Shown here: positions 1 to 64,000 of the stretch, one piece after another | How positions within the stretch are numbered: position 1 is the stretch's first letter | How the letters are laid out: each line of letters starts with the position of its first letter | Assembly: GCA_034439475.1 (NCBI GenBank) | Contig: JAWXAN010000018.1 | Span: 1 to 64,000, forward strand | DNA length: 64,000 nucleotides | Direction of reading: 5' to 3' | From: Candidatus Zixiibacteriota bacterium | Lineage (GTDB): Bacteria; Zixibacteria; MSB-5A5; GN15; FEB-12 | The notes under the pieces: model-generated | What the model was told of the DNA's origin: nothing | What the model saw: the letters and a program-made list of their open reading frames with translations, nothing else | The model's database searches: none | Made by a program: the position numbers and the translations under genes

Positions 1-60
1 CAGTTGTACGTCAGTTGTACGTCAGTTGTACGTCAGTTGTACGTCAGTTGTACGTCAGTT
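1..60. repeat. 11-bp tandem repeat, five copies, in an Rhs tip remnant
   Basis: The unit cagttgtacgt is repeated five times in a row without interruption and is followed by a partial sixth copy. Read on the minus strand the unit resembles the stretch encoding Leu-Thr-Tyr-Asn-Trp near the Rhs tip (compare 3405-3420, 1498-1512 and 2446-2456). The period is not a multiple of three, so each copy shifts the frame and the Rhs reading frame stops here. The window begins inside the array, so its full length is unknown. Confidence 0.9.
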
Positions 61-460
61 CCCCGTCACTCTCTCTCCATTGCCCGGGGAAGTGAGCAAA
101 GTTACTGATAGATATAGTCTCACCGTACAGTCCCCCGAAGGGATAATACTTGGTCTTCCACCACACCGTTTTAGCCGAATCAGTCAATGCCTGAGGCGTA
201 CCAAGTTGGTCAGTCAGATAATATTCTCTGCCCCCCTGTGAACTATTGCCAAGCCGTGCAATGGGGACGCCGTTGAGGTAAACATAGTCCGCCTGCCAGC
301 CGCCCGAACTGTAATACTCGGACAACTGCTGGCCGTCAAGAGCCGGAATATAGTAGAACGTAGCTCCACCATAGCTTTTCTTAATTCGCCGATGCCAGGC
401 GTCATAACCCATTGTGATGGTTGTGCCGTCTCCGGTGATGGTAATGAGCCGTCCGGCATC
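44..460 (-). pseudogene. Truncated Rhs core fragment (displaced, no toxin tip visible)
   Basis: This fragment encodes the last part of an Rhs core: residues equivalent to DAGRLITITGDGTTITMGYD, then the WHRRIKKSYGG, YVYLNG and YYLTDQLGTP motifs, ending at FPGQWRESDGELTYN. It is closely related to the full-length Rhs gene at about 3414-3790. The identity begins abruptly at about 460, where an in-frame TAG lies just upstream, so there is no Rhs N-terminus. At the other end the frame runs into the 11-bp tandem repeat and stops. It is best read as a remnant left by recombination between Rhs copies. A further toxin cassette could lie beyond the window start. Confidence 0.8.
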
Positions 461-477
461 GTACCTCGCCGGCTAGT

Positions 478-813
478 TTACTCATGTAGAGCCCGTACTA
501 ATTTCATTAGCATCCTCTTAATTCGTTGGCCGGGCCCCTTACCCGTGCGATACATAGTGAGAACATCGATTCCAAAGCTCTGCCTAATGAAACTGAGAAG
601 ATCCTCCCACTCTACTTTAGTGCAACGATGAAAAATGTCTCCATGGGCAATATTATGTTTTACTATTTGCTCCGATACACTTAATGTGGTCGAATAGGAT
701 TTTTCTGCTGTGAAGTATTTCAGAATCACATCCAAAGAAACTTCCTCGCCGTAACCATCCCACCCGCCAAAGTGAAAGGGTACTCCCCTATGGTCGTTGC
801 CTATCATTTCCAC
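478..813 (-). CDS. Small protein following an orphan Rhs toxin cassette, candidate immunity protein
   Basis: This encodes 111 residues with no signal peptide or membrane segment and no family I recognise. The N-terminus is rich in Gly and aromatic residues (FHFGGWDGYGEE) and the C-terminus is basic. Its start overlaps the stop of the toxin-like cassette upstream by about 10 nt, which implies translational coupling. The next Rhs fragment begins within 20 nt of its stop. Position directly behind an Rhs C-terminal cassette is the classic place for the cognate immunity gene, so a soluble cytoplasmic immunity protein is inferred from context only. Confidence 0.55.
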   Translation of the reverse strand: MEMIGNDHRGVPFHFGGWDGYGEEVSLDVILKYFTAEKSYSTTLSVSEQIVKHNIAHGDIFHRCTKVEWEDLLSFIRQSFGIDVLTMYRTGKGPGQRIKRMLMKLVRALHE

Positions 814-1442
814 CTCCAGCCCCTGATGACCTCATTTCCCTTTCCTGATAGAGGCCATCCTAAGTCCACACGCGGGAGCGGTGTCCTCGGTCCACGGATT
901 GGTTCCAACCAATGAACATTTACTCGCCGTACAGCCGTTCCCGGATTCCTAAGCGGTAGATTGAGTGCTTCTCGTGCCTGTTGTCCAAGTGAATAGGGCG
1001 CTTGGTTTGTTCTACTTGGTGCCAACCAAGGAGAAGTATAGCTCGAGTTCCCTTTCGGATAATACTGCCAGTAACTTCGCGGCACACCGCACAGACTCTG
1101 CAGGCCACGGGCTCCAGTCAATAAGCCGGAAGTTGTAGACCACATCTCGGGTGTCCACAGACTGGCGAAAGTTCCAGCAGTAGCGTCAAGCCAACCATTA
1201 CTTTGTGCATGTCGTGCCGACCAGTAATCTACGGCCTCATTGCCAAAGCCGGTGCCAAAGACCTGGCCGCTTTGAACGGATGTCGGAAGCAGAGACCAGA
1301 CATAATCAGAAACCGATTGCACGGCATTTAGCAGAGAGGTTACTTCTTGGATGCGTGAGTAAATCGACGATCCCTCAGGGTCATAGTAGCGAAGAGGATT
1401 GGCCGAGGCATAGCCATACAGGTTCGCCTGTCGACCATTCAA
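804..1442 (-). CDS. Orphan Rhs C-terminal toxin cassette, toxin family not recognised
   Basis: The frame is open from 1529 down to 804 and starts with an Rhs tip (WHRYYNPRIGRYYQADP, then NLYGYASANPLRYYDPEG), the conserved boundary before a variable toxin domain. The position given uses a TTG at 1440-1442 inside that tip, so the real start is uncertain. An in-frame TGA at 1530-1532 replaces the Trp codon of the FPGQWKDSE motif, and Rhs similarity ends near 1545. The tip is followed by about 185 residues of unknown fold ending in GWPLSGKGNEVIRGWRWK, rich in Trp, Pro and Arg. It looks like a displaced toxin module, probably expressed only after recombination onto a full-length Rhs gene. Confidence 0.55.
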   Translation of the reverse strand: MNGRQANLYGYASANPLRYYDPEGSSIYSRIQEVTSLLNAVQSVSDYVWSLLPTSVQSGQVFGTGFGNEAVDYWSARHAQSNGWLDATAGTFASLWTPEMWSTTSGLLTGARGLQSLCGVPRSYWQYYPKGNSSYTSPWLAPSRTNQAPYSLGQQAREALNLPLRNPGTAVRRVNVHWLEPIRGPRTPLPRVDLGWPLSGKGNEVIRGWRWK

Positions 1443-1546
1443 CCCCAGCGGATCAGCCTGATAATACCTGCCTATCCTCGGATTGTAATATCTGTGCCAG
1501 TTGTAAGTCAGTCTCGCCTCGCTATCCTTTCACTGACCGGAAAAGT

Positions 1547-1852
1547 TTACGATACATCAATAACTGTACAATTATCTCCAAGTGTTATCCATCCTTGCCG
1601 TCCGTCAGACATCTCAATCTTATAGATCATACAGTCTTTTGGATACTCGTAGTTTAAAGCCTTGACGGTATCTCCGATCTCCAATTCTGCAATCACATGA
1701 ACACCTTGATAGTAGAAGCATTCATTTTCCGAAATTACGACCGTTTTGCCTGGACCTGTAACTACTACGGCCTTCTTTAAATCGCCACACCCCCACAGAT
1801 GTAAGAAGATAAGTTGTAGTGGGAAGAATATTATCCATTTTGAGATGTTCAT
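1547..1852 (-). CDS. Putative SH3-like lipoprotein, candidate immunity protein
   Basis: This encodes 101 residues. The N-terminus is a lysine followed by a hydrophobic stretch (WIIFFPLQLIFLHLWGC) that ends in a cysteine resembling a lipobox, so a periplasmic lipoprotein is likely. The rest has the alternating strands and GWITL motif of a bacterial SH3-like fold. I prefer the ATG at 1850-1852 to a TTG at 1865-1867 because it begins just before the signal sequence. It follows the papain-like Rhs cassette by about 20 nt, so it is the candidate immunity gene for that toxin. An envelope location would suit a toxin acting outside the cytoplasm, but this is inferred from position only. Confidence 0.55.
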   Translation of the reverse strand: MNISKWIIFFPLQLIFLHLWGCGDLKKAVVVTGPGKTVVISENECFYYQGVHVIAELEIGDTVKALNYEYPKDCMIYKIEMSDGRQGWITLGDNCTVIDVS

Positions 1853-1871
1853 AGTCCATACCACCAATCAG

Positions 1872-2501
1872 TCAATCCCTTCCACCATCCTCCAGTCCAA
1901 GGTGCCCTAGTCCACCAATTATTTGACTGTTCGGGCAATTGTATGAGTCAACCAGTCCCATGTCCATAAAAGTATTTCCCAACCCTACAGGAAAGACGAT
2001 CGTTCCCATGTTGAATCCAAGATTTTCCAAAGCATTCTCCAAAGGATCGCCACAGCTATTATTTGTAAACCAATTGTAATCCCTGTCGTATGTTCTAAGG
2101 TAGTCGTTGAGGTATATCTCCTGCGCTAACGTCAATTTTAGAATCATGCCGATGCCTTCTCTGAATTTGGTATTTTGCTTGATATAATCCGATGTGGGAT
2201 TAATGTACATCCCCCCAAGAGAGTAACTATATGATGTCGAGTTTATATTGATTGATACATGGCCAAATGAGGAGCGTCCCCATGCTATTGGTTGCCAAAT
2301 AATCACTTCTGTTATAAGTCCTGAAGGATCCGTATATCTCAGCGGATTATTGAGGGCATAGGCGTACAGGTTCGTTTCATCTCCGTGAACCCCCAACGGG
2401 TCAGCCTGATAATATCTGCCTATCCTCGGATTGTAATATCTGTGCCAGTTATGCTGAATGTGGAGAATCGCGCTATCTCGGTACATGCCAGGGAATCTCA
2501 T
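1872..2501 (-). CDS. Orphan Rhs C-terminal cassette with papain-like (permuted NlpC/P60-type) toxin domain
   Basis: It begins with an Rhs tip (MRFPGMYRDS, NWHRYYNPRIGRYYQADP, NLYAYALNNPLRYTDPSGL) followed by about 145 variable residues. In these, a GHVSIN motif with a conserved-looking His precedes an NSCGDPLENAL motif with a Cys at a helix start. That His-before-Cys order is seen in circularly permuted papain-fold enzymes, which include cell-wall peptidases and acyltransferases used as toxins. An in-frame GTG at 2556-2558 would extend it over the end of the preceding gene, but neither start has a good ribosome binding site. This is a displaced cassette, and the catalytic assignment is inferred from motif order only. 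Confidence 0.5.
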   Translation of the reverse strand: MRFPGMYRDSAILHIQHNWHRYYNPRIGRYYQADPLGVHGDETNLYAYALNNPLRYTDPSGLITEVIIWQPIAWGRSSFGHVSININSTSYSYSLGGMYINPTSDYIKQNTKFREGIGMILKLTLAQEIYLNDYLRTYDRDYNWFTNNSCGDPLENALENLGFNMGTIVFPVGLGNTFMDMGLVDSYNCPNSQIIGGLGHLGLEDGGRD

Positions 2502-2512
2502 TGTGTTCGTAT

Positions 2513-2851
2513 CTACGATTTCTGATTTAGCTCTTCCTTGAGTTTCTTGATGCGCCACACTGATCTCAGATAGAGCAAGATAGCAATCATTGGAACAAGA
2601 ATTGGGTAATGGCTAGTGGAAAAAACATGGCTACGCACTGCTCTTGCACCATCAACAAAATCCTGAAATCGCTGACCCTCTAACCCGCTCCTCGCAGTGA
2701 TATGGCGAAGTTCAGGGCCAAAACCAAATACCCAAATAAGATTCGCCGAAAACAAGATGACGCCGAGCACAATACCGAGACGAACCTTTTCTTTCTTCCC
2801 GACAAACCAGGCTGCTATGGCAAGACAGAGGACAATAATCCAATCTATCAT
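2513..2851 (-). CDS. Small integral membrane protein, candidate immunity protein of the intact Rhs toxin
   Basis: This encodes 112 residues with three predicted membrane segments: MIDWIIVLCLAIAAWFVG at the N-terminus, a second at RLGIVLGVILFSANLIWVFG, and a third at YPILVPMIAILLYL, followed by a basic, Lys-rich tail. The ATG at 2849-2851 is chosen over upstream in-frame codons because GGAG sits a few bases before it and it lies 13 nt after the Rhs stop. I do not recognise the family. Its place immediately after the full-length Rhs gene marks it as the cognate immunity candidate, and its membrane location suggests the toxin is met at the inner membrane or periplasm. Confidence 0.6.
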   Translation of the reverse strand: MIDWIIVLCLAIAAWFVGKKEKVRLGIVLGVILFSANLIWVFGFGPELRHITARSGLEGQRFQDFVDGARAVRSHVFSTSHYPILVPMIAILLYLRSVWRIKKLKEELNQKS

Positions 2852-2864
2852 ATGAGCTCCTTTA

Positions 2865-5800
2865 TTATGGACAACCACAGACCTCGTGGCCATTGGCCTC
2901 ATTCAAGGCACGGTTTCGTCCTGCGTTGATTCGATCCCAGCTATCAGAATCAAAGTCAAACGTACTCTTCCGAACATCGAGAAAATCTCGGCCCCTTCTT
3001 TGCGTAAAATCATCCCAAAAGTCATAGAAAATTCCACCCAATCGAACACCGAGTTCACCTCCTACACCCCCGGCTTTGACTCCGACATATCCTGCAAGAT
3101 AATTCCCAAATTCGTCTGCTTTCATCACTACACCCCCCACGTTAAAAGTATCGAACTTTTGATTCGCCTTAAAATCGTACCTTTCGTTACCGATGTGATT
3201 GAAAAAAGCATCCCACAGACTTTGAATGCCAGCTTCAGCAATTATTTTCTCTGTTTCCTCGCACGAAAAGTTCTTCAACCCTAACAGATCGAAGCCCATT
3301 ACCGGATTGTTATCAACATAGGCATATAAATTAATTCCTCCCAAAAGATTTATCGGGTCAGCCTGATAATATCTGCCTATCCTCGGGTTGTAGTAGCGGT
3401 GCCAGTTGTAGGTCAGTCTGCTCTCGCTGTCCTTCCACTGCCCGGGAAAACGGACGTAATTAGTCGTTGAGGTGACTTCATTGTAGATAACACCAAAGGG
3501 ATAGCTTCGGGACTTCCATCTGACCGTCTTGGCTGAATCGGCCAGAACATGCGGTGTCCCAAGCTGGTCGGTAATGTAATACTCACGATTGCCCTGAGAG
3601 CTGTTACCCAGTCGGGCTATTGCTGTCCCATTGAGGTAGACATAGTCCGCCTGCTGGCCGTCCAGAGCCGGGATAAAGTAAATATGCGCTCCGCCGTAGC
3701 TCTTCTTAATCCGCCGATGCCAGGCGTCATAACCCATTGTGATGGTTGTGCCGTCTCCGGTGATGGTAATGAGCCGTCCGGCATCATTGTAAGCATAGAG
3801 GATGGTGTCAATCTGCGGGCCTTCGGGTCCCATGGCCATGAGTCCCTCAAAGGGCGGCGGCGTCTCATTGGCAATACCTTCAATTTCACGGGTAACATTG
3901 CCAGTGGCATCATAGGTAAATGCCAAAGCAATGTCAGTTATATTGGTCACCTTGTTGCCGGAATACTGGTAAATTAAGGTATCTCTGGGACTGCCATACT
4001 CTATAACCTTGTCCCTGTTGCCATTCTTATGGTAGCTGTAGGTAATAGTGTCATCCGGCGCATCCAGACTGATAACGCGGGTCAGCCGGTAGATATCATC
4101 GTAGGTATAAGACTTGGTATTGTTTGATACCCGCCGGTCAGTGACTTGGCTGATGTTATTAGCCAACGTATAGGAATAACCAAAGCGGAAGAGGGAAGTA
4201 TCGGGCGAAGCTGTAGCGATGGAATCAACCCGGTAACTTGAGTCAACCCCGACGTTCACTTTCACTCCGTTTCCGAGCCGCCAGGATTCGGGCCTGCCGA
4301 ACGGGGTATACTTGATGGTATCAACGAGTGTTTTCCAGCTGCCGCTGATGGAGTCACGTATTTTTGTAACCTGGTCGGCGGCATCGTAGGTGTACTCAAC
4401 GACGCGACCGGATGGATATGTCAGCTTGGTGAGATTGTCATTTTTGTCATAACCGTATGTGGTTGTATATATAGTGCTTGTATCATTGGGAAATACCCGC
4501 AATTCCTGGTAGAGCCTTCCTTTTGCATCATAACGGTATCGTGTGCGGCAGGACTTGGTGCTGTCTGAATAAAGACGGCCTTTTCCGTATGAAAACTGCG
4601 TGCCGTCATAAACGTATATAATATTACCATTGGTCGATGAGTCCGGATAACAAATTTTAGTCAACCTATTGAGCGCGTCATATTTGTAGACAATCGAATC
4701 GTTGAGCGCATTTTTCTTCCAGATGAGATTATCAGCCGGATCGTAGCCGTAGCGGGTCACCCCGGTGATTATGGAGCTGTCGAAAATCAGCCGGTTCTTA
4801 TCGTCATAGCGGTAGACATAGTTATTTGTCCCCGGGTCGGTGACCTTGGTAATATTATTCCTCGTATCATAGAAGTACTTGGTGACAATGCTGTCACTTC
4901 CGAGCGGCTGGACTTGTTCAATGACCCTGCGGAGAGAGTCATATTTGAAACGGGTATTCTTATCCAAGCCATCCTTGAGGCTTTCGAGCATCCCAACGGC
5001 AGAATAGGTGAATTTTGCGCTATCGCCATAAAGACCAGTCCGCTTGGTCAGTTCACTCTTATTATTATAGGTAAACGACTCTTGTTTACGAAGGGTGCTG
5101 CTATTCTTGTAAATCTTCTCGGTGAGTGGGTTACCAACTGAATCATACGTATAGGCCATATACTCACCGAGCGCGTTCTTTACCGAATCCAGATACCCGG
5201 CAGCCGAATAGCGGAACGTGGACGCATTGCCGGTCGGAGAGGTTGTGGATAACAGCTTGCCGTCGACATCATAGCTGAAAACGACAGAATCTGAAGTCGC
5301 GGCAATTGTCTTTACCTTGGTTAGCCGTCCTCGCGAATCGAAAGTATATTTTGTTGTGTCACCACTAGAAGTTTTTACCCATGTCCTGCGGCCAAGAATA
5401 TCCCGTTCACCGAATTCAGTTGTATCAGTATTCGGCTGAATTTCATATCGAAGGTCGCCGTTGCCATGGTACACAAACTTGACCGTATCAACTACATCCG
5501 TCCGGGGACCATCGGATTTCGTCATCTGGCCACTGGCATTGTAGGTAAATGTCGACGTATAACTGAAGCTGTCAGAGGCTGTCGATGTCCGATAGCCACG
5601 CTCAATCATCTGGGTGACATTGCCTAAAGCGTCATATGTGTATTTCAGCTTGGTGCTGTCGTTGGATTTGGCAATACTGGGGATCATCACACGTGTCGGT
5701 CGGTTGAAACTGCTGTCGAACGTGAAATACGTCCTCTGAGCTAGCGAGGTATTGCCTCCTGCTACGGCGTAGAGACGATTGCCTCTATGGTCGTAAAGAG

Positions 5801-7454
5801 CGGAATCGATCACCCCGTTGGCATCGGCGACTGCCTCTATTAATCCACCAGCATTATACTCGTATTTGACACCACACTGCGCACAGCTTGAGTCGGCTCT
5901 GACAGTCACGTCTCGTCGCGAGTAAGCCGGTGACCAGAACGACGTGTGCCGACGAGTGCCTGTGGGTGAGCTTGCCTCTGTAGTTATCGAATCAGGACAG
6001 GTTGTCTGCGTGACAGACCAGGACATCGTGCTGCGATCATACCCGTTGCCCCGTGTGTACTGGTTTGCTCGTCCGCTGGAATCATAAGTATAGCGTCGAG
6101 TAAAGCTATTTGAACTGGAAATAGAAGTGATCTTCCGATTATTGGCCGCAATTGTGTCATAGGTATACTCTTCCCAGGAAGCATCGGGGTAGGTTACCTT
6201 TTTAAGCAAATTGACGGTCGGATAATATTCAAACTTCGCCAAAGTATCATTGGCAAACGATCGCACACAGGTCATTCGTCCACTACTGTAGCTAAATGAC
6301 AATCGCCGTCCGGATGAGTTTACGGTTGAATCCAGCAAGCCGGTGGTGTAATAGAATCTCATCTTATTGCCAGCAAGGTCTTGTAAAGAGTCAATTTTCC
6401 CTAATCCCTGGATGAACAGTTTCGTGTCATCTTCAAGCACAATCGTAATCGAGTCATTGGGTTGTGCGACTCGAATGCGATAGTGGGTGCCATACGGTGA
6501 CGTGTAGTTGACCACCTGTGGTTCAGATGAATTAAGAAGATGTTTAGTAAACTGGACGCTTCGTCCCGTTGGCTCAAGCAACGTGTAGTTGCCTGAGGTG
6601 GTATCATAACTTAACGAATACTCAAAGCTATGCCGCCAATTTTTCCACAAGGACGAACTGGAATCATCGGTGTAACTGTTGTAAAACCTGCCGAAGGCAA
6701 TAGACGCTCCCTTATCGGACCAGACCGGTACATCCAAGCGTTCAAAATACATATTGCCATTCGATAGATTTATAGGATCTCCTATTGTAGCCTGGCATGC
6801 TATTGGTCCCCGTTCCACTGGTAGCGGCAACGGTTCTGGCATCGTGTCTGACACACTTCCTGAGGTCGGAACGGTGATGAATATTGTATCGGTTTCGCAG
6901 GCGCAAGTGGGCACTGAAATACCCCATTGCTGTGCTTCGGCCCAGAATTTGACAATATTATGCGGAGGTGCCGGGATAACTTTTGTCAAATATATGCATT
7001 CTCTTGAGCACTCAACACAAGAATTTGCGGTTGACAGGTCTTTCCAAATACACGAGCCAACACTCTGTGTCGTAAATCCATGCCCGACCGTATAAGAGAC
7101 CGCAATTTGAAATTTCTCATTGCCCTGCTGAAATCCGGTGCCAGCAACGTTTATACAGAAGGTCGCAAAGCGACTGTTCGCCGAATCCCACATGCGTTCA
7201 AGCCTTGGCTCCAGGCTTGTTACCATCGGATAACATCGAACCGGAGAATTGACAGAATTGGCACCGCAGTTGTTATTCGGTTGAAAGCCATAACAACCAT
7301 GTTCTTCAGCCAGTACAGATTGAACTTGGACTAAACACAAGAAACTGAAAAGCAGTATCAATCCAATACAATAATAACTCCCTCCGTTTAGTTTGTTGCC
7401 AAAGCATTCTTTCCGCAGGCATTCCTTGCTGTCGGGGTGATCAAATGCAACCAT
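2865..7454 (-). CDS. Full-length secreted Rhs/YD-repeat polymorphic toxin
   Basis: The protein has 1529 residues. A Sec signal peptide lies at about residues 27-49 (YYCIGLILLFSFLCLVQVQS then VLAEE). A Cys-rich region follows to about 217, then the N-terminal Rhs entry domain (DUF6531 type, DPINLSNGNMYF) and a long series of YD repeats forming the toxin-encapsulating shell. The core closes with YNWHRYYNPRIGRYYQADP and NLYAYVDNNPVMGFDLLGL. The final 135 residues are a variable tip containing DEFGNYLAGYVGVKAGG and GGIFYDFWDDF, which resemble the type 44 polymorphic toxin family; that assignment is tentative. A GGAAGG site precedes the ATG. No PAAR, VgrG or TcB/TcA partner is nearby, so export is probably Sec-dependent with a later unknown step. 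Confidence 0.9.
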   Translation of the reverse strand: MVAFDHPDSKECLRKECFGNKLNGGSYYCIGLILLFSFLCLVQVQSVLAEEHGCYGFQPNNNCGANSVNSPVRCYPMVTSLEPRLERMWDSANSRFATFCINVAGTGFQQGNEKFQIAVSYTVGHGFTTQSVGSCIWKDLSTANSCVECSRECIYLTKVIPAPPHNIVKFWAEAQQWGISVPTCACETDTIFITVPTSGSVSDTMPEPLPLPVERGPIACQATIGDPINLSNGNMYFERLDVPVWSDKGASIAFGRFYNSYTDDSSSSLWKNWRHSFEYSLSYDTTSGNYTLLEPTGRSVQFTKHLLNSSEPQVVNYTSPYGTHYRIRVAQPNDSITIVLEDDTKLFIQGLGKIDSLQDLAGNKMRFYYTTGLLDSTVNSSGRRLSFSYSSGRMTCVRSFANDTLAKFEYYPTVNLLKKVTYPDASWEEYTYDTIAANNRKITSISSSNSFTRRYTYDSSGRANQYTRGNGYDRSTMSWSVTQTTCPDSITTEASSPTGTRRHTSFWSPAYSRRDVTVRADSSCAQCGVKYEYNAGGLIEAVADANGVIDSALYDHRGNRLYAVAGGNTSLAQRTYFTFDSSFNRPTRVMIPSIAKSNDSTKLKYTYDALGNVTQMIERGYRTSTASDSFSYTSTFTYNASGQMTKSDGPRTDVVDTVKFVYHGNGDLRYEIQPNTDTTEFGERDILGRRTWVKTSSGDTTKYTFDSRGRLTKVKTIAATSDSVVFSYDVDGKLLSTTSPTGNASTFRYSAAGYLDSVKNALGEYMAYTYDSVGNPLTEKIYKNSSTLRKQESFTYNNKSELTKRTGLYGDSAKFTYSAVGMLESLKDGLDKNTRFKYDSLRRVIEQVQPLGSDSIVTKYFYDTRNNITKVTDPGTNNYVYRYDDKNRLIFDSSIITGVTRYGYDPADNLIWKKNALNDSIVYKYDALNRLTKICYPDSSTNGNIIYVYDGTQFSYGKGRLYSDSTKSCRTRYRYDAKGRLYQELRVFPNDTSTIYTTTYGYDKNDNLTKLTYPSGRVVEYTYDAADQVTKIRDSISGSWKTLVDTIKYTPFGRPESWRLGNGVKVNVGVDSSYRVDSIATASPDTSLFRFGYSYTLANNISQVTDRRVSNNTKSYTYDDIYRLTRVISLDAPDDTITYSYHKNGNRDKVIEYGSPRDTLIYQYSGNKVTNITDIALAFTYDATGNVTREIEGIANETPPPFEGLMAMGPEGPQIDTILYAYNDAGRLITITGDGTTITMGYDAWHRRIKKSYGGAHIYFIPALDGQQADYVYLNGTAIARLGNSSQGNREYYITDQLGTPHVLADSAKTVRWKSRSYPFGVIYNEVTSTTNYVRFPGQWKDSESRLTYNWHRYYNPRIGRYYQADPINLLGGINLYAYVDNNPVMGFDLLGLKNFSCEETEKIIAEAGIQSLWDAFFNHIGNERYDFKANQKFDTFNVGGVVMKADEFGNYLAGYVGVKAGGVGGELGVRLGGIFYDFWDDFTQRRGRDFLDVRKSTFDFDSDSWDRINAGRNRALNEANGHEVCGCP

Positions 7455-7821
7455 TCGGTCCGCCTTCCAATTGCGATATTACATTATTTAATAGTCTACA
7501 ACTTCGTGATACTACAGAACCACTGCCTGACAGCCATAAGTGAAACATGCCAAAGTTAAAAGCAAATGCCAACTAAGATATTAACTCTCTGTGTACGCCC
7601 GACCGTGGGTTGCAAGTCACCCCATGCTCGCCTCGCCTGTCTATCATTAGTTTCGAGGGATGTCTGACATTAGGCATAGAACTGTGTGACCAAATTGTGA
7701 CTACTCTGTGTCCAAAGTCATACAAATGCACATGAATCAGTACTTGAAAAATGCAGGGGTAACAGCTTGTGCCTCATCATACTACGTTGTGTCTCACTTA
7801 GTTGGCTTTTTCTTCGATTCG
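7455..7821. other. Intergenic region upstream of the Rhs gene
   Basis: No credible gene is seen on either strand here. It should hold the promoter of the Rhs locus, but I cannot point to a convincing -35/-10 pair. It separates the Rhs start from the partial tRNA-Leu sequence on its right. Confidence 0.5.
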
Positions 7822-7862
7822 CTTTTTAAGTCCCTGGTGTCTACCAGTTTCACCACTCCGGC
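7822..7862 (-). pseudogene. Partial tRNA-Leu(UAA), 5' half only
   Basis: Read on the minus strand this begins GCCGGAGTG and continues with the D-arm gtggtgaaactggtagacac, then AGGGA-CTTAAAA, matching the 5' acceptor strand, D arm and anticodon arm of bacterial tRNA-Leu with a UAA anticodon. The match stops just after the anticodon loop. The 3' side of the anticodon stem, the variable arm, the T arm and the 3' acceptor are all absent. It cannot fold as a tRNA. Such halves often mark integration of a mobile element into a tRNA gene. Confidence 0.7.
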
Positions 7863-7986
7863 TTCCATGCAAGAATAATGAGACTGGCGCTCCAAAGCAA
7901 CTGCATTTTGTGCGGGGGTCGTTATCTTCGCCTCTGCCGGATTCGCCTGATCCCGCTGCCTCACAAATTACGTAACAATATCACCC

Positions 7987-8352
7987 CTAACCAATGTCCA
8001 CGAGAACCTTGAAGCCGCCGTATGACATCCGCCTACAATCAAAGGGCATTATCTTCGCGTCCATCATTTTTGCCAGACGCGGGTCCTTCATCACTTTGGC
8101 GATTACGCTGTCGCGGTGCGCGCGGGACTTGTAGACAATCCATGAAAACACCACAGCCTCTCCGGCCTTCAGCTTGGCCAGGGCCGGAAAAGGAAGTCCC
8201 ATCTTGACCGTCATGTCATCACCGACACACTCCCTGTATTCTAATGCTCCATGTTCCATCCACACTTTGCCTGCCTTTTGTGACATGCGGCGGTAGGCCA
8301 ATAAGTTTTTCTGGGGTACCGGTAAAACAAATCCATCGACATACTTTGCCAT
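7987..8352 (-). CDS. DUF1428 family protein (YbaA-like)
   Basis: This encodes 121 residues, the usual length for the DUF1428 family, with the N-terminal YVDGFVLPVP motif and the C-terminal PFDCRRMSYGGFKVLVDIG motif that define it. The fold is a dimeric alpha/beta barrel. The biochemical function is unknown. The start is supported by AAGGAG seven bases upstream of the ATG. It is a single gene flanked by the tRNA fragment and the transposase remnant, so its neighbours give no functional clue. Confidence 0.9.
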   Translation of the reverse strand: MAKYVDGFVLPVPQKNLLAYRRMSQKAGKVWMEHGALEYRECVGDDMTVKMGLPFPALAKLKAGEAVVFSWIVYKSRAHRDSVIAKVMKDPRLAKMMDAKIMPFDCRRMSYGGFKVLVDIG

Positions 8353-8516
8353 AACAATTCTCCTTCGATCATTCTAAATTTATTCTTCTTGTCTTTGCCT
8401 AATCTCATGTACGAAATATTTTCCAACTCTCTTTCATATAGCTTTTTGCCAATAGTTCCGCAAGTCGTCCAAGGGTTTGGTTCAGTCCTTAGGCAGCTCC
8501 GTATTTATGCATGAAT

Positions 8517-8545
8517 GTGGTGTCGGGCGTCTCTGCCCGACACTT
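8517..8545 (+). repeat. REP-like palindrome, left partner of an inverted pair
   Basis: This 29-nt sequence contains the hairpin gtcgggcgtctctgcccgac (7-bp stem, 6-nt loop). Its exact reverse complement lies at 9096-9124. The two copies bracket the RAYT-type transposase remnant, the arrangement of a REP/RAYT unit. Confidence 0.9.
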
Positions 8546-8605
8546 CCTCGAACTAAGTCCCTTTTCACTGACTGATTCTGTCAGTTCAATGTCTTAAATT
8601 AAATC

Positions 8606-9087
8606 ATGGGACGAAGACTTCGCGATATCGATATACTGATAGATCAACAAATCTTCTTTGTATCAACTGCCACACGCAATCACGAACATTTTTTCAAGGA
8701 TAACCTTAAGTTGGCCGGTCTATATTCTATCATTGGGCACGTCAGCGCGAGACACAATGCGCAAATCTACGGTTATGTTCTGATGCCAAATCATTTCCAT
8801 TTACTCATCTCAATTGACGGCGGCCCAAGCTCAGCAAATTTATGCATGATGTTAAATCTCTGAGTTGGAGGACACTTTTTGCAAAGAGGTCAGGCGTCTG
8901 GCGAGCACGATTTAATGGCCTCGCGATAACATCCGAAGTGCAATTTCAGACCAAGCTCAACTATATTCACAATAATCCTGTCAAAGCCGGACTGGCCAAC
9001 GAGGCAGAATCATGGCCGTTCTCGTCTGCTTCTTGTTGGAAAGAGGGAGTCTCTGATAGTCTTACCACGCTTGAGAGTCCCTATTGA
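8606..9087 (+). pseudogene. REP-associated tyrosine transposase (RAYT, Y1_Tnp family), frameshifted
   Basis: The first frame (8606-8863) encodes the family's N-terminal half with the HUH metal/DNA-nicking motif in MPNHFHLLI. It ends at TGA after a frame slip near 8835-8845. The second frame continues with MHDVKSLSWRT and the family hallmark YIHNNPVKAGL, to a stop at 9085-9087. The usual KSYT-like segment, which carries the nucleophilic tyrosine, reads KSLS here, so the enzyme probably lost its catalytic residue as well as its frame. The flanking 29-nt inverted palindromes are its likely cognate REP sequences. It is an inactive relic of the IS200/IS605-related domesticated transposases. Confidence 0.85.
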
Positions 9088-9095
9088 TTATATGA

Positions 9096-9124
9096 AAGTG
9101 TCGGGCAGAGACGCCCGACACCAC
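9096..9124 (-). repeat. REP-like palindrome, right partner of an inverted pair
   Basis: This is a perfect 29-nt reverse complement of 8517-8545 and carries the same stem-loop. It starts nine bases after the second-frame stop of the transposase remnant. Confidence 0.9.
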
Positions 9125-9256
9125 ATTAACACCCCGCCCGGTCGAAAATCCATCTCATGCGTAGTGGTCGTAAAGCCTTTCGGCCCCACCACGTCGGGCT
9201 TCATACTTGTCAATGTAGCGTATGAACAAGAATCAGGCAATCAAGTTTCTCTCCTG

Positions 9257-9291
9257 CAAAAAAATACCGCCCGGCAACAATGCCGAGCGGT
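9257..9291 (-). terminator. Rho-independent terminator of hppA
   Basis: On the minus strand an 11-bp stem with one mismatch (accgctcggca / tgccgggcggt) and a 4-nt loop is followed by a run of seven T residues. It lies 30 nt after the hppA stop codon and points the same way. Confidence 0.85.
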
Positions 9292-9321
9292 ACATCAACA
9301 AATCAAAAGCTCAATCAAGAA

Positions 9322-11607
9322 CTAAATAAAGAGCGGAGCAAGCACCAATGTGATGGTCGAAAGCAATTTAATCAACACGTGAAGCGACGGCCCGGCAGTA
9401 TCCTTAAATGGATCACCGACAGTATCGCCGACAACAGCCGCGCCATGAATGGGATTCTTAACCTTGCTGCCATCCTTCTGGGTTATATATTTACCGCCAT
9501 GGGCGCCAGTCTCAATATATTTTTTGGCGTTATCCCATGCGCCGCCGGAATTATTGAGAAAGAGCGCCATCAAAATTCCGCCAATAGTGCCAACCATCAG
9601 GAAGGCCGCCACAGATTCGGCTGCGATCAGCGGATTTTCGGCATCAATGAAGAATTTAAAGCTCAAGCCCACCGCGATCGGGGCAATTACCACCAGTAAG
9701 CCCGGGAGAACCATTTCCCTCAACGCCGCCTTGGTGACAATATCCACACATGCGCCATAGTCAGGTTTGAAGTCATCCGGGAACTGGATCATGTCGTTCT
9801 TTCTCGGCAATTTGGCATACTGACGGCGTACCTCTTCGATAATCGATTTGGCCGCCTTGCCAACTGCGCGAATACAGAGCGACGAGAAAAGAAATACAAG
9901 CATGCACCCAAGCAACGCCCCTACAAACACAACTGGTTTGGACAGATCGACGCTAAACTCAACCATTTTCCCAGCCGCGTCAGTTGTGCCATACAGGCCG
10001 GAGTAGTGGAGAATTTCATCCATATAGGCTTGGAACAATAAAAACGCCGCAAGTCCCGCCGAACCAACCGCGTAACCTTTTGTGAGGGCCTTGGTGGTGT
10101 TTCCAACAGAATCGAGTCTGTCGGTACGCTCGCGAACTTGCTCCGGCTGATGCGACATTTCAACAATACCACCGGCATTGTCTGTGATAGGACCGAAGGT
10201 ATCCATAGCAAGGATATATGCCGCTGTCGCAAGCATACCCATCGTAGCGACGGCCGTACCAAAAAGTCCGCCGCTGACTGATGTTCCAGCAAATGCGGCC
10301 TGTCCTATGAAGTACGACCCAAGAAGCGCAGCGCTCGTCACCAGTACAGGAAGCGCGGTGCTCTCCAAACCAACAGCCACGCCTGAGATGATATTGGTTG
10401 CCGGGCCGGTGGTTGAGGCATCGGCGATTTCTTTCACCGGCCGATATTGATATTCAGTGTAATATTGCGTTATAAAAACGTACAGAATCGAAGTCACGAC
10501 TCCTATGATTCCGCAGAGAAAGAAATGCCACCAGGCATCGGGTACCTTTGGTACATCCAAAAGGTAATATGCAGTTGCGCCAAAACCGATCATGGCCAAA
10601 GCCGCCGAAACAAAATAGCCGCGGTTGAGGGCCTGCATCGGATCTTCCTGTTCATTTTTCAGCTTCACTGAAAGAATGCCTACGATCGAAGCAATAATTC
10701 CAAACGCTCGAGCAACAAGCGGGAACATCATAACACCGATAATTCCGGCAGTGAAATCGACTCCAGCACGCTCAGCGGCCACCGCGAGTGTCGCGCCAAG
10801 AATCATCGCGCCGATATTTTCAGCGGCCGTTGACTCAAAGAGGTCAGCGCCACGACCGGCACAGTCGCCGACATTATCCCCGACAAGATCGGCAATAACA
10901 GCAGGGTTACGGGGATCATCTTCGGGAATGCCAGCCTCTACTTTGCCAACAAGGTCAGCGCCGACATCGGCCGCTTTGGTATAAATACCACCGCCGACTT
11001 GGGCAAAAAGCGCCACAAACGACGCTCCAAATCCATAGCCGACTATAAGAAGCGGGATTCTGGCAGGCTCGACATCTGTGAAAAATGAGACAGACAGGTA
11101 AAGTAGGGTGACACCGAGAAGCGACATTGCAACGACGAGTAGTCCGGAGACTGCTCCACCGCGAAGGGCAGTACGCATAGCATCGTTAAGACTTGTCAGT
11201 GCGGCAGTTGCTGTGCGGATATTTGTGCGAATCGACACCCACATACCAACGTAACCCGCTATCACTGAACAGATAGCTCCAAAAACAAAAGAGACAGTCA
11301 CCCAGAGCGCAAGCGACATCGCTGTATCGACTGGATCAAATTCACGATGTTCACGGATAATACCGTAGCCGATAAAAAGCGCAAGCGCGACAAGAGCGGC
11401 AAGCATCACAATTGTTCTGTTTTGACGGCGTAAAAATGCCTCGGCCCCGTCTTTGATAGCGTTTGAAATGGCCTGCATTGCGGCCGTGCCGGTTGGTCTT
11501 TTCAGCACCCAACTTGCCAGCCACCAAGCGAAAACAAGCCCGAGAATGCTGATACCAATTATCAGACTCAGCAAAAACCCTTCGCTACGAAAAAACCCCT
11601 CACTCAT
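9322..11607 (-). CDS. hppA: Membrane-bound proton-translocating pyrophosphatase, K+-independent type
   Basis: This encodes 761 residues with about 16 membrane segments, a typical length for the family. It hydrolyses cytoplasmic pyrophosphate and pumps ions across the inner membrane. The substrate-binding signature DVGADLVGKVE is at about residues 212-222, followed by the DNVGDCAGRGADL motif, and a second acidic cluster GDTVGDPFKDTAGPS lies near the C-terminus. The motif GNTTKA at about 501-506 carries Lys where K+-dependent enzymes have Ala, so it should be K+-independent and proton-pumping. GAGGAG precedes the ATG, and a clear terminator follows. It is monocistronic. Confidence 0.95.
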   Translation of the reverse strand: MSEGFFRSEGFLLSLIIGISILGLVFAWWLASWVLKRPTGTAAMQAISNAIKDGAEAFLRRQNRTIVMLAALVALALFIGYGIIREHREFDPVDTAMSLALWVTVSFVFGAICSVIAGYVGMWVSIRTNIRTATAALTSLNDAMRTALRGGAVSGLLVVAMSLLGVTLLYLSVSFFTDVEPARIPLLIVGYGFGASFVALFAQVGGGIYTKAADVGADLVGKVEAGIPEDDPRNPAVIADLVGDNVGDCAGRGADLFESTAAENIGAMILGATLAVAAERAGVDFTAGIIGVMMFPLVARAFGIIASIVGILSVKLKNEQEDPMQALNRGYFVSAALAMIGFGATAYYLLDVPKVPDAWWHFFLCGIIGVVTSILYVFITQYYTEYQYRPVKEIADASTTGPATNIISGVAVGLESTALPVLVTSAALLGSYFIGQAAFAGTSVSGGLFGTAVATMGMLATAAYILAMDTFGPITDNAGGIVEMSHQPEQVRERTDRLDSVGNTTKALTKGYAVGSAGLAAFLLFQAYMDEILHYSGLYGTTDAAGKMVEFSVDLSKPVVFVGALLGCMLVFLFSSLCIRAVGKAAKSIIEEVRRQYAKLPRKNDMIQFPDDFKPDYGACVDIVTKAALREMVLPGLLVVIAPIAVGLSFKFFIDAENPLIAAESVAAFLMVGTIGGILMALFLNNSGGAWDNAKKYIETGAHGGKYITQKDGSKVKNPIHGAAVVGDTVGDPFKDTAGPSLHVLIKLLSTITLVLAPLFI

Positions 11608-11823
11608 GACGTACTCCTCTCACTGACCATTAATCCTCCAGTTGATTATTTGGAATTATTCGTTTAGATATTATTTATTTTTCATGTTTCTTGAATTCAT
11701 GGGATTTGTGTTTTCAAACTCACTCACACATAAGCAGTTAAGACGCCATGATTGCATTTGTAGGTCTCGCACATTTCACTCTTCTCGCCCGCTTTGTAAA
11801 CATCATTCCAAGTCCATAAAAAA

Positions 11824-11905
11824 TGGTGGGGGAAGGATTCGAACCTTCGAAGGCTAAGCCGACAGATTTACAGTCTGTTCCATTTGACCGCTCTGGAACC
11901 CCACC
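11824..11905 (-). tRNA. tRNA-Tyr (GTA anticodon)
   Basis: On the minus strand the gene starts GGTGGGG and closes with CCCCACC plus discriminator A. The anticodon loop reads CTGTAAA, giving GTA. A long variable arm marks it as a class II tRNA, and the T arm has GGTTCGAATCC. The CCA end is not encoded (the next bases are TTT). The length is 82 nt. Confidence 0.95.
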
Positions 11906-12094
11906 AATTAGAATCCATCAGCTCTCGCTTCGAGCATGCCGGTCAACTGCCAAAGCTGGCAAATATATACGGATTTTAACAAAACACAACGGAAATATGA
12001 CTTAGAAAATCACTTAGAACAGAGTTTTGATCACGCATTTCATAAAGCGGCGCAATGTCTTAGCTGATACAGGGCAAATCGAGGGCGCAAGCGT

Positions 12095-13366
12095 CTACAA
12101 ATCAGACTTGGGCGTGCGAACAGTTTCATGCCGTCTGCTGACATAACCATCGAGAATCGAATCTGAAGATATCACAGCCTCTGAAAGAATACGCTTTGCA
12201 TGATGACTTTCACGCTTCTCACAAAATTTAGCGTGTGCGGTTTCAACAAATGACTTGAATGTGATGCGAAACGTCTCAGCCGAAAAGCGAAGAGCGTTCT
12301 GTCTAATCGTATAGGCATCAAAGTTGTTCTCAGATGCCTCAAACCGGTCAACAGCATCGATGATCGCCTCAGGCGTCTGTGACTCGAAAAATATACCAGT
12401 CTGACCCTCAATGACCGTCTCCCTCGCTCCGCCACGTCCAAAAGCAATGACCGGCGTTCCGCAGGCTTGAGCTTCGACCGGTAATATTCCAAAATCTTCT
12501 TCCGCAGCAAAGACAAAGGCACGGGCGCGCTGGAGGTGATCTCTCAATACTGTGAACGGCTGGTATCCAAGAAGAGTCACATTCGGAGTAGCTTTACTCT
12601 TTATCTGTCCAAAAAGCGGTCCGCTGCCTATTACCACAAGTTTTTTTTCGGGCATTCTGGCAAAGGCCTCGACAATCAGCTCGATCCGCTTGTACGGCAC
12701 CATCCGCGAGGCTGTGAAATAGAAGTCCTCCTTCTCGTGCGAGAGCGCAAAGTCATCCACGCTAACAGGCGGAAAGATAATTGTCGATGGGCGTCCATAG
12801 ATTTTTTCGATACGGCGCGCGATATAGCCGGAACTAGCAACAAAAGCGTCAACTCCATTCGCGGTCCGATAATCCCAAAGTCTGAGCCGGTGGAGCAATA
12901 TTTTCGCCAGCCAGCCTTTGAGTCCGACGCTCAGACCTGATTCTCTCAGATACTGATGGCTTAAATCCCACGCATATCGCATTGGGGAATAACAATAACA
13001 AATATGAACCTGATCCGGGCCAGTCAACACTCCTTTTGACACCGCATGGCTGCTGGAAATAATCAGATCGTATGCGGACAAATCGAATTGCTCGACAGCA
13101 AGAGGCATGAGCAGGAGATAGGAGCGATATTTTTTCTTCGCAAATGGTAGTTTCTGAATGAATGAGGTTCGAACGGTTTTGTTTTGAATGAACCCCCGCT
13201 GATTCGGCGAAAGAAAATCGACCTGTGCAAAAAGATCGGCCTGAGGAAACAGATTCAGAATCTGCTCAACCACTCTTTCGGAACCCGAGTAGTCTACCAG
13301 CCATTCATGGACCACGGCGATACGAAGATCGCTTAACGAAATCTTACCGTGCTTTTCATGCTTCAT
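12095..13366 (-). CDS. Glycosyltransferase family 4 (WbaZ-like)
   Basis: The protein has about 423 residues from the ATG at 13364-13366. It transfers a sugar to a lipid-linked glycan intermediate on the cytoplasmic side of the membrane. The N-terminal domain begins RIAVVHEWLVDYSGSERVVEQ and contains HICYCYSPMRYAWD, typical of the WbaZ/mannosyltransferase subgroup. The C-terminal nucleotide-sugar site includes PVEAQACGTPVIAFGRGGARE. The open frame extends another 63 codons upstream inside the preceding epimerase gene, but family similarity starts at the chosen ATG, which overlaps that gene's stop by 11 nt. Donor and acceptor are unknown. Confidence 0.85.
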   Translation of the reverse strand: MKHEKHGKISLSDLRIAVVHEWLVDYSGSERVVEQILNLFPQADLFAQVDFLSPNQRGFIQNKTVRTSFIQKLPFAKKKYRSYLLLMPLAVEQFDLSAYDLIISSSHAVSKGVLTGPDQVHICYCYSPMRYAWDLSHQYLRESGLSVGLKGWLAKILLHRLRLWDYRTANGVDAFVASSGYIARRIEKIYGRPSTIIFPPVSVDDFALSHEKEDFYFTASRMVPYKRIELIVEAFARMPEKKLVVIGSGPLFGQIKSKATPNVTLLGYQPFTVLRDHLQRARAFVFAAEEDFGILPVEAQACGTPVIAFGRGGARETVIEGQTGIFFESQTPEAIIDAVDRFEASENNFDAYTIRQNALRFSAETFRITFKSFVETAHAKFCEKRESHHAKRILSEAVISSDSILDGYVSRRHETVRTPKSDL

Positions 13367-14444
13367 GGAGCGAGTCGACCTGTGAAATAGTTTCGGACTC
13401 CGCTTGCGATGCTTTGCCTGCAGGCGCAATCGAGCGGTGTTTTTGAGGCTGTGTTTTTGATTCTGTATCAATAATACCAAAATCAGCCGGAGCAATCGTT
13501 TCCCAGTGTTGTAGAGATTGCGCAAAATCGAACGAAAACTCGAAGCCCAGATCAAGAAGAGTTTTTGGAATAATATGGGTCGGTGTCGCAGCTTTTTTCA
13601 CCCGCACCGGATGTATGGCGCCGGAAGTACCTGAAAATCCATGAATAATCTTTGCAATTGGAAGCAACAACCAGAGCGGCAGTGGGATAACAAGCGCATT
13701 GCTTCTCAAGTGTCTTTTGACGCTCTCGACCAATTCTCCCAATGACTGAGTGGGGTACTCGACATAATTATAGGTCACTGTGGAATACGGCGAATTCATC
13801 AGAAACTCTATACTTTCCAATAATCCGTAAATATAGCCATAGGATTTAAAAACCGAAGACTCGCCAGGATATGCAAAATAGCCTCGCTTTACAGCTCTTA
13901 TCATGCGAAGGATATTACCCGGGTCGCCCGGACCATATAACACACCAGGACGTGAAATCAGTAACCGTCTCCCCTCGCCCCTGCTCTGCCATCCCGCATG
14001 AATCAATTCGGCCGGATATTTTGAGCCGCCGTAGGGTTTAGTTGGACGAATAGGTGAAGATTCATCAGTTGGGCCGTTCGTCGGTCCATAGACAGAGATA
14101 CTGCTGGTGAAATAGATATTCTTGCAGTTGACCTGCTCGGCATAGGAACAGACATTTTCCGCGCCAGGTAGATTTGTATCAAAATATTCTTGATGAGTAT
14201 GCCCCGGCTCGCGGTGAATTGCGGCAAGGTTAAAAATCCAATCAGGACTTGCTAAAATGATATTTGCCGGGATCGGGTTTCGAACATCAGTGGCTGAATA
14301 GCTGATTCCGGGCTGACCTTCGAGCGCGCTTGGTTGAATGTCGGCGATATGAATATGACTAAACTGTTCGGACGATAAAAACCGCCGAGCCAGATGGGTT
14401 CCGACAAACCCTGACCCGCCGAATATGACACATGTTTTACCCAC
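13356..14444 (-). CDS. NAD-dependent epimerase/dehydratase (extended SDR)
   Basis: This encodes 362 residues. The Rossmann motif VIFGGSGFVGTHLARR is at the N-terminus, followed by a catalytic Ser/Thr region FTSSISVYGP and the YGGSKYPAE stretch with the YxxxK pair. These residues mark a nucleotide-sugar epimerase, dehydratase or reductase of the extended SDR class. The substrate cannot be told from sequence. It sits between a family 4 glycosyltransferase and the chain-length regulator, so it likely makes or finishes one sugar of the surface glycan. The last 11 nt overlap the next gene. Confidence 0.8.
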   Translation of the reverse strand: MGKTCVIFGGSGFVGTHLARRFLSSEQFSHIHIADIQPSALEGQPGISYSATDVRNPIPANIILASPDWIFNLAAIHREPGHTHQEYFDTNLPGAENVCSYAEQVNCKNIYFTSSISVYGPTNGPTDESSPIRPTKPYGGSKYPAELIHAGWQSRGEGRRLLISRPGVLYGPGDPGNILRMIRAVKRGYFAYPGESSVFKSYGYIYGLLESIEFLMNSPYSTVTYNYVEYPTQSLGELVESVKRHLRSNALVIPLPLWLLLPIAKIIHGFSGTSGAIHPVRVKKAATPTHIIPKTLLDLGFEFSFDFAQSLQHWETIAPADFGIIDTESKTQPQKHRSIAPAGKASQAESETISQVDSLHEA

Positions 14445-14519
14445 ATCGCTCCTGTTTGAATCTTTAGTGCAATTAGCGCAAAAAGACCTGCTTACGCAAC
14501 AAGAACAGCACAGGAATTA

Positions 14520-15674
14520 CTACAAAGTAACTTCCTGCTTTTCCGCGACTGACCCTCGAAGTGTCATGCTAACCGTGCTGACAAGCTTTTCTCCCTTCGG
14601 GAAGGCTTTCTGCAAGTCTCTCCGGATAGCTTCGTATTCACCCCGATAGTCGCCATTTTTCTGCTGGCCAAGATATTCGAGCGCAAACGCCAGCGCAACT
14701 GATCCAATTAAGGCAAACAAAGTCGCAACAAATACGGTCAGTGTTCGATTGGGGCCTGTTTTTATGGTCGGGAGCGAGGGCTTATCGAGTATCCGGATAA
14801 TTGGCATATCTTTTTGCGAGGTAAATTTTGCAATCTCATACTGCTGTTGCAGGTAAATCAGGGCTGTTGATTTCAGTTCTACTTCTCTTTGATGCCGCGC
14901 AAGTCCGGTAAGTATTTCAGGATTTGACGAGCCAGCCCAGTCGCTGTTGGATAAACGATACGTCTGCAGATTATCCTCAGCTCTTTCCAATTCTTTTTTG
15001 ACGATTGCCAGTTGTCCGGCCAGATAAGTCTGGGTATTCTTTGCGCCCGACCTCCTTTTATTGAGATTGTAATCCTCAAGCTGGTTCAGATACTCCTCCG
15101 CCACGGCCTGGGATAGTTCCGGATATTCGGTCTCGACGGTCAGCACGATCTCCCCTGTTCGCTTTCCTGCGTTTACAGAAGTGATATCATCAAGGTAATT
15201 TCTTAGTCGAGTTGGGTCAGTCTCGCCGAAGTACTCAGGGACGGTCATCGCCAGACTCTTTTCATTAAACCCAAATTCAAAGCGTTTAGATAGCAATGCG
15301 TCTTTAACCAGGTCTGATCGAAGTATAAGCGGGTAAAGGGCCGAAGAGTTTTCTTCGGTCATGCTCATCGAGCCCAAACCAACCAGATCTTTTAATGCCG
15401 TGACATTGTCCGTCTGTCCCGAAGGTAAAAGTGTTGCCTTAGACTGATAGCTATTGGCCGTCATGAGCATCATCGTTACGGCCGTTATTGCGACAAGACC
15501 AACGACGGTCGTGATTAACTTTCGTCTCCGAATAAGCATGCGGATGAAACCATACAAATGAACCTCGAATGTCCGTTCGGTCACTGCCTCATACGAACTA
15601 TTGGTAATAGACTCACGCTCAAATGTCGAGTGTGAGTCGGAAGAGATCTGCTGGTGTAGTCGGTTTTTATGCAT
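14520..15674 (-). CDS. Wzz/GumC-type chain-length determinant protein
   Basis: The protein has about 384 residues and sets the modal chain length of the exported polysaccharide. It is an inner-membrane protein with one membrane segment near the N-terminus (TTVVGLVAITAVTMMLM) and one near the C-terminus (TVFVATLFALIGSVALAFAL), enclosing a periplasmic, mostly helical domain. A LeuGlyGln-type linker and a Pro-rich IIRILDKPSLPTIK segment precede the second membrane pass, as in Wzz proteins. No tyrosine-kinase domain is fused. I choose the ATG at 15672-15674 because AAAGGAT lies just upstream, in preference to an ATG 15 codons earlier with no such site. Confidence 0.8.
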   Translation of the reverse strand: MHKNRLHQQISSDSHSTFERESITNSSYEAVTERTFEVHLYGFIRMLIRRRKLITTVVGLVAITAVTMMLMTANSYQSKATLLPSGQTDNVTALKDLVGLGSMSMTEENSSALYPLILRSDLVKDALLSKRFEFGFNEKSLAMTVPEYFGETDPTRLRNYLDDITSVNAGKRTGEIVLTVETEYPELSQAVAEEYLNQLEDYNLNKRRSGAKNTQTYLAGQLAIVKKELERAEDNLQTYRLSNSDWAGSSNPEILTGLARHQREVELKSTALIYLQQQYEIAKFTSQKDMPIIRILDKPSLPTIKTGPNRTLTVFVATLFALIGSVALAFALEYLGQQKNGDYRGEYEAIRRDLQKAFPKGEKLVSTVSMTLRGSVAEKQEVTL

Positions 15675-15959
15675 AGCATCCTTTCTATACGAAGAACTTG
15701 TACTCAAAATGCTTGCCATGCAGGGAACTTATTTGCCTTTCGTAAGCCCGTATCAACCAAACATTTAACTGCCTACTTGTGGGCATCCAATCAGCAACGG
15801 CTAAATGAGACCTCTTACAAGGAAAACTGTTCCTTCTTTATAGGAATTAACTTTCCAATAGTTTCATTTGAAACCGACAGCCGTCAATTGTTCCGCAAGA
15901 TCTTGTCGCTGGCTAAGCGTCGCGAAAATAGAGGTGTGACCTGACGGTTTTACTCTCTC

Positions 15960-17018
15960 TTATCCTAACTTGGAAATCAACTCAAGAAGCTGTGTTGCGG
16001 ATTTGTTCCAGTTGAACATTCGCGCTCTTTCAAGTCCCTTTGCCTTGAGCTTCGCACGTAAATCTAAATCCCCGAGCAGACGGACGATCCCACTTGCTAT
16101 ATCCTCGACATTCAGCGGATCAATATAGAGAGATGCGTCACCGCATACTTCCGGGATGCTGGCAGCGTTGGCCACAACTGTCGGACAGCCGCACATCATC
16201 GCTTCAAGAGGCGGCAAACCAAAACCCTCGTAATAGGATGGAAAGACGAAGAGCTCGGCTTTCTGATATAGACGGCAAAGCTCTGTGTCATCCACACGTC
16301 CCACAAATTCTATTCTTTTTGAAAGCGATAAATTCAAGTCAAATCGTTCATCGGTAAATATGTCAACTTTCGCCCCAACAATAATTAACTTGATGTCGCT
16401 CAGGCGAGGATACTGGAATGCTTTTACCAAGCGCACGAAATTCTTTGCCGGATCAAGCGATGAAACTGCCAGGCAGTATTGTTCTCTACTCACGTCCTTT
16501 TCACCGCTCATTGCAGGCTTGAAGATGTCAGAGGCGGCCCCAGGAATAACATGGATACATGAGCTATCAATCCTCAGCAACTCCTCAATTTCTTTACGGG
16601 AGAACTCGCTGACTGTGACGACCTTTCGCGCCCTGCGCGCGATAATCGGTTGAACTAATTTATATGCCAATGAAAAGGCTTTTGAATATCGTTCAGGATA
16701 TCGTAGATATGAGACGTCATAGATAACAACTATTGAATTCCTATAGCCAATCGGAGCAATATTACCAAAGTTTATGAGAAGTGGGGACTTTTCCTTGAGT
16801 AAGTACAGTGGCAATTCCACCTGCTCCCAAAAATAACCTCTTCCGAAGCCAATCTTTTGCGCTGACAACTCATGGGCTATTTTATCATGTAACACATTTT
16901 TAGGAGTTAAAACCGTGATCTCCTGCGATAGCTGTCGCAACTGGCGTGACATCTCGGTCGCATAGCGCTGAACACCGGTGGTTGGCTGGCTGAGAAAGCG
17001 GCCATTGATATAGATCAT
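15960..17018 (-). CDS. Glycosyltransferase family 4
   Basis: This encodes about 352 residues of GT-B fold. It begins MIYINGRFLSQPTTGVQRYATEM, the acceptor-side motif typical of mannosyl/rhamnosyltransferase-like family 4 enzymes. It carries the donor-site motif VFPSYYEGFGLPPLEAMMCG with the E-x7-E pattern. It presumably adds one sugar to the repeat unit on the cytoplasmic membrane face. A GTG two codons upstream is an alternative start. The gene follows the Wzy candidate by about 35 nt. A 240-nt gap separates its stop from the Wzz start, so Wzz may have its own promoter. Confidence 0.88.
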   Translation of the reverse strand: MIYINGRFLSQPTTGVQRYATEMSRQLRQLSQEITVLTPKNVLHDKIAHELSAQKIGFGRGYFWEQVELPLYLLKEKSPLLINFGNIAPIGYRNSIVVIYDVSYLRYPERYSKAFSLAYKLVQPIIARRARKVVTVSEFSRKEIEELLRIDSSCIHVIPGAASDIFKPAMSGEKDVSREQYCLAVSSLDPAKNFVRLVKAFQYPRLSDIKLIIVGAKVDIFTDERFDLNLSLSKRIEFVGRVDDTELCRLYQKAELFVFPSYYEGFGLPPLEAMMCGCPTVVANAASIPEVCGDASLYIDPLNVEDIASGIVRLLGDLDLRAKLKAKGLERARMFNWNKSATQLLELISKLG

Positions 17019-17053
17019 GGACACATTACTTAATAAGTAGCATTGCGTTCCGT

Positions 17054-18385
17054 CTAAACAGGAACTGCTTCTTCTCGGAGAGGACGAGTGGTTCTCTCGA
17101 CCGACGCAACACCGAGCACACCCAATTCGAGCGCCGCGAGAAGCGAGAACTTGGCAAGCATACCGAGTGTGAAAAATCCCGAAAAGTTGCCGGTAAACAA
17201 CACTGTGATATACGGTATGAGCATGAGCATTGCGATGAGAGCACGAAAGGGATGGTTATACCGTGTGGACCAATAGACATAGTACATCAGCGCACACAAA
17301 AATATTCCGGCGAGAAGCTGCACAAACATCGCCACGGGATATGAAAATGAAGCGACCAAAATAGCAGGATAAGCCATGGTGTACAGATAACCCTTGTCAA
17401 AAATGTAATACGAAATCTTCGGTCCAAGGATATTGAGCATGAGATATTTCATCCCCACACTCCCTTCCTCTGCCTTCGCTGGCGAGATTATGCCGTTAAC
17501 TTCCGCCTTCCAGTGATTATTGTCATAATGTCCCTCATCAAAATAGTCCTTGTCAACGGCCCACCAGAGGTGCCCTTGGTTGGCAAGTACCCTATCTGCG
17601 AGGATAAAGGTTGCCATATCGGAATCATCTGCCCCAAGGTGGTAGCTACCAAATGATAGAAGAAGAAATAATCCGACAGCGCTGGACAGCAACATGACTG
17701 TTTTTGCGCGAAACATCCGCCAAGGCTTTGCAGACGAGATTGACCTCATTGCGGAAGGAGCAAAATAGCAGATTAACAAGAGTAGCAAGGATGAAAATTT
17801 ATTGGCCGTCAGGATCAGATGAACAATCAAGGCCACGAGCAGGATATCGCTTAAATGGATTTTCTTGTGCGATTTACGCGCCCAGCCGAGCATAAATACA
17901 AGAGCGTAACCGTAGACCACAAGGAACCGCTCAAAAGATCCGCCTTCCTGATAATGCTCCAGCTTGTTAATGCCTTGAAGGAGAGGAATACCGTGCACCG
18001 CAAAATCATGAAAGATATACAAGAGGAGCACGCCAACAATTAAGACACCGAGCCATTTCATCAACTGGAATCGTTTCCACTCGACACCGAAAGAATAATC
18101 CGTACGGGGCATCGGTGATGACAAAACAAATCGGCCTGCTATCAGAAATCCGAAATTAGAAATAAGATAGAACAGGATAAGCCGTGATGTAGCAAATGTG
18201 GTCTCTGTGTACCTGAACAACTCAATATTATAAATCCCAAAATCATTGTAATAGCAGGAAAGCGCCGACCATGTCTGTATTGCAAAAAGGTATCCCAGAA
18301 ACAACGAATACGGCCGAAATCTCTTAATGAGAAATAAACAGCTTAAAATAAATATGATCAAGCTAAGCGTGTTGAAAAGTATCAT
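17054..18385 (-). CDS. O-antigen/capsule polymerase candidate (Wzy-like)
   Basis: The 443 residues are almost entirely hydrophobic helices, about 11-12 of them, interrupted by one larger hydrophilic loop at roughly residues 235-305 that would face the periplasm. This is the architecture of Wzy polymerases, which join lipid-linked repeat units. Wzy sequences are too divergent to assign by motif, so the call rests on topology and on lying between Wzx and Wzz candidates. The start overlaps the stop of the preceding gene by 23 nt. Confidence 0.7.
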   Translation of the reverse strand: MILFNTLSLIIFILSCLFLIKRFRPYSLFLGYLFAIQTWSALSCYYNDFGIYNIELFRYTETTFATSRLILFYLISNFGFLIAGRFVLSSPMPRTDYSFGVEWKRFQLMKWLGVLIVGVLLLYIFHDFAVHGIPLLQGINKLEHYQEGGSFERFLVVYGYALVFMLGWARKSHKKIHLSDILLVALIVHLILTANKFSSLLLLLICYFAPSAMRSISSAKPWRMFRAKTVMLLSSAVGLFLLLSFGSYHLGADDSDMATFILADRVLANQGHLWWAVDKDYFDEGHYDNNHWKAEVNGIISPAKAEEGSVGMKYLMLNILGPKISYYIFDKGYLYTMAYPAILVASFSYPVAMFVQLLAGIFLCALMYYVYWSTRYNHPFRALIAMLMLIPYITVLFTGNFSGFFTLGMLAKFSLLAALELGVLGVASVERTTRPLREEAVPV

Positions 18386-19784
18386 GCTCTGCTACCGCGG
18401 CGAAAGCCGCATAGAGATTGTCAATATTCTCAGGCGCCATCACCCAAATATCTGTGAGCGGATCTGTCCAGTATCCTGCGAATGAATCTCGGATCATTCT
18501 GTCCATAAACATACTATCAGCATCAATATCCCGCTTGAAATCGGCAAGAATTCGAAAGAGAAGGGGTTTCAGCATTGTAATATCTTTGCAGTAATGGACA
18601 GATGACAATCCCGAGAAATACATCGGAGAAAAAGTCACTGCCAGTATGCCCAGCAGTCCCGCTTCGAATGCCGTCGTTCCGGACACAGTCAAGACCAGCG
18701 ATGCCCGTTTATAAATCTCGAATGTCGATACGCTATGAGCGACGAGGGCGACATTGGGGATTTGCTTAATCGCCTTGAAAAACGAAATTGGTTTCATTCC
18801 CAGTAAATTCGGGTGCTCTTTAATCACTAATGTCGTATCGAAGGGGAGTGACCGCCGAATGTCCTTGATAAGCTTAAGCTGATCGCTGACATACGGCCCA
18901 ACCACATCTATCGACGACTCGGGCTGGACATGGAGACCGTAAAAGGCAATCCGCCCCGTGATATCATCGAGTTTGTCATACCTGCAAAAGTAATTGAGAT
19001 AAAGCGAGTTGACCTGGGTAGATACCAGTGTCGAGAGCCTATCAGTAAAGTGATGGTGGGTCAAATGCCGATTTGGCCCCTCTATCAACGACTTCATCCG
19101 ATTAGTTGCCATATCGCCAATCCGCTTCACATTGACACTTCCCTGCCCATTATTGATATGGAAGTACGCCGGGCGGCTTTGTGTGCGGATGAAGTCATCG
19201 ATGAGTTCCCGCCCACTGTCGGGGCTCACATCTGGCTGAGAGCTGTTGACTGAGACCATATCGTCATAGAACACACCTCTGCCAATAAAAAACCGCCCTT
19301 CAGGATAGCGCAAAGATTGCGCGGCATAGAGGGGAATATTAAGCTCGCAGCAAAGCATATGTGTGATAAGTTCATTGAGGTTGCTCGGTTCGGCAAAAAC
19401 ACAGTCAATCTGTCGTGACATAAGAAAGAGTTTTATGTCACGATAATAGAGGCAGGCGTAGTCATTGAGATTTGCCCTCTTCCTCGCCATAACGAATTTA
19501 TCCGAGAGAATGCTTTGATTGATGGAGATATCGGTCAATTCTTCTGTTTTGACAATCTCTTCAAGCAAATCCCTTTTTTCCTTGTCCGACAGATAATCTT
19601 TGCTCTCATACACGAGTTCGACAATTCGAGAATCATCGACCCCCTGAGCTTGCAGCCATTTCGTCCATAGCGGGTTGGTGGTCATCCAATGCACGTTATT
19701 TTCAGCCGCTTCAAAACGGCGCGCTATCGCATACTGGACACGGGTCAGATCAAACATCGACACAAAACAAATGTTTTTACTCAT
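18363..19784 (-). CDS. Capsule-synthesis-like (KpsC/LipB-related) glycan protein
   Basis: This encodes 473 residues from an ATG that forms an ATGA overlap with the flippase stop. The C-terminal half has VIKEHPNLLGMKPISFFKAI, then HSVSTFEIYKRASLVLTVSG and a TAFEAGLLG segment, the conserved core of the capsule_synth family seen in Kdo- and related ulosonic-acid transferases. The N-terminal half is less conserved. In this locus, which makes a nonulosonic acid, it could be the transferase for pseudaminic acid, but that is inference. No membrane segments are evident. A GTG two codons earlier is an alternative start. Confidence 0.65.
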   Translation of the reverse strand: MSKNICFVSMFDLTRVQYAIARRFEAAENNVHWMTTNPLWTKWLQAQGVDDSRIVELVYESKDYLSDKEKRDLLEEIVKTEELTDISINQSILSDKFVMARKRANLNDYACLYYRDIKLFLMSRQIDCVFAEPSNLNELITHMLCCELNIPLYAAQSLRYPEGRFFIGRGVFYDDMVSVNSSQPDVSPDSGRELIDDFIRTQSRPAYFHINNGQGSVNVKRIGDMATNRMKSLIEGPNRHLTHHHFTDRLSTLVSTQVNSLYLNYFCRYDKLDDITGRIAFYGLHVQPESSIDVVGPYVSDQLKLIKDIRRSLPFDTTLVIKEHPNLLGMKPISFFKAIKQIPNVALVAHSVSTFEIYKRASLVLTVSGTTAFEAGLLGILAVTFSPMYFSGLSSVHYCKDITMLKPLLFRILADFKRDIDADSMFMDRMIRDSFAGYWTDPLTDIWVMAPENIDNLYAAFAAVAEHDTFQHA

Positions 19785-21313
19785 TGACACACCATCGTTG
19801 GCTGGAGGGATTTGTCGCCTATACCAGCCTTAACGAGCAGAAAACTTCGCTCATTGCGATTTAAAAGATATTTGCAACTAATCAGATAGTGACACGTGAC
19901 GATAATCCCGCTCAATGTCATTCGGATCGAAAGAGAATCGGAAAATAATGCTTTAACGATCAGATGTCCTGCGCAACATACTATACCAAGCGCGAAGAGC
20001 GGAGCCAGCGAGACGACAAACTCCCGCCAATTAATATTCAGTGTGCGGTTCATTATTAGAATGAATGGAATGACCATGACAAAATCTGCCGTTAATGTCC
20101 CGATAAGTAAGCCCGCTATTCCATATTTGCCGACCAGCGACAGACTGAGAATAATATTTACCACAACACCGACGCAGGAAATCCGGAGAGATTTATTTGC
20201 CATGTTCATACCGATGGCAAGCGTGGAGGCAATAGATACAATCGGGTTGATTGTGAAGATTCCGAGCACAATTAGCGCAAGATGGCTGTACTGTGAAAAC
20301 TCAGTTCCCACCCACAAATATAGGAGGTCTTCCATCAAAATGTACAGTCCGGCAAGGGCCGGCAGAATCAGAAGGTAGGCATACCGAACCAAACGGAGGT
20401 AAATATCCTTAATGGATGGCATCGAACTTATCTGATGAAGTCGAGCTACCTCGGGCACAGCGGCCGAGTAGGTCATGCCGGTAATCATGCGCACAAGATT
20501 TCCGGGACGGTTTACTATGTCGTAAATAGCAAGCCCCGCAACCGGAAGCATAAGCCATATCAGGACTTTATCTATTTGGCCATTTATGAGACTCATAAAT
20601 CGTCCAAAGAACAGTACCGAGCTATAACTGGCAAGCTTGCGGAACAATCCCATATCCAGCGAGGCCGAAACAACAAAATGTCCCGGAAGGTATATCCGAA
20701 ACAAAACCAAATAGACCAGTAGCCGAAGCAGACTCAGTCCGGTGATAGCAGCAAAAGCGATATCTATCCTTCCATTCCAAAGCGCGACTGCGATGAGCAA
20801 TGCATATTGCAGAATATTAAGTGTCATGCTCACCGATTTTGAAATAATGAAGCGACTCATACCCTGAAGCACAGCACTAAAGGGCACACCGACAAATTGA
20901 AAAACCAGATTCAGGGCTATAAGGCCGACAGCGTTCGCTATGTGTTCAGGCGCAATGATCGCATCAGATTCGAGAAACTGCTCAAGAATCATCCCTTTTA
21001 AAAGGAATAGTATACAACCAACGAGAAGACCCAGCGCCAGATAATAGACAAGGGAGACGTTTAGCGCGCTCTGGATGTCCCGTGTGTTGCCGTCAGCGTC
21101 AAATCTCGCCACGGCGGTCATAAGCGAGGCCTCCATCCCCAAATCCATAAACGAAAGTGCGCCATGAATACTGAATATGCTGAGGAAAACAAAAACACCA
21201 TATCCTGACACCCCAAAATTATTGACGAGAATAGGTGTTGCAACAAGGCTCAGTGCAATGAGCACAACGCTGTCCAGGCTTGAGATGAGCGTGTTTGAGA
21301 ACAGCCGACTCAT
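19781..21313 (-). CDS. Wzx-like polysaccharide flippase (MOP superfamily)
   Basis: This encodes 510 residues with about 14 hydrophobic helices, the expected number for Wzx. It would flip the undecaprenyl-linked repeat unit across the inner membrane. The N-terminus (ISSLDSVVLIALSLVATPIL, then FGVSGYGVFVFLSIFS) is typical of the polysaccharide-export branch of the MOP superfamily. It starts with an ATGA overlap on the stop of the preceding gene and ends with a second 4-nt overlap on the next one, so the three genes should be translationally coupled. Confidence 0.85.
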   Translation of the reverse strand: MSRLFSNTLISSLDSVVLIALSLVATPILVNNFGVSGYGVFVFLSIFSIHGALSFMDLGMEASLMTAVARFDADGNTRDIQSALNVSLVYYLALGLLVGCILFLLKGMILEQFLESDAIIAPEHIANAVGLIALNLVFQFVGVPFSAVLQGMSRFIISKSVSMTLNILQYALLIAVALWNGRIDIAFAAITGLSLLRLLVYLVLFRIYLPGHFVVSASLDMGLFRKLASYSSVLFFGRFMSLINGQIDKVLIWLMLPVAGLAIYDIVNRPGNLVRMITGMTYSAAVPEVARLHQISSMPSIKDIYLRLVRYAYLLILPALAGLYILMEDLLYLWVGTEFSQYSHLALIVLGIFTINPIVSIASTLAIGMNMANKSLRISCVGVVVNIILSLSLVGKYGIAGLLIGTLTADFVMVIPFILIMNRTLNINWREFVVSLAPLFALGIVCCAGHLIVKALFSDSLSIRMTLSGIIVTCHYLISCKYLLNRNERSFLLVKAGIGDKSLQPTMVCQ

Positions 21314-22584
21314 ACCATGAACCGTTCGATTTCTGAGAAGAATCTATCGCATACGTGACCATCGGGCTGATAGAGATATTCCTGAACAAGTCTGTTCCGC
21401 TGGGCAACTTGATCTTTTGTAAACACAAAATCACTAATATCACCACTAACAAAGCGATTGCAGGCCGCCTGAAAATGCGCGAAACTTTCTGATATAACTA
21501 TGCCTTCGGCGGTGTGAAACGGCAGAATATGTTCTGTCAAACGAGGAACATGCGGATCCCATGACGTATATATGAGGCGTTTGCCTAAGAACATTGCTTC
21601 GAGCATCGCCGTCGTCTGGAAAGCGATAATAAGTTCAGACCGGACAATCAACTCATTGGCAATTGCCGAGCCTCCAACAACCTTGAGATTGGGCAATTCG
21701 TATTTCGCTTTCAGTTCCGTGAAGTCGAGTTGCTGAGGATGCGTTTTATATACAAAGTTATAAGTCGGATTGCTTTTGGCCATTTCGTAGAGATAGTGAT
21801 GGCACTCATGTTTCATCTTCCGCCATGTGAGATTCTCCGAAGCGACAAGCTCGATTGGAATGTAGGCTGCGTCATCATAGGAAAACAAAGTAATGAGCGG
21901 CTGGGGTTTGGTGAAAAGATTGTCGACAGTAAAATCCATCTTCTGGTAGAACAAATCCGAGCGCGGCTGCCCAAGGACTGTTAATTTGTCATCGGTCACA
22001 CCAATACGTTTCCAAAACTCCTTCTGACGCTCGCTCCACACAAAAATATGATCGGACATAAATGGCGCGCATTTTTTCGCCCGTATGACTTCATGCTCAA
22101 AAGAGTGCGGGGAGATTGTCCCTTCTTTGTCAATAACAACAGTTTTTACATCATGCGTCCATCCAACTCGGATAAATTCTCTTATCCAATAGAAGTTATC
22201 ATTGACCGCGACCATGAGCGCGGGGTTGAATCTATCTTTCAAGGCAGAGAACATGAGTTCGCATTCAGCGTGATATTCCTGAACACGCATCGGATCTTCC
22301 AGATCATACGAAGCCGTCATATCCTGAACGCCTTGGGCGAAAAACAGCTTTGCTCCCTTGAAAAGTATCGGAGCTTCAACGACGACTATATTATATTTGG
22401 TATTTGCGGCTCTGAGCGCTTTGATATCCTGATCGAAAAAATGATTGATGACAAGAATTGTCTTCTTAGCAGGTTCATAATCAGCGCGTAATGACTCGAT
22501 ATAATCGAGCGCCTGACGCCGATAGATGCGCATCTTTGCGGTTCGTGGCAGTATATGCCGGGCAAGTGTTTTGATTGCTCCCAT
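21310..22584 (-). CDS. Putative GT-B glycosyl/polyol-phosphate transferase of the glycan locus
   Basis: This encodes 424 residues with no signal peptide. A basic N-terminus is followed by a Rossmann-like strand (KTILVINHFF), and the middle carries HIFVWSERQKEFWKRIG and LTVLGQPRSD. The C-terminal half has FVYKTHPQQLDF and a TTAMLEAMFLGKRLIYTSWD segment resembling the phosphate-binding end of capsule and CDP-glycerol type transferases. I cannot assign a donor. It is a candidate for attaching the acidic sugar, because it directly follows pseI with only five bases between them. Confidence 0.55.
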   Translation of the reverse strand: MGAIKTLARHILPRTAKMRIYRRQALDYIESLRADYEPAKKTILVINHFFDQDIKALRAANTKYNIVVVEAPILFKGAKLFFAQGVQDMTASYDLEDPMRVQEYHAECELMFSALKDRFNPALMVAVNDNFYWIREFIRVGWTHDVKTVVIDKEGTISPHSFEHEVIRAKKCAPFMSDHIFVWSERQKEFWKRIGVTDDKLTVLGQPRSDLFYQKMDFTVDNLFTKPQPLITLFSYDDAAYIPIELVASENLTWRKMKHECHHYLYEMAKSNPTYNFVYKTHPQQLDFTELKAKYELPNLKVVGGSAIANELIVRSELIIAFQTTAMLEAMFLGKRLIYTSWDPHVPRLTEHILPFHTAEGIVISESFAHFQAACNRFVSGDISDFVFTKDQVAQRNRLVQEYLYQPDGHVCDRFFSEIERFMV

Positions 22585-22589
22585 TTACT

Positions 22590-23642
22590 CTACCCTATCA
22601 AATCCCAACTCATCGGCGTCCCTTTTTTGACAGCGTTCCTTACCCGCTTGCCAAGGAGAATGTCAAGATAGCGCGGGGGTAGACCGAAGCCCGGCCTGAC
22701 ATCGCGAAGGTTTTCGACTGTCAATATCTCCCCTTCTTTCATATCAATCGCTACATAAAGCGAACGGCGGAACTGGAGCGACTTTTTTTCCTTTGATGTT
22801 GCCCCATACGTTATTTGACCCAGGGACTGCCAAGCGCGTTCTGTTTCCACAACAAGTGATCTGAGTTCATCAGGCTCAAGTGAAAAGGCCGAGTCAACCC
22901 CTCCTTCGGCGCGGGAAAGGGTGAAGTGCTTTTCAATGACAGTCGCGCCGAGCGCCACCGATGCCACCGCAACACCTACTCCCATAGAATGATCCGATAA
23001 GCCTACCTGAACGTCGAAGAGTTCACGCATATGGGGGATCGTGTTCAGGTTTGAAGACTCTGGGTTAGCCGGATAACTGCTTGTGCATTTAAGCAATACA
23101 AGCGAATTGCATCCCGCGGAGCAAGCAGCTCGAACGGTTTCATCGAGTTCTGCAATTGTCGCCATGCCGGTTGAGATAATCATCGGTTTTCCGGTTGAGG
23201 CAATTTTTTTTATTAAAGGAATATCGGTGTTTTCAAACGATGCGACTTTGTAGCAGGGAACATTAAGCGTCTCAAGGAAGTCGACAGCGGTCACATCAAA
23301 GGGCGTGCTAAATCCGATCATCCCCCGCTCACGACATCGGTCAAAGATCGTTTTGTGCCATTCCCATGGGGTACAGGCTTGCTTATAGAGGGCAAAGAGC
23401 GAATTTCCTTTCCAGAGGCTATCAGGGTCGTCGATGCGGAATTCGCGTTCGTTTAAATCCAATGTCATCGTCTCGGCCGTATATGTCTGAATTTTGAGCG
23501 CGTGAGCGCCAGCATCGGCCGCGATATCGACAAGTTTTAGCGCCCGCTCAAGTGACTGGTTATGATTGCCGGACATCTCAGCTATAATAAATGGAGCATG
23601 CGCGGACGAAATTGAACGCGAGCCTATCTGTATCGGATTCAT
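22590..23642 (-). CDS. pseI: Pseudaminic acid synthase
   Basis: This encodes 350 residues. It condenses 6-deoxy-AltdiNAc with phosphoenolpyruvate to give pseudaminic acid. The N-terminal TIM-barrel domain contains IIAEMSGNHNQSLERAL, the PseI-type IQTYTAETMTLD, LWKGNSLFALY and GLSDHSMG. The C-terminal antifreeze-like (SAF) domain begins near RRSLYVAIDMKEGE. The LWKGNS and EWHKTIFDRC segments are characteristic of PseI rather than NeuB or LegI. The ATG at 23640-23642 forms an ATGA overlap with the pseH stop, so the 31 upstream in-frame codons are rejected. Confidence 0.93.
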   Translation of the reverse strand: MNPIQIGSRSISSAHAPFIIAEMSGNHNQSLERALKLVDIAADAGAHALKIQTYTAETMTLDLNEREFRIDDPDSLWKGNSLFALYKQACTPWEWHKTIFDRCRERGMIGFSTPFDVTAVDFLETLNVPCYKVASFENTDIPLIKKIASTGKPMIISTGMATIAELDETVRAACSAGCNSLVLLKCTSSYPANPESSNLNTIPHMRELFDVQVGLSDHSMGVGVAVASVALGATVIEKHFTLSRAEGGVDSAFSLEPDELRSLVVETERAWQSLGQITYGATSKEKKSLQFRRSLYVAIDMKEGEILTVENLRDVRPGFGLPPRYLDILLGKRVRNAVKKGTPMSWDLIG

Positions 23643-24238
23643 CGTATCTCCACTTCTGAATTGACTGTATCCGCGGAAACGGCAGAAGCTTTGGATACAA
23701 TCGATGAAAGCAATTGTTGTCGCGAAAACTGCCACTCCGAATCAAGCAAGGAAAAGAGAAAAATATCACAGAACTGTTTGTCTTTTTTGAAATGACTACG
23801 CAGAGTACCGTCATTCGTAAACCCGAGACGAGCAAACAATTTTTGGCTTGGAGTATTAAAATCCAACACCTCACCGCACACTTTCCGCAAACCACGAGTC
23901 TGAAATATGTGATCAAGCGAAGCTATGCCGAGAAGTGTTCCGGTTCCTCTGGGAAGGTCTTCAACGCCGAGATAAAAACCCCAGAGACAGGTTCCATGTG
24001 TCAAATCAATATTCTTGACTGTCGATACTCCGCACGGCTTTCCGTCCAGCTCGAATATCAGGACTTCGACCGAATTGTCGTTACTAACGATTGAGAACCA
24101 CTCATGATGTTCGGCTTCGGATATAAGTTTATAGTTGTACATTTGCGAGCGCACCCGAAGGGAGTTTCGCCACTCGCGAACCATTGGGAGGTCAGCTTTT
24201 TGAAGCGGTCTCAGACTACACTCTTTTAGTTCAGACAC
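23639..24238 (-). CDS. pseH: UDP-4-amino-4,6-dideoxy-AltNAc N-acetyltransferase (GNAT)
   Basis: This encodes 199 residues starting from GTG. It acetylates the 4-amino group of the PseC product using acetyl-CoA. It is a GNAT-fold protein: LRPLQKADLPMVREWRNSLRVRSQM at the N-terminus is typical of PseH, the PRGTGTLLG stretch corresponds to the acetyl-CoA pyrophosphate loop, and the C-terminal half has KVCGEVLDFNTPSQKLFARLG. It overlaps pseG by 8 nt and pseI by 4 nt, so pseG-pseH-pseI form a coupled block carrying three successive steps of the pathway. Confidence 0.9.
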   Translation of the reverse strand: MSELKECSLRPLQKADLPMVREWRNSLRVRSQMYNYKLISEAEHHEWFSIVSNDNSVEVLIFELDGKPCGVSTVKNIDLTHGTCLWGFYLGVEDLPRGTGTLLGIASLDHIFQTRGLRKVCGEVLDFNTPSQKLFARLGFTNDGTLRSHFKKDKQFCDIFLFSLLDSEWQFSRQQLLSSIVSKASAVSADTVNSEVEIR

Positions 24239-25349
24239 AGCTTTTCTCCATAATCAATGAGGCCACAGCCTCAGCACCAGTTTTATCATTCTCTTCAAAG
24301 AGGGACAATGCGCAAATACTCATCCGGGCTAATTTTTCGCGGCTGACTAATGCGTCATTTATTGCCTCTGCAATTGATCTCGAAGTAACCGACTCGTGCC
24401 AGCCAAGATTAATGCAGGCCCCGGTAGCCGCCACTGATTCGGTCATCTGTCTTTGATTCTCTGCCATAATTACAGTCAGCGCTGGCAGACCAAGATATGC
24501 TCTTTCCCATGTCGTGGTACCTCCTGCACATATCGACAGATCCGCATTTACCATCTTTTCTGCCATGTTTTTGATCTGGCAATGATACCTGCAACCCGGA
24601 ATTAACTCGGTTATTACTTGGATTTCGTTTCGGTGCGGGTTTGTCTCACCGACAACAACATCGACTCTAAGATCATGTCTGTTAACTTGTTTGAGCGCAT
24701 GCAGGGCTCGTGAAGTCAGGTTGTGCGGGTCAGTTCCACCGAAAAATATAAGTATTTTGTTAATATCACCTGATCGGGGTCGAATTCTTTTCTTTGCTTT
24801 TCGAAACTCGTCTCTGAGAAGCGCATATTGAGGACCAAGGAGCAGTTCACAGTCTGACGGAACAAGATATGAATAGAGCGATCTGGAATTCGGATACAAA
24901 TTCTGGTCCAAAAGAATGTTACAATCATGTGAGCGATTTGCGAGATCGTCTATTACCATGACGTTTTTGGCATGACTCCTCATGTTGACTTCCCAATCAA
25001 TATCGAGCGCATAATGATCGACAATAAGCCAGTCCACACTTCCAAATCTTTGCATAGCATCGGATGTTTGCTCGGCGTCATGCTTTGTGCTTACGCCCAA
25101 CCATTGGGCGTAAAATTTTTCAGGTACAGGAACAGGAATAGGAATAGGTGTGGTGGGCGTACTTGACTCAAGTCGGAAAACCTGAAACCCATTCAGCTCA
25201 ATCTCGGAAATGATATTTCCATTGTGCGCGCGGGATATAAAAACGACCTCGGCTTGGTTCTGCCTGAGTTGTTTGGCAAGGGTCAGGCAGCGCATAACAT
25301 GGCCTGTGCCAATTAACGTCGAAGAATCTGTTCGTATCGCAACCCGCAT
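24231..25349 (-). CDS. pseG: UDP-2,4-diacetamido-2,4,6-trideoxy-altropyranose hydrolase
   Basis: This encodes 372 residues of GT-B fold. It removes UDP from the diacetamido sugar to release the substrate of PseI. The N-terminus MRVAIRTDSSTLIGTGHVMRCLTLA contains the G-x-G-H-x-x-R catalytic His motif. WLIVDHYALD and the C-terminal CAGGTTTWERAYLGLP are also diagnostic. At about residues 65-76 there is a Pro-rich stretch (TPTTPIPIPVPVPEK) coded by a short hexamer repeat (ggaata-type on the plus strand), an insertion not expected in the family. The gene overlaps pseH by 8 nt. Confidence 0.92.
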   Translation of the reverse strand: MRVAIRTDSSTLIGTGHVMRCLTLAKQLRQNQAEVVFISRAHNGNIISEIELNGFQVFRLESSTPTTPIPIPVPVPEKFYAQWLGVSTKHDAEQTSDAMQRFGSVDWLIVDHYALDIDWEVNMRSHAKNVMVIDDLANRSHDCNILLDQNLYPNSRSLYSYLVPSDCELLLGPQYALLRDEFRKAKKRIRPRSGDINKILIFFGGTDPHNLTSRALHALKQVNRHDLRVDVVVGETNPHRNEIQVITELIPGCRYHCQIKNMAEKMVNADLSICAGGTTTWERAYLGLPALTVIMAENQRQMTESVAATGACINLGWHESVTSRSIAEAINDALVSREKLARMSICALSLFEENDKTGAEAVASLIMEKSCV

Positions 25350-25360
25350 AGTATCCTAAT

Positions 25361-26728
25361 TTAGTTAAGCCTTTTGAATCCTGATGTCGCTGGCCCGCCT
25401 ATCATGCTCGATTCGATAGTGCCAAGCTTTTGCAACTCTGCGATGTCGGCGAGTACTTCGTCAACGGCAACAAGATAATCTTTGACATGCTTTTCGGTAT
25501 GAGCATACATGGAGTAAAACGACGTCGATGCCAGAAATTCCCGCTCAAGCATCTTCTGTACAAAGAGCGCTTTAATAGAAAGTCCGAGCGAGCCTTCAAA
25601 TGAGAAATGGCTCAGGGGCGGAATTCCGCCAACATCAATGGTAATTCCGTGAGCCTGCCCTGCTTTAGTCCATCCGGCCTGAATGGCTTTGCCAATCGTC
25701 ATTAAATGTTCACCAGCATTCACTTTTTGATGCTTGCGGATTGTCGCAAGGGCCGCGGTGGGACCGATACGCTCTGACCAGTTGGTGCTTGAGATAAATG
25801 TCTTCTGCGCGGCTTGCATAATCGACGCGCGGCCAATAATTGCGGCAATGGGGTAACCGTTACCCATAGCCTTTGAAAAGACGGCCATATCAGGTGTTAC
25901 ATTCATAAGCAGATGAGCCCCGCCGGAATTCATACGAAAGCCGGCTGAAATTTCATCCATAATGAAGACCGCTCCGGTTTTGTCAGCGAGCATGCGCACA
26001 CCCTCCATAAAGCCCAAATCAGGCGGTTCATTTCGTACCGGCTCCATTATAATTGCAGCCAAATCGTTTCCATGTTCGGCAACTATTGCTTTCAGTTTCT
26101 CGATCTTGTTATATCGAAACGGCAGCGCGGTTCCGGCTAATGCTTTTGGCACACCATTCGGTTCCAATCCCGAGATCAAATGTTCACCGAGCGCGTTTTC
26201 GGTGCCGAGATTGGCCGACAAATACCAGTCATGCCATCCATGATAGCCGCAGAAGGCAACTTTGTCGCGTCCAGTTGCGGTGCGTGCGATTCGTATTGCG
26301 ATAGTAGTCGCCTCTCCCCCGGCTCGTGAGTAGCGCACCATCTCCGCCCAGGGGTGAATATCGCAGAGTAGTTCCGCCAGCTCAACTTCTTCAGGACAGT
26401 TCAGCGAAGAACTGCTCCCGTTGGCAATAGCTTTCAATACTGCAGCATCGACATCGGGATCGGCATATCCCAAAACGTTCGCTCCGATACCGCTTATACT
26501 CATATCAATATACTTATTACCATCAAGATCCCACACTTCGGCCCCTTTGGCTTTGCTGTAATAGCCGGGCCACACACCGGGCGCGAACATGTCAGGGCGC
26601 TTTGAGAGCAACTGTGTCATGCCGGGGATAAGCCGTTTGGCCTTTTCCTGCATGGCGAGGCTTAGAGGTATTTTTGTTGTCTTCGGCAGACGCAGAGTGC
26701 GCTTTTCATTCTTTGTGTCAGTCTTCAT
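25361..26728 (-). CDS. Class III aminotransferase, glutamate-1-semialdehyde aminomutase-like
   Basis: This encodes 455 residues with a PLP-dependent fold. AEVWDLDGNKYIDMSISGIG and RYSRAGGEATTIAIRIARTATGR mark the HemL-like class. FIMDEISAGFRMN provides the PLP-ring Asp, and AVFSKAMGNGYPIAAIIG contains the Schiff-base Lys. It is not the haem-pathway enzyme by context, since no hem genes are near. It lies between pseG and the cytidylyltransferase. The pathway already has its normal aminotransferase (PseC, 28429-29712), so this one probably introduces an additional amino group into a modified sugar or makes an amino-acid decoration. The precise substrate is unknown. Confidence 0.85.
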   Translation of the reverse strand: MKTDTKNEKRTLRLPKTTKIPLSLAMQEKAKRLIPGMTQLLSKRPDMFAPGVWPGYYSKAKGAEVWDLDGNKYIDMSISGIGANVLGYADPDVDAAVLKAIANGSSSSLNCPEEVELAELLCDIHPWAEMVRYSRAGGEATTIAIRIARTATGRDKVAFCGYHGWHDWYLSANLGTENALGEHLISGLEPNGVPKALAGTALPFRYNKIEKLKAIVAEHGNDLAAIIMEPVRNEPPDLGFMEGVRMLADKTGAVFIMDEISAGFRMNSGGAHLLMNVTPDMAVFSKAMGNGYPIAAIIGRASIMQAAQKTFISSTNWSERIGPTAALATIRKHQKVNAGEHLMTIGKAIQAGWTKAGQAHGITIDVGGIPPLSHFSFEGSLGLSIKALFVQKMLEREFLASTSFYSMYAHTEKHVKDYLVAVDEVLADIAELQKLGTIESSMIGGPATSGFKRLN

Positions 26729-26761
26729 GCGTATTGAACCCTTTTTATCGGTATACTATTT

Positions 26762-27517
26762 CTAAATCAGGCTGTCTTCAGTCAGTGACTTTTCGTAGCC
26801 TTCGTTCCTGTTACTTTTCGTATTGATTGTCTTCAGTTCCGGTCTTTCGTCAAGCAAGGACAAAATGTCTTGGGTGGTGAATGCAGAGTTGACCGGATAG
26901 AGAGAAGAATAGATTTCATGGATCAATTCAAAATCCTGCAAATTATCGACCGTCCATCGCAGTTGCGACAAATCGGGCGATTGCGTAAACGAGCCTATTT
27001 TGAACTTGTCCGGGTTATTATAGAAGTATGGGGTCACATGCTCCCTCTCAGATTTGAGTTTGGCCTTTTGCCAGCCTTGCTTGAGGGATGTGAACCGGAC
27101 GATCTCAACATCCAATCCATCGGGGAATGTCGGTTTGATTGTATTGCTTGAGTAATCGTAGCCGCCTTCGAGGTGGAAGCGTATTACATCGTGAATAATA
27201 TCGGGATCGCTCAAGGGGCAATCTCCGGTCAGCCGTACGACATGCGCGGGAGAACTTTGAGATGCCGCCTGATAAAACCTATCAAGGACATCATCAAGAC
27301 TTCCGCGGAAACATTTTATGCCCCTGTTATGAAGTGCGATGGTGAGTTGGTCATCGCTTGAATCAGCGCTTGTAGCAACGATGAGACCATCGAGAAGTGA
27401 CGCGCGCCGAACACGCTCAATCTGATGGAATAACATTGGTGTACCGACTATCGGTTTGAGCACTTTGCCGGGAAGACGTGTCGAGCTATAACGGGCCTGA
27501 AGTATGCCGAGTATCAT
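26762..27517 (-). CDS. pseF: SpsF-like cytidylyltransferase, likely CMP-pseudaminate synthetase
   Basis: This encodes 251 residues. It begins MILGILQARYSSTRLPGKVLKP, the nucleotide-binding signature of the SpsF/NeuA-like cytidylyltransferases, followed by VVRLTGDCPLSDPDI with the metal-binding Asp residues. The sequence belongs to the SpsF branch rather than the Campylobacter PseF branch. As the only nucleotidyltransferase of this class beside the pse genes, it is the likely activator of pseudaminic acid to CMP-Pse. The ATG at 27515-27517 forms an ATGA overlap with the aldo/keto reductase stop; an ATG four codons earlier is less likely. Confidence 0.78.
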   Translation of the reverse strand: MILGILQARYSSTRLPGKVLKPIVGTPMLFHQIERVRRASLLDGLIVATSADSSDDQLTIALHNRGIKCFRGSLDDVLDRFYQAASQSSPAHVVRLTGDCPLSDPDIIHDVIRFHLEGGYDYSSNTIKPTFPDGLDVEIVRFTSLKQGWQKAKLKSEREHVTPYFYNNPDKFKIGSFTQSPDLSQLRWTVDNLQDFELIHEIYSSLYPVNSAFTTQDILSLLDERPELKTINTKSNRNEGYEKSLTEDSLI

Positions 27518-28419
27518 GATAGCCTCCACAACGAGGCGTTTACCATCTGCTCATCTTCGCAGGCGTACTGGGTGTAATCTATCTGTGGCGTTGTCAAAGA
27601 ATGAAAAGCAGAGTGTATCTGTTTCAATTCGTCAAGAGACGACACGCCAACAATCACACAATCGATTTCAGGGATGTTTTTGATAAAAGAAAGGGAACCT
27701 TCAAGCGATGTCATCCGGCTCTCACTGAATGCGCTTTGCAGCCGAGTTACCCTGTCTGATATGGGATTGAAATATGGATGCAATTTTGTTGGCGGGGTAA
27801 GTAATAATCCTTGTAAGAATACAGACCGGGCGTGTATCTCAATTCCACGCTTAGCCAATCGAGATAAATGTCCGGAATGAATCAGCCTTTGATCGAGGAT
27901 ATTGAGCGGAAGCTGGACGAGGTCGATATCGAAAAGCTCCACTAGCCGGTCAATTTGTTCGCCGCTGTAGACCGAAACGCCTATTTTTTTCACATGTTTG
28001 GATTCCTTGAGCGACTCGAGCAAATCAAAAACCATACTACCGTTTTGCGCAAGAAGATCATCAGCATTGTGAATAAGCAGGCCGTAGACCGAGGATTGGC
28101 CAAGCTTTTCGAGAGAGCGTTTGAAAGTCTCCGACATGAGAATTATATCGGCGACCGTAATCTCTTGTTTCTTAAGTTGAACAGTTTTCGTGACGACGCG
28201 AAAGCCATGATCGCTCGACAGGCTTCTTCCGAGCACAGTTTCACTGCCGCCGTATAGGGCGGCGGTGTCAACCGTGTTTATCTCATTCTTGCTGGCAAAG
28301 TCAACAATTGCCCGAACCTGCTGGATGCTAACTTTTCCGTGTGTGTTTGTAATTCCGTAATCCGAACCAAATTGTGCGGTTCCGAGACCGAGTGTTATTT
28401 TTTGATTGGCGTGTGTCAT
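27514..28419 (-). CDS. Aldo/keto reductase family protein
   Basis: This encodes 301 residues of TIM-barrel fold. The N-terminus LGLGTAQFGSDYGITN, the catalytic Asp/Tyr segment VDTAALYGGSE, and the His-containing VYGLLIHNADD mark the family. The C-terminal VIVGVSSLDELKQI is the NADPH-phosphate region. It is transcribed between pseC and the cytidylyltransferase, with 9 nt and a 4-nt overlap on its two sides. The usual pathway to pseudaminic acid has no step for such a reductase, so it probably acts on a derivative of the sugar or on a side chain. Similar reductases occur in other nonulosonic acid loci. Confidence 0.85.
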   Translation of the reverse strand: MTHANQKITLGLGTAQFGSDYGITNTHGKVSIQQVRAIVDFASKNEINTVDTAALYGGSETVLGRSLSSDHGFRVVTKTVQLKKQEITVADIILMSETFKRSLEKLGQSSVYGLLIHNADDLLAQNGSMVFDLLESLKESKHVKKIGVSVYSGEQIDRLVELFDIDLVQLPLNILDQRLIHSGHLSRLAKRGIEIHARSVFLQGLLLTPPTKLHPYFNPISDRVTRLQSAFSESRMTSLEGSLSFIKNIPEIDCVIVGVSSLDELKQIHSAFHSLTTPQIDYTQYACEDEQMVNASLWRLS

Positions 28420-28428
28420 AAGTTGCCC

Positions 28429-29712
28429 TCACCGTGTCATCAGCGCCTGATAAAGTTCAATGACAACTCGCTGGCAGTCTTCGTCAGTCAGATCGGGATA
28501 CATCGGCAGGCTAAGGGCACGCGAATAATACGCCTCGGCATACGGCAGGCTAAACGGTTTTGGAAAGAATTTTCGATAGTATGACTGGAGGTGTATCGGT
28601 ATGTAGTGAACTTGAGTGCCGATGCCGGATTCGTGGAGGGCATTCATCACTTTCGCGCGTGATACGCCGAACTTTTCAAAATCTATCTGGACGACAAAGA
28701 GATGATAGGCATGACGCAGACCCGGCTTTACTTTAAGCGACCAGACATTTTCTTGCGAGAACGTCTTTGCAATCAAGTCCCGATACAGCTCGGCAATCTC
28801 GTTTCTTCTAGTTACCGACCATTGAATTCTCTCAAGCTGGCTTTGTCCGAGTGTCGCCTGAATATCTGTAAGGCGGTAGTTAAATCCAAGATCTAACATC
28901 TCATAATACCAGGGATTTGTCAATCCATCTGCATTTATGGCCATCTCCTGCTGTTCGAAAGATTCGCGTTGAATGCCATGAGTGCGAAGGGCGCGGAGTT
29001 TCGCGGCGATTTTGTCTGAAGCAGTGCTCAAGGCGCCGCCTTCGCCGGTTGCAACATGCTTTACCGGATGGAATGAAAAGACAGTTATGTCGCTGTATTT
29101 GCCCGAGCCTATTTTGAGTGATTTCCCTTGATACGAATATTCTGCTCCGAGAGCGTGGCAAGCATCATCGACAATCCATGCTTCATGGGCTTTTGCCAAC
29201 TGATGAATTCGAACAATATCTACCGGCTGTCCGGCAAAATGTACGGGAACAATGGCTTTGATCGAGCGGTCATTGTCATGTTTCAAGACTGATTCGAGCG
29301 CGTTAATATCGATATTGCCGGTCGATGGTTCAATATCTACAAGACAAACGTCGGCGCCGACATATCGCGCACAATTAGCATCGGCCACAAATGTATTGGG
29401 CGTTGTGACGACCACGTCGCCCGGCCCAATATTAAGGGCAAGCATTGCAAGATGGAGCGCGGCTGTCCCATTCGAGCAGGCAATGACATTTGGAGACTTC
29501 AGATATGCCGCAAGTGATTGTTCAAAACTCTCAATTGCCGGACCCTGGGTCAGCCAATCGGAGCGGAGGACATCGACAACGGCTTGAATGTCTTTCTCGG
29601 AAATATGCTGTCTTCCGTACGGGAGAAATTTCTTACCTGAGGACTCGGTAAACCTGACTGCGGCCTTGTTCTTCTGAACTGGCGCAATTGTAGTTTCTGA
29701 TTTTGTCTTCAT
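28429..29712 (-). CDS. pseC: UDP-4-keto-6-deoxy-AltNAc aminotransferase
   Basis: This encodes 427 residues of the DegT/DnrJ/EryC1 aminotransferase family. FLPYGRQHISEKDIQAVVDVL, then LTQGPAIESFEQSLAAYL and CSNGTAALHLAMLAL are characteristic of PseC. VFSFHPVKHVATGEGGAL contains the PLP-binding Lys. It transfers the amino group from glutamate to C4 of the PseB product. The open frame extends 54 codons further, but the ATG at 29710-29712 overlaps the HisF-like stop as ATGA and has GAGGAG upstream. Confidence 0.92.
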   Translation of the reverse strand: MKTKSETTIAPVQKNKAAVRFTESSGKKFLPYGRQHISEKDIQAVVDVLRSDWLTQGPAIESFEQSLAAYLKSPNVIACSNGTAALHLAMLALNIGPGDVVVTTPNTFVADANCARYVGADVCLVDIEPSTGNIDINALESVLKHDNDRSIKAIVPVHFAGQPVDIVRIHQLAKAHEAWIVDDACHALGAEYSYQGKSLKIGSGKYSDITVFSFHPVKHVATGEGGALSTASDKIAAKLRALRTHGIQRESFEQQEMAINADGLTNPWYYEMLDLGFNYRLTDIQATLGQSQLERIQWSVTRRNEIAELYRDLIAKTFSQENVWSLKVKPGLRHAYHLFVVQIDFEKFGVSRAKVMNALHESGIGTQVHYIPIHLQSYYRKFFPKPFSLPYAEAYYSRALSLPMYPDLTDEDCQRVVIELYQALMTR

Positions 29713-30509
29713 GCGAAGGCTCCTCGATGAATACGGATTGGGATTGAGGCATTCATGATATGCGAGCGGGTCTGCATTGGATTTTGATCCAGAAAACAGA
29801 AATATGTCCCGGCTGAAACAGCATCGGCTTTGCCCTCTATGAATCCTTCTACAAAGTGGCGCGCTAAACCGCATCCCCCCGATGCAATGACCGGAATTGA
29901 AACAGCATCAACCACTTGTCGAGTCAGTTCGCAATCCAATCCTTCGCGGGTTCCATCTCTGTCAATCGAGGTCAACAATATCTCCCCGGCTCCAAGCCGG
30001 TGAGCTTCTTTCGCCCATGCCACGGCTTCCCATTTTGTTTGCTTTTTGCCTCCGCCGATCATCACCACTCGCGTGCCATCGGCTTCGAGCTTATAGTCGA
30101 TACTGACAACGACGCACTGGGCTCCGAATATCCGCGAGGACTCCGTTATCAGTTGGGGATTTTCGACCGCGGCCGTATTGATGGAGACTTTGTCTGCGCC
30201 GTTGGAAAGCAAAGTTCGAAAGTCCTCGATAGTGGTGACCCCGCCTCCAGCAGTGAGCGGCATGCAGATTTGCGCGGCTGTTGAGCGGATGATATCAACC
30301 GCGGCCAGTCTATTTTCAGTTGAGGCATCGAGGTCAATGCAGATAAGTTCGTCGGCCGATTGAGCTTCATATATTTTTGCTTGTGACATGGGATCGCCAA
30401 TTTCAATGACTTCGTTAAACTTCACCGTTGTCACCAAAACCATCTGCCTTTTCGTGCCAAGGGTAACTGATTTCATCTGCAGTTTTGGTATGAGCCGTCG
30501 TTTTAGCAT
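29709..30509 (-). CDS. HisF-like cyclase subunit of a sugar amidotransferase system
   Basis: This encodes 266 residues in a TIM barrel. It resembles HisF (ADELICIDLDASTENR, TAGGGVTTIEDFRTLLSNGADKVSIN, VVSIDYKLEADGTRVVMIGGG, SIDRDGTREGLD and VIASGGCG). In this context it is not for histidine: the partner is a HisH-like glutaminase and an N-acetyl sugar amidotransferase. In related O-antigen clusters this trio channels ammonia to convert an N-acetyl group to an acetamidino group. It is separated from the HisH-like gene by 33 nt and overlaps pseC by 4 nt. Confidence 0.85.
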   Translation of the reverse strand: MLKRRLIPKLQMKSVTLGTKRQMVLVTTVKFNEVIEIGDPMSQAKIYEAQSADELICIDLDASTENRLAAVDIIRSTAAQICMPLTAGGGVTTIEDFRTLLSNGADKVSINTAAVENPQLITESSRIFGAQCVVVSIDYKLEADGTRVVMIGGGKKQTKWEAVAWAKEAHRLGAGEILLTSIDRDGTREGLDCELTRQVVDAVSIPVIASGGCGLARHFVEGFIEGKADAVSAGTYFCFLDQNPMQTRSHIMNASIPIRIHRGAFA

Positions 30510-30542
30510 AATATATGATTTACAGCAATGGCTGTTTCTTAG

Positions 30543-31160
30543 TCATGGTTTCCACTTCATAAAGTTCTCTAAAATGTGCAATCCGTAGTCCTGACTTTTC
30601 TCGGGATGAAACTGTGTCGCAACGATATTATCTTTACGGATAGATGCCGTGATTAGTCCGCCATAATCGCAGGTGGCTTCTACAACATCTGGATCATTGC
30701 ATTTCATCCAATATGAGTGCACAAAATAGACCTCCGGTTCAGGGGGAAGGCCTTTGAAGATCGGGCTGTTTTCTCGAGTGGAGACGTTATTCCAGCCAAT
30801 ATGCGGAATCCTAAGATTGGCCTCGCTTGTCTCAAGCATCACTACTTCAGAGTTTATCCAGCCAAGGCCGTTGTGCATGCCGCCTTCGTATCCTTTTTTT
30901 GCAAGCATCTGCATACCAACGCAAATACCAAACAGCGGCTTTTTGTAACTGAGCACAGAGTCTTCAAGAGCCTCGACTAGCCCGCTTGAATTAAGGGTAT
31001 TCATACAGTCAGCAAATGCTCCTACACCGGGCAGAATTATTCTGTCTACCTCTGAAAAATCCTCTGGTGTACGGCACATCTTGACACCGGCGCCAATACG
31101 CTCAAGCGCATTGGCGACAGACATGATGTTGCCCATACCATAATCGACAATTCCGACCAT
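30543..31160 (-). CDS. HisH-like glutamine amidotransferase subunit
   Basis: This encodes 205 residues, a class I glutaminase domain. The nucleophilic Cys is in FGICVGMQML, and the His/Glu of the triad are in TQFHPEKSQDYG. The N-terminal VGIVDYGMGNIMSVANALER is typical of HisH. It would hydrolyse glutamine and pass ammonia to the HisF-like barrel. It starts directly at the stop of the amidotransferase, with no spacer, so the three genes are one functional set. Confidence 0.9.
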   Translation of the reverse strand: MVGIVDYGMGNIMSVANALERIGAGVKMCRTPEDFSEVDRIILPGVGAFADCMNTLNSSGLVEALEDSVLSYKKPLFGICVGMQMLAKKGYEGGMHNGLGWINSEVVMLETSEANLRIPHIGWNNVSTRENSPIFKGLPPEPEVYFVHSYWMKCNDPDVVEATCDYGGLITASIRKDNIVATQFHPEKSQDYGLHILENFMKWKP

Positions 31161-32393
31161 CTATTCCTCAGCGGCGACAGGCGTCGGCTCAAGTGTTTTG
31201 GATTTTCCTTTTCGCCACCTGGTAAGCTGCACAAGTGCCTGCTCTCGGGGCATTGCCCCTTCGCGCGGCCAGTCTTCGAAATCGTGAACAAACTTGCCAT
31301 CGGTAACTTTTGAATGATCATGTTCGTACGGAGAAACAGCGTGACTAAGCACAACTTCCATAAACTCTAACTCAGTCAGGCCGACATAGGACAAGAAAAG
31401 ATCGAGACTTGGAGGGCGCCTTCCTTCGAACTCGCGCACCATCCTCATGGCCTCATCTCGTTCAAGACGGCTATTGCGAATATCGAGGGATGCCAAATGT
31501 GATGGTCTTGTGTAGCCGCGTTTGATATATTTTATATAATCGCGAACGCCCTGAACGTAGCACTCGATCTTTTCATAGGAATAACCGCCCGGCACGTTTT
31601 CGACTTCGTCGCCGCGCCAACCGAGATCATCCTGAATAATTTTGGACTGCCGCATCACATCCCAAGGAACATACGAGCCAAGGCAGACAGATCGATAATT
31701 AATTTTCCTGAGGTCCTTTAGCGCCGGATACATATACGGGCGTAATTCGCGCTCATCAATTTGTCCTTGAAGACGGACATACATATCCTGCGCAGTGATC
31801 CCTAAATTGACATAACGATTGAAACGCTTCTCATCGACTTCTTCGGGCTGGTCATAACTATAATACGAGGTGTACTCTGAGGATGGTTCACCCCAAAAAA
31901 CAAGGGGAACGTTGTAATTTATCGCGACACGCATGGGATAGGCGAAGATACCGGTGTGGCAATGCCAGCAGAAATCTCCCTTCTCGAGTAGTGCTTGAAG
32001 CATCAATTTCTGGACAACTTTCCAGTTGGGCGTGAAGGTGTGAAAATCCACCCCAAGGCGACGGATTACTTTGATGGTGTTGTCATGTAGGTTCGGGCGC
32101 AAAAAACCATGATCAAATCGCACAACGAGCGGCTTTATTTTGTATTCTTTTATAAGATAGTAAAGGGTCCAGACGCTGTCCTTGCCGCCGCTGAAAGGCA
32201 CAAGGCAATCGTAATCACCTTTGCCACGATATTCCTCAATGAGTTCGCCAAGTTCTTTTTTCTTAGCGGTCCAGTCTATCTTTTCATTTTTGTATTCGTG
32301 CTGGCGACAGATATTACACACGCCTTCTTCGTCGAACATGATTGTCTCATGCGTTTCAGGAAGGACACACTTGGTGCATCGTCTCAGTTCCAT
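31161..32393 (-). CDS. N-acetyl sugar amidotransferase (PseA/WbuX/WbpG-like)
   Basis: This encodes 410 residues of the PP-loop ATPase family. The N-terminus has zinc-type Cys pairs (CTKCVLP and CNICRQH) and the PP-loop is PFSGGKDSVWTLYYL. KGDFCWHCHTGIFAYPM and VFWGEPSSEYTSYYSYD are typical of the PseA/WbuX subfamily. It activates the acetamido group with ATP and replaces the oxygen with ammonia to give an acetamidino sugar. Beside a complete pse pathway, Pse5Ac7Am is the likely product, though another N-acetyl sugar of the repeat is possible. Confidence 0.88.
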   Translation of the reverse strand: MELRRCTKCVLPETHETIMFDEEGVCNICRQHEYKNEKIDWTAKKKELGELIEEYRGKGDYDCLVPFSGGKDSVWTLYYLIKEYKIKPLVVRFDHGFLRPNLHDNTIKVIRRLGVDFHTFTPNWKVVQKLMLQALLEKGDFCWHCHTGIFAYPMRVAINYNVPLVFWGEPSSEYTSYYSYDQPEEVDEKRFNRYVNLGITAQDMYVRLQGQIDERELRPYMYPALKDLRKINYRSVCLGSYVPWDVMRQSKIIQDDLGWRGDEVENVPGGYSYEKIECYVQGVRDYIKYIKRGYTRPSHLASLDIRNSRLERDEAMRMVREFEGRRPPSLDLFLSYVGLTELEFMEVVLSHAVSPYEHDHSKVTDGKFVHDFEDWPREGAMPREQALVQLTRWRKGKSKTLEPTPVAAEE

Positions 32394-32509
32394 CTATTTA
32401 CCTCCGAGATAATTTGACATGATTCGCAATTTAGCCTCTCCCCCGCTAATACTCGCGCAATCTCACAATAGAGGCTGCCAAAGTGCATCCCTGAGCGCGA
32501 CTATTCTTA

Positions 32510-33145
32510 TCACGCTTTTTTCTTCCAGTAGTCCTCTGCGCAGAGTCCCAAGATTATTCCGTCGGTCGACTTGCCGTCAATAAGATACTGGCCCTTTTGG
32601 AGACCTTCGCGGCTATAGCCGCATTTTTCGAATGAACGCGCGCTGCCTTCGTTTTCGACATAACAGCCGGCTTTGAGTTTATTGAGATTAAGCGTCTCAA
32701 ATCCGAATTGTGTGATCATTCCGATAGCCTCAGTGGCGTATCCTTTACCCCAGCAATTCTTCTCGCCAATCAGCAGACTGATATCGGCATAGCGATGGCG
32801 CCAGTTGATCGGGCCAAGCTTTATATTGCCGATATGCTCGTTTGTGTCTCTGCGGCAAATGGCAAAAAACGGCTCATCACTTTTGCCGTCCATATGCGCG
32901 ACAAATTTTGAGATATTCTCAAGCGATTGAGCAACGAAGCGAGTCTCAAGGTATCGGCTTACTTCGGGATCGTTCATCCACCGATAGTAACGATCGTTGA
33001 CATCGGACTGGCGTACTTCGCGAAGGTACGACCGAACACCCATACAAATTGCGGTCTCGGTATCAGAGACAAGCGAGGCCATTCTATTTGTCGCCTCAGG
33101 GCGACTTTCGATTATGGACTTGCTTGATTCCCGATCCGATCCCAT
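32510..33145 (-). CDS. GNAT-family N-acetyltransferase (RimJ/RimL-like)
   Basis: The encoded protein is up to 211 residues long. The GNAT fold starts near YLREVRQSDVNDRYYRWMNDPE and contains the acetyl-CoA loop EKNCWGKGYATEAI, then the conserved SARSFEKCGYSREG. This N-terminal pattern is common in sugar-modifying acyltransferases of surface-glycan loci. The start is unsure, since no ribosome binding site supports the first Met and two internal Met codons at residues 22 and 35 lie closer to the domain. It lies 33 nt downstream of pseB, so an N-acyl decoration of the sugar is likely. Confidence 0.75.
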   Translation of the reverse strand: MGSDRESSKSIIESRPEATNRMASLVSDTETAICMGVRSYLREVRQSDVNDRYYRWMNDPEVSRYLETRFVAQSLENISKFVAHMDGKSDEPFFAICRRDTNEHIGNIKLGPINWRHRYADISLLIGEKNCWGKGYATEAIGMITQFGFETLNLNKLKAGCYVENEGSARSFEKCGYSREGLQKGQYLIDGKSTDGIILGLCAEDYWKKKA

Positions 33146-33178
33146 TTGTTCAGGCCAAAGATTCTTTCAATTTTAAAT

Positions 33179-34276
33179 TCAGTTTTTATCCGTCGACACT
33201 TTTGTCAGATCACGGGTCATTTCTTTGATAGTCAGTTTTCTCTGCTCTCTCCAGCCTGTGGTCTCATCGATTTCCAGACCCACACCCAGGTGGTCGTTGA
33301 CCAAAGCGCGAATTGCATCGACTGAGAGCCATTGGGTGTTAGTGTCGCTTGCGTAACGGAAACCATCTTTGCATTCCTTGCCGCCGAATGTTTCCATATA
33401 CCGCGCCGAATCCCAAAGAGGCATGGACGGCTTAATCACAAAATATTTGTCAAATTCAAGCGTTGAAAGAGCGTCAGTTGCGGTAATCATCTCCTCATGG
33501 AGCTTTTCCCCGGGGCGTATGCCTACGAATTCATGAGCACATGCCGGCGCGACTGCCTGGGCGACATCCAAAATTCGATAACTGGGAATCTTTGGGACAA
33601 AGATTTCCCCTCCCCACATATGGGTCAGAGCATGTATAACCAGATCGACACCTTCATCGAGAGTAATATTAAATCGCGTCATGCGCGAATCGGTAATCGG
33701 AATAACTTTTTCATTTCGCTTGCTCAGAAAAAATGGGATAACACTCCCACGGCTGCCCATGACATTTCCGTATCTGACCACAGAAAACTTGATATCTCGG
33801 CTACCCTTGAAGTTATTGGCCGAAACGAAGAGTTTGTCAGAACAAAGCTTGGTAGCGCCATAGAGGTTTATAGGCGCGGCAGCCTTATCTGTGCTCAACG
33901 CCACAACTTTGTGAACATTGCGGTCGATTGCGGCTTCGATAACGTTTTGCGCCCCAATGACATTGGTCTTAATAGCTTCAAAGGGATTATATTCGCAGGC
34001 TGGGACCTGTTTGAGGGCGGCGGCATGGACTACAATATCCACACCCTCCATTGCTCTGAAAAGTCGTTCTTTATCCCGGACATCGCCAATAAAAAATCTC
34101 AACTGCGGGTAACGAGAATCGGGGAAAGCCTGATTCATCTCAAATTGTTTTAGTTCATCTCGGGAGAAGACAACAACCCGCCGCACACTCGGATATTTGG
34201 TTAAAATAGTCCGAATGAATTGTTTACCGAACGAGCCAGTTCCGCCTGTTACCAGGATTGATTTACCAGAGAGCAT
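33179..34276 (-). CDS. pseB: UDP-GlcNAc 4,6-dehydratase, C5-inverting
   Basis: This encodes about 365 residues of extended SDR fold. It performs the first step of pseudaminic acid synthesis, dehydrating UDP-GlcNAc with inversion at C5. The NADP motif is ILVTGGTGSFGKQFIRTIL. The catalytic TDKA (in ALSTDKAAAPINLYGATK) with the Asp-Lys pair and the Tyr of the YGATK motif are present, and HAAALKQVPACEYNPFEAI is diagnostic for PseB/FlaA1. The ATG at 34274-34276 is preferred over one two codons earlier because AAGGA lies seven bases before it. Confidence 0.93.
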   Translation of the reverse strand: MLSGKSILVTGGTGSFGKQFIRTILTKYPSVRRVVVFSRDELKQFEMNQAFPDSRYPQLRFFIGDVRDKERLFRAMEGVDIVVHAAALKQVPACEYNPFEAIKTNVIGAQNVIEAAIDRNVHKVVALSTDKAAAPINLYGATKLCSDKLFVSANNFKGSRDIKFSVVRYGNVMGSRGSVIPFFLSKRNEKVIPITDSRMTRFNITLDEGVDLVIHALTHMWGGEIFVPKIPSYRILDVAQAVAPACAHEFVGIRPGEKLHEEMITATDALSTLEFDKYFVIKPSMPLWDSARYMETFGGKECKDGFRYASDTNTQWLSVDAIRALVNDHLGVGLEIDETTGWREQRKLTIKEMTRDLTKVSTDKN

Positions 34277-34818
34277 TTCCATATCCTTCTATTATTAAGA
34301 ATGTAGTTTCGGATGAGATATCATCCAACAAAAAAATTTGCCGGATAATTGGGCTAAAAGCCCGTCGATTAAGGCCTAAAAGGTCGAGCTCGAAGTATTG
34401 CTCGATGAATAAGTAGACATTTTCAGACATTTGGAAGCCGCATAAGGCTTTATGGATGGTGAATATATGAAATAGAGTAGCCCCCGACACCGCGCCAACC
34501 CCAGGAAGCCCTTTTCTGTACTTTGTGCGATTCCAATCGCAAACATGATGCGTCCTTGCATCCGAATCTCCTTCTCTAATCCGAAAAAGAGATGTACAAG
34601 AACTGTGCCGGATAAATCGCACACGGGTTGACTACTGGCTAACAACGAGTTACATGGCCGGACTCGGAGAGATGTCGGTTAGAGCGAACTCTCAAAGACT
34701 GGAATTAGAAAGTCTTTCTGAGGTGAACTGAAAATAATTCCTGATACGGGAAAACGGTTATAATAATCATAAGTGATCAGACAATCAAATCTGCGGAAAT
34801 AATCTAAGGAAATTGGAG
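34277..34818. other. Intergenic region between the pse and rml segments
   Basis: This is a 540-nt stretch without a recognisable gene. Short open frames on the minus strand give no known protein and have no ribosome binding site. It divides gmhA/rml from pseB, so it probably carries a promoter for the pse operon, but I see no clear -35/-10 pair and no JUMPstart-like element. Confidence 0.5.
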
Positions 34819-35421
34819 TTACTTTGACGAAGCAAAATGAGTGTCAATCAAATCGCACAAGATATGGCCGATAGTAATATGCATCTCCTGCACCCGAGCA
34901 GTATTCGTAGAGTGAACAATTATAGATTTGTCTGCGATTTTGGCGATTTCGCCGCCATCGCTGCCCAAAAGCCCAATAGTGGCGCATCCGCAGGATTTTG
35001 CCATCAGAAGAGCCTGTTTGACATTTTGGGATTTGCCGGAGGTTGAGAGGCCAATCACGACATCCCCTTTGACGGACAAAGCTTGAACCTGACGTGAGAA
35101 AACTGTTTCAAAACCAAAATCATTAGCGATAGCTGTCATGGCCGAGGCGTCGGTTGTGAGGGCAATCGCAGGCAGCGGGCGTCTCTCCCGAACGAATCGT
35201 CCGGTAAACTCCGCGGCCAAATGCTGGGCATCGGCAGCAGAACCGCCATTACCGCAAAGAAGTATTTTGTTACCGCGCTTAAAACATTTGATAAGCAGTT
35301 GTCCGATCTGCCAAATTTCGGCTGGCCTGGTTGATTTGAGGTTTTGCACGAGCGAAATATGCTCATCAAAAATGCGCTCTATTTCTTTGTGATCCTTTTT
35401 ATCTGACATAACAGAACTCAT
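34819..35421 (-). CDS. gmhA: Phosphoheptose isomerase (SIS domain)
   Basis: This encodes 200 residues. It converts sedoheptulose 7-phosphate to D-glycero-manno-heptose 7-phosphate. The SIS fold contains ILLCGNGGSAADAQHLAAEF, with the zinc/substrate His and Glu, and the C-terminal VQEMHITIGHILCDLID, both typical of GmhA. The ATG overlaps the stop of the preceding epimerase-like gene as ATGA. No hldE, gmhB or other heptose gene is nearby, so either the rest is elsewhere or it serves another sugar. Confidence 0.88.
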   Translation of the reverse strand: MSSVMSDKKDHKEIERIFDEHISLVQNLKSTRPAEIWQIGQLLIKCFKRGNKILLCGNGGSAADAQHLAAEFTGRFVRERRPLPAIALTTDASAMTAIANDFGFETVFSRQVQALSVKGDVVIGLSTSGKSQNVKQALLMAKSCGCATIGLLGSDGGEIAKIADKSIIVHSTNTARVQEMHITIGHILCDLIDTHFASSK

Positions 35422-35888
35422 TCCATCGAAAACTTGTGCCCGTCAATATTTTCATATCGGATTTCATCGATAGGGCCGTCTTTTCCTTCACCGCCATACA
35501 AACGGTTGGGAGCATTGTACATTAATCCGTCGACAGTGCCAATGTTTTTATAGCCATGAACCACTCCGGGCGGGACTATTACCGATGCCTTGTTATGCTC
35601 TCCAAGTTCAATCTCGATTTTTGCTCCAAATGTCCTTGAGTCTTTACGGTTATCCCACAGCCGCACAAGGAAAGTCGATGGGCCGATAAAACAAAAATAA
35701 TCAGTCTGCTCACGGTGTTCATGCGGTCCGCGTAATAATCCCGGTTTTGTCATGGAAACATATGACATTAATGGAGAAATCGGCGGCTGAAGTTCGTCGG
35801 TTCTGAACAGTTCAATGAGCCACCCACGGCCGTCGGTATTCAATATGAGCGGCCTTATTACTACGCCTTCGATATTGGGCTGATTCAT
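35418..35888 (-). CDS. rfbC: dTDP-4-dehydrorhamnose 3,5-epimerase family protein (cupin)
   Basis: This encodes 156 residues of RmlC-type cupin fold, shorter than the usual 180-185. RGPHEHREQTDYF holds the His equivalent to the RmlC catalytic His, and VIVPPGVVHGYKNIG and LYGGEGKDGPIDEIRYENID are conserved. It belongs to the short subgroup of the family. Position inside rmlBAD(C) supports the 3,5-epimerase role in dTDP-L-rhamnose synthesis. It overlaps rfbD and gmhA by 4 nt each. Confidence 0.8.
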   Translation of the reverse strand: MNQPNIEGVVIRPLILNTDGRGWLIELFRTDELQPPISPLMSYVSMTKPGLLRGPHEHREQTDYFCFIGPSTFLVRLWDNRKDSRTFGAKIEIELGEHNKASVIVPPGVVHGYKNIGTVDGLMYNAPNRLYGGEGKDGPIDEIRYENIDGHKFSME

Positions 35889-36778
35889 TTAGCGTATCTT
35901 GCGCAAGATTTGAAAAACATTTCAATATCCTGTTTCCAGGTCGGCATTGGGCCTATTCCGAGTTCGTCAAGTCTGCGGCTTTCCAGTGATGAACGCGCCG
36001 GTCGTGTAGCCGGAAGTGGGTAATCCTCGCTTGAGCAAGCCTGTAGCTCAATATCCATACCGAGCAAGCCGAAGATTTCCTTAGTAAAGTCAAACCTGTT
36101 GACCTCGCCGCGGGATGCGATATGAACAATACCCCACACGTCGCGCTCGGCAAGTTCGAACAGTCGATTCGCAATTGCCCATTCTGAAGTTGGCGAGCCG
36201 AACTGGTCATCGACGACTCGTATGGGAGGGACTATCCTTGAGGTCTGCCGCGATTCAATCTGTTGTTGTCCTTTTTCAATCATAGTCGAGACAAAGCTCT
36301 TCCCGTGTCGGCCATACACCCATCCGATTCGCACTATGAGGCAGTTGCTCACAAGTGATTCGACTGCTTTCTCACCAGCCAGTTTATTTTTTCCATAGGC
36401 TGTTTGTGGATTTGGTGTGTCATCTTCGATATAAGGAACAGATTTCGTCCCATCGAAAACAAAGTCAGAGGAAATATAAATCAGTTTCGAATCAGACTCC
36501 TGGCAAGCTCGGGCGATATTTTCTGTCCCCAATCCGTTTACGCGCATTGCTTCTTCGGGCTCCGATTCCGCCTTATCGACATCGGTGTACCCAGCGGTAT
36601 GTATCACAATATCTGGTGAAAAGTCCGAGATTACTATGGAAACAGCTTTATAATCGGTAATGTCGGCCTCTTCCCGGCCAATACCGCATACATTCCATTT
36701 GGAAGGGAACTTTTCCATAAGCTCTTGTCCGAGCCGCCCCCTGGAACCTGTAATGAGCACACGCTTATTACAGGCCAT
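35885..36778 (-). CDS. rfbD: dTDP-4-dehydrorhamnose reductase
   Basis: This encodes about 297 residues of extended SDR fold. It reduces dTDP-4-keto-L-rhamnose in the last step of the rhamnose pathway. RVLITGSRGRLGQELMEKF is the NAD(P)H motif, followed by HTAGYTDVDKAESEPEEAMRVN, FVFDGTKSVPYIEDDTPNPQ and YGKNKLAGE with the YxxxK pair. The ATG at 36776-36778 overlaps the end of rfbA by 11 nt; a start 11 codons upstream is possible but would lie deeper inside rfbA. Confidence 0.93.
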   Translation of the reverse strand: MACNKRVLITGSRGRLGQELMEKFPSKWNVCGIGREEADITDYKAVSIVISDFSPDIVIHTAGYTDVDKAESEPEEAMRVNGLGTENIARACQESDSKLIYISSDFVFDGTKSVPYIEDDTPNPQTAYGKNKLAGEKAVESLVSNCLIVRIGWVYGRHGKSFVSTMIEKGQQQIESRQTSRIVPPIRVVDDQFGSPTSEWAIANRLFELAERDVWGIVHIASRGEVNRFDFTKEIFGLLGMDIELQACSSEDYPLPATRPARSSLESRRLDELGIGPMPTWKQDIEMFFKSCARYAK

Positions 36779-37655
36779 TGAACTCTGCAATAACATTTTG
36801 AAGATATTCACGGTATGGATTGCAACTCATCGCTTCTGTCAACATCTGCGCTTTTGAAGTGTCAATCAATCCCATACGAAGCGCGATCTCCTCGATACAG
36901 GCAATCTTCTGTCCCTGTCGTTTTTCGATCGTCGCAATAAAATTGCCAGCATCAAGAAGCGAGTCATAGGTGCCGGTATCGAGCCAGGCAATGCCGCGTC
37001 CCAGTTTTATTGCCTTAAGTTTGCCACGTTTTAGGTATTCGAGATTAACATCGGTAATTTCCAACTCGTCTCGTTTGGACGGCGTAAGTCCTTTGGCAAT
37101 GCTTACGACATCCGCATCATAGAGGTAAAGTACGGTAACAGCATAGTTGGACTTTGGTTTGACAGGTTTTTCCTCCAGAGAAATTGGCTTGCCGTTGTTA
37201 TCAAACTCAATGACTCCGTAACGTTCGGGATCGGTCACGGCATAGCCAAAAATAGTCGCGCCTTCGGTATGTGCTGATGCGTCTCGCAAAAAATCATGCA
37301 CGCCATAGAAAATATTATCGCCCAGTATCAGCGCCACAGGAGCGCCATCGATAAACGCCTCGCCGATGAGCAGAGCTTCGGCGATCCCTCGCGGTTGTTG
37401 CTGTTCCGCGTATTCTACTCGCAAACCAAGTTGATCGCCATTACCTAAGAGAGTCTTAAACGAAGGTAAATCCTGGGGGGTGCTTATGATCAGTATGTCA
37501 ACGATGCCCGCCAACATGAGTGTTGAGAGCGGATAATAAATCATCGGCTTGTCATAGACGGGCAACAGTTGTTTGCAGGTCACATGAGTTGCTGGATAGA
37601 GCCGGCTTCCACTCCCGCCAGCCAGAATGATCCCTTTGCGGATAGAAGATGACAC
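36768..37655 (-). CDS. rfbA: Glucose-1-phosphate thymidylyltransferase
   Basis: This encodes 295 residues. It makes dTDP-glucose from glucose 1-phosphate and dTTP. The N-terminus IILAGGSGSRLYPATHVTCKQLLPVYDKPMI is the nucleotidyltransferase signature. The metal site is in LILGDNIFYG, and VIEFDNNGKPISLEEKP is conserved in RmlA. The start codon is GTG; no ATG precedes the signature. It lies 8 nt after rfbB and overlaps rfbD. Confidence 0.95.
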   Translation of the reverse strand: MSSSIRKGIILAGGSGSRLYPATHVTCKQLLPVYDKPMIYYPLSTLMLAGIVDILIISTPQDLPSFKTLLGNGDQLGLRVEYAEQQQPRGIAEALLIGEAFIDGAPVALILGDNIFYGVHDFLRDASAHTEGATIFGYAVTDPERYGVIEFDNNGKPISLEEKPVKPKSNYAVTVLYLYDADVVSIAKGLTPSKRDELEITDVNLEYLKRGKLKAIKLGRGIAWLDTGTYDSLLDAGNFIATIEKRQGQKIACIEEIALRMGLIDTSKAQMLTEAMSCNPYREYLQNVIAEFNGL

Positions 37656-37663
37656 CGAGAAAT

Positions 37664-38728
37664 CTACCGATTACCGTAGTGTTGCTGGTAAAACAACTGG
37701 TATTCTCCGTTGATGCAACGATCCACCCATTCGGTGTGGTCGCAATACCAGTCGACTGTACGCTGAAGACCTTCGGTTAGCGTTACCGATGGATGCCAGC
37801 CGAGCTCGGAACTGATTTTGGTGTGGTCTATGGCATAACGGCGGTCATGACCCGGACGCTCGGCGACAAACTGAATGAGACTTTCATATTCCCGCTCGCT
37901 TCGTTGCGAAAGTATCCTGCACAAAGATTTGACCAATTCAAGATTGGTAATGTCGCTGTTTCCGCCGACAAGATAGCTTTCTCCTGAACGGCCATGCAGG
38001 AAGATCATTTCAAGAGCCAGACAATGGTCATTGACATGGAGCCAGTCGCGTTTGTGGCCGCCATCGCCGTAAATCGGCAAGGGAAGTCCCTGCTGGGCGT
38101 TGCGAATGATGAGCGGTATTAGTTTCTCTGGAAATTGATACGGCCCGTAGTTATTCGAGCAATTACTTATGACCGTATCAAGGTCAAAAGTTTTCGCATA
38201 CGAGCGTACAAGGTGGTCGGCTGAAGCTTTGGAGGCCGCATAGGGCGAACTGGGTCGATAGGGTGACTCTTCGGTGAATGTTCCGGGCGCCTCGAGCGAA
38301 CCAAAGACTTCATCGGTCGAGACATGGTGAAACCTCACCTGGTGTCCCTGCTCCTGTTGTGTGCGACAGTATTCCAGCAGATTGAATGTCCCAATAATGT
38401 TAGTGGATATGGCCGATGCGGGCGCAAGAATAGAGCGGTCAACATGGGTCTCAGCCGCCAGATGAATTATTCCACCGACAGTATATTTCGATAAAACACT
38501 GGCCAGCAACGTGCTGTCACAAAGGTCGACTTTCTCAAAACGATAATTTGGATAGTGTTCGACGTCTGTCAGACTGTCCAGATTTCCGGCATACGTGAGA
38601 CAGTCTACATTGACAAAAAGCTGATCCGGATATTTCGGGACAAGTAGACGAAGCAGATTTGACCCGATAAACCCCGCTCCGCCTGTAATTGCTATTGTCC
38701 TCTTATTTTCGGCTGGCGATGCGCTCAT
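37664..38728 (-). CDS. rfbB: dTDP-glucose 4,6-dehydratase
   Basis: This encodes 354 residues of extended SDR fold. It catalyses the second step of dTDP-rhamnose synthesis. IAITGGAGFIGSNLLRLLV binds NAD, FHHVSTDEVFGSL carries the TDE catalytic triplet, and YAASKASADHLVRSY the YxxxK pair. NCSNNYGPYQFPEKLIPL is diagnostic for RmlB. It is the first gene of the rfbBADC-gmhA operon and lies about 90 nt downstream of tRNA-Thr. Confidence 0.95.
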   Translation of the reverse strand: MSASPAENKRTIAITGGAGFIGSNLLRLLVPKYPDQLFVNVDCLTYAGNLDSLTDVEHYPNYRFEKVDLCDSTLLASVLSKYTVGGIIHLAAETHVDRSILAPASAISTNIIGTFNLLEYCRTQQEQGHQVRFHHVSTDEVFGSLEAPGTFTEESPYRPSSPYAASKASADHLVRSYAKTFDLDTVISNCSNNYGPYQFPEKLIPLIIRNAQQGLPLPIYGDGGHKRDWLHVNDHCLALEMIFLHGRSGESYLVGGNSDITNLELVKSLCRILSQRSEREYESLIQFVAERPGHDRRYAIDHTKISSELGWHPSVTLTEGLQRTVDWYCDHTEWVDRCINGEYQLFYQQHYGNR

Positions 38729-38817
38729 TTTGTAACTGTATCCGCTAACATGATTAAATCATCCATCGAAATGCAATAATCCTGCATACGCATTGCGTCT
38801 GTGAAGCTGTTAAATTA

Positions 38818-38890
38818 AGCCGGCGAGAGGAATCGAACCCCCGACAGCCTGATTACAAATCAGGTACTCTACCAACTGAGTTACGCCGGC
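38818..38890 (-). tRNA. tRNA-Thr (TGT anticodon)
   Basis: On the minus strand it begins GCCGGCG and closes with CGCCGGC plus discriminator T. The anticodon stem is CCTGA/TCAGG around loop TTTGTAA, giving TGT. The T arm has GGTTCGATTCC. CCA is not encoded. It is 73 nt long. Confidence 0.95.
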
Positions 38891-38955
38891 TTTTGAATAA
38901 TTATATACCTTGATACACAAAAACGCAAGCATGACTCTCTTTCAAGCTTTTATGC

Positions 38956-40350
38956 TCATACTTTCCGCTTCCATTTGACGCCTTGAGGGGTATCCTCAAG
39001 AATAATTCCCATTTCCAGTAATTGATCGCGGATTTTATCAGACCTCGCGAAATCCCGGCTTTTCCTCGCTTGCGTCCGTTCCTGAATAAGTGCCTCAATT
39101 TCACCGTCAAGCGAGGACTTCTTCATTTCGAAATTCAAAACCGTATCAAAGCGGCGGATAGTCTGGAGCGCTGAAGAACGCTCTTCGGCAGACAATTTAT
39201 CCTCAGCTTTCAGACGGTTAATATCTCGGATAAAGTCAAAGACCGATCCGAGCGCGCCCGAGATATTGAGGTCATCGTTGAGACTGTCTTCAAAACCTTC
39301 AATTGCCTTCTGAATAAAGGCCACGGCCTCGCCGTTTGATGTTCCACCTGCATACGAGTCAAGGTTCGTTATAAAATCATTGACACGCGCCAGAGCGTTT
39401 CGCGCACCTTCGAGCCCGTCAAAAGTAAAATTCAACTGCTGGCGGTAGTGAGTGGACAGAAGAAGATAACGGACAGCCGTGCCGGGATACCCTTTTTCGA
39501 GAATCTCACGCAAGGTATAGAAATTGCCGGCCGATTTTGACATCTTGCGACCTTCGACTATCAAGTGCTCGGCATGAAGCCAATAGTTGACAAACTTTTT
39601 CCCCGTCGCACCCTCTGACTGGGCAATTTCATTTTCATGGTGGGGAAATAAATTGTCAATGCCGCCAGTGTGAATATCAAACTGCTCACCAAGGTATTTC
39701 ATAGACATGGCCGAGCATTCCAAATGCCAGCCCGGTCTCCCTTTGCCTATTTCCGTTTCCCAGAAGATATCGCCATCTTTTGGATCCCATGCTTTCCATA
39801 GCGCAAAATCAGAAACGGATTCCTTTTCGTATTCATCGGATGCTATTCTCGCGCCCGGTTTCAGCCCCTGCATATCGAGATTGGCTAGTTTCCCGTATCT
39901 GGGGAATGCTGTAATCTTAAAATAGTAATTTCCGCCTATTTCATAGGCCAGTCCAACGGCAACCAATTTCTTAATGATCTCGACCATTTCTGGAATATGG
40001 TCGGTTGCGGCTGGATATGCCTCTGCCCTTTCGATACCGAGCGTCTCAAGGTCTTCAAAAAATGCCTTGGTGAAGGGAGCTGTAAACTCTGCAAGCGGGA
40101 TTTTTTGGGCTTGGCTGTCACGGATAATTTTATCATCAATATCAGTGATATTCATCACCTGTGTGACCTCGTAGCCTTTGTATTTAAGATAACGGCGGAG
40201 AAGGTCTTCGAACATGAACGTTCTATAATTACCGATATGGGCGAAATTATAGACAGTCGGGCCGCAGGTATAGAGGCTCACTTTCCCGCTCTGAAGCGGG
40301 ACGAACTCTTCCTTTTGACGACTGAGGGAATTCTTGAAAACCAACGGCAT
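38956..40350 (-). CDS. cysS: Cysteinyl-tRNA synthetase
   Basis: This encodes 464 residues of the class I synthetase fold. The zinc-binding Cys is in LYTCGPTVYNFAHIGNYR together with the HIGH-equivalent HIGN, further zinc ligands are in WHLECSAMS and HHENE, and the KMSKS loop reads GRKMSKSAGN. The length is usual. It lies 7 nt downstream of the M42 peptidase gene and about 65 nt upstream of tRNA-Thr. Confidence 0.97.
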   Translation of the reverse strand: MPLVFKNSLSRQKEEFVPLQSGKVSLYTCGPTVYNFAHIGNYRTFMFEDLLRRYLKYKGYEVTQVMNITDIDDKIIRDSQAQKIPLAEFTAPFTKAFFEDLETLGIERAEAYPAATDHIPEMVEIIKKLVAVGLAYEIGGNYYFKITAFPRYGKLANLDMQGLKPGARIASDEYEKESVSDFALWKAWDPKDGDIFWETEIGKGRPGWHLECSAMSMKYLGEQFDIHTGGIDNLFPHHENEIAQSEGATGKKFVNYWLHAEHLIVEGRKMSKSAGNFYTLREILEKGYPGTAVRYLLLSTHYRQQLNFTFDGLEGARNALARVNDFITNLDSYAGGTSNGEAVAFIQKAIEGFEDSLNDDLNISGALGSVFDFIRDINRLKAEDKLSAEERSSALQTIRRFDTVLNFEMKKSSLDGEIEALIQERTQARKSRDFARSDKIRDQLLEMGIILEDTPQGVKWKRKV

Positions 40351-40357
40351 ATCGCAA

Positions 40358-41485
40358 TTACCCTTCAGTCAAAGATTGAACCGTTTTAGCGTCGAGCTTT
40401 TGAATCAACTCAATCAGTAATGCTACCGTGCTGTCATAATCAGCGCGGTTTAGAATTGAATTGTGGCTGTGAATATACCGCACCGGTGGGCCAATGACCA
40501 CCGATGGAACGCCTCCGCGGCTGAGGTGGATGCGCCCGCCATCGGTTGCGCCGCGCTCCATATAGGCCAGATGAAAAGGGATTTTCTTCTTCTCAGCCGT
40601 TGCAATTACCAGATTGCGCAGTTTTGTGTTTGGGAGCATTCCGGCATCATATATAAGAATCGCCGGACCGTTGCCGAGCCGCTCTTCGACGCCAAAACCG
40701 TCAGGCGGAACATCCAGTCCCAGGCCGGTATCGACAACAAGGCAAATATCGGGCTCGGCGATGTACGAGAGCGTCTGCGCCCCGCGAAGTCCTATCTCCT
40801 CCTGCACAGATGCACAGGCAAGGAGGGTATTGGGATGTCTTTTTTTGTTGAAGGTTTTGAGGATATCGAGAACAATAGCGCATGCCACCCGATTGTCGAA
40901 AGCTTTTGACATATACATCGAGCGATTGCCCATGATCGTAAACTGGCTGTCGACAACAATGGGATCGCCAACCTTTATGCCAAGCTTTTTTCGAACATCA
41001 AAATTGGCCTGAGCGCCGACATCGATAAACATATCTTTAATTTCAAGCACTCTTTCGCGGTCTTTTTGCTCGAGGATGTGGGGTGGACGCGAGCCTACCA
41101 CGCCCAAAACGGGGCCATTGTCAGTAATAATTCGCATTCTTTGCCCGAGCGCGACATGACCCCACCAGCCGCCGAGGGGTAGAAACTTTATGTATCCGTC
41201 TTTGGTTATTTGCTTGACCATAAAGCCGACTTCGTCCATGTGCCCAACAACCATCACTCTTGGAGAAGCCGAAGTCCCGCGTTTGACAGCCATAATAGAG
41301 CCCATTTTATCCCGCTCTATCTTATCGGCAAGCCCTTTGAACTCCCGCCGCATTATAGCGCGAACTTCGTCTTCGTGCCCGGGCACTCCATTAGCTTCAG
41401 TTATCTCTTTGAGCATGCGCTCGGTTGCATCAAGTCCGGCCGAATTGTCTCTTTTGGTCAGTCGAGGGGTGAGTTTTTGTTTCAT
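40358..41485 (-). CDS. M42 family metallopeptidase (glutamyl aminopeptidase/endoglucanase-like)
   Basis: This encodes 375 residues. The family cleaves residues from peptide N-termini using two metal ions in the cytoplasm. VVGHMDEVGFMV provides the first metal ligands, AFDNRVACAIVLDIL the bridging Asp, VQEEIGLRGAQ the Glu-Glu pair, and VVDTGLGLDVP and IHSHNSILN the remaining ligands. The first 23 residues are extra compared with typical starts (the family often begins near MLKEITEANGVPGHEDEV), so an internal Met at residue 24 is possible. The gene follows a HAD hydrolase by 38 nt. Confidence 0.88.
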   Translation of the reverse strand: MKQKLTPRLTKRDNSAGLDATERMLKEITEANGVPGHEDEVRAIMRREFKGLADKIERDKMGSIMAVKRGTSASPRVMVVGHMDEVGFMVKQITKDGYIKFLPLGGWWGHVALGQRMRIITDNGPVLGVVGSRPPHILEQKDRERVLEIKDMFIDVGAQANFDVRKKLGIKVGDPIVVDSQFTIMGNRSMYMSKAFDNRVACAIVLDILKTFNKKRHPNTLLACASVQEEIGLRGAQTLSYIAEPDICLVVDTGLGLDVPPDGFGVEERLGNGPAILIYDAGMLPNTKLRNLVIATAEKKKIPFHLAYMERGATDGGRIHLSRGGVPSVVIGPPVRYIHSHNSILNRADYDSTVALLIELIQKLDAKTVQSLTEG

Positions 41486-41523
41486 AGCCGGAGAATATAT
41501 CTTTTCGACGTCAAATAGTCTAT

Positions 41524-42267
41524 CTAAATCGAGATGTGGTCGAAGATCTCAGATAGCTTTTTCACCTGTCTTGTCAAAGGAAGTTTGTCGGCAGGATAAT
41601 CCCGATTGTCGGTCAGTTTGAGAATAGCCGGCATGCCGATCTGATTCGGTCCAACGATATCTTCGAGATAACGGTCGCCAACATAAACGCAGTTTTCCGG
41701 TCGTGCTCCCGCGAGCGAGGCCGCATAGTGGAAAATATCAGGGTGCGGCTTTTTCTTCCCGAAAGTCGAACTAAATACCTCAAAAGAAAGATAAGGCGCG
41801 ATTCCAAACCGCTTCAATTCATGCCGGTGGGCACGCTCTGGAAATATTGTGTTGGAAATAAGACCAATCGGCATAGAGTGAGTTTTAAGTATTTCCAAAG
41901 TAGAAAGGGTGTCATCGTAGACGTATAACAGATCCTCAACCGGCGCATAAAAGGCATCGAAAAAAGAATCAAGTAATTTCTTATCATACGACAGTTTGAG
42001 TTCGTTAAAAAGATGCTCGGCGGCCTGGACTATCGTCCACTCAGTGTGTGTCTCTGCTGACACTTTACGGAATGTTTCCTTCGATTTTTCATATGCTTCG
42101 CAGAACAAGGTTTTTTCCGGGACGGAATGCCCATTCTGGGTGAGAAAGAGATGCGCGCTTTCGGCTCCAAGCAGATTTAGTTTGTCCCAGGGTGTCGCCT
42201 CGTACTCAATCAGAGTTGAGCCGAGATCAAAGATTACTGCTTTGGGAGTCAATTTTGAATTATTCAT
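41524..42267 (-). CDS. HAD superfamily hydrolase
   Basis: This encodes 247 residues. The Rossmannoid HAD core starts at KAVIFDLGSTLIEYE; the second Asp of the usual DxD motif is replaced by Gly, leaving the nucleophile Asp alone. Other motifs are IGLISNTIF (motif II), FGKKKPHPDIF (Lys of motif III) and CVYVGDRYLEDIVGPNQIGM (motif IV). The change is found in some HAD branches such as dehalogenase-like or non-phosphatase members, so the substrate is unknown. Neighbours are ddl and the M42 peptidase. Confidence 0.85.
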   Translation of the reverse strand: MNNSKLTPKAVIFDLGSTLIEYEATPWDKLNLLGAESAHLFLTQNGHSVPEKTLFCEAYEKSKETFRKVSAETHTEWTIVQAAEHLFNELKLSYDKKLLDSFFDAFYAPVEDLLYVYDDTLSTLEILKTHSMPIGLISNTIFPERAHRHELKRFGIAPYLSFEVFSSTFGKKKPHPDIFHYAASLAGARPENCVYVGDRYLEDIVGPNQIGMPAILKLTDNRDYPADKLPLTRQVKKLSEIFDHISI

Positions 42268-42285
42268 AAGTTATTCACGCGATGG

Positions 42286-43305
42286 TTATTTTTTGAGCGC
42301 CGACTCGATTATGCGAAAGATAAGTTCATCGAAACCGATTCCCACAGCTTTTGCCGCCATCGGCGCAAGCGATAGCGCAGTCATACCCGGCAGAGTGTTT
42401 ATCTCAAGACAATAAAAGTCCCCGGATTCAGCTAAGATAAAATCTATTCTGGCAAGACCAGAACAGCCAACTGCCGTATAAGCTTTGACGGCTGAATCCT
42501 GTATAGACTGAGTGACCTCTTTGTTTATTTCTGCGGGCACAATATATTCTGTCTTCCCTTTTGTGTATTTGGACTCATAATCATAGAGTCCCTTTTTCGG
42601 CTTTATTTCCACAATGGGAAACGCTGTGCCATCGAGCACTGCGACAGTCAATTCGCGACCGGAGATATAGGCTTCAATGAGCACATACTCTGATTCTGCT
42701 GCTGCCAAATTCAAAGACGCGCCTAATTGTGACGGATCTGTAACTTTTGTCAGTCCCACCGTCGAGCCGCCATCGTTTGGTTTTACAATTATTGGCACCG
42801 TGAAAATGTTAAGAATCTCCTCACAAACTTTTGCGGTAAAACCAGTCTTTGTTCGCTTTATACACAACCAGTCCGGCGTTTTTATTCCCTCTGATATCAA
42901 AATACGTTTTGTTATGCCCTTGTTCATGGCGACAGCCGAAGCGGTCATTCCCGAACCGATATACTTTTTCCCGCTCAAATCGAGCAGGGCTTGAATGGAA
43001 CCATTTTCTCCGTCTCCTCCATGCAAGCCGAGAAACACAAGATCGACATCCCGCGTATCTGGCGCCGATAACACGCTCGTAAATTCCAGCGCCGAGGACT
43101 GCGAAGGTATCAGTTCGGTCGACCCTTTCTGCTGAGCATTTCCTATATACTTCCCCCCGGAATCTGTCAGCGAGCGGCCATTAGCGGTGTCGAGTGCGAT
43201 GACCTTGTGACCAAGCCGCTTGAGGGCATCGAAAATAGCCGCGCTTGAGTTGAGCGACACTGCGCGTTCACTTGAGTTTCCCCCTGCAAGGAGCAATATT
43301 TTCAT
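42286..43305 (-). CDS. ddl: D-alanine--D-alanine ligase
   Basis: This encodes 339 residues of ATP-grasp fold. It forms the D-Ala-D-Ala dipeptide of peptidoglycan. The N-terminal GGNSSERAVSLNS is the Ddl signature; VFLGLHGGDGENGSIQALLD, VKPNDGGSTVGLTKV, ARIDFIL and CLEINTLPGMT complete the conserved ATP-grasp motifs. The ATG at 43303-43305 overlaps the DedA stop by one base (TGATG), and a GTG one codon earlier is less likely. Confidence 0.95.
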   Translation of the reverse strand: MKILLLAGGNSSERAVSLNSSAAIFDALKRLGHKVIALDTANGRSLTDSGGKYIGNAQQKGSTELIPSQSSALEFTSVLSAPDTRDVDLVFLGLHGGDGENGSIQALLDLSGKKYIGSGMTASAVAMNKGITKRILISEGIKTPDWLCIKRTKTGFTAKVCEEILNIFTVPIIVKPNDGGSTVGLTKVTDPSQLGASLNLAAAESEYVLIEAYISGRELTVAVLDGTAFPIVEIKPKKGLYDYESKYTKGKTEYIVPAEINKEVTQSIQDSAVKAYTAVGCSGLARIDFILAESGDFYCLEINTLPGMTALSLAPMAAKAVGIGFDELIFRIIESALKK

Positions 43306-43949
43306 CACATTCCTTTGCGTTGCGATTTCTTTGCCCGCCTAGATACAAATCGCCAAGCCACAAACCAAAGAACTCCGATAATAATCAGTGGGTAGATTAT
43401 TTTATCGTATGTCCCGAACAGTTCACCTATTTTATCGGCATTATCTACAAACACCGCCGCCATATACATGAGCAGGCTTGTGAAAATAAGATACGAAATT
43501 GAAGAGTAGACAAAAGTTCGGACGGAAGAATAACGGCCAATACCAGTTCCAAGCGCCAGCGCCGATCGAAATCCCACAACAAAACGAGACCCGAGCAGCA
43601 ACATCCCGCCCCATTTTTGCAAAAGTGATTCCACCCGCTCGATATCTGCCACTGAAAAGTATTTGAAATTCTTTTTTAGAAAATAATCACGCCCATAACG
43701 CCTTCCCCAGTAGTGAACAAGCATCACCGAGGCCATACCTCCGCAGACGACAGAAATGAACGAACCGGCATATTCAAGTCGCCCCAATGCCGATAATCCC
43801 CCTGCGGCAACAATGAATGTGTCCCCGGGAAAGGGCGGAACAATATTTTCGATGAAACAGGCCAAAAAGATAATGATATAGACCCAGAAGGTTCCGTAAG
43901 CAAAAAGCTGATCGAGCCAGCCGCTGACTGTGGATAAAATCTCATGCAT
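43305..43949 (-). CDS. DedA family membrane protein
   Basis: This encodes about 214 residues with five or six hydrophobic segments. The N-terminal FLACFIENIVPPFPGDTFIVAAGGL and the WGRRYGRDY and GSRFVVGFRSALALGTG segments are DedA/VTT hallmarks. Members are implicated in lipid-carrier (undecaprenyl phosphate) or phospholipid scrambling in the inner membrane. The ATG at 43947-43949 overlaps the ispF stop by 8 nt, and an upstream TTG is rejected. Its place next to ddl and isoprenoid genes suits an envelope role. Confidence 0.9.
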   Translation of the reverse strand: MHEILSTVSGWLDQLFAYGTFWVYIIIFLACFIENIVPPFPGDTFIVAAGGLSALGRLEYAGSFISVVCGGMASVMLVHYWGRRYGRDYFLKKNFKYFSVADIERVESLLQKWGGMLLLGSRFVVGFRSALALGTGIGRYSSVRTFVYSSISYLIFTSLLMYMAAVFVDNADKIGELFGTYDKIIYPLIIIGVLWFVAWRFVSRRAKKSQRKGM

Positions 43950-44430
43950 TCTTGACAAGCAGACATGTTGCCGAAGCCGCTATCCCCTCTTGACGGCCTA
44001 TCGTCCCAAGCCCTTCGCAAGTTGTGGCTTTGATGCCAATCCGCGAAACGTCAATATGCAGAATTGGCGCAATTATATTTTTCATCGCTTGAATATATGA
44101 CGATATTTTAGGCTGTTCAGCCAAAACAATCGAGTCGATATTTACAATCTCCCTCGCACCAACGGCTCTTATCGATTCAAAAGTCCGCTCAAGCAAAATC
44201 GTCGAACGGATATTCTTAAATTGCGCGTCGGTCGGAGAAAACAGATGACCTATATCAGACAGTCCTGCCGCGCCAAGCAACGCATCGCAAATAGCATGGA
44301 GCAGAACATCGGCATCGCTGTGCCCCACCAGCCCTCTATCGTGGGGAATTGACACCCCTCCAAGAAAGAGTGGCCGTCCTGTTTCGAAAGCATGAACATC
44401 AAATCCATGTCCTACGCGAAGATTAGTCAT
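43942..44430 (-). CDS. ispF: 2-C-methyl-D-erythritol 2,4-cyclodiphosphate synthase
   Basis: This encodes 162 residues. It cyclises CDP-ME-2-phosphate in the non-mevalonate isoprenoid pathway. RVGHGFDVHAFETGRPLFLGGV carries the zinc ligands Asp and His, HSDADVLLHAICDALLGAAGLSDIG is the family signature, and the C-terminal KATTCEGLGTIGRQEGIAA is conserved. It overlaps ispD by 8 nt and the DedA gene by 8 nt, so translation is coupled. Confidence 0.97.
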   Translation of the reverse strand: MTNLRVGHGFDVHAFETGRPLFLGGVSIPHDRGLVGHSDADVLLHAICDALLGAAGLSDIGHLFSPTDAQFKNIRSTILLERTFESIRAVGAREIVNIDSIVLAEQPKISSYIQAMKNIIAPILHIDVSRIGIKATTCEGLGTIGRQEGIAASATCLLVKNA

Positions 44431-45112
44431 TTTGTTCTCTTTTCAAATAATCCTCAACAACAAGCAAATCATCAGGTCGCGTCACTTTTAGATTGAGCCC
44501 GGTCGGCTCGACTATGCGTACTTTGAATCCCCTCCCCTCGATAAGGGAGGCATCGTCGGTTGCAATCGTATCTGATGTAATCGACCGGTGAGCTTCCAGA
44601 ATGAGCTCATAATCGAAAACCTGCGGAGTCTGGGCAAGATAAAGATCGTCGCGCTCGACGGTCGAAACAATGCTTCCTTTTGAAACTCGTTTAAGGGTGT
44701 CGACTAAAGGAGTCGCAAGCATCGCGGCATGTTCCCGCGAGGCTACTTCGACAACACGGTCAATATCCGTTGGGAGTACCAACGGACGCGCGCCATCATG
44801 TATCGCGACAAGATCCGTTGAATGAGAAAGACCCTCGAGTCCATTGAGGACTGATTCTCGGCGGGTCTCGCCGCCTACAATAATTTTGATGACTTTACTT
44901 AGTCCGAATTTCTCAACAATCCCTTCGCCGACATGCATCAGCTGATCTTCGCTGACAACCAAAATAATCGAGTTGATAGTCTTTGCCGCTTCGAAACGGC
45001 TGACTGTCCAGGCAAGCAAGGGACGCCCCAACACAGACTGAAATTGTTTTGGCAATGTTTCGCCAAACCGCGTCGAGCGGCCAGCGGCAACTATAACGGC
45101 GGCGGCATTCAT
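44423..45112 (-). CDS. ispD: 2-C-methyl-D-erythritol 4-phosphate cytidylyltransferase
   Basis: This encodes 229 residues. It converts MEP to CDP-ME, the step before IspE and IspF. The N-terminal AAVIVAAGRSTRFGETLPKQF binds CTP, and VAIHDGARPLVLPTDIDRVV and TDDASLIEGRGFKVRIVEPT are IspD-specific. It is 41 nt downstream of queA. IspE is not in the window. Confidence 0.96.
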   Translation of the reverse strand: MNAAAVIVAAGRSTRFGETLPKQFQSVLGRPLLAWTVSRFEAAKTINSIILVVSEDQLMHVGEGIVEKFGLSKVIKIIVGGETRRESVLNGLEGLSHSTDLVAIHDGARPLVLPTDIDRVVEVASREHAAMLATPLVDTLKRVSKGSIVSTVERDDLYLAQTPQVFDYELILEAHRSITSDTIATDDASLIEGRGFKVRIVEPTGLNLKVTRPDDLLVVEDYLKREQND

Positions 45113-45153
45113 CTTAGGAACATAGAGAACTGAAATATGACCAGCAACAAGAA

Positions 45154-46221
45154 TTATAAAATGAGCATGGCATCGCCGTAGCTGTAAAAACGATAGTCTT
45201 GAGCGATTGCTTGCTCATACGCCTCAAGGATTTTCTCTCGTCCGGCGAATGATGCCACAAGCACAAGCAGAGATGATTTTGGCAGGTGAAAGTTTGTGAC
45301 CATAGAATCAACGTAAGTGAACGTATGACCGGGCTGGATAAAAAGGTTAACCATTTTGGAAAATGGCTCAATTTCACCATTGATGGTTGGCGATGATTCG
45401 AGCGTGCGAACTGAAGTTGTCCCGACCGCAATAATCTTGCCGCCCTGATTTCTCGTACGATTTATGACTGAGGCGACTTCAGAAGATATTTCGGCGTACT
45501 CAGGATCGACTTTGTGCTCTCTTATATCATCGCACTTGATAGGTTTGAAAGTGCCCGGCCCGACATGGAGAGTAACTTCGACAACCGATACACCCATCTG
45601 TTGAATCTGCCGGAGTAAAGCCTTTGTAAAATGAAAACCAGCAGTTGGAGCAGCCACTGCACCAATTTTCGATTTGTCGGCATAGACCGTCTGATACCGT
45701 TTTATATCCTGCTCTTCATCCTGACGATCAATATAATGTGGGAGCGGGATATGACCGAAATCGGCGATAATTCGATTTTGTTCTGACAGCGAATCAAAAA
45801 ACACAATCCATCGGCCATCGGCAATTTGTTGTTCAATCGTAACAAAGTGACTCTTATCAAAATGAATCCTCTCCCCCGATTTAATACGCCGTGAAGGACT
45901 CACCATTGCTTCCCAGAATACGCTCATGGGCTCTGGGCGCTCAGGCACGAAGCCTGACTGATGGGCCGGACGGACGAGAAACACTTCAATTTTACCACCG
46001 CTGGAGCGTTGTCCCCACAATCGGGCTTTGAAAACTTTGGTATTGTTAAGCACAAGCGCGTCACCGGATTTGATATAACGGGTTATTTCTTTGAATTGAG
46101 TGTGTGCAATCGCGCCGGATTGTCGGTCGAGCACCAATAAGCGGGACAAATCCCGGCGTCGCGACGGGGACTGCGCGATAAGTTCAGGAGGAAGATCAAA
46201 ACCAAAAAGTGAAAGATCCAT
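45154..46221 (-). CDS. queA: S-adenosylmethionine:tRNA ribosyltransferase-isomerase
   Basis: This encodes 355 residues. It transfers the ribosyl moiety of SAM to preQ1 in tRNA to form epoxyqueuosine. LIAQSPSRRRDLSRLLVLDR, ALVLNNTKVFKARLWGQR, AAPTAGFHFT and ETVTLHVG-like residues (VVEVTLHVGPGTFKPI) with EYAEIS are the family pattern. The N-terminal MDLSLFGFDLPPELIAQSP is typical. In many genomes queA follows ruvB, as here with one gene between. Confidence 0.96.
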   Translation of the reverse strand: MDLSLFGFDLPPELIAQSPSRRRDLSRLLVLDRQSGAIAHTQFKEITRYIKSGDALVLNNTKVFKARLWGQRSSGGKIEVFLVRPAHQSGFVPERPEPMSVFWEAMVSPSRRIKSGERIHFDKSHFVTIEQQIADGRWIVFFDSLSEQNRIIADFGHIPLPHYIDRQDEEQDIKRYQTVYADKSKIGAVAAPTAGFHFTKALLRQIQQMGVSVVEVTLHVGPGTFKPIKCDDIREHKVDPEYAEISSEVASVINRTRNQGGKIIAVGTTSVRTLESSPTINGEIEPFSKMVNLFIQPGHTFTYVDSMVTNFHLPKSSLLVLVASFAGREKILEAYEQAIAQDYRFYSYGDAMLIL

Positions 46222-46295
46222 CGGGCGCTACTTCCCGCAATTGGGCAGATTGAATACGATATTCATCACCGCAAATAACCACATCGGTGTAAGGC

Positions 46296-46868
46296 TCACT
46301 TCCTATGGTATGTCAGAAGAAGGCCTCCATTACCAAATTCTCTCATTGTCATCAATTCCAGATTATGAGAGGTTCCTGTATTTGCAAATAGCGCTTTACC
46401 CTGTCCTAAAATGACCGGAAATAATACAAAATGATATTCGTCAATTAATCCCAAGTTCGTTAGCTGTTGAACTATGCTTGCGCTGCCAATGACCAATATA
46501 TTTTTCCCCGGAGCCTCTTTGAGCTTTACTATTTCTTTAGCGTCAAAGTAAGTAAAAAGCCTGGATTTTCCCCATGAGAGTGTCTTCAGCGATGTGGAGA
46601 ATACAATTTTGGTGATGTTCTTTATCTTGTGCTCCATCTCGACATCCCCCTTGGGAGTCGCGGGGTTGTCTGCGGCGTGTGGCCAGTAACTTTCGAATAT
46701 CTTATAAGTTACCGGTCCGAGCAAAAGTGTGTCGGCGTCGTCATACAAATAATCTTCATACTTCCCCATCGCCTCGTTAAAGTTGCCAAGAACCCATTCC
46801 ATTTTATCTTCAGGATCAGACATCATTCCGTCTAAGCTATAAAATTCTGAGGCTATAATTTTTCTCAT
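46296..46868 (-). CDS. Dihydrofolate reductase family protein (RibD C-terminal domain)
   Basis: This encodes about 190 residues. The fold is that of DHFR/RibD-C reductases: RKIIASEFYSLDGMMSDPED at the N-terminus, DTLLLGPVTYKIFESYWP with the NADPH-site Gly, ILVIGSASIVQQLTNLGLIDEYHF and a C-terminal beta strand. The substrate is not predictable; these proteins rarely act as folate reductases. The ATG at 46866-46868 has GGGAG upstream; the frame extends further into ruvB but is rejected. It separates ruvB from queA. Confidence 0.85.
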   Translation of the reverse strand: MRKIIASEFYSLDGMMSDPEDKMEWVLGNFNEAMGKYEDYLYDDADTLLLGPVTYKIFESYWPHAADNPATPKGDVEMEHKIKNITKIVFSTSLKTLSWGKSRLFTYFDAKEIVKLKEAPGKNILVIGSASIVQQLTNLGLIDEYHFVLFPVILGQGKALFANTGTSHNLELMTMREFGNGGLLLTYHRK

Positions 46869-46890
46869 ACAAATGCTCCCGTGGCGTTTC

Positions 46891-47922
46891 CTAAAACAAA
46901 TTTTCCTGCCCGGCAGTAGTCGCCAAGTGTAGCCCAAGATGCCGTGCCGCCTCGGCAGAAGCCATTCTGCCACGTCTGGTGCGCTGGATAAAGCCAATTT
47001 TCAGAAGATACGGCTCGACCATATCGACCAATGTGTCGGCTTCTTCGTTGAGAGTCGCCCCAAGCGCCTCAACTCCAACTGGGCCGCCTTTATAGAATTC
47101 GATAATTACTTTGAGCATCTTCCGGTCGAGATTGTCAAGCCCGGCAGAATCCACTCCCTCGGCATCAAGCGCGGTTCCAGCAACTGTTGCGCTGATATCC
47201 CCAGTTCCCTTGACCGCCGAGTAATCACGAACACGGCGCAAAAGTCGGTTGGCGATTCTTGGCGTACCCCGCGACCGCATGGCTATTGTCTTTGCGGCCG
47301 CACGATCCAAAGTGATTTCCAGGAGTTTAGCGGAGCGAATGATAATCTCCTCAAGGTCTTCCGACGGATAGAAATCCAAATGATAATACAGTCCAAACCT
47401 GTCTCTGAGCGGCGCCGAAAGCATTCCGGCGCGGGTTGTCGCGCCGACCAGTGTGAATCGTTTGAGCGGAACATTGATGACTTTAGCGAATGCGCCCTTA
47501 TCAACGACAAAATCCACCTTGAAGTCTTCCATTGCGGGATAGATGAATTCTTCGATGACAGGCGAGAGACGGTGAATCTCATCTATGAAAAGAATGTCCC
47601 CTTCGCTTAAATTGGTCAGGATACCCATCAGGTCACCGGCACGCTGCAACGACGGCCCCGAAGTTGTGATAATTTTTGATTCCATCTCATTGGCGATGAT
47701 ATGCGCAAGAGTTGTCTTGCCTAGTCCCGGGGGCCCATATAGCAATACATGTTCAATCGGCTCTTTGCGCCCCTTTGCGGCTTGGAGAAGCACTTGGAGT
47801 TTTCCTTTCAGTTCCGACTGGCCTATATATTCTTTCAGGACTTTTGGCCGGAGAGAGAACTGTACGAGATCTTCCTCGGGTGTGATCTGCGTATTCGTAA
47901 CTAAACGCTCGCGCCCACTCAT
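46891..47922 (-). CDS. ruvB: Holliday junction branch-migration helicase RuvB
   Basis: This encodes 343 residues of the AAA+ class. It forms hexameric motors that pull DNA through RuvA-bound junctions. The Walker A is GPPGLGKTTLAH, Walker B LFIDEIHRL, sensor 1 LVGATTRAGML, the arginine finger APLRDRFGL, and a C-terminal winged helix follows (PYLLKIGFIQRTRRGRMAS). The start overlaps the ruvA stop by 4 nt. Confidence 0.97.
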   Translation of the reverse strand: MSGRERLVTNTQITPEEDLVQFSLRPKVLKEYIGQSELKGKLQVLLQAAKGRKEPIEHVLLYGPPGLGKTTLAHIIANEMESKIITTSGPSLQRAGDLMGILTNLSEGDILFIDEIHRLSPVIEEFIYPAMEDFKVDFVVDKGAFAKVINVPLKRFTLVGATTRAGMLSAPLRDRFGLYYHLDFYPSEDLEEIIIRSAKLLEITLDRAAAKTIAMRSRGTPRIANRLLRRVRDYSAVKGTGDISATVAGTALDAEGVDSAGLDNLDRKMLKVIIEFYKGGPVGVEALGATLNEEADTLVDMVEPYLLKIGFIQRTRRGRMASAEAARHLGLHLATTAGQENLF

Positions 47923-48569
47923 GAAACTTCAACCTTACTCTTCTGCTCATTTTTAAAGATGACTGTTATCAATTCCGCGACCGTCTTCATATCCGGATTT
48001 GCGGCCAGCACACTCTTTATCATCCGGTCGGCCTCCATCCGTGAGTATTGCAACTGGATCAACACCGCAATCGCCTCATCAATAAGTGGTGTTTCCACCG
48101 CTTCATACGACCCGAGCGAATCTTCTTTCTTGGAGAGCGCAAATTTGGCCGTTTTGCCGTGAAGCTCGGCGACAATTTTCTCTGCCAGTCGCCCACCCAC
48201 ACCAGGCAGACGGTTTAGAGTGGCCGTGTTCTTTGTCTCTATTGCGTGTGCGATCTCTTTTATTGGCAGAACAAGCGAACGCAGGGCTTTCTTTATGCCC
48301 ATACCGGACACGGAAGTCAGCAATGAAAAAAATTCTCTGTCGACCGGGTCGGTGAATCCGACAAGTTTCGGGTAATGGTTTGATTTCTTGTCGCCAGCCT
48401 CGATAAAATAAATCGTCTCGAAAATGACTTCCTCGCCGATCAGACCGGACTGCTTGAGTCTTTCCGCCAGCGCGGTCGGCAGCGAAACGTCATAGAACAG
48501 CCCATGTACTTCGACCAATGCCTGCTGTTCCGTTATAGCGGCCAATGTTCCTCGCATTCGGCTTATCAT
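47919..48569 (-). CDS. ruvA: Holliday junction DNA-binding protein RuvA
   Basis: This encodes 216 residues. It binds four-way junctions as a tetramer and recruits RuvB. It has the N-terminal OB fold (MISRMRGTLAAITEQQALVEV), the helix-hairpin-helix region LTSVSGMGIKKAL and LPGVGGRLAEKIVAEL, a flexible linker, and a C-terminal RuvB-binding domain (DEAIAVLIQLQYSRMEADRMI). It overlaps ruvC and ruvB by 4 nt each. Confidence 0.96.
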   Translation of the reverse strand: MISRMRGTLAAITEQQALVEVHGLFYDVSLPTALAERLKQSGLIGEEVIFETIYFIEAGDKKSNHYPKLVGFTDPVDREFFSLLTSVSGMGIKKALRSLVLPIKEIAHAIETKNTATLNRLPGVGGRLAEKIVAELHGKTAKFALSKKEDSLGSYEAVETPLIDEAIAVLIQLQYSRMEADRMIKSVLAANPDMKTVAELITVIFKNEQKSKVEVS

Positions 48570-49060
48570 TGGTATTCCACCGCTGATTGACGCAATGACC
48601 GGGCATGGCAGAGGGCAATCGCCAGCGCGTCGGCGGCATCCGCTGGTTCAGGCAGAATCTTAAGCCGCAAAGTCGATTGCACCATTTTCTGCACTTGGGC
48701 TTTGCTGGCACGCCCGTTTCCGGTGAGCGACTTTTTTATCCGTGTTGCCGCATATGGGAAAACCGGTATCTCGGCTTCGGCTGCTTTCAAAAATATGATT
48801 CCCCGAGCATGTCCCATAATGATTGCCGTCTTGGGATGGTCGTAATGCGAATATAATTCTTCAATTGCAACTGACTCGGGCCGAAACTGAGTTATAATCG
48901 CGGTTAGTTCAGTAGAAATCTCTCTCAATTTTTCGGCTAGGCTCGCTCCTGAATTTGAACGAATAACCCCGGCTTCGACAAGAACTATTGAGTCATCGGT
49001 ATTGTCTAAAACTCCGTATCCTGTTACATGTAGGCCTGGGTCGATTCCGAGAATTCGCAT
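48566..49060 (-). CDS. ruvC: Holliday junction resolvase RuvC
   Basis: This encodes 164 residues of RNase H fold. It cuts Holliday junctions symmetrically. The four acidic residues are visible in GIDPGLHVTGYG, VAIEELYSHYD and the C-terminal DAADALAIALCHA. It is the first gene of the ruvC-A-B block. Downstream junctions are 4-nt ATGA overlaps, so the three proteins are probably made in a fixed ratio. Confidence 0.96.
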   Translation of the reverse strand: MRILGIDPGLHVTGYGVLDNTDDSIVLVEAGVIRSNSGASLAEKLREISTELTAIITQFRPESVAIEELYSHYDHPKTAIIMGHARGIIFLKAAEAEIPVFPYAATRIKKSLTGNGRASKAQVQKMVQSTLRLKILPEPADAADALAIALCHARSLRQSAVEYQ

Positions 49061-49238
49061 ATTCGATAAATAGCCCGAATAGTCTCAAATATCAATAAAA
49101 AAGTCATGTTGACCCAAGTAATGTGATATGGCTGCCCACCCCCAAACAATCGGTTATCTCTCGCTCTTGACCCAAACAAATCGGGTTTGTATAATCTGCT
49201 GTCTGGCGTTGGCAAACATATTACCATTGGAGGGAATC

Positions 49239-49534
49239 ATGATTCTTGTAAGAGACATTTTTCATCAGAAATACGGCAAAGCTAAAGAGGCTGTGGCGAT
49301 TATGAAAGAAGCCATGTCGGCTCTTCAAAAGACTGGTTATAACCTGATCGGATTTTGACCGATTTGAGCGGCAAATATTATACCTTGGTCATGGAAAGCA
49401 GTTATAAAAGCCTGACTGACTATGAGGAGAGTATGCTAAACACCACAGCCGAACCAGAATCGCAGGAGCGATACGAAAAATTCAAAGTGCTCGTGGACTC
49501 CGGAAAACGAGAATTCTTTACAATCGTCAAATAA
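49239..49534 (+). pseudogene. Frameshifted NIPSNAP/ABM-like small protein gene
   Basis: The ATG at 49239-49241 has GGAGG five bases upstream. The first frame encodes MILVRDIFHQKYGKAKEAVA and on to GYNLIGF, ending in TGA at 49356-49358. The reading continues in another frame with ILTDLSGKYYTLVMESSYKS and ends at FFTIVK, TAA at 49532-49534. Together they make about 98 residues of a dimeric alpha/beta-barrel protein. The break is at a TTTT run, so it is either a real pseudogene or a one-base sequencing error. It lies on the opposite strand to the ruv and yebC genes. Confidence 0.75.
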
Positions 49535-49586
49535 TCGCGCTAAAACTCACTTCATGAGCCCCAAACGAAACTGATCTTGAGGAGTA

Positions 49587-50336
49587 TTAGGCCAGTTTCT
49601 GCATGATTGCTTCGTCGATATCGAAGTTGCTATATACTTTTTGAACGTCGTCGCTGTCTTCAAGCATGTCCATAAGCTTGAGCATCGAATTTGCATCGGA
49701 TTCGCTGGTTAACTTGACGGTGTTCTGGGCAAGCATAGTAACTTCGGCTGAAGACATTGGAATTTTCCTGCTTTCGAATGCCGAACGGATAGCTTCAAGG
49801 TCGGATGGTTCGCTGACAATTTCATACATAGTGGAATCCGCTCTGAAATCTGATGCTCCGTTTTCCATCGCAACTTCCATGACCATATTTTCCTCGGCGG
49901 CATCCCGGTCTATGGTAATCACACCTCGCTTTTCAAACATCCATGCCACACATCCGCTGGTTCCAAGCGCGCCGCCGAATTTTGTCAACGTGTGACGAAC
50001 TTCGGCCACTGTCCGATTCTTGTTGTCGGTCATGGCTTCAAGGTAGATGGCAACGCCCGCCGGACCATATCCTTCATAGTTGATGAATTCATAACTCACC
50101 CCCGGGAGCTGGCCAGTTCCCTTTAGGATTGCCCGTTTAATGTTGTCGGCGGGCATATTGGCCCCTTTCGCGCCAAGGATCGCCGTGCGGAGTCTCGGAT
50201 TGCCGTCAGGGTCCCCTCCCCCTTCGCGAGCGGCCACAGTCACTTCTTTAATAAGTCTGGTGAAAACTTTTCCGCGCTCGGCATCAAGTTTACCCTTCTT
50301 GCGTTTAATCGTCGCCCATTTTGAGTGACCTGACAT
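49587..50336 (-). CDS. YebC/PmpR family protein
   Basis: This encodes 249 residues. The N-terminus MSGHSKWATIKRKKGKLDAE is the family signature; NMPADNIKRAILKGTG, YEGYGPAGVAIYLEAMTDNKNRTVAEVRH and GCVAWMFEKRGVI are also conserved. Family members bind DNA as transcriptional regulators and some act on ribosomes stalled at proline stretches. GGAGG precedes the ATG. In many bacteria it precedes ruvC, and here it lies just upstream of the ruv block. Confidence 0.95.
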   Translation of the reverse strand: MSGHSKWATIKRKKGKLDAERGKVFTRLIKEVTVAAREGGGDPDGNPRLRTAILGAKGANMPADNIKRAILKGTGQLPGVSYEFINYEGYGPAGVAIYLEAMTDNKNRTVAEVRHTLTKFGGALGTSGCVAWMFEKRGVITIDRDAAEENMVMEVAMENGASDFRADSTMYEIVSEPSDLEAIRSAFESRKIPMSSAEVTMLAQNTVKLTSESDANSMLKLMDMLEDSDDVQKVYSNFDIDEAIMQKLA

Positions 50337-50548
50337 CGGTCATTCCTCCTTCATATCTTCATCGAACATTTTTTGACTATACTGGCGCTTGCCTAAGTGG
50401 AAGAATGTAACACACAGGCAATCCGTTGGCAAGTGGGGTAAATTACAAAGCTTAGGCTGAGTGAAATGCGCTTGTCTCTGGCCTGTCAATCCGGTAGTTT
50501 ACCGCAACACAGACGGCGTTCAGTTTAGTACACATAGGAGGCAAATAG

Positions 50549-51541
50549 ATGAGAATCTCACGATCAATTTTTCTTTTCTGTGCGGTAGCTCTACTTTCAG
50601 CTAAATCCCAGTCGTCAGAAGCTACGAATCACACATATACTCCGGTCAACACCTATTCGATTATAGCCTATGACAGCGCAACTGGACAATTCGGCGCCGC
50701 GGTCCAATCTCACTGGTTCAGAGTCGCCGATGTTATCTGGGTCCAACCGGGGGTCGGAGCGGTCGCGACGCAATCCCTTGTAGATTTCGCCTATGGTCCG
50801 CTCGGCATCGAAATGATGCGGCTTGGTAAAACATCAAGGCAGGCTCTTGCCGGGCTTCTTGCCAGCGATTCCCTCAATGCCATAAGACAAGTCGCCATGA
50901 TAGACAAAAATGGATTAGTATCCACCCATACCGGGAACAAATGCATTGCCGAGGCCGGTCACCGATCAGGCAAGTTCTATTCATGTCAGGCTAACCTTAT
51001 GCGCAATCATACCGTCTGGGATGCCATGGCGATAGCCTTCGAGAATACTACCGGTGATTTGTCCGAACGGATGATGGCCGCGCTTGAAGCCGCCCAAAAA
51101 GAAGGGGGAGATATTCGGGGTATGCAGTCGGCGGCGATGGTGGTCGTCACCGGAAAGCCAACCGGGCAAAGCTGGCGGGATAAAATTGTGGACATCAGAG
51201 TTGACGATGCCGACCAGCCGCTGGTGGAGCTCCGACGACTTCTCGATGTTACCCACGCCTATGATCATATGAATCGCGGCGACGAACTAATTGCAATCGG
51301 CAAAATGGATTCGGCCGCGGTCGAATACGGTGCGGCCATGACCCTTGCGCCGGATAATCTGGAGATACAGTTCTGGCATGCCGTTACTTTGGTCACCTCA
51401 AACGAACTCGAACGGTCGCTGCCGATTTTCGAGCGGATCTTCAAAGCCGATGATTCCTGGAGAATACTCATCCCCCGTCTGGTTGAATCAGAACTGTTGC
51501 CAAATGATCAATCTGTCATAGCCAAAATACTTGCCCAGTAA
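50549..51541 (+). CDS. Secreted DUF1028 domain protein with TPR-like C-terminus
   Basis: This encodes 330 residues with a Sec signal peptide (ISRSIFLFCAVALLSAKSQS). The DUF1028 domain follows from about residue 33: YSIIAYDSATGQFGAAVQSHWF, GAVATQSLVDFAYGPLG and AMVVVTGKPTGQSWRDKIVDIRVDD are conserved. The domain has an Ntn-hydrolase-like fold, and its activity is unproven. The last 85 residues look like a TPR-type helical repeat (YDHMNRGDELIAIGKMDSAA then WHAVTLV). AGGAGG lies eight bases before the ATG. Confidence 0.9.
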   Translation: MRISRSIFLFCAVALLSAKSQSSEATNHTYTPVNTYSIIAYDSATGQFGAAVQSHWFRVADVIWVQPGVGAVATQSLVDFAYGPLGIEMMRLGKTSRQALAGLLASDSLNAIRQVAMIDKNGLVSTHTGNKCIAEAGHRSGKFYSCQANLMRNHTVWDAMAIAFENTTGDLSERMMAALEAAQKEGGDIRGMQSAAMVVVTGKPTGQSWRDKIVDIRVDDADQPLVELRRLLDVTHAYDHMNRGDELIAIGKMDSAAVEYGAAMTLAPDNLEIQFWHAVTLVTSNELERSLPIFERIFKADDSWRILIPRLVESELLPNDQSVIAKILAQ

Positions 51542-51833
51542 TAAGGCGGGTCATAAAGTCGTTCAATAATTAATCTTGTCGCTCGTATTTTGAGCAGACT
51601 ATTTTTCCGACCTGAATGACTTGTGATCAAATAATTCGCAGTCATAGACTGTCAATTCGTCGCGTGTAGTGAAATTGCTCAATCGACATTAATGACCTGA
51701 TTATCCGTTAAGACTACTTATCTCCTGTCGAAACTCTTTCCATTACAGGGCGCGAGTCAACTTTACGTTTTGAGGGAAAAAGTATCGGTCATCTGACAGT
51801 AGTTAAGTAACAAAGGGTTCAGGCACAACGACT

Positions 51834-54800
51834 ATGATTTCGGCACGTTCTTACATTCATACGCGATGTCTCTATGTATATTCTTTAAGCGCATTGTGCC
51901 GCTTGGTTCTCTCCAGTTCATTATGCATTATTGTATTAGCTGTAGATTTGCTCGGTCAAGAGGTTCGAACGTGGAAATCACCAGCCACTTCACACGACAG
52001 CCTCTGGATTCATGGCTCTGTGACTACCGCGAACGCGGATAGCTACTGCCATTTCAGATATGGAAACGACAGCAGCCTCACCTATCGTTCAGATACCTTT
52101 CCTTGTTTCTCACAAGATTCACTTTTCACTTTATCATACCATATAGTTAATTTTAGTCCGGGTACAGATGTCTTTTATCGACTAATGCTCGAATCTAACG
52201 GCGGACTAATCGAAGGCGCAATTCAATCAACTCGATTGATCGAGCCTAAACCTCCGGTGGTTACTACCGGAACAGTCAGCCAGCTCGGGCCTGTGAACTT
52301 TCCGCGGACACCGGGAATTACATTTAATGGATCTATTGTCGCAAATGATTTACCTACCACCTACTACTTTGAATATGGCACAGATATGTCATACGGACAG
52401 ACAACAGATACATTCTCGACCGGCCCGCAACTTGAAGCATATTATAGTGAAGATTTCAGCAAAAGCGGAGGCGGCTTCAAGATGATTCCCTCTTCAAAAG
52501 TTGATCACATTGCCACTGGAGGGATTACCGACGGATACATAACCGCGACAACCTACAGCGAATTTCATGATCCAAATCATATTTCAGGCATAGGCTACAT
52601 CAATCTGGTAACTATGGCATATACCTCAGCAGACTATCGCGGACTCGACTATTTGGGATTGGGAGGCGGTGAACCAGATTTCAGAGATGCAGAAATTGAA
52701 TTTGCGCTTCGAAGCCAAAACTTTCATGAAAATGGTTCAACGCTGAACTTCTGGACGCAGAGCGAGCGCGGAACAGCATTTGCCGATGTTCCTTGGGTGA
52801 GGACAAACTGGGCATTTACTGAAATCGATTTATTTGACACGTCATCTAAAAGCCGCTCTTGGCAAAACATTAGCTTCGTCTTGGAAAACGATGCCTCAAA
52901 ATGGACATACGCCGGGAATAATCTTACAGATGGAAATCCATGGCGCTATCAGTACGTATCCCTGGATAGCTCGCTTGCGAAGCTTAATGTCGATTTTATC
53001 TTTGCTCTAACATCGGTTGACAAAAATAGTCCCCCGAACGGGGTGATCGATCTCGATGATATAACCATTCGCTATCGCAATCATTCGCTCCTCTTTTCCG
53101 GTAACGGAGGCCGCCTAATCGGATGGCCATTACGATCGCTCGAAGACCCGTTCTCGCTGACCGACGGATATCGATTCGGTGAGGGGAAAATGTGGCACGG
53201 AGAAGATACGACAGATCACCACCAGACATTTCTGTATTCATTTGATTCAACTGTTACCATTAAACGGATTCAGATTCATCAAAACCCGCTTTGGCCCTCG
53301 AATGAGGTCGAGTGTTCTGTCTCAGAGGACAATGTAAATTTCACAATAGTCGACACGCTGAATATTCCCTTTGATGAGTATCAAAGCGACAATCTGGCCT
53401 ATGTCACCTCGCGCTTACCTGTTCCGGTTCAGGCTCGATATTTTAAGCTCATAATTCTTTCCGGCCAAAGGGAAGGGCCGAGAGGACTCGGCGAAATTGA
53501 TCTATTTGGAGATGGAGGCGTGGTCAACTCAGGCATAGCCACAAACAATGTAAATACTGACGCTATTGACCTTACTTCAGGAGAGTCCTACCACTATCGA
53601 CTGGTAGCATGGAATTCGCAAGGTATCGTATTTGGAAAGAATAGAACCTTTATGGTCCCTTACAATCTTCCTCCTGTTGCTTTAACGGCGAATCCGACTG
53701 TCGTCAATCAAACCAAGGTAATAGTGAGCGGCACCGCCCAGTTTTTCGGCCAGCAGGGAACAAGCTACTTTGAGTACGGGCTTGATACATTTTCATTGCA
53801 ATCCACTCCGGTCAAATTGCATACCAACGACCCAAATCAGATCGCAAGTATACGAACCGATACTCTTGCGTTTCTTAACCCACAGTCGACATACGTTTAC
53901 CGGATGGTCACAGTCAACCCTGAAGGCACCATGCGTGGCAATTTTCAGAGCCTTACCACACCCGTCAATAATGCGCCATTTGTCGAATTTAAGCCCGATA
54001 TACTTCTTGAGGCAGACAGTATCTACCAATTTACATTTCAGGTCATCGATCCCGATGTCGATCTCTATCAGGATTCCATTTCATGGCAGCTTATATCAGC
54101 TCCTTCCTGGATACACTTTGACAGTTTGGCACGTACCATAAGCGGAACGCCGACTTTACTTGATAACTGCGACAGCATCGTTACTATACGTGTCTTCGAT
54201 AATAGAGGGGCTTCGACTGACAACCAGTTCACTCTGCGTATCGCGGGTGCCTATCCTCCCGTTCCGCTTTCCCCTGCAGACGACGCTATCGCTACGCTCA
54301 CCCTGCCTACGACACCCTTGTCGTTTGCATGGAAAAGAACATTGCCATCCGCGAACGACAGCCTGAATTATTTCATTCATCTCTTTGGACCGAAGCTTGA
54401 CACGGTTATGGCCTCAACTGGAGACACCACGATACAACTGGACATAATGTCGCATCTTCTTCCCGGCCAGTCGTATCATTGGACTGTTAACTCGCTGGCA
54501 GAGTCGGTGTGCAATCCGCAGACTGACACATTTGCAATATTTACGTCTTCGCAGGTTGAATATGCCCTTCGTCCTGCTGTAAATGAGATGAGCTTCGGCC
54601 AAACGGCAATCGGAGATTCCGGCAAAGCCGACATATGGGTTCACAACGTTTCAGCGCAGGCTATTCATATAACTCAGCTACGAATGTCTGGTGCTGCCTT
54701 CCATGTGACAAACCCTCAATCGATGAAAATAGAGCCGCATGATAGTCTTCTGATAACAATTCAGTTCATTCCGAATAGTTTTGGGGCTTGTCAGGATTCG

Positions 54801-55499
54801 CTCTCGGTGTTCTCAACTGGAGGAAGTTCAGTGGTTGCCTTGTCTGGCCTTTCTCCCCTGCCAACCATCAGCGCTGATAACTACGCTGTCAGTTACGGTC
54901 GTGTGATGTTGGGTGACACGGCATTTGCTACAGTAGGACTCGATAACAATTCACTGAACAAACTGACCGTTCAGTCTATTAAACTGGCCTCAGGAGTTTT
55001 CATGATCGATTCGCTCTTATATCCGCTGTACGTGACAAACGAGCGTACATTAACACTTATAGTCCGTTTCGCGCCCGATTCGGCGGGATTTCTCAGTGAC
55101 ACGCTAGTCATCACAGGCGACGCTTCCGCGCCTCTGAAGATATCGGTGGAGGGGATTGGCGATGTGTCACGAGATATCACTGGCGGGGGTCTGATTACCG
55201 AGTCGACAACCTTGCCGACATCCTACTCACTTATGCAAAACAACCCGAATCCGTTTAATCCGGAAACACAAATATCCTACGCATTACCACGAACAAGTCG
55301 GGTAGAGATAACTATTTATAATATTCTCGGAAGAGTCGAGGATGTTCTGGTCGACAGGCTTCAGGATGCCGGAGTATATGAAGTCATTTGGAGGGCATCG
55401 GGGGCATCAGGCATATACCTTTACCGGTTCGAGGCTATCCCGATTGACAACTCGTCTGAATCATTCATTCAGACAAAAAAGATGGTTCTTGTGAAGTAA
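51834..55499 (+). CDS. Large secreted modular protein with FlgD/T9SS-like C-terminal domain
   Basis: This encodes 1221 residues. An N-terminal hydrophobic segment (residues about 25-38, LSSSLCIIVLAVDLLG) suggests a signal peptide. Several fibronectin-type modules with a repeated YFEYG-x-D motif occur near residues 62-90, 180-195 and 640-655. A discoidin-like segment (IKRIQIHQNPLWPSNEVECS) lies at about 480-560, a putative Ig/cadherin-like domain at about 715-800, and two HYDIN-type (choice-of-anchor D) domains at about 905-1105. The C-terminal 80 residues carry NPNPFNPETQISYALP, the FlgD/type A sorting-like domain. It is exported, and function is unknown. The intergenic space upstream (51542-51833) shows no other gene. 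Confidence 0.85.
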   Translation: MISARSYIHTRCLYVYSLSALCRLVLSSSLCIIVLAVDLLGQEVRTWKSPATSHDSLWIHGSVTTANADSYCHFRYGNDSSLTYRSDTFPCFSQDSLFTLSYHIVNFSPGTDVFYRLMLESNGGLIEGAIQSTRLIEPKPPVVTTGTVSQLGPVNFPRTPGITFNGSIVANDLPTTYYFEYGTDMSYGQTTDTFSTGPQLEAYYSEDFSKSGGGFKMIPSSKVDHIATGGITDGYITATTYSEFHDPNHISGIGYINLVTMAYTSADYRGLDYLGLGGGEPDFRDAEIEFALRSQNFHENGSTLNFWTQSERGTAFADVPWVRTNWAFTEIDLFDTSSKSRSWQNISFVLENDASKWTYAGNNLTDGNPWRYQYVSLDSSLAKLNVDFIFALTSVDKNSPPNGVIDLDDITIRYRNHSLLFSGNGGRLIGWPLRSLEDPFSLTDGYRFGEGKMWHGEDTTDHHQTFLYSFDSTVTIKRIQIHQNPLWPSNEVECSVSEDNVNFTIVDTLNIPFDEYQSDNLAYVTSRLPVPVQARYFKLIILSGQREGPRGLGEIDLFGDGGVVNSGIATNNVNTDAIDLTSGESYHYRLVAWNSQGIVFGKNRTFMVPYNLPPVALTANPTVVNQTKVIVSGTAQFFGQQGTSYFEYGLDTFSLQSTPVKLHTNDPNQIASIRTDTLAFLNPQSTYVYRMVTVNPEGTMRGNFQSLTTPVNNAPFVEFKPDILLEADSIYQFTFQVIDPDVDLYQDSISWQLISAPSWIHFDSLARTISGTPTLLDNCDSIVTIRVFDNRGASTDNQFTLRIAGAYPPVPLSPADDAIATLTLPTTPLSFAWKRTLPSANDSLNYFIHLFGPKLDTVMASTGDTTIQLDIMSHLLPGQSYHWTVNSLAESVCNPQTDTFAIFTSSQVEYALRPAVNEMSFGQTAIGDSGKADIWVHNVSAQAIHITQLRMSGAAFHVTNPQSMKIEPHDSLLITIQFIPNSFGACQDSLSVFSTGGSSVVALSGLSPLPTISADNYAVSYGRVMLGDTAFATVGLDNNSLNKLTVQSIKLASGVFMIDSLLYPLYVTNERTLTLIVRFAPDSAGFLSDTLVITGDASAPLKISVEGIGDVSRDITGGGLITESTTLPTSYSLMQNNPNPFNPETQISYALPRTSRVEITIYNILGRVEDVLVDRLQDAGVYEVIWRASGASGIYLYRFEAIPIDNSSESFIQTKKMVLVK

Positions 55500-55537
55500 C
55501 GTAACGAGCTTAGGGATTCATTGAGAAGAACGTCGTC

Positions 55538-57202
55538 TTAGAGTAGAGTTTCCTGTGGAAGTGCGATCATGCGATCAAGCTCTATCTTGATTCCTTTGGG
55601 ATCCAGCTTGTTGACGACAATGAGCGACCGTCCCAAACGACCGGTCTCTTTCTCAGCCAAATAGTGATGGTTTGCCAAACGGGCTATCTGATGCAAGTGG
55701 GTGACAACTATCACTTGGGTCTCTTCAGAAATTTTCGCCAGTTTTTTGCCGACCTCGAGCGCCGTTTGCCCGCCGATTCCGGTGTCGACTTCGTCAAAGA
55801 CCAGTAACGAATGGGACAATTTATTGTTTCGCTTCTCGGCGGCTTTAATTGCAAGCAACACCCGCGATATTTCTCCTCCCGAAGCCGTCTTCACCAGCGC
55901 TTTGAGCGGTTCGCCGGCATTCGCCGAAAAAAGGAAACGGCAATTCTCCAGTCCATGCGGGTAGGGTTTTACTATTCGGGTATCCAAGGCAACACCGTCT
56001 ACATCAGCTTCATACACAAATTCACAGGCAAATTTCCCCTGTTCTATTGCAAGTCCGGCCAATTCCTTCACGACCAACTTCTCGAGATAGGCCGCCCCCT
56101 TCTGGCGAACTTCGGAGAGCGCGACCGCTTTTTCGGCATATACCTTTTTAAGGCGATTGCTTTCTTTCTCGAGATAATCTATCAATTTGTCAGTATCGGG
56201 ACGATTCTCCAGCCGTTCAGTTAAATCCCTAAGGTAGGCGAGAATGGATTCTTCGGAGCCTCCGTATTTTTTCTTGAGATGATACAATTCATCGAGGCGC
56301 TCATGTATCTGATCCAGCCGTATCGGGTCATCGTGAATGCTCGAACCGTACTGTTCAAAAGTCCGGCGAAGGTCTTCCAGCAGAAAATCTGCTTCGGCAA
56401 GCTGTGAGGCGGATTTCTCAAGATAGGGATCGATAGCCGCCATCTTTTCGGCCTCTTTACGCGCATGGCGCAATTGTCGAATGGCTGAACTTTCTTCGCC
56501 ATCGAGAGCATTCTGTATCGTCTCAGCTGATATCATAAGTGCTCTGGCTGATTCCAAAATTTTGCGCTCTGTTGTCAACTGCTCTTCCTCACCGGCTGTA
56601 ACACCAGCCTTCTCAATTTCATTTCTCTGAAAGAGCAGCAGCTCGCGCTCGTCACTCAGCTGCTGGCGGCGTTTTAATACATCGCGCAATTCTGTCTCTG
56701 ACCTGTCCCAGTCATGAAATGCCGCCGCTGTTTCCTCGCGAAATGTTTCGACCTGCGCGAACCGGTCCAGAAAGGCCAGATGATTGCTTTCGTTCATCAG
56801 CATCTGGTTGGCATGCTGGCCGAGGATTTCAGCGATAGGCGACGTCACTTCTTTGAGCCGCGCAAGCGAGGTCAGGACACCGTTCACCCGCGCCCGAGAA
56901 TTGCCGTCGCGAGAAATATCTCTTTGTATGACAATTTTCTCATCTTTGATAAAGTCCGCGAAATCTTTCTTGAATTGGGCCGACATCGCTTCCACTGAGA
57001 AGATAGCCTCGACATGGGCATCAGTCGCCCCATGCCGGATCGCCTCTTTTTCGGCGCGATCACCCAATGCTAATGACAAGGCTGTCACCACAACAGACTT
57101 TCCGGCTCCGGTCTCTCCGGTAAGCACAGACAGCCCGGGATTGAAATGCAACTCCAGGCGTTCGACAAGGGCGATATTTTCTATTCGTAAACGTTCAAGC
57201 AT
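55538..57202 (-). CDS. recN: DNA repair protein RecN
   Basis: This encodes 554 residues of SMC-like ABC ATPase type. The head domain starts LRIENIALVERLELHFNPGL with Walker A GETGAGKSVVVTAL. Two coiled-coil arms occupy about residues 155-350. The signature motif is ASGGEISRVLLAIK and Walker B is LLVFDEVDTGIGG. RecN acts in double-strand break repair. The ATG at 57200-57202 overlaps the dnaG stop by one base (TGATG); a GTG one codon earlier is less likely. Confidence 0.95.
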   Translation of the reverse strand: MLERLRIENIALVERLELHFNPGLSVLTGETGAGKSVVVTALSLALGDRAEKEAIRHGATDAHVEAIFSVEAMSAQFKKDFADFIKDEKIVIQRDISRDGNSRARVNGVLTSLARLKEVTSPIAEILGQHANQMLMNESNHLAFLDRFAQVETFREETAAAFHDWDRSETELRDVLKRRQQLSDERELLLFQRNEIEKAGVTAGEEEQLTTERKILESARALMISAETIQNALDGEESSAIRQLRHARKEAEKMAAIDPYLEKSASQLAEADFLLEDLRRTFEQYGSSIHDDPIRLDQIHERLDELYHLKKKYGGSEESILAYLRDLTERLENRPDTDKLIDYLEKESNRLKKVYAEKAVALSEVRQKGAAYLEKLVVKELAGLAIEQGKFACEFVYEADVDGVALDTRIVKPYPHGLENCRFLFSANAGEPLKALVKTASGGEISRVLLAIKAAEKRNNKLSHSLLVFDEVDTGIGGQTALEVGKKLAKISEETQVIVVTHLHQIARLANHHYLAEKETGRLGRSLIVVNKLDPKGIKIELDRMIALPQETLL

Positions 57203-58920
57203 CACAAACCATAACTTTTAAGTTCGACCAAAATCGCAGAGGCTTTAGACTGATCCCCCACAGCTTCTGCCTGGGCAAGCTCTTTCTGCAATTTTCCGCG
57301 AATCCGTTTTTGTTTTCGAGAGATAAAGTCCTTTGTCCTCTCGCGCATTTCTACATCAACCTGCTCCGGTTTCCAGTCCGTTGAACCGATAGCCGTCAAA
57401 AGTGAGATTGATTCTTCGTCCTGAAATAATGTAAGCAACGTGCCAAACTCAAGCTGTCCGGCTTTGGCGTACTGGGTGGTCAGAGCAGAATAGAGCCGTC
57501 CCAGTTGACGCGAATCAAAGTCCTCGGGCGAAATCGTCTCAAAAATTGTATCCATAGACCCGGGATTGTTAAGCAAAAGCGAAAGAAAATCAAGCTCAAC
57601 TTTATTCTGCTTTATATTGCGCGCGGCACCGGTGCGCTCGCCGACAGGAGTTCTCCTTGGGGATTGCACAAGCGCGACATCCACGCCGAGCACATCTGCC
57701 GCTTCCTGATAAAAGAGGGATCTGCGAGTGGGGTCGGTCAACTTTGCGCCCAAAGCACTTAACTCCTTGATCAGTTTCTCCCGGGCTATAATGCCCGTGG
57801 ACTCCCGATTGAGATTCTTCACCCTGAAGCTGATATATCCTGTGGCGTCATGGCGAAGTTCTTCCACCTTATCCTGTCCATATTTTCGGGCAATTGAGTC
57901 AGGATCTTCACCTGAAAGTGAGGGCATGACCTTAACCTCAAGTCCCGCATCGAATAAGGCATCAACCGAGCGCAGCGCCGCCGCCTGTCCGGCCGAGTCG
58001 GCGTCAAAGAACAAATACACATTATCCGTAAATCGAGCCAACAACCTCGCCTGCTGCGGAGTGAATGCTGTCCCCGAGGATGCCACAACATTTTTCACAC
58101 CAGCCTGCCAGAGTGAAATAAAATCAAAATATCCTTCGACCACAATCACCGCATTCTGCTTGCGGATCTCTTCGCGTGAAAAATTAAGACCGTAAAGGAC
58201 ATTCCCCTTGCTGTACAAAGGCGTTTCCGGCGAATTGATATATTTGACCGTTTCTCCTGCTTTGAGAGTTCTCCCGCCGAATGCTATCGGTTTTTGGCTC
58301 AAGTTGAATATGGGGATCATAAGTCGCTGCCGAAATCTGTCGAAATAACTCTGTTTGGCCTCTGACTTAATGGCAAGTCCTGATGCAACGAGATCCGTGG
58401 GCGTGATATCGTGCTTTGCGGCATAGCTAATCAGTCCATCCCAGCTTTCGCCTGAAAGGCCAAGCAAAAACAATTCGATATTTTCCGGCTCTATTTTACG
58501 AATGGATTTGAGATACCCATTGAGGACCTTGTCATATTCCGGTTTGAATAAAAGAGTGTGAAAATATTCGACAGCCACCTGATGGGCGTAATTGAGTTTT
58601 TCGAATTGTTCCTTTTTTGGTTCGGAGGAATCTTCGCGCAGAACAATATTGGCTCGTTTGGCCAAAAGCCGCGCGCTCTCCACAAACGACATCTTCTCAT
58701 GTTCCATGAGGAATGTGTAGACATTCCCCCCTTTGCCGCATCCGAAACAGTGATAGATTTGCTTATCAGTCGAGACTTTGAATGACGGACTTTTCTCGGT
58801 GTGAAACGGGCAGAGCGCTTCAAAGTTTTTCCCGCGTTTCTTGAGCTTTATATATTCGCCTATTATCTGCGCAAGATCGGTCGCCTGGCGAATCTGCTCG
58901 ATTGTTTCCTGAGGTATCAT
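57202..58920 (-). CDS. dnaG: DNA primase
   Basis: This encodes about 572 residues. It synthesises RNA primers at the replication fork. The N-terminal zinc-binding domain has CPFHTEKSPSFKVSTDKQ then YHCFGCGKGG. The catalytic core follows (SYFDRFRQRLMIPIF, IAFGGRTL) with the TOPRIM motifs VVEGYFDFISLWQAG and FDADSAGQAA. The C-terminal DnaB-interacting part is less conserved. The ATG at 58918-58920 overlaps the mutS2 stop as ATGA; the upstream extension of 15 codons is rejected. Confidence 0.96.
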   Translation of the reverse strand: MIPQETIEQIRQATDLAQIIGEYIKLKKRGKNFEALCPFHTEKSPSFKVSTDKQIYHCFGCGKGGNVYTFLMEHEKMSFVESARLLAKRANIVLREDSSEPKKEQFEKLNYAHQVAVEYFHTLLFKPEYDKVLNGYLKSIRKIEPENIELFLLGLSGESWDGLISYAAKHDITPTDLVASGLAIKSEAKQSYFDRFRQRLMIPIFNLSQKPIAFGGRTLKAGETVKYINSPETPLYSKGNVLYGLNFSREEIRKQNAVIVVEGYFDFISLWQAGVKNVVASSGTAFTPQQARLLARFTDNVYLFFDADSAGQAAALRSVDALFDAGLEVKVMPSLSGEDPDSIARKYGQDKVEELRHDATGYISFRVKNLNRESTGIIAREKLIKELSALGAKLTDPTRRSLFYQEAADVLGVDVALVQSPRRTPVGERTGAARNIKQNKVELDFLSLLLNNPGSMDTIFETISPEDFDSRQLGRLYSALTTQYAKAGQLEFGTLLTLFQDEESISLLTAIGSTDWKPEQVDVEMRERTKDFISRKQKRIRGKLQKELAQAEAVGDQSKASAILVELKSYGL

Positions 58921-61286
58921 GCTTTTAATTTTACCACTGTCACACCCGCGCCCCCTTCGTTCCAATCCCCCATGCGAATAGAATCGACCTCGGCATGCTT
59001 TTTCAGATATTCGCTGAGTGTCCGTCTGAGCGTTCCCGTTCCTTTGCCGTGAATGACATAAATCTGTGACAGCCCGGATATCATGGCATAATCCAGAAAC
59101 TTCTCAAGCGCCTCAAGGGCTTCTTCGACTGTCATACCGCGAAGGTGTATTTCCGATGTCCCTCTATTTTCAACTTGGGTTCTTGAGACCCTCCGCACAA
59201 CACTCCGATTTTGCGATTCTTCAGCTGGTTTCAAATCCCGCAGTTTTACAACCGTTGAGATCGTTCCCACACTAAGCCGGGCGCGGTCATCCCCGACAAG
59301 TTCCTCTATTGATCCCTCTTGATTCAGTGATACAATCTGCACCCTGTCCCCCACGGCGAAGGCAATCTGTTCGCTCGGCCTGCGGTCGGATTCAACAATT
59401 GTCTCGCGTTTCTTTTTGACCTCTTCTGCGGTTGCCCTGAGCGTTCTATGCATTTCTTTAACAGACTGCTTTGCGGCTTGGGTTTGGCGGATATCGGCCA
59501 CAAGCTTCTCTGTATCTTTTCGGGTTCGCGCAAGAATCTCATCTGTCTCGAAGAGTGCGCGTTTCTTTTCGGTCTCAATCTCGCGTTGGAGCTTTTCTGT
59601 CTGCAAGCGATAAAAGTCTTCGAGTTCTTTGGCCTTCTCGAGCCGCTCAGTCAATTTGATTTTGTCGGTGCGAATAGTCGCCAGATCAGATTGCAAGTTG
59701 GCAATTAATTCCGAGAGCGACCTTTCCCCCTTGCCAATCAGAGCCGATGCCCGTTCTGTGATTTTTTGCGGCATTCCGAGCCGGCTGGCAATCTCGACCG
59801 CATACGATGACCCTGGGAGTCCCAATTGCAGAACATAAGTCGGCGCCAAAGTCTGACGGTTAAATTCAAGCGACGCATTCTCTATCTCCGGCTGGTCCAT
59901 GGCGAGGGTTTTCAACTGCGAGTAATGCGTTGTCACAATCATCTTCGCCCCAGTTGAAATAACATGCAGTATAATTGCTTCGGCCAATGCCGCGCCCTCT
60001 TTAGGATCGGTTCCGGCCCCTATTTCGTCGAACAGGAGCAGACTCCGCCCATCGGCTTTTTTTATGGCATTGACAATTGTTCGGGTGTGCGATGAAAAGG
60101 TCGACAGTGACAGTTCAATCGACTGTTCATCGCCTATATCGGCAAATACCTGTGTGAATATCCCCATAGAGCTCTTCTCGCCCGCCGGAATCAAAAGCCC
60201 GGCCTGCGCCATCAGAGTCAACAAACCGACGGTCTTGAGCGCGATTGTCTTGCCTCCGGTATTTGGTCCTGTCACAAGGATCGCCTGCCGGTTGTCATCG
60301 AGTGACAACGACATCGGCATAACGCTCTCAACCGACCCCAGCTGGGTAATCAATAAAGGATGCCGGGCGTTTATGAGAGACAGCTCAGCGGCATCGACCA
60401 TAATTGGCTGAACAGACTTTTGTTTGACCGCAAAAGTCGCCGCGGCATGGAGAAAATCCAAATGGCCTATGAGTTCAATATTTTCAAGCAGTGAGTCTGC
60501 CCTTTGGGCAATTTCAGCAGTCAGAGCGCGAAGTATGCGATCAATTTCCACCCGCTCTTCCTGCATGAGCAGATGAATCCGGTTATTCAATTCGACGGCT
60601 TCAGCCGGTTCGACATAGAATGTCGCGCCCGACTGACTTCGATCATGCAGTATCCCCAAATCTCCCCTGAATTGCCCGGCAATGACTGGAATAACATAGC
60701 GGCCATTGCGCTGTGTTACAACATCGTCCTGCCAGCCTGAGACTTTTCGCTGGCCTGATAGAATATTTTCAAGACGGCTGATGATTTTTCGTTTTATCTC
60801 GCCATGCTCCATCCGAAGCTGTTTGAGTTTCGGCGAGGCGTTATCTTTGATAGCGCCTGTCTCGTCGATTGTCTTGTTTATTTCCTTCTTTAGCTCAGGA
60901 TAGGCGCGGATTCTCTTGAGATATTCATCCAATGCCGGAATCTTCGGGCGGGCTTCTTTATCGTAACCAAAGAGATTTATTGAGATTTCTATAAGTTCAA
61001 GGATTACTCGAATCTCAAGAGGGTCAAGAAAATGCCCTGACACTTTCGACCTCTGCAATAGCTCGCGACTATCGGTTTCTATGCGGTAGAGCGGAAAAGC
61101 ATCGCCAAAGACGATTATGTCCTTCATCTGAGAAATCTCAGTTTGGCTCTGAACAATCGCTTTAAGGTCCAAGCCCGGTGTGAGCGCCATAGTTTTAACG
61201 CTTCCGTATATAGTCAGGCATTTGCCCGCCATGCTGGCGACCACTTTAGGAAATTCGAGTGTGTCTAATGTATGCTGTTCAATCAT
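58917..61286 (-). CDS. mutS2: Endonuclease MutS2
   Basis: This encodes about 789 residues. The MutS-like clamp and ATPase region carries Walker A TGPNTGGKTIALKT and Walker B LLLFDEIGAGTDPKEGAAL, followed by coiled-coil helices. The C-terminal Smr nuclease domain has EIHLRGMTVEEALEALEKFL and VIHGKGTGTLRRTLSEYL. MutS2 limits recombination and rescues collided ribosomes in some bacteria. The chosen ATG at 61284-61286 lies after the cvpA terminator; the frame upstream runs through that terminator and is rejected. Confidence 0.95.
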   Translation of the reverse strand: MIEQHTLDTLEFPKVVASMAGKCLTIYGSVKTMALTPGLDLKAIVQSQTEISQMKDIIVFGDAFPLYRIETDSRELLQRSKVSGHFLDPLEIRVILELIEISINLFGYDKEARPKIPALDEYLKRIRAYPELKKEINKTIDETGAIKDNASPKLKQLRMEHGEIKRKIISRLENILSGQRKVSGWQDDVVTQRNGRYVIPVIAGQFRGDLGILHDRSQSGATFYVEPAEAVELNNRIHLLMQEERVEIDRILRALTAEIAQRADSLLENIELIGHLDFLHAAATFAVKQKSVQPIMVDAAELSLINARHPLLITQLGSVESVMPMSLSLDDNRQAILVTGPNTGGKTIALKTVGLLTLMAQAGLLIPAGEKSSMGIFTQVFADIGDEQSIELSLSTFSSHTRTIVNAIKKADGRSLLLFDEIGAGTDPKEGAALAEAIILHVISTGAKMIVTTHYSQLKTLAMDQPEIENASLEFNRQTLAPTYVLQLGLPGSSYAVEIASRLGMPQKITERASALIGKGERSLSELIANLQSDLATIRTDKIKLTERLEKAKELEDFYRLQTEKLQREIETEKKRALFETDEILARTRKDTEKLVADIRQTQAAKQSVKEMHRTLRATAEEVKKKRETIVESDRRPSEQIAFAVGDRVQIVSLNQEGSIEELVGDDRARLSVGTISTVVKLRDLKPAEESQNRSVVRRVSRTQVENRGTSEIHLRGMTVEEALEALEKFLDYAMISGLSQIYVIHGKGTGTLRRTLSEYLKKHAEVDSIRMGDWNEGGAGVTVVKLKA

Positions 61287-61316
61287 ATCGTTTATACGAC
61301 GGGTTTCAGTTCGTTC

Positions 61317-61341
61317 AAAAAAAAACCGGCCTAAGCCGGTT
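61317..61341 (-). terminator. Rho-independent terminator of cvpA operon
   Basis: On the minus strand the 7-bp stem aaccggc/gccggtt with loop ttag is followed by nine T residues. It lies about 40 nt past the cvpA stop and 30 nt before the mutS2 start. Confidence 0.9.
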
Positions 61342-61378
61342 GTAATATACGACGAAAAACTCGCCATTTCCAATTACT

Positions 61379-62029
61379 TTAGCTCTTTGCTTTGCCCGAT
61401 GTGGTGCCCGGATTGAAAAATTTATCGAGCTGGTACATAACACGGTAGACTTCGGCTCTGTCTTCGTCCATTTCTCTTGTACCTGAGCTATTTGCGCTCG
61501 GCTCGGCTAAAAGCATGCTTTCTATCTTATCCATGAAGCTGGGGCTTGAGGGGTGGACAATTGAGGTACCTTCAAACACTAGAGGCACTGTTTTGGCTAT
61601 AACCGGGCCAATGTATGATTTCTCAAATTCAGCATAGAATCTTTCGGGCATCGGGAGCAAAAAGACAAAAAAAACCAAAAAGCCGACCGCAAGCCATCCG
61701 CGTAAAAAGCCGACCAAGGCGCCTCCTATTTGGTCCGGCTTCCCTTGGTTTTTGAGCGATGCCACTTTGTAGAAGAGCATGCCGAGAAGCTTGAATATCG
61801 TGTAACAAATCGCCAGGAGCAGGATAAAGGCAATAAATGCGCTGATGAGCGGGGAGCCGCCCACTTTGTCATAGACCCAGACCGCGAATTTATCAATGTA
61901 TGCTATCGCTGAAATCCCAGCGGCCAAAAAGAGAATCAGAGCGGACAACTCCCGCACAAGACCCTTTTTTGCGCCGATTACCACTGCTGTTATCAGCAAG
62001 GCAATGAGAACACCATCAACCACATTCAT
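61379..62029 (-). CDS. CvpA family membrane protein
   Basis: This encodes 216 residues with four hydrophobic segments in the first 130 residues, starting NVVDGVLIALLITAVVIGAKKGLVREL, the CvpA signature. The C-terminal 80 residues are hydrophilic. The family is linked to colicin V production and to envelope homeostasis, and the mechanism is unsettled. It follows yqeY by about 60 nt and has a strong terminator behind it. The gene order rpsU-yqeY-cvpA-mutS2 is common in bacteria. Confidence 0.9.
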   Translation of the reverse strand: MNVVDGVLIALLITAVVIGAKKGLVRELSALILFLAAGISAIAYIDKFAVWVYDKVGGSPLISAFIAFILLLAICYTIFKLLGMLFYKVASLKNQGKPDQIGGALVGFLRGWLAVGFLVFFVFLLPMPERFYAEFEKSYIGPVIAKTVPLVFEGTSIVHPSSPSFMDKIESMLLAEPSANSSGTREMDEDRAEVYRVMYQLDKFFNPGTTSGKAKS

Positions 62030-62089
62030 AATAGACCTCTCCGTTTGGTTAGGTTTTACTAGCGGCTAATAGAATAGGAATGTTTTTTG

Positions 62090-62551
62090 TTATTTGGCAA
62101 GTAATTCTGTAACCAGCCGATTGACCAATTTCCCGTCGGCCTGCCCTTTGATTTTGGGCATAAGGACTTTCATCACAAGCCCAATCTTCTGGAGCGAGTC
62201 AGCGCCGCTCTCTGCAATCGCGGATTTTATGATTTCCCGAAGTTCATGCTCGCCCATTTGCTGGGGAAGGTAGGCTACTATGATGTCAAGTTCAGATTGT
62301 TCTTTGTCGGCAAGGTCAGCCCGTCCACCGGCACGGTATTGCTCGATAGACTCGCGTCTTTTTTTCGCCGCGCCATTGAGCACACCGATAACGGCATCGT
62401 CAGCCATAGGCGGACTATCGCCGAGCGGCCCGGCGGCCATTGCCTTGTATTTGATATCAGACTTGAGGCCACGAAGCACGGTCAGCTTTTCTTTCTGTCC
62501 GGACTTCATGGCCTCTTTGATATCTGTATCGATTTTGTCAATAAGTGTCAT
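62090..62551 (-). CDS. GatB/YqeY domain-containing protein
   Basis: This encodes 153 residues. TLIDKIDTDIKEAMKSGQKEKLTVLRGLKSDIK and the C-terminal KIGLVMKVLMPKIKGQADGKLVNRLVTELL are the YqeY signature, homologous to the tail of GatB. The domain may bind tRNA; its role as a stand-alone protein is unclear. The ATG at 62549-62551 shares one base with the rpsU stop (TGATG), so it is coupled to rpsU. A TTG one codon upstream is rejected. Confidence 0.92.
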   Translation of the reverse strand: MTLIDKIDTDIKEAMKSGQKEKLTVLRGLKSDIKYKAMAAGPLGDSPPMADDAVIGVLNGAAKKRRESIEQYRAGGRADLADKEQSELDIIVAYLPQQMGEHELREIIKSAIAESGADSLQKIGLVMKVLMPKIKGQADGKLVNRLVTELLAK

Positions 62552-62751
62552 CAATAACTATCTTCAAAATAACGATTGCGTCGGGTTTTCCGACGAGCGG
62601 CCGCCATTTTCCGTTTCTTTGCTTCTGAAGGCTTTTCAAAATGCTGATGTTTCTTGTAATCGGAAAGAATTCCCGATTTTTCGCAGAATTTATTAAAACG
62701 TCGAAGAGCTTTTTCAAATGATTCGTCATCACGAACTCGTACACCGGTCAA
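62551..62751 (-). CDS. rpsU: 30S ribosomal protein S21
   Basis: This encodes 66 residues. TGVRVRDDESFEKALRRFNKF, then SGILSDYKKHQHFEKPSEAKKR and the basic C-terminus identify S21, which helps recruit mRNA to the 30S subunit. The start is probably the TTG at 62749-62751: AAAGGAGG is centred nine bases upstream and no ATG is in range. A longer in-frame extension to 62793 would put the ribosome binding site inside the gene, so it is rejected. S21 in this group is usually 60-70 residues, which fits. Confidence 0.92.
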   Translation of the reverse strand: MTGVRVRDDESFEKALRRFNKFCEKSGILSDYKKHQHFEKPSEAKKRKMAAARRKTRRNRYFEDSY

Positions 62752-62909
62752 ATCTACACACCTCCTTTGCCGGTTAAATTGTTTACACAACACGTAAAGT
62801 ATTTAGATACTATCGGTTAAGAAAACTAATAGGTGAGTCTTTGTCAACAGAAAAATACCTAAAGTGCCCGCTTTACGGCCATGTGTTGCACTTCGTTTGT
62901 GAATCCTCC

Positions 62910-62927
62910 CCCCAGCTTTTGCTGGGG
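62910..62927. repeat. REP-like palindrome
   Basis: The inverted repeat ccccagc/gctgggg flanks a 4-nt loop (tttt), giving a perfect 7-bp stem. It sits in the gap between rpsU and the DUF4242 gene. Confidence 0.6.
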
Positions 62928-62953
62928 TGACATTACAAAGAGTCATTGCGATA

Positions 62954-62990
62954 TTAGGACGTCAGGATCCCCGCGATCCTGACGTCCTAA
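62954..62990. repeat. Perfect 16-bp inverted repeat with GACGTC
   Basis: The arms ttaggacgtcaggatc and gatcctgacgtcctaa enclose a 5-nt loop. It lies four bases beyond the DUF4242 stop. No T run follows on either strand, so it is more like a repetitive palindrome than a terminator. The TGACGTC end also occurs in the palindromes at 63355-63378, 63400-63424 and near 63465-63480. Confidence 0.8.
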
Positions 62991-62994
62991 ACCT

Positions 62995-63267
62995 CTACTC
63001 CGCCGTCGTCGGATCCATTATCGTCCGGACTTGGGACACACTATTCGCCGGGAACCCGCCACGTTTGGCATGTTCACGCACCTGATCTTCGTTATCCGCG
63101 ATATAAACACAGTAGATTTTGTCGCCGGTGACGTAACTGTGCACCCACTGAATCACCGTCCCCATTGCGTCGAGCACGGAACATGACTTTTGCGAAATTC
63201 CTTTGTAGTCGCCGTCGCTCAGCTTCCCGACACCTGGGATTTCTCTTTCGATTACGAATTTAGGCAT
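62995..63267 (-). CDS. DUF4242 domain-containing protein
   Basis: This encodes 90 residues. The N-terminus MPKFVIEREIPGVGKLSDGD, the central WVHSYVTGDKIYCVYIADNE and the C-terminal GGFPANSVSQVRTIMDPTTAE fit the DUF4242 family, small ferredoxin-like-fold proteins of unknown role, some of which bind nickel or form dimers. GGAAGGAG lies about ten bases before the ATG. It is a single gene, bracketed by palindromic repeats. Confidence 0.9.
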   Translation of the reverse strand: MPKFVIEREIPGVGKLSDGDYKGISQKSCSVLDAMGTVIQWVHSYVTGDKIYCVYIADNEDQVREHAKRGGFPANSVSQVRTIMDPTTAE

Positions 63268-63354
63268 ACATTGCTCCTTCCATATGAAATGTTAGATAAA
63301 AAATAATAATATTGACGAAGGTCTGACGCAAGAGCAAAGTGTTTCGGTTCGTAG

Positions 63355-63378
63355 GTCAGCCCGCCTGGGCGGACTGAC
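63355..63378. repeat. REP-like palindrome
   Basis: The arms gtcagcccgcc and ggcggactgac form an 11-bp stem with one mismatch and a 2-nt loop, followed by gtctt. It is similar in layout to the neighbouring TGACGTC elements. Confidence 0.65.
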
Positions 63379-63399
63379 GTCTTCACCTATTATTCTCGG

Positions 63400-63424
63400 G
63401 TCACCCCACCCTTGCGGTGCTGAC
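63400..63424. repeat. Imperfect REP-like palindrome
   Basis: This is a degenerate version of the element at 63909-63931. It shares the cttgcggtgctgac right arm, followed here by gtcttt. The left arm has mismatches. A half-site gatcctgacgtctttt follows at 63465-63480. Confidence 0.55.
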
Positions 63425-63578
63425 GTCTTTTCACATTCGATTATCCGTAAATCCGAACCCTCGCGATCCTGACGTCTTTTCAGAGAGCGCCCATGACCAT
63501 CTTCGCGCGAGAGAGACGTCCCGCGCGAAGATTTCTGTGCCGCCAATCGCTCCCGCCCGGCACATTCAACGAATCCCG

Positions 63579-63770
63579 CTACCGCCGTGCCGTTCGGAAT
63601 CCCCAAATCGACATGCCAATCGCCACTGCCATGGCCACCCACATAATCCATCCCGGCAACAGATAATCTCCGATTTGAACAGGCATGCCTCTCATCACTC
63701 TAATGATATGAACGACTGAAACCACAGCGAAGATTGTCGCAGAAACAAGAGAATAACATCGCGTTTTCAC
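63579..63770 (-). CDS. Small integral membrane protein
   Basis: This encodes 63 residues from a GTG start, which is supported by GGAGGG seven bases upstream. Two hydrophobic segments (LVSATIFAVVSVVHIIRVMRG and WIMWVAMAVAIGMSIWGF) leave a short loop, and the C-terminus is basic. Proteins with this pattern are widespread and uncharacterised. No partner gene is adjacent. A longer in-frame start at 63818 is less likely because it lacks a ribosome binding site. Confidence 0.65.
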   Translation of the reverse strand: MKTRCYSLVSATIFAVVSVVHIIRVMRGMPVQIGDYLLPGWIMWVAMAVAIGMSIWGFRTARR

Positions 63771-64000
63771 TATGACCCTCCAGTAAATATGTGATGGGGA
63801 AACAATACCGCCGTCCAATGCATGATGTCAAGGGGAAAAATTAAGAAAATTGCGTCAGGTCTTGCCGCGTCGAACCGACTTCCTTACTCGTCCGATATCT
63901 ATAAGTAGGTCAGCACCCTTGCGGTGCTGACGTTCTTTCTTACTCCCCAAACGAATTCCCACTATCACACTTCGCTACTTCGCCCCAATCTGGCTCATAC
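63771..64000. other. Intergenic end of window
   Basis: No gene is visible apart from a palindrome at 63909-63931. The window stops in non-coding sequence. Confidence 0.5.
63909..63931. repeat. REP-like palindrome
   Basis: The arms gtcagcacc and ggtgctgac form a perfect 9-bp stem around a 5-nt loop (cttgc), followed by gttcttt. It is the best-conserved member of the group that also includes 63400-63424. Confidence 0.75.

Follow-up and report, generated by a model that had tools for sequence, protein, structure and literature searches.

The window analysed here comprises the first 64,000 nucleotides of contig C18, starting at the first base of the contig, in the genome of an uncultured bacterium that probably belongs to the Zixibacteria. 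All seven open reading frames (ORFs) of the preliminary description were present on the minus strand at their coordinates, a full-length Rhs gene being followed by small ORFs that alternate with Rhs fragments (Table 1). The full-length protein consists, in order, of an N-terminal segment that looks like a signal peptide, DUF6531, YD repeats, the Rhs core and an attached tip, and the C-terminal domain varies behind a constant core, a feature of Rhs polymorphic toxins. The attached tip gave zero Pfam matches at E<=1 and has a marginal relative (26% identity) in only one other genome of the phylum. Profile searches bore out the claim that each orphan starts in Rhs sequence: Rhs_assc_core (TIGR03696), also found in the full-length gene, was matched by the ORFs at 2501-1872 and 1529-804 (E 8.5e-15 in the latter), and PF03527 (RHS) and PF05593 were matched by 460-44. 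Orphan 2 is not continuous with upstream Rhs sequence, due to an in-frame TGA at about 1535 in its core, upstream of the WHRYYNP block. The GC content of most tips and small genes is below that of the cores. Usable ribosome-binding sites are present at at least two immunity genes: the Shine-Dalgarno sequence AAGGAG precedes the ATG at 2851, and the strong GGAGG of the gene starting at 807 sits within the 3′ end of tip 2. No ATG with a good Shine-Dalgarno site was seen for tips 2-4; in orphan 1, the core remnant contains in-frame ATG codons.

Table 1 Features of the Rhs array in the window (contig C18) and on contig C74; activities and partners are predictions
Feature	Contig	Position	Strand	Remarks
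Full-length Rhs/YD-repeat gene	C18	2865..7454	-	1529 aa; RHS_repeat E 1.3e-45, DUF6531 E 2.8e-10, TIGR03696 E 7.6e-23
Attached toxin tip of main gene	C18	2865..3278	-	137 aa; no recognised family
74-bp perfect direct repeat, upstream copy	C18	3712..3785	-	inside main gene
Candidate immunity membrane protein for main tip	C18	2513..2851	-	112 aa; presumed cognate from position
Rhs core remnant of orphan 1	C18	2319..2501	-	TIGR03696 E 2.6e-17 (ORF 2501-1872); DNA match to other cores
Orphan tip 1	C18	1872..2318	-	FGHVS and N-x-C-G motifs; predicted papain/NlpC-P60-like Cys-His enzyme
Candidate immunity lipoprotein for tip 1	C18	1547..1852	-	101 aa; lipobox-like LWGC and SH3b-like GWI pattern, both from sequence
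Rhs core remnant of orphan 2	C18	1371..1545	-	85% identity over 96 nt to main core
Orphan tip 2	C18	804..1370	-	fold unassigned; N-terminal pre-toxin region common to C74 tips 4 and 5
Immunity protein for tip 2	C18	478..807	-	homologues directly 3′ of tip-2 homologues in C74 and genome G087
Rhs core half of orphan 3	C18	44..460	-	tip on contig C74 (L033:68-643)
74-bp perfect direct repeat, downstream copy	C18	387..460	-	identical to 3785-3712
11-bp tandem repeat AACTGACGTAC	C18	1..60	-	contig end, inside orphan-3 core; at least 5.5 copies
BamE-like lipoprotein, partner of tip 3	C74	634-939
Orphan 4	C74	core about 1037, tip to 1801
Tip-4 immunity gene	C74	to 2445
Second BamE-like lipoprotein	C74	2456-2773		behind tip-4 immunity gene; without own toxin
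Orphan 5	C74	core 2796-3290, tip open to 3641		possibly frameshifted near end
ORF	C74	3742-4344
Tip-less core remnant	C74	4472-4609
Tyrosine recombinase, C-terminal part	C74	4743-5240		PF00589 E 1.7e-34
tRNA-Leu (TAA anticodon)	C74	5250-5335

The array appears to continue beyond the window. Bases 1-60 of contig C18 are 5.5 copies of AACTGACGTAC (minus strand), and the only other occurrence of this 11-bp repeat in the whole assembly is at C74:1-60, in matching orientation. Contig C74 then supplies the half of this core that C18 lacks, with WHRYYNPRIGRYYQADP, followed by tip 3 (68-643). We infer that C18 and C74 adjoin across the repeat, a join that is based on the repeat and on two complementary halves of one core and not on reads; the ORF at 460-44 would therefore be the core half of a third orphan. 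Extra 11-bp units put a TGA in frame directly after LTYN, so that orphan 3 is cut off from its core. With this join, the total array would extend over about 12 kb and contain one full gene, five orphan tips, four of which are open along their whole length, and one tip-less remnant. The second BamE-like gene of C74 is probably a relative of the tip-3 partner that serves as a stand-alone immunity gene. At C74:4743-5335, the array is followed by the C-terminal half of a phage-type tyrosine recombinase and then by a tRNA-Leu gene, a possible old island boundary; a tRNA-Leu as a conserved integration site was absent beside GlcD in the relatives checked. An empty site was sought among the related genomes, several of which carry GlcD and an HppA about 13-14 kb apart. 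The HppA concerned is a paralogue (47-50% identity, whereas the true relative in genome G013 has 79%) and none of the relatives links both real flanks, so this spacing speaks neither for nor against an empty site.

The core fragments are 68-90% identical to the core of the main gene, and the nucleotide homology expected between them was found, to differing extents. Positions 460-326 and 3785-3651 are 90% identical across 135 nt (BLAST E 1e-47), with one perfect stretch of 74 nt, and 1544-1449 match 3449-3354 at 85% over 96 nt. Homology is weakest for orphan 1, in which the DNA match of 2501-2390 to the main core is limited to approximately 50 nt around WHRYYNPRIGRYYQADP, sequence upstream of this region being Rhs-like at the protein level only (RFPGMYRDS). 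Chance repeats were ruled out as a source of the core matches by E values of 1e-47 to 1e-96 between cores.

Comparison of the three long core copies revealed that the piece at C74:2796-3180 is chimeric. Left of the break, its informative sites side with the 460-44 core by 36:5 (36 of 41), and right of it with the main core by 49:7 (49 of 56), giving a Fisher P of 3e-14 at the best break. With the break left free, the permutation P was 5e-5, the floor of 20,000 permutations, and the same value was obtained using third codon positions only. In addition, 460-387 and 3785-3712 agree at all 74 bp, after which the two copies are about 70% identical. At the level of sequence, the chimeric core piece and the 74-bp perfect repeat are the marks of homologous recombination between cores. 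Serial tip replacement by recombination in the shared core, as proposed in the preliminary description, is thus supported; its other part, that cassettes further from the main gene are older, is not shown, since core identity, when followed along the array, did not drop steadily away from the main gene.

The two copies of the 74-bp repeat bound a segment of 3325 bp with three cassettes, namely the main tip, tip 1 and tip 2, each with its small gene. Jackson et al. 2009 proposed a model in which one crossover with a circular intermediate produces such a repeat (PMC2935791), and under this model tip 3, located behind the downstream repeat copy, would be the formerly attached tip. A tentative extension, which we regard as unlikely, is that the whole 3.3-kb block between the repeats, with its three tips and their immunity genes, was acquired at once through one circular-intermediate crossover and displaced a carrier with the lipocone-like tip 3 described below, expansion of the 11-bp repeat having then severed tip 3 from its core. 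If this were true, cassettes would travel several at a time, as blocks.

The main tip, tip 1 and tip 2 show no mutual match beyond a core of approximately 25 residues, in keeping with the description of the three window tips as unrelated. This does not extend to the full array, in which tips 2 and 4 are homologous (53% identity) and tip 5 shares its first 100 or so residues with both. The tip-2 type occurs in three places, in the window, on C74 and in genome G087 (49% identity to tip 2), with a homologous small gene next to it each time. The tip-3 type occurs in three genomes, the window genome, G029 and, on a full-length Rhs protein, G043, and is followed in all three by a BamE-like membrane-anchored protein. 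Across genomes, toxin/immunity pairs are conserved at 26-53% identity. Judged by this co-conservation in the tip-2 and tip-3 families, tip and immunity genes travel as pairs; for the main tip and tip 1, the position of the candidate immunity gene directly downstream fits, co-conservation being seen for the tip-2 and tip-3 families only. It is quite improbable that the cassettes are pure relics, that is, displaced 3′ ends in decay with no current use: the cores upstream of the tips are indeed broken, by the TGA of orphan 2, by the 11-bp repeat of orphan 3 and in the tip-less remnant at C74:4472-4609, but the tips and immunity ORFs stay open while the core stubs decay, and the pairs are conserved between genomes.

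Tip 1 shares 43.5% identity over 124 aa with the end of an Rhs core protein encoded on a Pseudomonas amygdali plasmid. The carrier of this relative is a 939-codon RHS-core CDS with a DUF6531 CDS directly upstream, and FGHVS and N-x-C-G are kept in both tips (NSCG here, NNCG there). Since two orphan tip types, those of tips 1 and 3, are found on Rhs core proteins elsewhere, the orphan tips are Rhs tips and not ordinary separate genes, and no relative shows them as independent genes. No match to tip 1 was found among the viral contigs and phages searched, and a plasmid search gave no match for the main tip, tip 2 or tip 3. In the annotation of the P. amygdali plasmid (NZ_CP123211.1:10465-22830), the Rhs that carries the tip-1 relative is split into two overlapping CDS, a DUF6531 part and a core part, and it adjoins a recombinase gene.

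Searches of the tips and small proteins against Pfam, NCBIfam, PHROGs and PDB sequences gave no usable match except BamE, which was matched by four of four members of the tip-3-partner genes (best E 3e-8). Tip 3 has the motifs D-x-x-H, E-x-x-Q and D-x-x-x-N, conserved in three sequences, and a weak match to the VanZ profile (E 0.014 in one of three members, below the curated cut-off). These motifs, the weak VanZ match and the BamE-like partner together fit the lipocone toxins, whose predicted targets are lipid-linked precursors in the periplasm and of which BamE-like proteins are the most widespread immunity proteins (PMC12419801). Tip 3 is probably a lipocone-type toxin with a BamE-like immunity protein. 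For tip 1, earlier called papain-like, the Cys-His pattern is retained, with His20 and Cys89 conserved in the Pseudomonas relative (two sequences only), and the assignment to the papain fold or family itself found no profile or PDB match. Its neighbouring lipoprotein has no Pfam match. Tip 1 and this lipoprotein would fit a candidate periplasmic Cys-His enzyme, NlpC/P60-like or papain-like, and its partner. AlphaFold models made without an alignment were discarded (pLDDT of 35 for tip 1 and 45 for the lipoprotein).

Rhs cores were found in 45 of 132 genomes of the phylum, and in about 12 of these 45, as read from coordinates, two or more cores lie close together with short frames (G000, G001, G013, G028, G029, G063, G072, G099, G115, G116, G122 and G130). 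A clear parallel is G013, where a full gene and its two orphans share one strand. In this genome (G013:C23:138000-149500) the main tip and the first orphan tip are 82% identical over the first 91 or so residues and then differ, the junction falling inside the tip and not in the core. In G029, assembled into 10 contigs, four contig ends (C4, C7, C2 and C1) lie in Rhs core sequence, indicating that arrays of this kind break assemblies. Contig ends in Rhs core, in the window genome and in a related genome, are what would be expected if a metagenome assembler had joined different Rhs loci at their shared core. Such an artefact is nevertheless highly improbable, as exact stretches shared within the window are at most 74 bp and mostly below 50, and the same layout is present in independent genomes, including the single-contig G115.

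The locus is an orphan Rhs-CT array of the kind described by Jackson 2009 and Poole 2011, an arrangement known from other bacteria. As in the enterobacterial rhs C-terminal displacement loci (PMC2935791), a full gene is followed by same-strand units of a core fragment and an unrelated tip with small genes, the fragments mostly appear to lack starts, and most tips and small genes have a lower GC content than the cores. Unlike in those loci, the core fragments are chimeric and diverged (68-90%) rather than near identical, and this divergence counts against the explanation given below, whose model comes from the enterobacterial arrays; the host phylum is probably Zixibacteria, and no T6SS sheath gene was found. 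As in the orphan rhs-CT/rhsI and cdiA-CT/cdiI modules (PMC3150448, PMC3967940), an orphan tip adjoins an immunity gene, here a candidate one, and orphan tips occur on full-length proteins in other bacteria; the homology tracts are shorter here, with a perfect tract of 74 bp compared with 522 bp at 95% in Salmonella. Orphan 3 resembles the lipocone toxins described in 2025 (PMC12419801) in its motifs and in the membrane-anchored BamE-like product of the next gene, in three genomes, whereas its VanZ match is only weak (E 0.014) and the probable assignment goes no further than the superfamily.

Taken as a whole, the locus is very probably one polymorphic-toxin system, consisting of a carrier with an exchangeable tip and a presumably silent store of orphan cassettes deposited by recombination. 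A Sec-exported Rhs/YD-repeat carrier would bear the exchangeable 3′ tip, and homologous recombination in the conserved 3′ core would deposit the row of orphan tip/immunity cassettes. Only one tip would be deployed at any time, presumably against other bacteria. The orphan tips, most of which appear to lack start signals, would not be made as delivered toxins; a crossover in the core could place a stored tip on the carrier, with the matching immunity gene coming along. Experiments in Salmonella gave evidence for such a change of tip by core crossover with one orphan (PMC3967940). The explanation as a whole follows published models (PMC2935791, PMC3150448, PMC3967940, PMC3482391). Most small genes behind the tips are likely expressed and may confer immunity to sibling or neighbour cells using those tips. 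No T6SS sheath gene (VipB) was detected in the genome, the assembly being 98.7% complete and the positive control detected, which makes export via Sec and a surface or secreted Rhs shell more likely.

The array may instead be mainly an archive of immunity, in which the small genes are selected for protection against neighbours and the tips are decaying passengers, a reading we consider possible and somewhat unlikely. The good Shine-Dalgarno sites at the immunity ORFs 2851 and 807, set against orphan tips without ATG starts with such sites, are consistent with it, as are the BamE-like gene at C74:2456-2773 that stands without its own toxin and the report of Poole 2011 that orphan immunity was expressed and the orphan toxin was not (PMC3150448). 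However, four of five orphan tips being open over their whole length goes beyond what passengers need, and core mosaicism shows that the cores recombine. An archive of immunity and a store of exchangeable tips are not mutually exclusive.

Orphan-tip arrays have been described chiefly from Proteobacteria; the present one adds an uncultured lineage, probably Zixibacteria, in which they recur. The chimeric core and the 74-bp repeat at a cassette boundary are sequence-level evidence for a crossover model that had been proposed from layout. A lipocone-like tip is here linked to BamE-like immunity in Rhs arrays, and one tip type is common to this lineage and a Pseudomonas plasmid, across phyla. Upstream of the Rhs gene, at 8606-9087 (+) of the window, two overlapping ORFs resemble a frameshifted REP-associated transposase (LMPNHFHLLI motif), and a similar ORF is located near an array contig end in G029 (L038:2429-2982).

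Follow-up and report, generated by a model that had tools for sequence, protein, structure and literature searches.

In a pseudaminic acid operon, a HemL-like aminotransferase and an aldo/keto reductase most likely introduce a third amino group into a surface sugar resembling sialic acid

Introduction

Oxidoreductase and aminotransferase pairs that convert a hydroxyl of a sugar to an amino group include KdnB/KdnA, which form 8-amino-Kdo in Shewanella, and WbpB/WbpE. These pairs differ from the module described here in their enzyme families and in their sugars. Among nonulosonic acids (NulOs), EpaA, a fusion of a cytidylyltransferase (CMT) with an aldo/keto reductase (AKR), and EpaB, an SDR, both from Acinetobacter baumannii prophages, convert pseudaminic acid (Pse) to 8-epi-Pse, as demonstrated by NMR (PMC12053666). 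An 8-amino-pentadeoxy NulO is present in the O-antigen of Flexibacter maritimus (PMC3210612).

A HemL-like gene and an AKR gene have been drawn, with their gene order but with no role given, in the group I flagellin glycosylation islands of Aeromonas (PMC7874193). The O-antigen locus of Legionella pneumophila Sg6/Sg12 lists these genes too, again with no role and with the aminotransferase labelled as a GSA aminomutase; by annotation names only, all 12 gene types of the operon studied here occur in that one locus, although their order is partly different (PMC3694923). No function for the HemL-like gene was found among the literature matches listed, most subscription papers being outside their scope, and the available parts of the papers checked on Shewanella, Clostridium, Geobacillus and Leptospira do not name such genes. 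The original prediction that the two enzymes form an undescribed branch thus holds for their function, whereas the genes themselves had already been drawn or listed.

Results and discussion

The window, a 64,000-nt stretch of contig JAWXAN010000018.1 from a Candidatus Zixiibacteriota bacterium, contains a complete pse operon in which a HemL-like class III aminotransferase and an AKR lie on either side of an SpsF-type CMT. All operon genes listed below are on the - strand. The five Pse enzymes passed their NCBIfam equivalog cut-offs, namely PseB (33179..34282; TIGR03589, 534.7 bits, cut-off 407.75), PseC (28429..29874; TIGR03588, 488.2 bits, cut-off 423.5), PseG (24231..25349; TIGR03590, 316 bits, cut-off 153.55), PseH (23639..24238; TIGR03585, 110.5 bits, cut-off 93.1) and PseI (22590..23735; TIGR03586, 494.5 bits, cut-off 340.25). 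The PseC match begins at residue 83 and that of PseI at residue 48; the probable true start codons are ATG 29712 for PseC, which overlaps the stop of HisF, and ATG 23642 for PseI, which overlaps that of PseH. The WbuX-type N-acetyl sugar amidotransferase (31161..32393; TIGR03573, 344.1 bits, cut-off 203.2) also passed, and the HisH-type glutaminase (30543..31160; TIGR01855, 243.8 bits, cut-off 105.4) is presumably its partner. The HisF/WbuZ-type protein (29709..30509) stayed below both relevant cut-offs (WbuZ TIGR03572, 276.7 against 299.7 bits; hisF, 261.3 against 294.55). A second GNAT (32510..33145; Acetyltransf_3, 97.1 bits, cut-off 25.4) reached just 44.3 bits against the 93.1 required by the PseH model, and is a candidate N-acyltransferase for an added amino group.

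The three remaining genes encode the AKR (27514..28419; Aldo_ket_red, 95.5 bits, cut-off 24), the CMT (26762..27529; CTP_transf_3, 108.8 bits, cut-off 22.6) and the HemL-like protein (25361..26728; 455 aa; Aminotran_3, 144.9 bits, cut-off 30.5). The CMT likely starts at the ATG at 27517, downstream of GGAGG, so that the AKR stop and the CMT start overlap by 4 nt (ATGA). The HemL-like gene is separated by 33 nt from the CMT stop before it and by 11 nt from pseG after it. The ORFs, the domain scores and the complete pse set therefore confirm that both enzymes sit inside the operon, as had been claimed, and the 4-nt overlap with the cytidylyltransferase is real for the AKR but not for the aminotransferase. 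In terms of domain description, rather than sequence, the CTP_transf_3 and AKR pair resembles EpaA, where the two are fused, as they are once elsewhere among our loci (L037). The difference lies in the partner: EpaA works with an SDR, EpaB, whereas the present pair has a class III aminotransferase.

The aminotransferase shares with HemL, i.e. glutamate-1-semialdehyde aminomutase (GSAM), the class III PLP fold (TM ~0.8 to solved GSAMs) and the catalytic lysine, K286, which was conserved in 41/41 relatives and 4/4 comparison proteins. Moreover, hemL models rank with its best named matches, which is what a heme enzyme located here by accident would give. Nevertheless, we rejected such a chance placement as almost certainly wrong. 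The protein scored 201 bits against the hemL cut-off of 527.3 (TIGR00713), and no protein anywhere in its own genome exceeded that cut-off. HemB (PF00490) had no match in this genome, which is 98.72% complete, as opposed to a match in 11 of 14 control genomes. At the position of Glu406, an active-site residue of HemL, 40 of the 41 relatives carry Tyr and one carries Lys, whereas comparison proteins L117-L119 have Glu. The family has invariant features of its own (LLSKR, GYHGW and R232), and its linkage to NulO genes, described below, also argues against a role in heme synthesis. The operon's protein also fell below the cut-off of the model for PRK06209 aminotransferases (NF004856; 255.9 bits, cut-off 486), which a different protein of the same genome (L002/L214) passed at 690.2. 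The nearest folds include PctV and GenB3, class III enzymes acting on cyclic or sugar carbonyls. A general role as a substitute for PseC was rejected, given that 46 of the 73 NulO-linked loci (47 of 95 loci overall) have a PseC match of their own on the same strand, no more than 8 kb away.

The HemL-like and AKR genes are not chance neighbours of NulO genes. Every HemL-like gene was found in a NulO cluster in 397 Flavobacteriaceae genomes (10/10) and in 132 genomes of its own phylum (8/8), and the random presence away from NulO loci that would have spoken against the original prediction was not seen in either sample. We must also note that the Flavobacteriaceae sample was drawn around G001, one of the ten, itself found through its HemL-like gene. 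Of the best 80 relatives elsewhere, 22 lacked a same-strand NulO gene within 8 kb, in part because contigs were short. Two phage contigs (L131 and L132) carry the order PseB-AKR-CMT-HemL, with PseC and NeuB absent from the 12.7 kb read.

The catalytic tetrad of the AKR, Asp-Tyr-Lys-His (D51, Y56, K78 and H117), was invariant in 33/33 aligned sequences, and the structure model had a pLDDT of 94.8. The protein fell below the KidO cut-off (NF011432; 161.6 bits, cut-off 244). Used as a query against the phage collection it gave no match, and EpaA was likewise absent by this query. Within 4 kb, 44 of the 73 NulO-linked loci had an AKR, 11 had a Gfo/Idh/MocA protein, none had both and 18 had neither, so one or the other was present in 55. 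At least four of the 18 (L097, L112, L075 and L041) have an explanation, such as distance, a contig end, location on the opposite strand or a weakly scoring Gfo protein.

The CMT is not a canonical PseF (TIGR03584; 24 bits, cut-off 205.7), and we propose that it is the CMP-NulO synthetase of the operon. The remaining PF02348 matches in the genome were KdsB and IspD, both over the cut-off, and a GlmU-like protein, which disfavours an unrelated role for the CMT; PF02348 revealed no further candidate for a CMP-NulO synthetase in the genome. NeuA/PseF-like enzymes fill the same slot in L062, L072 and L121-L124, and spsF of B. subtilis belongs genetically to the CMP-Leg pathway (PMC7439481). CMT-HemL fusions were seen twice (L005 and L098), and these, with the AKR-CMT fusion, bind the AKR, the CMT and the HemL-like enzyme into one module.

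This proximity to sugar activation bears on whether the pair acts on the NulO itself. HemL itself acts on an amino acid, and unusual N-acyl groups, such as 3-hydroxybutyryl, are common on NulOs in the literature covered. Both points would suit synthesis of a small amino or hydroxy acid, later attached at N5 or N7 of the NulO, as the original prediction had offered besides a modified NulO. We consider a side-group pathway unlikely because the enzymes are fused to or adjoin the putative CMP-NulO synthetase, and because no acyl-activating family occurred among gene clusters common to at least 4 of the 80 loci, except for an ATP-grasp cluster (4 loci). A modified NulO is the better reading, and the earlier interpretation as a whole is partly supported.

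We therefore lean towards a scheme in which the AKR, the CMT and the HemL-like enzyme form one module atop an otherwise complete pseudaminic acid pathway and make 8-amino-pseudaminic acid. The AKR, or Gfo/Idh/MocA in the same slot elsewhere, would work on the completed NulO or CMP-NulO and oxidise one of its hydroxyls, most likely C8-OH, to a ketone. By ordinary PLP-dependent transamination, the HemL-like enzyme would place an amino group on the ketone carbon. The product would be 8-amino-8-deoxy-pseudaminic acid (5,7,8-triamino-3,5,7,8,9-pentadeoxynonulosonic acid), which the CMT would activate, the second GNAT could acylate and WbuX/HisH/HisF could amidinate. The gene content, order, fusions and swaps, the conserved catalytic residues and the lack of a detectable HemB were observed; the substrate, the order of steps, the position and the chemistry are inferred. 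In favour of the triamino product are the complete NulO linkage in both samples (10/10 and 8/8), the fusions, the alternation of AKR with Gfo, the invariant tetrad and the invariant PLP lysine. Against it are the 18/73 loci with neither oxidoreductase, two genomes (G448 and G449) that retain the AKR and the CMT with a HemL remnant of ~54 residues, and the two phage contigs.

That a hydroxyl of the NulO is aminated by way of a ketone is probable, and the assignment to C8 is made with somewhat less assurance. It is drawn by analogy with EpaA/EpaB, which invert Pse at C8, and with the 8-amino NulO of F. maritimus. A published 16S primer for that species (Tenacibaculum maritimum) matched 223 of the 397 Flavobacteriaceae genomes at up to 3 mismatches, as many as chance would give, and in 8 genomes there was no convincing site. 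The same chemistry elsewhere on the sugar, most plausibly conversion of a 4-keto to a 4-amino NulO, has some small likelihood. The D-glycero-D-talo series of the non-1 L. pneumophila O-chain is presumably the C4 epimer of Leg, in which case a species carrying these genes would already perform chemistry at C4. The difference of that O-chain from Leg in this series is reported in PMC3766260. Two observations oppose C4: EpaA/EpaB link the AKR-CMT pair to C8, and in the portions of literature checked an 8-amino NulO is known whereas no 4-amino NulO was seen. The same O-chain may also conflict with an 8-amino product, as Sg6/Sg12 carry the genes and the structure is described as a 5-acetamidino-7-acetamido-3,5,7,9-tetradeoxy NulO without an 8-amino group (PMC3766260).

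It is also conceivable, though quite unlikely, that the AKR does what its counterpart does in 8-epimerisation, with the HemL-like enzyme having a separate job on the same sugar. Indeed, 4 of 15 own-phylum genomes have the AKR without HemL. In those four, the AKR is accompanied by Gfo, mostly also by an SDR, and by a PseF-like CMT replacing the CMT and HemL, meaning that other oxidoreductases take HemL's place. Moreover, Aeromonas subgroups IA-IE carry both genes while IF and IG carry neither (PMC7874193), and no EpaB-type SDR was found among the annotated ORFs of the window operon. A sugar aminomutase system is very unlikely. In it, the AKR would open a C8 ketone, the HemL-like enzyme would shift the 7-amino group to C8 by the diamine mechanism of HemL, and the AKR would close the ketone left at C7. 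The NulO isomers expected from this redox-neutral shift were not met in the parts of the literature checked; because the shift requires a free 7-amino group, it is least probable in loci that contain PseH, such as the one in the window.

A mass of 403 Da is given for the flagellin NulO in Aeromonas hydrophila AH-1 (PMC4691044) and one of 376.14 Da for that in A. piscicola AH-3 (PMC7874193). The odd AH-1 value agrees with an odd nitrogen count, and a glyceroylated 8-amino derivative computes to 403.159. We did not count this as evidence, as glycyl, seryl or amidino groups fit equally well.

Biological implications

NulOs are displayed on flagella, capsules and O-antigens, where they influence recognition by immune systems and phages. 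Two extra enzymes adding a third amino group to such a sialic-acid-like surface sugar is the most likely reading of the locus. If true, a widespread module would render an acidic sugar zwitterionic. It could explain the orphan 8-amino NulO of F. maritimus and supply a gene marker for it, and the label "glutamate-1-semialdehyde aminomutase" on such genes would be corrected. The modified sugar would then be predicted in Aeromonas flagellins and in Legionella Sg6/Sg12 O-antigens. Since operons of this kind are spread over many bacteria and are also found in some archaea and phages, an overlooked NulO branch would become testable.

Operon organization and enzyme identity

An oxidoreductase, either an aldo/keto reductase (AKR) or a Gfo/Idh/MocA protein, and a HemL-like class III aminotransferase probably act together to aminate a hydroxyl group of a nonulosonic acid (NulO) via a ketone. 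The operon in the window, on the minus strand, encodes, from 5′ to 3′ of the transcript, PseB, GNAT, WbuX, HisH, a HisF/WbuZ-type protein, PseC, the AKR (27514-28419), an SpsF-type cytidylyltransferase (CMT; 26762-27529, likely start ATG at 27517), the HemL-like enzyme (25361-26728), PseG, PseH and PseI. PseB, PseC, PseG, PseH, PseI and WbuX exceeded their NCBIfam cut-offs; the HisF-type protein fell slightly below its own. The AKR stop and CMT start share an ATGA, with GGAGG upstream, and gaps of 33 and 11 nt separate the CMT from the HemL-like gene and the latter from pseG. The standard pseudaminic acid (Pse) route comprises PseB, C, H, G, I and F and requires neither the AKR nor the HemL-like enzyme.

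The HemL-like protein is neither a true HemL (201 bits vs. a cut-off of 527.3) nor PRK06209 (255.9 vs. 486 bits). Its own genome gave no HemB match and nothing above the hemL cut-off. The PLP lysine was retained in 41/41 relatives; the position of Glu406 in glutamate-1-semialdehyde aminomutase (GSAM) was Tyr in 40 and Lys in one, and Glu in three hemL-like proteins. LLSKR, GYHGW and R232 are invariant and peculiar to the family. The predicted model (pLDDT 88.5) most closely resembled GSAM, FumI, D-phenylglycine aminotransferase, PctV and GenB3. The AKR structure was predicted confidently, and its catalytic tetrad was intact in 33/33 sequences. A second HemL-like aminotransferase of the same genome (L214, contig C12, 1351-2706) scored 690.2 for PRK06209, above the cut-off, and adjoins an apparent glucose-1-phosphate cytidylyltransferase and a PIG-L deacetylase, both judged by eye.

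Linkage to NulO clusters

Genome contigs searched with the HemL-like protein yielded at least 588 stretches with at least 571 relatives. Among the best 80 of these, 58 had a CMT, NeuB-family or NeuA match in the same orientation no more than 8 kb away, and 22 lacked one. With nine Flavobacteriaceae and six own-phylum loci added, the set comprised 95 (duplicate L115 dropped, window excluded); 54 had no less than 5 kb preceding the gene and 4 kb following it, and of these 45 were NulO-linked and nine were not.

Two samples were drawn regardless of gene context. The HemL-like gene (E <= 1e-90) occurred in 10 of 397 Flavobacteriaceae genomes (one draw), always clustered with a NeuB-family gene and a CMT, and in 8 of 132 own-phylum genomes, always adjoining CMT and PseG. 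PseI exceeded its cut-off in 33 of the 132 and in seven of these eight (hypergeometric 2e-4, relatedness ignored), the exception, G466, having weaker NeuB-type matches only. The AKR subfamily occurred in 15 and seven, respectively (4e-7, relatedness likewise ignored); in the exception, G417, the contig ends inside the CMT. The scattering away from NulO loci that would have refuted the original suggestion of a modified-NulO branch was seen in neither sample, although 22 of the best 80 relatives lacked a NulO match in that range, in part owing to short contigs.

In 52/95 loci, a CMT and the HemL-like gene were no more than 150 nt apart, and Pfam confirmed CMT-HemL (L005, L098) and AKR-CMT (L037) fusions, as well as a 541-aa CMT-NeuB-family synthase fusion (L048, 8246-9871). 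Within 4 kb, 44 of 73 NulO-linked loci had an AKR, 11 a Gfo/Idh/MocA protein and none both (hypergeometric 1e-5, relatedness ignored), although both were present at L012 once the range was widened to 8 kb. The 18 loci with neither count against amination via a ketone.

In the tree, the window fell inside a 24-row set (SH-aLRT 99, by a quick method, with a program warning of long outgroup branches). Of the other 23 rows, 22 were NulO-linked, and the remaining row, L044, comes from a contig of 3.2 kb. Verrucomicrobia, Planctomycetes and an Acidobacterium contributed six rows that grouped together and lacked NulO genes, two of them on short contigs. Planctomycete and Verrucomicrobial relatives (L063, L078, L079) are 778-856 aa long with an N-terminal extension, which is Amidohydro_2 in L078; L063 had no second Pfam domain. 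At three loci (L064, L081, L068), AKR-CMT-HemL is accompanied by a NeuB-family gene and an RmlD-like protein, with no PseC match nearby; the module may act for a NulO lacking the PseC amino group as well.

Partner exchange within the phylum

The HemL-like ORF was full in 6 of the 15 own-phylum AKR genomes, split across two frames in G486 and cut by the contig end in G416 and G447. In G448 and G449, of one genus, only ~54 C-terminal residues (about 400-454) persist between CMT and PseG (L127, 2931-3092; L128, 322-486); here the aminotransferase has been lost naturally while the AKR stayed, which counts against the amination reading. The contigs read from G415, G468, G480 and G481 gave no HemL match. 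In all four, a Gfo/Idh/MocA protein follows the AKR; G468 and G481 also have a full SDR and G480 a short SDR ORF, with none called in G415. Their CMTs scored 173-192 for PseF (cut-off 205.7). Because the AKR is paired with either HemL or Gfo/SDR, we infer that it partners either an aminotransferase or other oxidoreductases, as would be expected of a ketone-making enzyme.

Proposed position and published clusters

For the position of amination we lean towards C8, because the EpaA/EpaB pair of Acinetobacter baumannii prophages inverts this carbon and an 8-amino NulO exists in Flexibacter maritimus. EpaA (CMT and AKR) with EpaB (SDR) converts Pse to its 8-epimer, as demonstrated by NMR (PMC12053666), and 8-amino-3,5,7,8,9-pentadeoxynonulosonic acid is a constituent of the F. 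maritimus O-antigen (PMC3210612; PMC4052302). A C8 ketone would then be transaminated to an 8-amino NulO of this kind. Against this reading, the non-1 L. pneumophila O-chain is published without an 8-amino group (PMC3766260). In Pse clusters L121-L124, AKR, Gfo/Idh/MocA, SDR and a PseF-like CMT replace CMT and HemL; these sets are candidates for an EpaA/EpaB-like epimerase.

All 12 gene types of the window operon, matched by name, are listed for L. pneumophila Sg6/Sg12 (PMC3694923). Aeromonas group I flagellin glycosylation islands carry the aminotransferase and reductase genes in subgroups IA-IE but not in IF and IG (PMC7874193). In a Vibrio cluster, an SpsF-AKR protein, proposed as a NeuA substitute, precedes a dehydrogenase (PMC7371886), an arrangement that looks like EpaA/EpaB. 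The passages cited from these Aeromonas, L. pneumophila and Vibrio accounts give no function for the HemL-like gene.

Phage loci

IMG/VR phage contigs L134-L138, a distinct set, carry DegT-like, SDR, short NeuB-family (Pfam-checked in L134 only), HemL-like and CMT proteins. Also from IMG/VR, phage contigs L131 and L132/L212 encode PseB-AKR-CMT-HemL, with WbuX and GNAT added in L132. PseC and NeuB were absent from the stretches read of L131 and L132, which counts against amination of a NulO; the stretch read of L129 holds HemL, AKR, NeuB-family and PseB genes. Such phages (L131, L132/L212, L129) may alter the surface sugar of their host.
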